From: Candidatus Desantisiibacteriota bacterium
Lineage (GTDB): Bacteria > JACRDZ01
Direction: 5' to 3'
Length of the DNA: 22,003 nt
NCBI GenBank assembly: GCA_016209155.1
Contig: JACQWU010000070.1
Coordinates: 1-22,003, forward strand
Made by a program: the position numbers and the translations under genes. The notes below the pieces were generated by a model. That model was not told where the DNA came from and ran no database searches. It was given only the letters and a program-made list of their open reading frames with translations. The stretch's first letter is position 1; the number at the start of each line of letters is the position of its first letter. This document shows, piece after piece, positions 1 to 22,003 of the stretch.

Positions 1-2
1 AT

Positions 3-239
3 GAGCTAAAAGTATGGGAAGAAAAAGGAGATTTTGGAATAATTAATACTAAAAATAATTTTTGGGGTAAAAACACAACAAAGGAAATGAAAGAGAAGGG
101 TTTTGGGAATAAAATAGATAAAATATTTGATTATTTTTACGATCCCAAAATTCATATAGATAATAAGGATTACGCAAGAGATAAAGTGGATTTTAGAGAC
201 TGGGAAACTAAAGAAATAAAGATATTATTGAAACAATAA
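3..239 (+). CDS. C-terminal end of a right-handed beta-helix protein (5' end outside window)
   Basis: An open frame enters from the left edge and runs 78 codons to TAA at 237-239. The residues N-N-F-W-G, then K-I-D-K-I-F-D-Y-F-Y-D-P, then a short V-D-F ending match the usual tail of parallel beta-helix (NosD/pectate-lyase-like) surface proteins. In those, the last rungs read N-N-x-W-G-T...I-x-D-x-x-D-D. Such proteins are exported and often bind or cleave polysaccharide, but the part that would show activity lies outside the window. Its stop overlaps the convergent Yip1-family gene by 32 bases. The family call rests on this C-terminal pattern alone. Confidence 0.6.
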   Translation, partial: ELKVWEEKGDFGIINTKNNFWGKNTTKEMKEKGFGNKIDKIFDYFYDPKIHIDNKDYARDKVDFRDWETKEIKILLKQ

Positions 240-786
240 AAAATGTTGTTAAGAGTATAAAAAAAACAACAAATATTAAAAAAGGTGTAAAAAATATCCA
301 TAAGGATTTTGAAATAGGAATGTTATATACAATATTCATTGATTGAAGCTGTAGCCTGGTTGACCAGATAAAAGTTATAATATACATTATATAATATATA
401 AAGTTATTGTTCGGTGTAATAACCTCAGAAATAATTGCTCCTGACGGCAAGAGAAGGTAAGGTAAAAAAGAGACCCCCAATAAAAGAAATAAATTTAATA
501 TATTCCCGTCATATTTTTTATATGAACAAATGAAATGATATATTGAAGCAAGAAAAATCCAAAAAAGAAAGTAAATAAATATTTTTGTAAATAAACCAAA
601 TACTACAATAGGTACTGCCCCCTGACTTAAGGAACCGTTTATTATTAATGATGAAATGGTCTGGGATAAAATGCCCATTAAAAAAATTGCAAGACTGAAT
701 AAAAATGATTTCCCGTATTCAAGATAATTTTTCATCCCCTCCTGCGGGTCTGAAAACAAATCGTATAATAATTCAGTTTGATTCAT
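208..786 (-). CDS. Yip1-family multi-pass membrane protein
   Basis: A 192-residue protein with a short polar N-terminus (D-L-F-x-x-P-x-x-G, as in bacterial Yip1-domain proteins) followed by about five hydrophobic segments, near residues 27-50, 60-85, 95-115, 128-146 and 163-191. Bacterial Yip1 proteins are integral inner-membrane proteins of unknown biochemical role. The ATG at 786 follows a GGAG ribosome site in the 8-base gap after the sppA stop, so the two genes are very likely translated from one mRNA. It ends convergently, overlapping the beta-helix gene. No catalytic motif is visible. The family is fairly secure, the function unknown. Confidence 0.7.
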   Translation of the reverse strand: MNQTELLYDLFSDPQEGMKNYLEYGKSFLFSLAIFLMGILSQTISSLIINGSLSQGAVPIVVFGLFTKIFIYFLFWIFLASIYHFICSYKKYDGNILNLFLLLGVSFLPYLLLPSGAIISEVITPNNNFIYYIMYIITFIWSTRLQLQSMNIVYNIPISKSLWIFFTPFLIFVVFFILLTTFFIVSIISLFL

Positions 787-794
787 AATAACTC

Positions 795-1757
795 CTATTT
801 CATCATATATTCTAATCTAAGTCTTGGTTTGTCTAACATTGCTTTAAAAGACAACTTGTTATCCAGTCGCTGATCAAGCACATCAAAGAGTTTTTCAAAG
901 AAATCATAATCTTTAACTATTTCAGGATCTTCCCCAAGGTTAGACAATTTACCTGCAAGTTTTATTGCATCCTGTAAATTACCCAGTTCATCTATCATCC
1001 CCATTTTAAGCGCTTGTTCCCCGCTAAAAATACTTCCTGTTGCCCATTCTCTGACTTTTTCAATACTGGTTTTTCTCCCCTGGCTTACTGCTTTTGTAAA
1101 TTGGTCATATGCATTATCGATAAGATTTTGCAGAATTTGTCTTTCTTCTTCTGTCATCTCACGGGTAACAGATCCAATATCCTTATATTTTCCGCTTTTA
1201 ATCACTTCTGATTTTATCCCGATTTTTGTAAATAAACCTTCAATATTTCCCATTTGAGCAATAACGCCGATACTGCCGGTGATCGTTCCGGGATTAGCAA
1301 ATATTTTATCGGCAGGACACGCAATATAATATCCTCCGCTTGCCGCAACGTCGCCCATTGATACAACAACTTTTTTCCCGCTTTCTTTAACTTTTTTTAT
1401 TTCCTCATAAATTTCCTGGCAGGCGGCTACGCTTCCCCCGGGACTATTGATTCTTAAAACAACACCTTTAATGTTAGGATCTTTTCTTATTTTATTCAAT
1501 TTTTTAACAACTTCATCTGAACCTTTAAGCCCCATAGACATTAAAGACTCATTGTCTTCAACAGTAATCGGCCCGTAAACATATAAAACAGCCAGCCCTT
1601 TTTTCTTGCTTATATTTTTTGATATTGAACTTAAAGATAATTTTACAGCGGATTTTTTTTCATCCGCTGCCGGTTTAAATATAATATATAACCCTAATAT
1701 AATCGATATGATAAAAAACCCCATCAAAATATTTATCATTGCCTTTTTATTTTCCAT
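795..1757 (-). CDS. sppA: Signal peptide peptidase SppA, short form
   Basis: An inner-membrane serine protease that degrades signal peptides left after protein export. The 320-residue protein has one N-terminal membrane anchor (about residues 7-27) and an S49 peptidase domain. The S-P-G-G-S-V stretch (105-110), the nucleophile Ser140 in A-A-S-G-G-Y-Y, and the likely general base Lys192 in K-Y-K-D-I-G-S form the Ser-Lys dyad known from the Bacillus-type short SppA. The start at 1757 is chosen because AGGAGA lies just upstream and the membrane anchor follows at once. An earlier in-frame ATG at 1811 would lie inside the flavin reductase gene. It begins 4 bases after that gene ends. Confidence 0.93.
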   Translation of the reverse strand: MENKKAMINILMGFFIISIILGLYIIFKPAADEKKSAVKLSLSSISKNISKKKGLAVLYVYGPITVEDNESLMSMGLKGSDEVVKKLNKIRKDPNIKGVVLRINSPGGSVAACQEIYEEIKKVKESGKKVVVSMGDVAASGGYYIACPADKIFANPGTITGSIGVIAQMGNIEGLFTKIGIKSEVIKSGKYKDIGSVTREMTEEERQILQNLIDNAYDQFTKAVSQGRKTSIEKVREWATGSIFSGEQALKMGMIDELGNLQDAIKLAGKLSNLGEDPEIVKDYDFFEKLFDVLDQRLDNKLSFKAMLDKPRLRLEYMMK

Positions 1758-1761
1758 AAAA

Positions 1762-2361
1762 TTATCTCCTGATTTTATTATTTTTTCGCACTGTATACCC
1801 CAAATGGCCAATGTTTTTTCCTAATGTAAAATATTGTCCATTGGCAAATGATATCATCCCATTTTTCTCAAAATGAAATTTACCTTTTTTATCAAGCAAT
1901 TCATCTGAAACTTGAACAGCAATTATTTCTGAAATAAACATAGTGTGTGTCCCAAGTTTTAAAGTTTTTTTAACAATACATTCAATATTAATAGGACATT
2001 CAAGAATAATAGGACATTTTGTTTTTAAAGCCGGAGCAGGTGTCAGATTCATTTCTTTAAATTTATCTTTATCCCTGCCGGAAACAACACCGCACCAATC
2101 TACTGCCTTAGCTTCACGCAAGGATGGAATATTTACAACGAATTCACCGGTAGTATTAATAATCTCATAAGAATATCGTTCAGGACGAACGGAAATTGAC
2201 AGCATAGGAGGACTGCTGCATATAGTGCCCACCCATGCAATAGTGATAATATTTGGTTTAAATTGTTTTGTCCCGCCGCAGCTTACCATAACCACAGGTA
2301 AAGGCCATAATACATTACCGGGTTTCCATGATTGTTTTTTTATTGATTTATTATTGATCAT
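1762..2361 (-). CDS. Flavin reductase-like (flavoredoxin family) FMN-binding protein
   Basis: The 199 residues match the flavin-reductase-like split-barrel family. They open with W-K-P-G-N-V-L-W-P-L-P-V-V-M-V-S, followed by N-I-I-T-I-A-W-V-G-T-I-C-S-S-P-P, S-V-R-P-E-R-Y-S and F-V-V-N-I-P-S. Family members bind FMN and either reduce free flavin with NAD(P)H or act as small electron carriers (flavoredoxin); which applies here cannot be told. There is no signal peptide, so it is cytoplasmic. The ATG at 2361 has only a weak GGA upstream. It heads a three-gene minus-strand operon with sppA and the Yip1-family gene, served by a strong promoter at 2427-2455. Confidence 0.85.
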   Translation of the reverse strand: MINNKSIKKQSWKPGNVLWPLPVVMVSCGGTKQFKPNIITIAWVGTICSSPPMLSISVRPERYSYEIINTTGEFVVNIPSLREAKAVDWCGVVSGRDKDKFKEMNLTPAPALKTKCPIILECPINIECIVKKTLKLGTHTMFISEIIAVQVSDELLDKKGKFHFEKNGMISFANGQYFTLGKNIGHLGYTVRKNNKIRR

Positions 2362-2426
2362 AAGTTTTTTTTTCCAATGCTTGTAATATTTTTAACAATA
2401 ATTATAACTTATTTTATACTCTATTT

Positions 2427-2455
2427 ATTATAATATTCTATTTTTTACTTGTCTA
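2427..2455 (-). promoter_or_regulatory. Sigma70-type promoter for the flavin reductase-sppA-Yip1 operon
   Basis: Read on the minus strand: -35 TAGACA (2455-2450), a 17-base spacer, then a perfect -10 TATAAT (2432-2427). The predicted start site lies about 60 bases before the flavin reductase ATG. Only one base differs from consensus. Confidence 0.65.
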
Positions 2456-2537
2456 TACAAAATCTTATAGAATTTTTTTAAAAGGTTAAATATTCAGATG
2501 GTAATGCTTGGTCATTAATAATCATATCCGAAACTTG

Positions 2538-2637
2538 TAATGGCTCAGTTATTGGTGGTAATCGATATTTTGTAGAGACGCAAAATTTTGCGTCTCTACA
2601 TTAGCTGTAATAATTTCCACCAATAACTTAGCCATTA
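2538..2637. repeat. ~100-bp imperfect palindromic element with a perfect 30-bp core
   Basis: The outer arms 2538-2561 and 2614-2637 are inverted copies with two or three mismatches, both reading TAATGGCT(C/A)AGTTATTGGTGG from the outside in. The centre (2571-2600) is a perfect 30-base palindrome built on TGTAGAGACGC / GCGTCTCTACA. It sits between the divergent promoters and contains no coding frame. Size and structure fit a MITE or REP-like mobile hairpin. A shorter related core lies at 5721-5745. Confidence 0.8.
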
Positions 2638-2657
2638 CCCCAGGGATATACAAAATC

Positions 2658-2686
2658 TTGACAAAAATGTTAAATCAGATTATACT
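2658..2686 (+). promoter_or_regulatory. Sigma70-type promoter for the yicC-gmk-rpoZ-coaBC operon
   Basis: TTGACA (2658-2663, perfect -35), a 17-base spacer, and TATACT (2681-2686, one mismatch). The predicted transcript has a leader of about 100 bases before yicC. It lies 20 bases beyond the palindromic repeat, so the repeat separates this promoter from the divergent one at 2427-2455. Confidence 0.75.
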
Positions 2687-2794
2687 ACTAAAACTACAAT
2701 TTCCTCAATATTAAAAAGTGAAAAAATCGCAAAGGTTTTTTATTCAACAATTATATTCTAAATGTTATAATAATAACAAGGGAAATCTTATATT

Positions 2795-3673
2795 ATGAAA
2801 AGTATGACAGGGTATGGATATAGTGAAATTGATAATAATAATTATTTATGCAAAATAAAAATATATAGTGTAAATGCCAGATATTTTGAGTCGATAATTA
2901 AGATGCCTCAGGAATATTTAATTTTAGAAAGAGAAATTAAAAAAAATATTCAAAAATATATCAGCCGCGGAAGGATAAATGTTTTCATTGATCTAATAAA
3001 AGAAGACAATCCCAAAAATTATAAAATTAATTTTAATATGGCAAAAGAATACCATAATTTAATTAAAGAAATATCAAGTGAATTTAATCTAACAAATAAT
3101 ATAACTGCAATTGATTTGCTTAAATTAAAAGAAGTAATTAAATATGAAGAGACAACTCATGATATTGAATCTATCCGGTCATTAATAAATGATACACTGT
3201 CACAGGCAATAATCATGTTTGACAATATGCGTCAGGCAGAAGGGCATAAGCTTAAAAGTGATATTGAGGATAGAATTGATAATCTAAAAAAAATTAATAC
3301 TGATATTCAACAAAGCAGAGAAGAGCTTAAATCTGCATCAAAAGAAAGACTTGAAAAACGTTTAAGAGAATTATTGCCTGATAATTATACAAATGAAACA
3401 TTAATTAATATGGAATTCGCGCTTTTTATTGATAGAAGCGATATCACAGAAGAGACAGTCCGCATTGAAAGCCATTTAAATCAATTTAAGCAGATTATAA
3501 ATGATGATTCGTTAAATATCAAAGGGAAACAATTGGATTTTATTTCACAGGAATTGAACAGGGAATTCAATACTATTGGTTCAAAAGCAAATTTTTACAG
3601 CATATCAGACAAAGTTATACAGGCTAAATGCGATCTTGAAAAAATTCGAGAGCAGCTGCAGAATCTGGAGTGA
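2795..3673 (+). CDS. yicC: YicC-family endoribonuclease
   Basis: A 292-residue protein of the expected family length. It starts M-K-S-M-T-G-Y-G and includes S-V-N-A-R-Y-F-E near residue 25. The C-terminal DUF1732 region has E-T-V-R-I-E-S-H-L, K-Q-L-D-F-I-S-Q-E-L-N-R-E and N-T-I-G-S-K-A, then a helical tail ending in Q-N-L-E. YicC/YloC proteins are cytoplasmic endoribonucleases implicated in RNA turnover. It is the first gene after the promoter at 2658-2686. Its TGA stop directly abuts the gmk translation start, and yicC followed by gmk is a widely conserved pairing. No break or missing segment is seen. Confidence 0.93.
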   Translation: MKSMTGYGYSEIDNNNYLCKIKIYSVNARYFESIIKMPQEYLILEREIKKNIQKYISRGRINVFIDLIKEDNPKNYKINFNMAKEYHNLIKEISSEFNLTNNITAIDLLKLKEVIKYEETTHDIESIRSLINDTLSQAIIMFDNMRQAEGHKLKSDIEDRIDNLKKINTDIQQSREELKSASKERLEKRLRELLPDNYTNETLINMEFALFIDRSDITEETVRIESHLNQFKQIINDDSLNIKGKQLDFISQELNREFNTIGSKANFYSISDKVIQAKCDLEKIREQLQNLE

Positions 3674-3675
3674 AA

Positions 3676-4263
3676 ATGTCTAAAGGATTAATTATTGTAG
3701 TATCCGCACCTTCAGGAGCAGGTAAAACAACTATTTGCAAAAAAGTGGTAGCTCTTAATCCTTCAATAGTGCATTCAATATCATATAGTACCCGTAAGCC
3801 CAGAGAAGGAGAAATAAACGGTGTGGATTATTTTTTTGTATCTGAAAAATCTTTTTTTAAAAGCCGTTTATCGCGGGAATTTATAGAATGGGCAAAGGTA
3901 CATGGAAATTTTTATGGTACACCAAAAGCATTCATAGAAAATTCAATCAATAACGGGCTTGATGTTATTCTTGATATTGATGTGGTGGGCGCATTAAAAG
4001 TTAAAAAAAAATATCCTGAGAGTGTTTTAATTTTTATCCTGCCGCCGAATAAGAATGAGCTTGAATCCCGTTTACGTAAGCGTAACACAGAGGATGAGGA
4101 AAATATTAAAAAGCGTCTTAATAATGCTGAAAAGGAATTGAAATATATTAATAATTATAATTATGTTGTAAAAAATATAGATCTTAATGAAGCGGTCGAT
4201 AAAGTAAAAGCTATAATAAAAGCTGAGAAGAGTAATATCAAGCGATGGGAAAAAGTCATATAA
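3676..4263 (+). CDS. gmk: Guanylate kinase
   Basis: Phosphorylates GMP to GDP with ATP in purine nucleotide synthesis. The Walker A loop A-P-S-G-A-G-K-T-T is at residues 11-19. The GMP-binding stretch S-Y-S-T-R-K-P-R-E-G-E-I-N-G-V-D-Y-F-F follows, and the lid carries R-L-R-K-R-N-T-E-D-E. The 195-residue length is typical. ATG at 3676 is preferred because GGAG (3667-3670) sits five bases upstream. An in-frame GTG at 3670 that overlaps the yicC stop would add two residues. It is followed after 12 bases by rpoZ, so translation is likely coupled through the operon. Confidence 0.96.
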   Translation: MSKGLIIVVSAPSGAGKTTICKKVVALNPSIVHSISYSTRKPREGEINGVDYFFVSEKSFFKSRLSREFIEWAKVHGNFYGTPKAFIENSINNGLDVILDIDVVGALKVKKKYPESVLIFILPPNKNELESRLRKRNTEDEENIKKRLNNAEKELKYINNYNYVVKNIDLNEAVDKVKAIIKAEKSNIKRWEKVI

Positions 4264-4275
4264 TAGGAGGCAATA

Positions 4276-4482
4276 ATGGGTTATTTAAAAATGAAAACAC
4301 TGCTGGAAAGAACATCAACACGTTTCAGATTAGTTATTATGGTTGCTCAAAGGGCAAGACAATTGACTTCAAGCAGCAATCCAATGGGAAGTAAAATGGA
4401 AAATGATAAGGCAATAGATCAGGCACTGCATGAAATTGAAGATGGTAAAATTGAATATAAGGAATTAAAAAAGATAAAATGA
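4276..4482 (+). CDS. rpoZ: RNA polymerase omega subunit
   Basis: A 68-residue protein with the omega signature: R-F-R-L-V-I-M-V-A-Q-R-A-R-Q-L near residues 16-30, then D-K-A-I-D-Q-A-L-H-E-I-E-D-G-K-I near 43-58. Omega helps fold and hold the beta' subunit in RNA polymerase. A near-ideal AGGAGG lies just before the ATG. The gmk-rpoZ-coaBC order is common across many bacterial phyla and supports the call despite the short length. Confidence 0.93.
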   Translation: MGYLKMKTLLERTSTRFRLVIMVAQRARQLTSSSNPMGSKMENDKAIDQALHEIEDGKIEYKELKKIK

Positions 4483-4506
4483 AAAATTTGCAAGTTAAGG
4501 AAAGAA

Positions 4507-5709
4507 ATGTCAAGTGGAAATAAAAAATTAGTTTTATTAGGTGTATCAGGAGGAATTGCTCTTTATAAATCTCTGGAAATTCTTCGCGAATTTACTAAAA
4601 AGGGGTTTGATGTACAGGTAGTAATGACTTCAAATGCTGCGAAGTTTGTCACACCTCTTTCTTTTTCAGCTCTGTCGGGGCATTCTGTTATAACGGATAT
4701 TTTTTCATCTGAAAGCGGTATACAGCATATTGAAATAGTAAAAAAATCCAGTCTTTTTTTATGTGCCCCCGCAACTGCCAATTTAGCGGGAAAATTAGCA
4801 TCAGGTATTGCAGATGATGCTCTTACAACCATAGCGCTTGCCTGTACCTGTCCTAAAGTACTTGTGCCTGCAATGAATACAAATATGTGGCTTAATCCAA
4901 TCGTGCAAAAAAATATGGAAATTTTAAGTAAATCCGGATATGAAGTTTTACCTCCTGTAAGCGGAAGTTTAGCCTGTGGTGAAAGCGGTCCCGGACGTAT
5001 GGAAGAGCCGGAAAATATCATATCCTTTTGTTTGGATTTATTAACACCGGCCAAATTTTTTTCCGGTAAAACTATTTTGATTACAGCCGGGAGAACTGAG
5101 GAAATGATAGATTCTGTAAGATACATCTCCAATCGTTCTTCAGGCAAAATGGGATTTGCCATTGCAAGACAGGCTAAAGCAATGGGTGCCAGGGTAATAC
5201 TTATCTACGGGAGAACTTCTCTCCCCCCTCCGAATGTGGATATTGGAATATCTGTAGTTTCAGCGGAAGAAATGCGTAACGCTGTATTAAATAATTTTAA
5301 AAATGCCGATATTATTATAAAATCAGCGGCAGTAAGCGACTACCGTCCTGAAAATGTTTATTCCGGAAAAATAAAAAAGACTGATGAAAAAATTAATCTG
5401 GCTCTGATCAGGAACCCTGATATTTTAAAGGAATTAGGAAGGATTAAAAATAATTCTCAATATCTTACAGGATTTGCCGCTGAAACCGGTGATATATTAA
5501 ATTCAGCAAAATTGAAATTAAAAGACAAAAAACTTGATTTAATAATCGCCAATGATATTTCACAGAAAAGTATAGGGTTTGATAGTGATGAAAATAAAAT
5601 TACATGGATAGATAAAAATAATAATATAAAATCTTTACCTGTTCTTTCTAAAGACAGGGTTGCACAGGAAATATTAAAAAAGATTGCCAAAGATTTGGAA
5701 TTACATTGA
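4507..5709 (+). CDS. coaBC: Bifunctional phosphopantothenoylcysteine decarboxylase / phosphopantothenate-cysteine ligase
   Basis: Carries out two consecutive steps of coenzyme A synthesis: CTP-dependent joining of cysteine to 4'-phosphopantothenate (CoaB), then FMN-dependent decarboxylation (CoaC). The CoaC half shows the active-site His74 in Q-H-I-E-I, the P-A-M-N-T-N-M-W motif (121-128) and Cys157 in A-C-G-E-S-G-P-G-R-M. The CoaB half shows A-G-R-T-E-E (194-199), N-R-S-S-G-K-M-G, A-A-V-S-D-Y-R-P and the lysine-rich S-G-K-I-K-K loop. At 400 residues it is full length with no missing block. AAGGA precedes the ATG. The 3' end is followed closely by a palindromic repeat. Confidence 0.96.
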   Translation: MSSGNKKLVLLGVSGGIALYKSLEILREFTKKGFDVQVVMTSNAAKFVTPLSFSALSGHSVITDIFSSESGIQHIEIVKKSSLFLCAPATANLAGKLASGIADDALTTIALACTCPKVLVPAMNTNMWLNPIVQKNMEILSKSGYEVLPPVSGSLACGESGPGRMEEPENIISFCLDLLTPAKFFSGKTILITAGRTEEMIDSVRYISNRSSGKMGFAIARQAKAMGARVILIYGRTSLPPPNVDIGISVVSAEEMRNAVLNNFKNADIIIKSAAVSDYRPENVYSGKIKKTDEKINLALIRNPDILKELGRIKNNSQYLTGFAAETGDILNSAKLKLKDKKLDLIIANDISQKSIGFDSDENKITWIDKNNNIKSLPVLSKDRVAQEILKKIAKDLELH

Positions 5710-5720
5710 TTTTTATTTTT

Positions 5721-5745
5721 GTAGAGACGCAATGCATTGCGTCTC
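5721..5745. repeat. Short palindrome related to the 2571-2600 repeat core
   Basis: GTAGAGACGC opens the element, and a perfect 22-base palindrome runs from 5724 to 5745, built from GAGACGCAATG and CATTGCGTCTC. It shares GTAGAGACGCAA with the core at 2571-2600 but lacks that element's outer arms, and the right GTAC-like end is changed to CTCTG. It lies in the 55-base gap between coaBC and the UDG-like gene, where its hairpin could affect mRNA stability or read-through. Confidence 0.75.
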
Positions 5746-5764
5746 CTCTGCAATTAAGGTAATT

Positions 5765-6448
5765 ATGGATTATAATTTGAGAGAAGAATTTGATTTATTA
5801 TTAAATCAGGTTACAAATAAAATTGAAATTATTAAGGAAATAGGAATCCCTTTAATTTTAAATGATACATGTCATATTTTAGAGAAAATAAGGAATGAAA
5901 TTAAAGATTGTCATAAATGTGTTTTAGCCGATTCACGAAATCAAGCTGTATCCGGAGAAGGAAGCTCCACCGCCCGCTTAGTTTTTGTTTCGGATTTTCC
6001 CGGTGAAGAGAGTAATAACAAGGGGAAATTTTATTTAGGCAATACCGGGAAATTGTTAAACAAAATCATCGAGGTTACAGGTATTGATGGCAGGGATGTT
6101 TATGTTACCAATGCGATTAAATGTTTTGTTCCTGAAAATCATAAACCGGATGATAAGGAAATTGAGTCCTGCAGAGAATTTTTATTTAAAGAATTAGAGA
6201 GGATATCCCCTGTTTTAATTTGCGCTATGGGTGAAATCCCAATAAAAGCCATTTTGAATATTGATGAAAAAATAAAAGACATGCATGGGAAAAATTATTT
6301 TTTTTCCGGTATAAAAGTTATTCCGACTTTCAGCTTAAATGATTGTCTTATTAATGAGGAACATAAAAGATTAGTATGGGAAGATATAAAAGTAATAATG
6401 AAAATATTAAATTTACCATTTAAAAATGTACTCTCAAAAGTAAAATAA
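5765..6448 (+). CDS. Divergent family 4-type uracil-DNA glycosylase-like Fe-S protein
   Basis: 227 residues with the family 4/5 UDG layout. Four cysteines able to hold a 4Fe-4S cluster are kept: Cys49 and Cys52 (C-H-K-C), Cys120 (N-A-I-K-C-F-V-P) and Cys136. The G-N-T-G-K-L-L-N and V-Y-V-T-N-A-I-K-C motifs are recognisable. However, the catalytic G-E-(A/G)-P-G is S-D-F-P-G (76-80), and the later H-P-(A/S) motif is S-L-N (190-192), so both active-site elements appear altered. It may be inactive on uracil or have another DNA role. The start at 5765 is chosen for the AAGG just upstream; an earlier frame would run through the palindrome. It is the fifth gene of the yicC operon. Confidence 0.75.
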   Translation: MDYNLREEFDLLLNQVTNKIEIIKEIGIPLILNDTCHILEKIRNEIKDCHKCVLADSRNQAVSGEGSSTARLVFVSDFPGEESNNKGKFYLGNTGKLLNKIIEVTGIDGRDVYVTNAIKCFVPENHKPDDKEIESCREFLFKELERISPVLICAMGEIPIKAILNIDEKIKDMHGKNYFFSGIKVIPTFSLNDCLINEEHKRLVWEDIKVIMKILNLPFKNVLSKVK

Positions 6449-6464
6449 AAGGAAAATTAATTAA

Positions 6465-7847
6465 ATGAAATTAATAAAGAAAATAATTATCTATAGTTTA
6501 TTTTTATTAATAATCATTATTATCACTGTTTTTGCGGATAAGTCTGATGACAGAATGGGAATATATTTTGAACCATCAGGCAATTTTATTTTTTCAAATG
6601 CATCCGGAGCTTTATTAAATAAAGGGAATCTTAAATTTCATGTGACTCATAAGGAGTTAACTAATGTTGATATAATGGTTAATATTGAGACTACAGGTAA
6701 AAACTGGAAATTTAATAAAATTAATTTAAAACCTAAGGATGGTAGTAAATTTTATTCCGAACCTTTTTTAATAGAATGGGATGGTTTAGATAAGGATAAT
6801 AATCCGGTTGTAAGCGGTCAATATGTAATAAAAATAATCGTATTGGATGAGCAGGATAATGTACTTGAAGATAGTACTGGTAGTTTTTTTGTTGATAATA
6901 GTCCTCCTGAGATTCGTAAAATAGAAGTTAAACATGGTGAAAATAGTGAATTAAGAATAGAAGCTCAAATATTCGATGATTCAAAAATGGATAAAGTTAT
7001 TTTTAAAAATACCACCGGTGAAGAATTAACCTTTCAATCTAACACTGCTTTAGAAGGTGAATATTTTTTGACACTAAATTCAGGGAAATTACTTAATAAA
7101 TTACCTTTCCATGGTACGATATTAGCTAAAGATAAAACTTCAAATGTTTCCACCGCAAAAATTGCAATCTCAGTTAATCCGGATATAATCGTTAAATCCG
7201 ATAATAACATTATGTACTTTAATGCAGGGATATTAGCTCATAATTTGAAAATACAGGGAAATTATTCGATAGGTACGCTTAAAGTAACAATTAATGAAAA
7301 TTATGAAAATACATACAATCTTGAAGGAACTAATTGGATAAAAAAAATTGAAATCAGGAACACCTTTAATGATAAAATATTAGTCCCTATTTTGAATGAA
7401 GCAGGGGAGTGGGAGGCGAATGTCGGAGATTTTCTGACACAGGGAGAAAATCAACTGCAATATAATATAATAGATTATTTTGGCGGAATTACGCAAAAAA
7501 CCTGTCCAATAACAATTGTTTATGACAGGGAATTACCTGTTATAATAAAAGCATATCAGTGGGCAAAATCACAGATTATGCTTGAAATGAGTGAAAAGGT
7601 AATGATTGTTCCAAATACAACATTATTTGAGGTTGAATTAACGAAATCTGCCGGAATGAAGAATACTTATAATGCTTCAGGTAGATTGATAAATAACGAT
7701 ATGAATATTGAAGTTCAGCCTGAACAGGAATTCTTAAATGCAGCTGAGAAAGGGGATAAAGTCATTGTAAAATTAACTAAAATATCCGATATCGCCGGTA
7801 ATATGCCCGATAAAGTTGAGTCCATGGAATTTATTTATGAGAAATAG
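6465..7847 (+). CDS. Secreted protein with FlgD-like / bacterial Ig-like domains
   Basis: 460 residues starting with a lysine-rich N-terminus and a strong hydrophobic signal segment (about 7-23), with likely cleavage after V-F-A (24). Around residues 101-125 the sequence I-E-W-D-G-L-D...V-S-G-Q-Y-V-I-K-I matches the FlgD Ig-like strand pattern common in extracellular proteins of candidate phyla. Further beta-rich units are introduced by F-F-V-D-N-S-P-P-E-I and V-Y-D-R-E-L-P-V. The last ends with I-S-D-I-A-G-N-M, typical of Ig-like domains that follow such linkers. No enzymatic motif is seen. It is the last gene of the yicC operon, 16 bases after the UDG-like gene, with AAGGA before its ATG. 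Its role is probably structural or adhesive. Confidence 0.6.
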   Translation: MKLIKKIIIYSLFLLIIIIITVFADKSDDRMGIYFEPSGNFIFSNASGALLNKGNLKFHVTHKELTNVDIMVNIETTGKNWKFNKINLKPKDGSKFYSEPFLIEWDGLDKDNNPVVSGQYVIKIIVLDEQDNVLEDSTGSFFVDNSPPEIRKIEVKHGENSELRIEAQIFDDSKMDKVIFKNTTGEELTFQSNTALEGEYFLTLNSGKLLNKLPFHGTILAKDKTSNVSTAKIAISVNPDIIVKSDNNIMYFNAGILAHNLKIQGNYSIGTLKVTINENYENTYNLEGTNWIKKIEIRNTFNDKILVPILNEAGEWEANVGDFLTQGENQLQYNIIDYFGGITQKTCPITIVYDRELPVIIKAYQWAKSQIMLEMSEKVMIVPNTTLFEVELTKSAGMKNTYNASGRLINNDMNIEVQPEQEFLNAAEKGDKVIVKLTKISDIAGNMPDKVESMEFIYEK

Positions 7848-7848
7848 T

Positions 7849-7872
7849 AGGGACAGGTCTTGCACCTGCCCT
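7849..7872. terminator. Hairpin between convergent genes, possible terminator or dispersed repeat
   Basis: Left arm AGGGACAGGT (7849-7858), loop CTTGC, right arm ACCTGCCCT (7864-7872), with one bulged A. It starts right after the Ig protein's stop and lies before the 3' end of the convergent ATPase gene. There is no T-run on either side, so intrinsic termination is uncertain; it may instead be a REP-like unit. Confidence 0.45.
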
Positions 7873-7890
7873 GTTAGGGCTCGCGAAATA

Positions 7891-9183
7891 TTAAATTTCA
7901 GGTATAATACCACCGAACAGAATCCAATCCGGTACTGCCCAGATATTTTTCCGTATTTCTACTAATTCATTACCCGCGTATACAATTAACCCAAAAGGAA
8001 CAATTTTTTTTTGTTCAGTGATAAAAGCTTCCAGATTATGAGCATCAGCATAATTAACTTTATGCCCTGATTTAACCTCAATCGGTAAAAGCTGATTTTC
8101 ACCTTTGATCAAAAAATCTATTTCCATTCCAGCAGATGTCCGGTAAAAATAAAGTTCCGGTTCAATTGGCTGGAGTTCTTTCCATTTGATCAATTCCGAT
8201 AAAACCCATGTTTCATAAGAAGCATCGGATGTAACTTCTATTTCACCGGATATAATTTTATTAAGTCCGACATCAGGGAAATAAATTTTTGGACTTTTAA
8301 TAAACCTTTTTCCAACATTTTCATAATACGGTCTTAATAATACACATTGGAAGGAAATCGAAAGTAAATTAATATATCTTTTTACAGTATTGACGGCATT
8401 ACCAAGGTCTCTGGCAATTTCGCTGATAGAAAATAACTGCCCTGTCCGTGCGCAAAGTAATTTTTGAGATAGAGCAAAGGTATCTATATCATCTACCCGC
8501 CCAATATCGCTAATATCCCTTTCCAAATAAGTCCTGCGATAATCTTTAAGCCAATTAATTTTATCTACTATGCTTTCCTTTTGCCAAACTGACGGATACC
8601 CTCCCCATTTTTGATGTTCTTCTTTAATTTTGATGAATGAACGCATTGTTTCCGGAGAAATTATTGTAACAAGTTCGTTATCTTTTTTAGTTATCTCTTT
8701 GTTATCCCATATTTTTTGTAGAAGAGGAGTATTGTTATTATTAAAAACTTCTGATAATGATAAGGGCCATAAATTTAAAAGTGAAATACGACCTGCCAGA
8801 GTTTCATTTATTTTGGGAATTAATAACAGTTGTGAAGAACCTGTTAAAATAAAAATTTTAGGTTTATTCGTTTTTACTCTTGTCCCTTTGTCAACTATAT
8901 ATTTTAATGGTTCAAAAAGAGATGGGATTTTTTGTATTTCATCCAGAATAATTATTGGTGTGTCTAACGAATCAAGAATCCCAATGGGATTTTGTTGAAA
9001 TCGCAACCTTTCATCCGGGTCATCAAAAGAAATATAACTATGGGCAAGGTTGGTATATTTTGGAAATAAATCTTCACATAAAGTAGTTTTTCCAACCTGA
9101 CGCGCTCCGGTTAAAGCAATAATATTAGTTTGTTTTAGTTTTTCTAAAAGAATCTTTGTAATATTTCGATTAAAGTATTTCAT
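7891..9183 (-). CDS. AAA-family ATPase with C-terminal DUF4143 domain
   Basis: A 430-residue protein of a large ATPase family that is widespread, patchily distributed and often horizontally spread. The Walker A loop G-A-R-Q-V-G-K-T-T is at 26-34, Walker B I-I-I-L-D-E (77-82), and the sensor-like T-G-S-S-Q at 114-118. A winged-helix-like stretch, I-S-E-I-A-R-D-L-G...V-K-R-Y-I, lies at 253-271. The DUF4143 end shows a PD-(D/E)XK-like pattern with E-I-D-F (354-357) and I-E-V-K-S-G (368-373). The biological role of the family is not established. It stands alone between a convergent operon and the degraded region. Its -10 box lies only 6 bases before the ATG. Confidence 0.9.
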   Translation of the reverse strand: MKYFNRNITKILLEKLKQTNIIALTGARQVGKTTLCEDLFPKYTNLAHSYISFDDPDERLRFQQNPIGILDSLDTPIIILDEIQKIPSLFEPLKYIVDKGTRVKTNKPKIFILTGSSQLLLIPKINETLAGRISLLNLWPLSLSEVFNNNNTPLLQKIWDNKEITKKDNELVTIISPETMRSFIKIKEEHQKWGGYPSVWQKESIVDKINWLKDYRRTYLERDISDIGRVDDIDTFALSQKLLCARTGQLFSISEIARDLGNAVNTVKRYINLLSISFQCVLLRPYYENVGKRFIKSPKIYFPDVGLNKIISGEIEVTSDASYETWVLSELIKWKELQPIEPELYFYRTSAGMEIDFLIKGENQLLPIEVKSGHKVNYADAHNLEAFITEQKKIVPFGLIVYAGNELVEIRKNIWAVPDWILFGGIIPEI

Positions 9184-9189
9184 AACCAG

Positions 9190-9218
9190 ATAATATCATT
9201 CCTATTGCAAAATTGCAA
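9190..9218 (-). promoter_or_regulatory. Promoter of the DUF4143 ATPase, probably leaderless
   Basis: Read on the minus strand: TTGCAA (9218-9213), a 17-base spacer, and TATTAT (9195-9190). Transcription would begin at or within the ATG at 9183. There is no purine-rich ribosome site upstream, which fits a leaderless mRNA. Confidence 0.45.
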
Positions 9219-9293
9219 GGTAAATTTGCAGTTGGCAGTAATTCTCATTTACTTGTTATTCCGAATTATATATACAAAGCACATAAAAAGATG

Positions 9294-9482
9294 TTCAATG
9301 CTACCAATAATTCCTACTTTGAAAAAGATGAAAGGGAGATTTGAAAACAAAAAAATATTATTGGCATAGATATTGCGATTAACATTTATTAACAGGATTG
9401 TACAGGATTGAAAAATATAATACCTGAATCTTGTACGAATATATAAAAATTGTAGTAGTCTGACTTATCAGACATAATAACA
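9294..9482. repeat. Diverged direct duplication, copy A
   Basis: Two blocks, TTCAATGCTACCAATAATTC onward and ACAGGATTG through GACATAATAAC, match copy B at 9726-9924 in the same order with scattered differences. It contains the hairpin GTCTGA-CTTA-TCAGAC (9458-9473) and two CAGGATT units. No protein frame is kept. The 343 bases from 9184 to 9526 hold the ATPase promoter and this repeat; I see no gene there. Confidence 0.65.
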
Positions 9483-9526
9483 AAGTGGGATTACAAAAAA
9501 ATAAAATCAGGAATTAACCTAATTGG

Positions 9527-9676
9527 TTAAAAATATAAAATATTTTTAACTTGAAAGTGTTTGGCGGTTATTAGGTATTTCGCTTTTCCACGTATTGCAG
9601 TTTCAATAAGAATATCATCATCCGGGTCGCGACATAACTTTATATGATTTTTTAAGGTAATATGTTCTGCGCGTTT
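9527..9676 (-). pseudogene. Remnant of a PIN-domain protein (C-terminal part)
   Basis: About 48 minus-strand codons ending at TAA (9527-9529) read C-R-D-P-D-D-D-I-L-I-E-T-A, then G-K-A-K-Y-L-I-T-A. This is the hallmark C-terminal half of PIN-domain ribonucleases (the R-D-P-D-D-D stretch carries active-site acids). The N-terminal half is gone: an in-frame stop lies directly upstream and no start codon fits. It is probably a decayed toxin or PIN nuclease gene. No antitoxin remnant was recognised next to it. Confidence 0.7.
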
Positions 9677-9725
9677 TTAGTTATATTTTAATCGTAATTT
9701 AGTAAATGATATCTTTTCGAAGAAA

Positions 9726-9924
9726 TTCAATGTTACCAATAATTCCTTCTTTGAAAAGATGAAAATGAGAATTTGAAAACAAAAACGGAATTCAGGCGTT
9801 CATTCATCTGTTGTCAGTATTTAGTAAATAATAAAAATCTATTTGACAGGATTAAAAAATTAATACTCGAATTTTGTATAAATATGTGAAAATTGTAGTG
9901 GTCTGATTTATCAGACCTAATAAC
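9726..9924. repeat. Diverged direct duplication, copy B
   Basis: Matches copy A (9294-9482) in the opening block (TTCAATGTTACCAATAATTC) and in the GACAGGATT to ACCTAATAAC block. A hairpin GGTCTGA-TTTA-TCAGACC (9900-9917) is at the equivalent place. About 50 bases between the blocks differ from copy A. The two copies flank the PIN remnant, as expected if a unit was duplicated around it. Nothing else is visible between 9677 and 9992. Confidence 0.65.
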
Positions 9925-9992
9925 AATACAGGTTTGATAAATAAAAAGAGGTTAAAAGAAATGATGATGGGGTTTTCGAATTATAATTTATT

Positions 9993-10297
9993 TTATTTTT
10001 TTATTTCCATTAATGCGTGCATTATCTGGTCAAGACGGGTATGAATTTGGTCGATGCGAGAATTAATTGTTTTAAAATCTTCTTTATACTCGATTTGCAT
10101 GCGTTCAATACGTGTATTGAGAGATTTGATATCCTCTTTTAGTTCGACAGTTTTTGTGTTAACATCATTTTTTAGCTCATTAAATTTTGTGTTAACATCA
10201 TTTTTTAACTCATTAAATTTTGTGTTAACATCATTTTATAGATAAGTTCTAAGGTAACTTTTTTAACTAAATGTTTAAGAGAAGCTACTGGCGGCAT
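9993..10297 (-). pseudogene. Small coiled-coil protein gene with 11-residue repeats, frameshifted
   Basis: From ATG at 10297 (after AAAGGAG) the frame reads about 21 residues, M-P-P-V-A-S-L-K-H-L-V-K-K-V-T. Around 10232-10236 it slips by one base. The shifted frame continues for about 80 residues to TAA at 9993-9995. That part has three units of N-D-V-N-T-K-(F/T)-x-E-L-K and then further helical repeats such as I-E-R-M-Q-I and I-D-Q-I-H-T-R-L-D-Q-I. The 11-residue periodicity suggests a hendecad coiled coil. Function is unknown. The slip lies at the edge of the DNA repeat, so repeat contraction or an assembly error are both possible. Confidence 0.6.
10156..10239. repeat. 33-bp tandem repeat (2.5 copies)
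   Basis: Units at 10156-10188 and 10189-10221 differ at about one base, and a partial third unit begins at 10222. Each starts GTGTTAACATCATTTT. Each encodes one 11-residue unit of the coiled-coil protein on the minus strand. Confidence 0.85.
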
Positions 10298-10326
10298 AAT
10301 ATAAATCTCCTTTAGGATTTTTTAAT

Positions 10327-10354
10327 ATTATCTCATAAAAGTAAAAAAAGTCAA
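10327..10354 (-). promoter_or_regulatory. Promoter of the coiled-coil gene
   Basis: Read on the minus strand: TTGACT (10354-10349), a 16-base spacer, and GATAAT (10332-10327). It lies about 30 bases before the ATG at 10297, whose ribosome site AAAGGAG follows. Confidence 0.5.
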
Positions 10355-10442
10355 GAAGGTGGAGTGGAAAAAATTTTAAATTTTGAATTATTAATTTTTA
10401 ATTAGATACATTAAAAAATAATAGTAATACAGAAAAACTATT

Positions 10443-10471
10443 GACAGGATTAACAGGATTTGACAGGATTT
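10443..10471. repeat. Tandem (GA)CAGGATT units
   Basis: Three closely spaced units of the form (G)ACAGGATT with small variations. The same word occurs twice near 9391-9410 and once near 9845. It seems to be a short dispersed repeat of this genome. Confidence 0.6.
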
Positions 10472-10518
10472 AATATTGAAAAAAATAAATATATTTATTG
10501 TCTAATTAATTATATTAG

Positions 10519-10662
10519 AAAATTCTTATTTCCTCTCAGATTGCAGGGGCATTTTGTTTTACCAATAGAACTGCAATTGGGGTAATTTTCGCTGGGGTTG
10601 TTTTAGGATTTATTGGTGTTGGGATGTTAGTTGCAAAGGAACATATAATAATTATGGCATAA
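10519..10662 (+). pseudogene. Membrane-protein fragment, unrecognised
   Basis: A 47-codon frame lies between TAG (10516-10518) and TAA (10660-10662), with no usable start at its beginning. It encodes a hydrophobic stretch (A-I-G-V-I-F-A-G-V-V-L-G-F-I-G-V-G-M) flanked by charged residues, as at the end of a transporter. It may be a gene scrap or chance. I do not recognise the family. Confidence 0.3.
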
Positions 10663-10709
10663 GGAATGGGATGGAGTCAAAAGTAAACTGAAAAGACGGG
10701 GCACTGTAA

Positions 10710-10987
10710 TTACCAAATTGTTCTAATATAATTTTTACTTTGTAGTATTTCATCTTTAGATATTATTGGAACATTTAGATATTTAGCTGTTGAAGCAATT
10801 ATTTTATCGTGAAGTTCCGGAATGTCTTTTAAAAGAATCATTTTTTGAAGTATTGGGTAATCAAGAGATACAAGTTTGAAATTTTCACTGGTATTGATTT
10901 TTTGAAAATTTCAGATGCTTTAAGACTTATTTTAGGACTGTCTATGAACCACCAGATAATTGCATGGGTATCTGCTATAAAGTTCAT
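10710..10987 (-). pseudogene. vapC: VapC-like PIN-domain toxin with its middle missing
   Basis: The N-terminus from ATG at 10987 reads M-N-F-I-A-D-T-H-A-I-I-W-W, the classical VapC start with the first active-site Asp, and continues for about 30 residues. A second frame then resumes the C-terminal half: F-K-L-V-S-L-D-Y, P-E-L-H-D-K-I-I-A-S-T-A and V-P-I-I-S-K-D, ending T-I-W before the stop at 10710-10712. Compared with a usual length of about 130 residues, roughly 40 codons are absent and the total is out of frame. The missing part would include the conserved central Glu. The ATG follows the antitoxin stop by 7 bases, with GGAG before it. An RNase toxin by family; this copy should be inactive. 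Confidence 0.75.
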
Positions 10988-10994
10988 TATTTTT

Positions 10995-11213
10995 TTATAC
11001 TCCTATTTTATCATAAATATTTTTTTGAGCATTATTTATTTCCTCGTCAGTAACATCCACTCCTTTGATAATACCTTTGAGCGAAATAATTTTTTTATTT
11101 TTGGAGGGCATGTTTTTGAGAATAACTAATTTTAGATTTGACAGCTCTTTTTCAATTATTTCTATTTTATGCAATACATTAATGTTGTTTTTTTCGATTA
11201 TTTGTTGTTTCAT
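10995..11213 (-). CDS. VapB-type antitoxin
   Basis: A 72-residue protein with a mostly helical N-terminus and the C-terminal pattern I-S-L-K-G-I-I-K-G-V-D-V-T-D-E-E-I (43-59). This is typical of antitoxins paired with PIN toxins, whose C-terminus occupies the toxin active site. AAAGGAG lies before the ATG. It directly precedes the broken vapC, and this gene order supports the call. The antitoxin looks intact although its toxin does not. It lies 76 bases downstream of pheT with no clear promoter of its own, so read-through from pheST is possible. Confidence 0.75.
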   Translation of the reverse strand: MKQQIIEKNNINVLHKIEIIEKELSNLKLVILKNMPSKNKKIISLKGIIKGVDVTDEEINNAQKNIYDKIGV

Positions 11214-11228
11214 CGTTAAGCTCCTTTT

Positions 11229-11250
11229 AATAAAAGGGAAACCTTTTATT
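11229..11250 (-). terminator. AT-rich hairpin between pheT and the antitoxin gene
   Basis: AATAAAAGG, a 4-base loop, and CCTTTTATT form a perfect 9-bp stem. It is downstream of the pheT stop on the minus strand and just upstream of the antitoxin ribosome site. It could weaken pheST read-through or be an operator for the VapB-type protein. The stem is AT-rich and lacks a T-run, so the call is weak. Confidence 0.35.
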
Positions 11251-11289
11251 GCAGAAGCACAAATATTTGCCGGAGCACGGTTTAATACA

Positions 11290-13698
11290 TTATTTTCTTA
11301 ATGTTATCCCCAATTTTTGTTCCAGATTATTTAATATTTTCTGCATTATTTTATCAATTTCTTCATCTTTTAAAGTTCGGTCAAAAGAACGGAATATTAA
11401 TCTGTATCCCATGCTTTTGTACCCTGCAGGGATATTTTTACCTTTATACAAATCAAACAGTTTTATTTCTTCTATTAATTTTTTTTCACTTTCTTTTATC
11501 ACTCCAAGCAATTCTTCATGACTGATATTTTCTTTTACGATTAATGACATATCTCTCATAATGGATGGATATATGGATATTGGTTTGAAGGTTTTCTTGT
11601 CTTTTGATAGAGATGCTATTAACTTATCAATGCTTATTTCCATGGCAAATACCGGATGATCAAACTTATAATTTTCAAGAACGTCAGGATGAATCTCTCC
11701 CCCAAAACCAAGCAATATATCAGAATTTATAAGGGAGAGACATTTATTAGGATGAAAAGACGGATTTGAATATTTATCTATTTTAGATTTATCCAGATTC
11801 AGGCTGTCGGTAAGGATCTCTAAAATACCTTTTAAATCATATATGTCCGTTTCATGCAGAGTATTATCAAAACCGTATGAAAAATTACCGGTCAATAAAA
11901 TTCCTAAATATGTTTCTTCGTATGGGAGTTCAAATCCTTCTTCAGGAAGAAAAACTCTGCCTGTTTCGAATAATTTAAGATTGAAGTTCCCATGCGCAAA
12001 ATTATAACCAGCTGCATTCAAAAGGCTCGGAAGAAGAAGTGTCCTCATCAAATTTTGTTCTGGAGTTAAAGGATTTCTGATTTTTACTGCATTTCTGCGT
12101 TTGTCATCAGATGAAAGACAAATTTTGTTAAATTGTTCTTCACATACGAAACTAAAGGAAATTATTTCATTCATTCCGCATGAAACAAGAGTATTTTTTA
12201 TTTTATTTGTAATACTGACAGATAAGGGCTGCGGGGTACTGCTTATTGCAATATTCGGTGTATGTACCTTAATTTTGTCATATCCATAAATACGGGATAC
12301 TTCTTCAATTAAATCTATCTCTCGATTTATATCATGTCTGAATGATGGAATTATAAAATCGACTTCATCTTCTTTATCTTTTTTCTTTAGAATAAAATTA
12401 AGTCTTACAAGTATATTTTCAATTTCGGAAACAGGGAGCCCAGTTCCGAGAATATTATTTACTTTTTCAGGACGAAGTGTAATTATTTTATTTTTAAATT
12501 CTTTTGGATATGATTCAATCATACCTTTTGCTATTTTTCCGTCTGCCAATTTTGATATTAGCATGGATGCATATAAAGATGCATTAACCAGTCCGTTTAT
12601 ATCCGTTCCGCGCTCAAAACGATATGAGGATTCAGTTGAAAGATCAAGTTTTTTGGATGTTTTTCTTATGGATGACATATCAAAATAAGCGCTTTCAAGA
12701 ATAATAGTAGATGTATCATCTTTTATTTGAGAATTACCGCCGCCCATCACTCCCGCAAGCGCAATTGCTTTTTCTTTATCAGCAATAACAAGCATTTCAG
12801 ATGTAAGTTCTCTTTTTACTCCGTCTAAAGTTTCAAATTTTTCCCCTTGTTTTGCCTGACGTATTTTAATGGTATTTCCGCTTATAAAACGCGCATCAAA
12901 AGCGTGCAGAGGATGTCCCCATTCGATTAAAATGTAATTAGTTATATCAACTATATTATTTATACTTCTTATCCCGATAGATTGTAATCGCTGCTCAAGC
13001 CAGAAGGGAGAGGGAGATACTTTCACTCCGGTTATAACTCTTGCTGTATAACGCGGGCAGAGATAATGTGCTTCATTTTCTATGGTTACTGATATATTAA
13101 TATCCTGCGGTTCTTCGTCAATTTTGATCTCAGGAATATTAAGAGGAAGACGTAGAATACATGCTATTTCACGTGCAATACCAATTATACTTAAACAGTC
13201 GGGACGATTTGGAGTAACATTGATTTCCAGTATTGTATCCCTTAAATTCATTTCATCGATAAATATTTTTCCGATATTTACATTTTCAGGAAGAACCATT
13301 ATCCCTGAGGAAATTTCACCCAACCCCAATTCTTTTTGAGAGCATATCATTCCATGTGAATATACATCTCTGATTTTACTTTTTTTTATTTTCAGCCCGC
13401 CCGGGAGTTCAGTTCCGCATAAAGCCACCGGTACTTTTTGTCCGGCGGCTACATTTGGAGCACCGCAAACAATTTCTAAAATTTCACTGCCGGTATCAAC
13501 TTTACATAAAGACAGTTTATCCGCATTGGGATGTTTTTCAACCTGAATAACCTTCCCTACTATAACCTGCTTAATTTCATCCCCGATAGATTGCATCGAC
13601 TCGACTTCAAGACCTGCCATCGTTAAGCGGTCAGCGAGTTCATTGGGAGTTATATTAAAAGAAACATATTCTCGAAGCCAATTATAACTTGCTTTCAT
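11290..13698 (-). CDS. pheT: Phenylalanyl-tRNA synthetase beta subunit
   Basis: The 802-residue beta subunit of the alpha2-beta2 enzyme that charges tRNA-Phe. Domains in order: an OB-type tRNA-binding domain (about 40-150, with G-K-V-I-Q-V-E-K-H-P-N-A-D), the B3/B4 editing domain (about 212-385), the B5 domain (about 405-475, with D-L-I-E-E-V-S-R-I-Y-G-Y-D), the catalytic-like core, and a C-terminal FDX-ACB domain (about 708-801, with Y-P-S-I-M-R-D-M-S-L). Length and order are normal. No gap is seen, which contrasts with pheS next door. It starts 18 bases after pheS ends, with AAGGAG before its ATG, so the two form one operon. Confidence 0.97.
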   Translation of the reverse strand: MKASYNWLREYVSFNITPNELADRLTMAGLEVESMQSIGDEIKQVIVGKVIQVEKHPNADKLSLCKVDTGSEILEIVCGAPNVAAGQKVPVALCGTELPGGLKIKKSKIRDVYSHGMICSQKELGLGEISSGIMVLPENVNIGKIFIDEMNLRDTILEINVTPNRPDCLSIIGIAREIACILRLPLNIPEIKIDEEPQDINISVTIENEAHYLCPRYTARVITGVKVSPSPFWLEQRLQSIGIRSINNIVDITNYILIEWGHPLHAFDARFISGNTIKIRQAKQGEKFETLDGVKRELTSEMLVIADKEKAIALAGVMGGGNSQIKDDTSTIILESAYFDMSSIRKTSKKLDLSTESSYRFERGTDINGLVNASLYASMLISKLADGKIAKGMIESYPKEFKNKIITLRPEKVNNILGTGLPVSEIENILVRLNFILKKKDKEDEVDFIIPSFRHDINREIDLIEEVSRIYGYDKIKVHTPNIAISSTPQPLSVSITNKIKNTLVSCGMNEIISFSFVCEEQFNKICLSSDDKRRNAVKIRNPLTPEQNLMRTLLLPSLLNAAGYNFAHGNFNLKLFETGRVFLPEEGFELPYEETYLGILLTGNFSYGFDNTLHETDIYDLKGILEILTDSLNLDKSKIDKYSNPSFHPNKCLSLINSDILLGFGGEIHPDVLENYKFDHPVFAMEISIDKLIASLSKDKKTFKPISIYPSIMRDMSLIVKENISHEELLGVIKESEKKLIEEIKLFDLYKGKNIPAGYKSMGYRLIFRSFDRTLKDEEIDKIMQKILNNLEQKLGITLRK

Positions 13699-13716
13699 AA
13701 TTCTCCTTATTCTACT

Positions 13717-14556
13717 TTAAAATTGTTGTAAAAATCTTAAATCATTATCAAAAAAAAGTCTTATATCCGTAATTCCGAATTTCAGCATGGTAATTCGTTC
13801 TATCCCTATTCCGAAAGCAAAACCGGTATAGATTTCACTGTCGTATTTGACATATTTAAATACTTCAGGATCAATCATCCCGGCGCCCAGGATTTCTATC
13901 CATCCGCTATGTTTGCATACTCTGCATCCTTTTCCTCCGCATATAACACATGATATGTCTATTTCCGCGCTGGGTTCGGTAAAAGGAAAAAAACTTGGTC
14001 TGAACCGGAGCCGTGTATTTTTCCCGAAGAATTCATGAAGAAAAAGCTCAAGAACGCCTTTTAAATCCGTAAAAGAAATATTTTTATCCACCATGAACCC
14101 TTCAATCTGATGGAACATGGGAGTATGAGATACATCTGAATCACAGCGGTATACTTTACCCGGAACAATCACACGCAGGGGAGGATTTTCAATTTCCATG
14201 GTCCTCACCTGAACAGGCGATGTATGTGTACGCAGAATAATTTTATCATCCACAAAAAATGTGTCCTGCATATCTCTTGCGGGATGATCCGGCGGAAAAT
14301 TTAATGCTTCAAAATTATAATAATCAAGTTCTATCTCAGGTCCTATTTTTATTTGAAAACCGAGCCGTGTAAAAATGTCAATTGTCTCGTTTAAAACTTG
14401 CGTGATAGGATGCAGTTTCCCGGGAGGATTTTTTTTGCCGGGTAAAGTTATGTCAATTATGTCTTTAGCTAATTTACCGGCTTTTTCGCGTGATTTGATG
14501 GCTTTTCCTGTTTCATTAATTATCTCGTCAAGTTTGCCTGCGGTTTCATTTGCCAT
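13717..14556 (-). CDS. pheS: Phenylalanyl-tRNA synthetase alpha subunit, N-terminus disrupted
   Basis: The catalytic alpha subunit. The 279-codon frame covers the end of the N-terminal helical arm and the whole class II core. It includes [21 protein letters not shown] and F-H-Q-I-E-G-F (motif 2). A Cys cluster ([12 protein letters not shown]) and motif 3, [10 protein letters not shown], follow. Usual length is about 340. The ATG at 14556 is probably not the true start: it has no ribosome site, and matching coding continues upstream to a stop at 14575-14577. The real N-terminus lies at 14567-14659 in another frame, with about 25 codons missing between. As written, the protein would lack most of the tRNA-binding arm. 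Confidence 0.9.
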
Positions 14557-14566
14557 TTTCCCGGTT

Positions 14567-14659
14567 TCACGTCTTTATTTTATCAAGTTCATCACTATTT
14601 TTACAATTAGCGCATGCTTCTATACATTCTTTAATTATTTCATCAGATTTTATATCCAT
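14567..14659 (-). pseudogene. pheS: Detached N-terminal piece of pheS
   Basis: Thirty codons from ATG at 14659, with GGGAG upstream, read M-D-I-K-S-D-E-I-I-K...S-D-E-L-D-K-I-K-T and then stop at TGA (14569-14567). The acidic helical pattern and the E-L-D-K-I-K phrase match the first helix of PheS, where E-L-E-x-I-R-x-x-Y-L-G-K-K is normal. The Y-L-G-K-K-G segment that should follow is absent, and the main pheS frame starts at once in another phase. It lies directly downstream of a good promoter, so this is the natural translation start of pheS. Confidence 0.7.
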
Positions 14660-14741
14660 ATAAAATATTCTCCCGAAGCTAAATTTATTTTGATAATAGA
14701 TAAAAGAAGTCTTTGTTGTTTGAAATTAAAAAATAATGTAT

Positions 14742-14770
14742 ATAATAATTAATTATAGATAATTTGTCAA
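14742..14770 (-). promoter_or_regulatory. Promoter of pheST
   Basis: Read on the minus strand: perfect TTGACA (14770-14765), a 17-base spacer, and TATTAT (14747-14742). It leaves a leader of about 75 bases before the ATG at 14659. I found no T-box specifier or phenylalanine-rich leader peptide in that leader. Confidence 0.65.
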
Positions 14771-14938
14771 TACATCTTCAGTCCCATCTTTATTTTATTA
14801 AGTATCACAGATTCACACTCCTGGAATACTCCGGTTCCATGAACCATGATGATATTTCTGCTTTTTTCTGCTTTTTTTCCACAAGGGAAAAAGTCAGTAA
14901 AATGTGGAATTTGCCAATTAACATTTATATGTTTTCAT
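14767..14938 (-). pseudogene. Small unrecognised reading frame, apparently frameshifted
   Basis: ATG at 14938 reads M-K-T-Y-K-C and then a stop. An overlapping frame shifted by one base continues W-Q-I-P-H-F-T-D-F-F-P-C-G-K-K-A-E...M-V-H-G-T-G-V-F-Q-E-C-E to TGA at 14767-14769. The pieces together would make a protein of about 57 residues with several cysteines. I do not recognise it. The stop overlaps the pheST -35 box, so the gene would end inside the promoter. No ribosome site precedes the ATG. It may be a decayed small gene or chance. Confidence 0.3.
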
Positions 14939-14965
14939 GTCAAACTAATTCTAATTATAGAATTT

Positions 14966-14994
14966 AGGAAATATTAATATCAGGAAATATTAAT
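14966..14994 (+). repeat. Duplicated 13-base AGGAAATATTAAT with a 16-base period
   Basis: Two exact copies, at 14966-14978 and 14982-14994, lie directly before the ATG at 14997. Both contain the purine-rich AGGAAA; the second is at a usable distance from the start, so the ribosome-site region has been duplicated. Confidence 0.75.
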
Positions 14995-14996
14995 AA

Positions 14997-15554
14997 ATGA
15001 ATATTAAAAAAAAATCAACAATTATAAAAAAAAGAAAAATACTTTCATGTCAAAAAGGATTACTTCTATGGTTCACCGGACTTCAAGGTGCAGGAAAATC
15101 AACATTAGCACATCGATTAGAAATCGAACTTCATAATAAAGGTTATTTAACAACTATTATTAATGAAAATAATTTGAAAAATCTGGGGCTTACCACTGAA
15201 TTCAATACTGAAAATATTAAAAAAATAGGAGAAATTGCTAAACTTTTTGTAGATAGAGAAATAATAACAATATCAACATTTATTTCTCCATATAAGAATG
15301 ATCGTGAAAAAATACGTAATCTTTTCAAGAATAGTGATTTCATGGAAATATATGTAAAATGTTCATTCGAAATATTAAAAAGCCGAGAAGAAAAAGGATT
15401 ATTTAAAAAAATCAACACAAATGAATTTTATAATTTTTCAGCACGTTATGAGGAGCCGGTCAATCCTGAAATTACATTAAACACATCAATACTTACAATA
15501 GAAGAATGCTTAAAAATTTTACTGATTTATCTTGAAAAAAAGGGAGTTGAATAA
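14997..15554 (+). CDS. Divergent adenylylsulfate (APS) kinase-like protein
   Basis: 185 residues with the APS-kinase P-loop context W-F-T-G-L-Q-G-A-G-K-S-T (25-36). It then shows I-G-E-I-A-K-L-F-V-D (77-86), F-I-S-P-Y-K-N-D-R-E (95-104), E-K-G-L-F-K-K-I (132-139) and Y-E-E-P-V-N-P (151-157). These follow CysC order, so the fold is clear. The acceptor site is eroded: the D-G-D motif is N-E-N (57-59), and the L-G-F-S-x-x-D-R stretch is shortened to T-T-E-F-N-T-E-N. It may phosphorylate something other than APS, or nothing. No sulfate-assimilation partner (CysD, CysN or reductase) is nearby. It stands alone, divergent from the pheST promoter. Confidence 0.75.
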   Translation: MNIKKKSTIIKKRKILSCQKGLLLWFTGLQGAGKSTLAHRLEIELHNKGYLTTIINENNLKNLGLTTEFNTENIKKIGEIAKLFVDREIITISTFISPYKNDREKIRNLFKNSDFMEIYVKCSFEILKSREEKGLFKKINTNEFYNFSARYEEPVNPEITLNTSILTIEECLKILLIYLEKKGVE

Positions 15555-15678
15555 AATACCTGTCCATTACGATTTTGATTCAGAGCGATTTTATTCGACC
15601 AGTAAAATAAAACATTTATCATTTCAAACTTTTTTATGAATCCTACCAACCCGGGTAATCCATGACCAAAAAAAATAA

Positions 15679-15706
15679 TTGACAATCATAATAAAATAAG
15701 TATACT
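15679..15706 (+). promoter_or_regulatory. Promoter of the secD-secF operon
   Basis: TTGACA (15679-15684, perfect), a 16-base spacer, and TATACT (15701-15706). A leader of about 45 bases follows, with AAGGAAAGGA before the secD ATG at 15758. The remaining bases between 15555 and 15678 show no gene. Confidence 0.7.
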
Positions 15707-15757
15707 AAACACTTTAGGTTAATATTTATTTAACGTATTTTTAAGGAAAGGAATATT

Positions 15758-16867
15758 ATGGCATTAGATAGAAACAAAAGAAAGTGGCGCAGAATTAGTA
15801 TTATAGCTATAACTGTTATTTCTCTTATTGCTCTTTTACCTACTTTTGGGATTGTGACTCCAGGCTTGTGGCAAAAGGTTTTTCCTGAAAATAAAATTTC
15901 ATTGGGACTTGATCTTCAGGGTGGAATGCATGTTGCCTTGCAAGTGGAAACCGATAAATTACCTAAGGAAGCAAATAAGGATGAGGCAGTAAATGTTGTT
16001 CTGGAAGTTTTACGAAAACGTGTTGATGAATTTGGAGTATCCGAACCAATAATACAGAGAGAAGGTCTGGATAGAATAATAATACAGCTTCCCGGTATAA
16101 AAGATTCTGAAAGAGCTCTGGCTCTTATTGGCAGGACTGCTCATCTTGAATTCAGACTTGTAGCTGAAGACGGTAAACTGGAAGAGGCATTAAAAGGAAA
16201 TGTTCCGGAAGGGGAAGAAGTCGTAAATATGAAAACAACAGCATCATCAGGCAAAGTTTCATCTCAACCGTTTCTTCTGAAAAAAGAAGCAAAGGTTACC
16301 GGTGCTGATTTAATAAATGCTAATGTTCAAATCGGCGGTGAATGGAATGAGCCCTATGTTCAGCTTGAATTTAATGACGAAGGCGCTAAAAAGTTTGGAG
16401 TCTTAACAAGTGATAACATAGGTAAGAGACTCGCAATAGTATTAGATGGTATTGTCCATTCTGCTCCGAACATAAGAGAACGAATTCCAAACGGCAAAGC
16501 CCAAATTTCAGGATCATTTACTATGGAAGAGGCAAAAGACCTTGCTATAGTCCTACGAGCCGGAGCTTTACCGGCTCCTGTAACTATTGCTGAAACACGC
16601 ATGGTTGGACCTTCTCTTGGAAGAGATTCAATCCGCAAAGGGATTATGGCAAGTATAGTCGGGCTTGTTTTAGTACTGCTTTTTATGATTATGTATTATA
16701 AAGGATCGGGATTTATTGCTTTAACCGCACTTGTTTTAAATATTATAATTTTGCTTGCCAGTATGTCAATTTTTAAAGCCACCCTCTGCGGGCAGGGAAA
16801 ACAATTCATACATGTGTTGATAATGGCTATGATAAAGCTTTTAGCAGTATCTTTGACTCTAATCTGA
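15758..16867 (+). CDS. secD: Protein translocase subunit SecD, frame broken near residue 342
   Basis: SecD works with SecF in the inner membrane and uses the proton gradient to pull proteins through SecYEG. Residues 1-342 are authentic: TM1 (12-30), the L-G-L-D-L-Q-G-G motif (49-56), the P1 periplasmic region, V-L-D-G-x-V-x-S-A-P, L-R-A-G-A-L-P-A-P-V and the next TM helices to S-I-F-K-A-T-L. The last 27 residues (343-369) are out of frame and unrelated to SecD. The true C-terminal part resumes at 16786 in another frame. About 29 codons, covering the A-V-D-A-N-V-L-I and E-R-I-R-E-E segment, are absent at the joint (16784-16786). As written, the protein should not work as a proton-driven SecD. 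Confidence 0.93.
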   Translation: MALDRNKRKWRRISIIAITVISLIALLPTFGIVTPGLWQKVFPENKISLGLDLQGGMHVALQVETDKLPKEANKDEAVNVVLEVLRKRVDEFGVSEPIIQREGLDRIIIQLPGIKDSERALALIGRTAHLEFRLVAEDGKLEEALKGNVPEGEEVVNMKTTASSGKVSSQPFLLKKEAKVTGADLINANVQIGGEWNEPYVQLEFNDEGAKKFGVLTSDNIGKRLAIVLDGIVHSAPNIRERIPNGKAQISGSFTMEEAKDLAIVLRAGALPAPVTIAETRMVGPSLGRDSIRKGIMASIVGLVLVLLFMIMYYKGSGFIALTALVLNIIILLASMSIFKATLCGQGKQFIHVLIMAMIKLLAVSLTLI

Positions 16868-17037
16868 CTACACTCATAACTGCCATTGCATTATATATTT
16901 TCGGCACAGGTCCTGTAAAAGGTTTTGCAGTAACCCTATCATTAGGTATTGTAATCAGTATGTATACGGCAATACTTGTAACAAGAGAAATTTACGATAC
17001 TCTGCTTGATTCAGGGATGAAACACATAAGTATTTAA
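16786..17037 (+). pseudogene. secD: Detached C-terminal part of secD
   Basis: From CTG at 16786 a frame of 83 codons reads L-R-A-G-K-T-I and G-Y-D-K-A-F-S-S-I-F-D-S-N-L-T-T-L. It then reads G-T-G-P-V-K-G-F-A-V-T-L-S-L-G-I and ends at TAA (17035-17037). This is the standard end of SecD, with the last two membrane helices. It has no start of its own and overlaps the out-of-frame tail of the upstream piece. Adding 88 bases at the joint would restore a frame of about 455 residues, a normal size for a short SecD. Confidence 0.85.
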
Positions 17038-17122
17038 AAGTTTGTGTTGACAGCAATAAAGGTTGGATAGCTGTTTAATTAACTATCAGGATAAATTAAT
17101 AATCGTATAGAAAGGAAAAAAT

Positions 17123-17829
17123 ATGGAATTTTTTCATGGAACTAGTTTTGATTTTATGAAATTCAGTCAAAGTTGATGAGATAAGAAATGTCTTATCCAA
17201 AATAAATTTAGGTGATAGTGTAATTCAACAATATGGCGCGGAAAACGAAATTCTTATTCGTGCGCGGAATAAATCAGAAAAAGAAGGCAATAAAATAGAT
17301 AAAGTAATTGAAAAAGCCTTAAAAGATAATTTTAATAATATTAATCCTATTCAAGTTCAGAGAACTGAATATGTCGGTCCAATTGCAGGAAAAAAACTTA
17401 CCAGTGATACTATAATGGCAGTTTTATTATCAATGGTAGGAATCCTTATATATGTAACATGGCGTTTTGAATTTAAGTATTCGCTTGGAGGTGTGATGGC
17501 GCTTTTTCATGATGTTTTGATTACCCTGGGATTTTTTTCTATTCTTAACAGAGAAATAAGCATTCAAGTGGTTGCGGCGATTTTAACACTTGTCGGTTAT
17601 TCAATCTGATATAATTAATGTCAGTATAAATAACACTCTTGGCAGAACAGTAAATACTTCTTTGACAACCCTATTATCTGTTGTTGCTTTATTTGTTTTC
17701 GGAGGTGAAGTGCTAAGAGATTTTTCGCTTGCGCTTTTAATAGGGATTATCACAGGAACATATTCTTCAATTTATATTGCTTCTCCTATTTTAATAGACT
17801 GGGAAAATTTTTTCGAAAAGAAGAAATAA
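17123..17829 (+). pseudogene. secF: Protein translocase subunit SecF, broken in two places
   Basis: Three frames are needed. Piece 1, from ATG at 17123 after AAAGGA, reads M-E-F-F-H-G-T-S-F-D-F-M-K-F and hits TGA at 17174. Piece 2 (from about 17166 to 17606) reads V-K-V-D-E-I-R-N-V-L-S, V-G-P-I-A-G-K-K-L, W-R-F-E-F-K-Y and L-T-L-V-G-Y-S-I. Piece 3 (from 17605 to the stop at 17829) reads D-I-I-N-V-S-I-N-N-T-L-G-R-T, L-T-T-L-L and I-G-I-I-T-G-T-Y-S-S-I. Missing at the first joint are TM1 and the G-I-D-F-T-G-G motif (about 45 codons). Missing at the second is N-D-T-I-V-V-F-D-R-I-R-E-N (about 20-25 codons). Both losses are out of frame. Confidence 0.85.
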
Positions 17830-17865
17830 TTTTGATCTTTGAAAGGTTTAAACAAAAATATAAAT

Positions 17866-19185
17866 ATGGCAAAAATACGTCCATTTACTGGAATAAGATA
17901 TAATCTTAATTTAATTACGGATATTTCTTTAGTTACATCTCCACCCTATGATGTGATTTCACATCATGATCAAAAGATGTATTATGAAAAACATGAAAAT
18001 AATATTATACGCTTGATACTTGGTCTCGAATATCCGGGGGATAATGAGACAGGCAATAAATACACACGGGCAAAAAATTATTTTAAAGATTGGCAGAAAA
18101 AAGATATCCTTATTTCTGATGATACTCCTTCAATCTATTTATATTCTCAGGAATTTACACTGAAAGGACATAAAGAAGCGCAAATACTTCATGGATTCAT
18201 TTGTCTCGTTAAACTGGAAGACTTTTCATCCGGTATTATTTGTCCTCATGAACAGACTCTTTCCGCTCCTAAAAAAGATCGTTTTGAGCTTATGCGTAAT
18301 TGTGAAGCAAATTTCAGCCAAATATATGGATTATATTCCGATAAAAAATTCCAAATCGAGAAATTTCTAAATCCTATATTTAAAACTCCTCCGCTCATAA
18401 AAACACCGGATAAAGATGGAGTAAAAAATGAACTCTGGAAAGTATCAGATATAGATGTTATTAATCAGATTACAACTCTTATGAAAGATAAAGTTATTGT
18501 GATTGGCGACGGACATCATCGTTATGAAACAGCGCTTAATTATAAAAACGAGAGAAAAAATAATAATCCTTCTCATACAGGGCAGGAACCCTATAATTAT
18601 GTTATGTTTATGCTGGTCAACGCTGAGGATCCAGGATTAACTATATTGCCGACACACCGTCTGCTTCACAACTTATCTGATTTGAATATGAAAAGTCTTA
18701 TGAATCAGATATCCGAATATTTTGAAATTACAAAATTGGATTATGATATTGAGAGTGAAATTACAATTTCAAGAAAGATGGTGGAAATTGGTAAAACAAA
18801 GCATGCATTTTGTCTGTATGCAGGAAAAGATGATTACTACTTATTAGTTTTAAAAGATGAAAAAGCGATTGAACGTTATACAGATAAATCCAAATCAGAT
18901 GTCTGGCAAAAATTAGATGTTGCTATTTTGCACAATTTTATTATAGAGCAATTTTTGGATATTGGTCATCATCATTTAAAAGATGGTAAACATATTGTAT
19001 ATAACCATAATTTTAATGATTGCATAGAGAGAGTTAATAAAGGAGAATTCCAGCTTGCTTTATTCCTTAATCCTACTCACCCGGATGAAGTAATGGAAAT
19101 TTCAGGACAAGGTGAATTAATGCCGCAAAAATCCACATATTTTTATCCTAAACTTTTAACAGGATTAGTTATTAATAAGCTATAA
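17866..19185 (+). CDS. DUF1015-family protein
   Basis: 439 residues from ATG at 17866, where M-A-K-I-R-P-F-T-G-I-R-Y matches the family's usual start. A TTG at 17839 would add nine unmatched residues. Family marks are S-P-P-Y-D-V-I (25-31), P-H-E-Q-T (127-131) and G-D-G-H-H-R-Y-E-T-A (214-223). The last looks like a metal or phosphate-handling site. DUF1015 proteins are cytoplasmic and widespread, with no firmly known reaction. The ribosome site is poor: AAAGG lies about 20 bases upstream. It follows secF by 36 bases and precedes the WD40-like gene by 24, so it could belong to a secDF transcript. It is intact. Confidence 0.88.
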   Translation: MAKIRPFTGIRYNLNLITDISLVTSPPYDVISHHDQKMYYEKHENNIIRLILGLEYPGDNETGNKYTRAKNYFKDWQKKDILISDDTPSIYLYSQEFTLKGHKEAQILHGFICLVKLEDFSSGIICPHEQTLSAPKKDRFELMRNCEANFSQIYGLYSDKKFQIEKFLNPIFKTPPLIKTPDKDGVKNELWKVSDIDVINQITTLMKDKVIVIGDGHHRYETALNYKNERKNNNPSHTGQEPYNYVMFMLVNAEDPGLTILPTHRLLHNLSDLNMKSLMNQISEYFEITKLDYDIESEITISRKMVEIGKTKHAFCLYAGKDDYYLLVLKDEKAIERYTDKSKSDVWQKLDVAILHNFIIEQFLDIGHHHLKDGKHIVYNHNFNDCIERVNKGEFQLALFLNPTHPDEVMEISGQGELMPQKSTYFYPKLLTGLVINKL

Positions 19186-19209
19186 AAAATAAAATGATTG
19201 AGGAACAAA

Positions 19210-21081
19210 ATGTTTAGTATAAAGATTAAATTTATATTATCATTTATAGCTATATTTTTTATTTTTAAAATAATAACAATCTATGGTACAAATGAAAATC
19301 AAAAAACCTCAGAATCAGAAAAATTCATAGTTAAAATAGATATTTCCTCATGGATACAAAATAGTCTTAAATTTAGCTTTGACAGCAAACACGCAGTTTA
19401 CGCGGCTAAAAAAGGGAATAAATGGTTTGTTATAATTGATGGAATAAAGGAGAATAAATACGACGGAATTTTGTCGGATACCCCTATTTTCAGCCCCGAT
19501 AGTAAATCTATAGCATATGCGGCGCAAAAAAATAGTAAATGGATCGTAGTAGTTGATGGAAAAGAAGGTAAGGAATATGATGGCATAGGTTCTATCCCTG
19601 TTTTTAGTCCTGATAGTAAACGTGTTGCCTATACTGCAAGGCAGGGCAATAAATGGTTTGCAGTCATTGATAATAAAGAAGATAAATATTATGATGGTAT
19701 AGTATGTAGTCCTATTTTTAGTCGCAATAGCAAAAGAATTGCCTATACCGCTGTGATAGATAATAAACAATTTATTGTTACAGAAAGCGGAGAAAAAATT
19801 AAATATGATGGTGTCGGATGCATACCTTTTTTTAGCCGGGACAATAATAATATAGAGCCCCTGTACCGGGATGATAATCTGAAAAATCAGTTTGTATTAA
19901 CAGATTTAAAAAGGCTGGAACTCTACGATGGGATAACCTCCGGCACTCCGGTCTTTGGGCCTGATACAAGACGCGCGGCTTATATTTACATTTCCGGTCA
20001 ATTTAAAAAACGATTTGTTAATATGTATAAAAAGGAAAATGTTACATGGTCAGGGGACCCTGTTTTTAGTCCGGATAGCAAACAGTTAATATATACAGCC
20101 AGAGTAGGGGATAAATGGTTTGTTGTTATAAATGACAAAGAAGAAAAAAAGTATGATCAAATCACTTCAGGCAAAATTCTTTTTGATCCTGATATTAAGC
20201 TGATAGCTTATTCATCAGGTCAATATAAAAAACGGTTTTTAGTTGTAGACGGGAAAAATGAAAATGAATATCCGGGTATTGTGCCCGGAAATCTTATATT
20301 TAGTCCTGCAGGCTCGGGAATTGCATATACTGCAAAGAATGGGAATAAATGGTGTGTTGTTATTGATGGAAAAGAAGAAAAATATTACGATGGTATTATT
20401 GCAAAGAATTTGATATTCAGCCCTAATAATAAATATATAGCTTATGGAGTAAGAGAAGGTAATAAATACAGCATGGTTATAGACGGTAAAGAAGGGGAAT
20501 ACTATGATGACATTATGGCAGGTACTCCAATTATAAGTTCTGATGGACTCAGAATAGCCTATATAGCAAAAAAAGGCAGTAAATGGTTTGTTGTTATAAA
20601 TGGCAAAAAAGAAAAAGAATATAATGCTGTCGGAGCCGGCACTTTAATTTTTAGCCCTGACAGCAGGCATTTAGTATATGCGGCAAGAAAAGATGATAAG
20701 TGGTTTATTGTTAAAGACGGGATAGAGGAAAAAAAATATGATGAAATTGTTGCGGATACAATTGTTTTCAGCCCTGACAGCATGAAATTTGCATATGCGG
20801 CAAGATCGGGAGTTAAATGGCTGGTGAACAATAGCGGTAAGGAAGAAGAAAAATATTATAATTGCATTATGGCAGAAAATCTAATTTTTAGCCCCGATAG
20901 CAGACATCTTGTATATGCTGCGCAGGGAATCAGGGGTAAGTGGTTTGTGATTGCTGATGGTAAAGAAAAAAAAGAATATAGCGAAATAATAACCAGAATA
21001 ATTTTTGATTCTGATACCTGCTTCCATTACCTTGCAGGACAGGATAATTCAATTTATCTGGTGGAAGAAAAAATAGATTAA
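19210..21081 (+). CDS. Secreted WD40-like beta-propeller repeat protein (about 14 blades)
   Basis: 623 residues starting with a hydrophobic signal segment (about 5-23). The rest is a tandem array of about 14 blades plus a partial fifteenth, each of about 37-40 residues. The consensus is (P/L)-I-F-S-P-D-S-K-x-I-A-Y-A-A, then G-N-K-W-F-V-V-x-D-G-K-E, then K-Y-D-G-I. Blades 4-6 and 8 are the most worn. Fourteen blades would suit two seven-blade propellers, but this is inference. Such proteins are surface or periplasmic, with binding rather than catalytic roles. The ATG at 19210 is chosen because GAGGA lies five bases upstream. Its TAA stop overlaps the stop of the convergent PD40 gene. Confidence 0.85.
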   Translation: MFSIKIKFILSFIAIFFIFKIITIYGTNENQKTSESEKFIVKIDISSWIQNSLKFSFDSKHAVYAAKKGNKWFVIIDGIKENKYDGILSDTPIFSPDSKSIAYAAQKNSKWIVVVDGKEGKEYDGIGSIPVFSPDSKRVAYTARQGNKWFAVIDNKEDKYYDGIVCSPIFSRNSKRIAYTAVIDNKQFIVTESGEKIKYDGVGCIPFFSRDNNNIEPLYRDDNLKNQFVLTDLKRLELYDGITSGTPVFGPDTRRAAYIYISGQFKKRFVNMYKKENVTWSGDPVFSPDSKQLIYTARVGDKWFVVINDKEEKKYDQITSGKILFDPDIKLIAYSSGQYKKRFLVVDGKNENEYPGIVPGNLIFSPAGSGIAYTAKNGNKWCVVIDGKEEKYYDGIIAKNLIFSPNNKYIAYGVREGNKYSMVIDGKEGEYYDDIMAGTPIISSDGLRIAYIAKKGSKWFVVINGKKEKEYNAVGAGTLIFSPDSRHLVYAARKDDKWFIVKDGIEEKKYDEIVADTIVFSPDSMKFAYAARSGVKWLVNNSGKEEEKYYNCIMAENLIFSPDSRHLVYAAQGIRGKWFVIADGKEKKEYSEIITRIIFDSDTCFHYLAGQDNSIYLVEEKID

Positions 21082-22003
21082 TAATTCATCCATGATGGGA
21101 ACCATATATTGCAGTCCCAGTCAACAATAATTTTTCTATCATCAAAATCAGATGTGGAAATAAAGCTCATCCGTCTTCTCATATAATCTTTATCAGATAA
21201 AGTGCTTATTAAAATTTTTTTATTATCAGGAGAAACAAAGACATAATCATCCTTAAATAGACTTTTATCTTTTGCGATAGCTGAAAATTTTCGTATTGTC
21301 TGAGATTTTGTATCGTATTCGTATATTTGAGGAGGAGTTGAATAATTATTCATAATGAAGTATATTTTTTCACCATCAAAAGAGAAATTCGGGCAAAATT
21401 CATTATTATCGCCGACAATGTACTTTGGCGCGCGGGAATTTGGGCGTAAGGAAAATGCTGAAGTTGCTAAATCTATTTGTGTCATAGCTTTCTCATCAAA
21501 TAAGGGCTCTTCACCAGTCCCATCTGAGTTTATTATGAAAATTTGTATTTTTTTTAAGCGTTGTGATTGGAAGATGATTTTTTTTCCATCCGGAGAAAAT
21601 GAAGGATAGGAATCTTCAAAATTATTATTAGTAAGTCTTTTTACGTTTTTTCCATCTCCATCCATAATATAAATTTCACCATTCCCATCCCGATTGGATT
21701 GAAACACAACCTTTTTAGAATCAGGGGACCAATTCGGAAAAAAGTCATTATGATTTTCACCGTCTGTTAATTTTATCCGGTTTTTACCTTCATCATCCAT
21801 GATCCATATTTTGCTTTTTTTATATCCGGTTGTGCTGAAAGGAATAGAACAAAAAAGGATTTTCTTTGTTTTTTGAGACCAGCGCGGCCAGAATTCAAAA
21901 TCTTTTGAATTGGAAAGGTTTTTTACTCTTTCGTTTCCCATGTCCATTATGTATATATTGCTGTATCCCGTAATATCAGAATTAAACAATATATATTTAT
22001 TTT
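21078..22003 (-). CDS. TolB-like PD40 beta-propeller protein (5' end outside window)
   Basis: The frame is open to the right edge, so the N-terminus and any signal peptide are not seen. About 308 codons are present. Blades carry the PD40/TolB pattern: N-I-Y-I-M-D, W-S-P-D-S-K-K-V-V-F-Q-S-N-R-D-G-N-G-E-I-Y-I-M-D-G-D-G-K, R-L-T-N, and F-S-P-D-G-K-K-I-I-F-Q-S. The C-terminal blades are more diverged, ending W-F-P-S-W-M-N-Y. The family is usually periplasmic or extracellular; TolB itself belongs to the Tol-Pal system, but nothing here shows Pal or Tol partners. It converges on the WD40-like gene and shares stop-codon bases with it. Confidence 0.85.
   Translation of the reverse strand, partial: NKYILFNSDITGYSNIYIMDMGNERVKNLSNSKDFEFWPRWSQKTKKILFCSIPFSTTGYKKSKIWIMDDEGKNRIKLTDGENHNDFFPNWSPDSKKVVFQSNRDGNGEIYIMDGDGKNVKRLTNNNFEDSYPSFSPDGKKIIFQSQRLKKIQIFIINSDGTGEEPLFDEKAMTQIDLATSAFSLRPNSRAPKYIVGDNNEFCPNFSFDGEKIYFIMNNYSTPPQIYEYDTKSQTIRKFSAIAKDKSLFKDDYVFVSPDNKKILISTLSDKDYMRRRMSFISTSDFDDRKIIVDWDCNIWFPSWMNY

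Follow-up and report, generated by a model that had tools for sequence, protein, structure and literature searches.

The window analysed here is a whole contig of 22,003 nt, containing no N, from a draft genome bin (352 contigs, 3.08 Mb in all) with 78.8% completeness and 2.3% contamination. The nearest relatives found for this contig share its phylum only, with SecD protein identity to the nearest same-phylum genomes at about 50% and a best pheT identity of 44% or less in a scan of species genomes; none of the genomes compared was close enough for the joints described below to be compared base by base. The genes on which the analysis turns are as follows:

10713-10987, minus strand: vapC-like PIN gene in two frames (N-terminal piece 10898-10987, C-terminal piece 10713-10910)
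11290-13698, minus strand: pheT, intact, 802 aa, lying between broken genes, with five Pfam domains over its full length
13717-14659, minus strand: pheS in two frames, joint at about 14573, about 24 codons absent (VkYLGKKGelTqvLrgMGkLskEE in relatives)
15758-17038, plus strand: secD in two frames, joint at about 16783-16786, about 28 codons absent (TLPGIAGiiLTiGMAVDANVliFERIRE in relatives)
17123-17606, plus strand: secF across its first joint, at about 17165, about 46 codons absent, including GIDFtGG
17163-17829, plus strand: secF across its second joint, at about 17606, about 23 codons absent (NDTIVVfDRIREnlrlrrgktlr in relatives)

Between pheS and secD lies an APS-kinase-like gene (14997-15554, plus strand; PF01583, E=1.6e-36) of low GC, about 26%. 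Elsewhere in the contig, an AT-rich intergenic element is present as two imperfect direct copies (9288-9504 and 9720-9947, 77-80% identical) about 432-443 nt apart, which carry a short palindrome (GTCTGACTTATCAGAC), and three tandem 33-nt units lie at 10126-10241 within an apparent short degenerate reading frame. The plus-strand gene at 19198-21081 encodes a 627-aa protein in which a unit of the type FSPDSKRIAYTAKKGNKWFVVIDGKEEKKYDGI recurs some twelve times, by eye a beta-propeller-like pattern.

An ab initio frame model that used no homology and learned from long open reading frames of the same genome placed frame switches at 14574 on the minus strand and at 16783, 17169 and 17606 on the plus strand, the same places at which a sequence-only reading of this DNA had set its joints in pheS, secD and secF. 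Missing lengths were measured by comparison with the full-length proteins of relatives and came to 24 codons in pheS, 28 in secD, 46 at the first secF joint and 23 at the second, such that the earlier estimate of 20-50 lost codons proved accurate and each joint is without about 70-140 nt. Coding is intact to either side of each joint, and the segment that relatives carry there is lost at one sharp break. The joints carry no filler or IS end, as had been noted, and no N either. Both secD pieces align with SecD of relatives, the first ending at residue 344 and the second starting at 374. The N-terminal piece of secF, just 14-16 aa long, still has a clear match (E=0.012, with 71% identity over 14 aa), and the piece downstream of the first joint aligns with relatives from residue 61-65, while the second joint separates TIGR00966 positions 50-191 from 214-279 and PF02355 positions 4-98 from 121-187. 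For PheS, the core domain is matched at E=2e-101 and the short N-terminal piece of 29 aa is without a clear match. The secD and secF joints are flanked by good coding sequence, about 41-66% identical to the SecD and SecF of relatives, and the pheS joint by sequence about 60% identical to their PheS. All domains of pheT are present, in agreement with the earlier description of this gene as intact inside the region.

A fifth joint had been proposed near 10900 in the vapC-like gene, the middle of which is probably missing. The N-terminal frame reads MNFIADTHAIIWWFIDSP... and alone is without a Pfam match, and the C-terminal piece corresponds to the PIN C-terminus (PF01850 positions 64-115) at only E=0.03. 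This joint shares the two-frame layout of the others, but its family match is weak, leaving it the weakest of the five. A 49-aa remnant at 9530-9676 on the minus strand, whose sole match is to the final part of a PIN_3 domain (PF13470 positions 84-111, E=1.4e-5), is probably a second, truncated toxin-like gene.

PheS, SecD, SecF and AccA are normally essential, and the sequence-only reading had offered intact second copies elsewhere as one option. The bin was searched for intact pheS, secD and secF as that reading had advised: no other match to PF02912 or PF01409 is present in the 3.08 Mb, and a SecD/SecF domain search of the same bin found no second secDF. A search for the segments lost from secDF and pheS likewise found them nowhere in the bin, which lacks roughly a fifth of the genome. 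That absent fifth is where intact copies would have to reside if the broken genes were dispensable duplicates, an explanation we regard as extremely unlikely given that no second pheS or secDF was found in the bin and that such duplicates would be required for many unrelated genes.

The frame model was then applied to contigs C1-C81, which amount to 728 kb once three all-N contigs (L156/C46, L165/C55 and L179/C69) are left out of the statistics. It called 195 frame changes, divided into 116 overlap-like changes, 10 at N gaps and 69 unexplained breaks, these classes being rough, as two of the four true joints of the present contig were counted among the overlaps. The same treatment of two genomes of this phylum yielded 14 breaks each, in 400 kb and 215 kb respectively (28 in 615 kb), an excess for the genome studied here of p=0.0007, or p=0.005 for the strict class (24 v 6). 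One of these genomes, G001, also shows some break calls, and part of the background is therefore noise of the frame model. Family searches on both halves of each broken gene found the halves to match one family, with an internal part of the profile missing, as listed below (for RadC the search gives the start of the domain):

mfd (joint at C77:7381): profile gap 368 to 425
PMR1-type Ca-ATPase: profile gap 585 to 647
porA (joint at C50:3632): profile gap 108 to 158
accA (joint at C51:5065): profile gap 142 to 171
nifD: profile gap 84 to 156
capD-like Polysacc_synt_2: profile gap 74 to 126
alpha/beta hydrolase: profile gap 48 to 185
RadC domain: begins at profile position 52
pyruvate phosphate dikinase: profile gap 528 to 651
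mutL: internal part missing
periplasmic binding protein: profile gap 33 to 90

In accA, mfd, porA, capD, nifD, the Ca-ATPase and pyruvate phosphate dikinase, about 26-120 positions are absent at the joint, and at nine joints measured against relatives 23-52 codons are lost. The frames of secD, accA, mfd, capD and porA are open in relatives, and joints recur at unrelated genes throughout the assembly. The present contig, with four joints in 22 kb, lies moderately above the rest of the genome (Poisson p ~0.02 for a contig chosen as striking); the earlier description of a local cluster is incomplete, as similar breaks occur genome-wide. Real gene decay, in which the broken genes would be pseudogenes of the lineage whose deletions had gone to fixation in its population, is very unlikely on this evidence. 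Small deletions do leave frame shifts without filler, and the small PIN fragment at 9530-9676 does look like a remnant; decay would nevertheless have to strike the normally essential pheS, secD, secF and accA with no other pheS or secDF copy found, to do so at many places at once, and to leave the flanking coding sequence without other damage.

The assembly itself provides a second line of evidence. Its contigs are scaffolded, the N runs in it measure 8-106 nt, which overlaps the lengths lost at the joints, and 4 of 19 N runs are bordered directly by exact duplicates of 10-23 nt on both sides:

L139 (C29), 2303: N run with duplicated ends
L147 (C37), 825: N run with duplicated ends
L122 (C11), 3102: N run with duplicated ends
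L131 (C20), 1769: N run with duplicated ends

These ends probably overlap, yet 11-106 Ns were inserted between them, which makes the gap sizes of this assembly unreliable. The error seen directly is Ns between overlapping ends, the opposite of joints that delete sequence and contain no N; an error of the reverse kind would turn a real gap of 70-150 nt into none, and this is how the joints look.

Which stretches were lost bears on a further explanation, namely a genuine process that cuts short conserved segments out of genes, or one in which segments are kept apart and rejoined at the RNA level. Several of the lost pieces hold signature motifs, by eye TFIDTPGAyPG (AccA), HAAAhKHVPLMEeNP (CapD) and GIDFtGG (SecF), and the losses fall in the fairly narrow range of 23-52 codons, both of which would suit excision. 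When nine joints were compared with all equal-length windows of the same gene, the striking impression of a specific loss of conserved motifs weakened to a slight lean towards conserved sequence (combined p=0.016), with only secD (0.002) and porA (0.037) individually below 0.05. Moreover, the missing secDF and pheS segments were not found in the bin, misestimated gaps are demonstrated in the same assembly, and a repeat search of 9200-18000, with joint boundaries placed approximately, gave only short AT-rich matches, among which no repeat family or hairpin common to the joints was seen. Segment excision, which had been left as an option from the sequence, is consequently assigned almost no probability, and we give as little to a process of this uncultured lineage that would strip a large part of its population of short stretches in conserved genes while intact forms persist elsewhere.

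We propose that the joints are very probably errors of assembly, made in scaffold joining within a metagenome bin, and that the cells' own genes are intact. Two features argue for such an error: essential genes are broken without a second copy in the bin, and the scaffolding of the assembly, with its N runs of 8-106 nt, has gap sizes that are wrong. Under this model assembly would fail over some 70-150 nt, in places over a longer stretch, the flanking contigs would be set side by side with the gap underestimated or non-positive, and no Ns would be written; the joints without N would then be products of the same scaffolding step that made the N runs. The unassembled stretches may have been poorly covered, or may have been conserved sequence common to co-occurring relatives. 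A link of the lost stretches to conserved sequence of co-occurring organisms is possible, and poor coverage would explain them equally well. Assembly collapse, the option preferred from the start, is supported by the genome-wide recurrence of the joints, the open genes of relatives and the unreliable gap sizes; what does not stand is its limitation to 9.5-17.8 kb, as the breaks are spread over the draft genome. The consequence is a warning of quality: conserved genes here, and in drafts scaffolded alike, can lack short internal pieces that no N marks, and joins of this kind look like pseudogenes, frameshifts or gene fission, and estimates of completeness may come out too low because of them.

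Two known systems invite comparison. Programmed frameshifting and translational bypassing resemble these joints in that coding continues in another frame, but they keep the coding content complete, whereas here 23-52 codons of relatives are absent. They cannot supply missing codons, of which 23-46 are absent at the measured joints of this contig; like decay and segment excision, they are far less likely than assembly error. The second system is the errors of metagenome-assembled genomes treated by Chen et al. 2020 (PMC7111523), passages of which describe superfluous Ns between overlapping ends for IDBA-UD and CLC scaffolds and suspect local assembly errors to be prominent in IDBA-UD. The likeness lies in a draft scaffolded bin with unreliable gap sizes and Ns between overlapping ends, and in protein-coding genes left incomplete or incorrect. 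The difference is that those passages concern unsupported consensus and superfluous Ns, whereas the joints of the present contig are without Ns and lack sequence.
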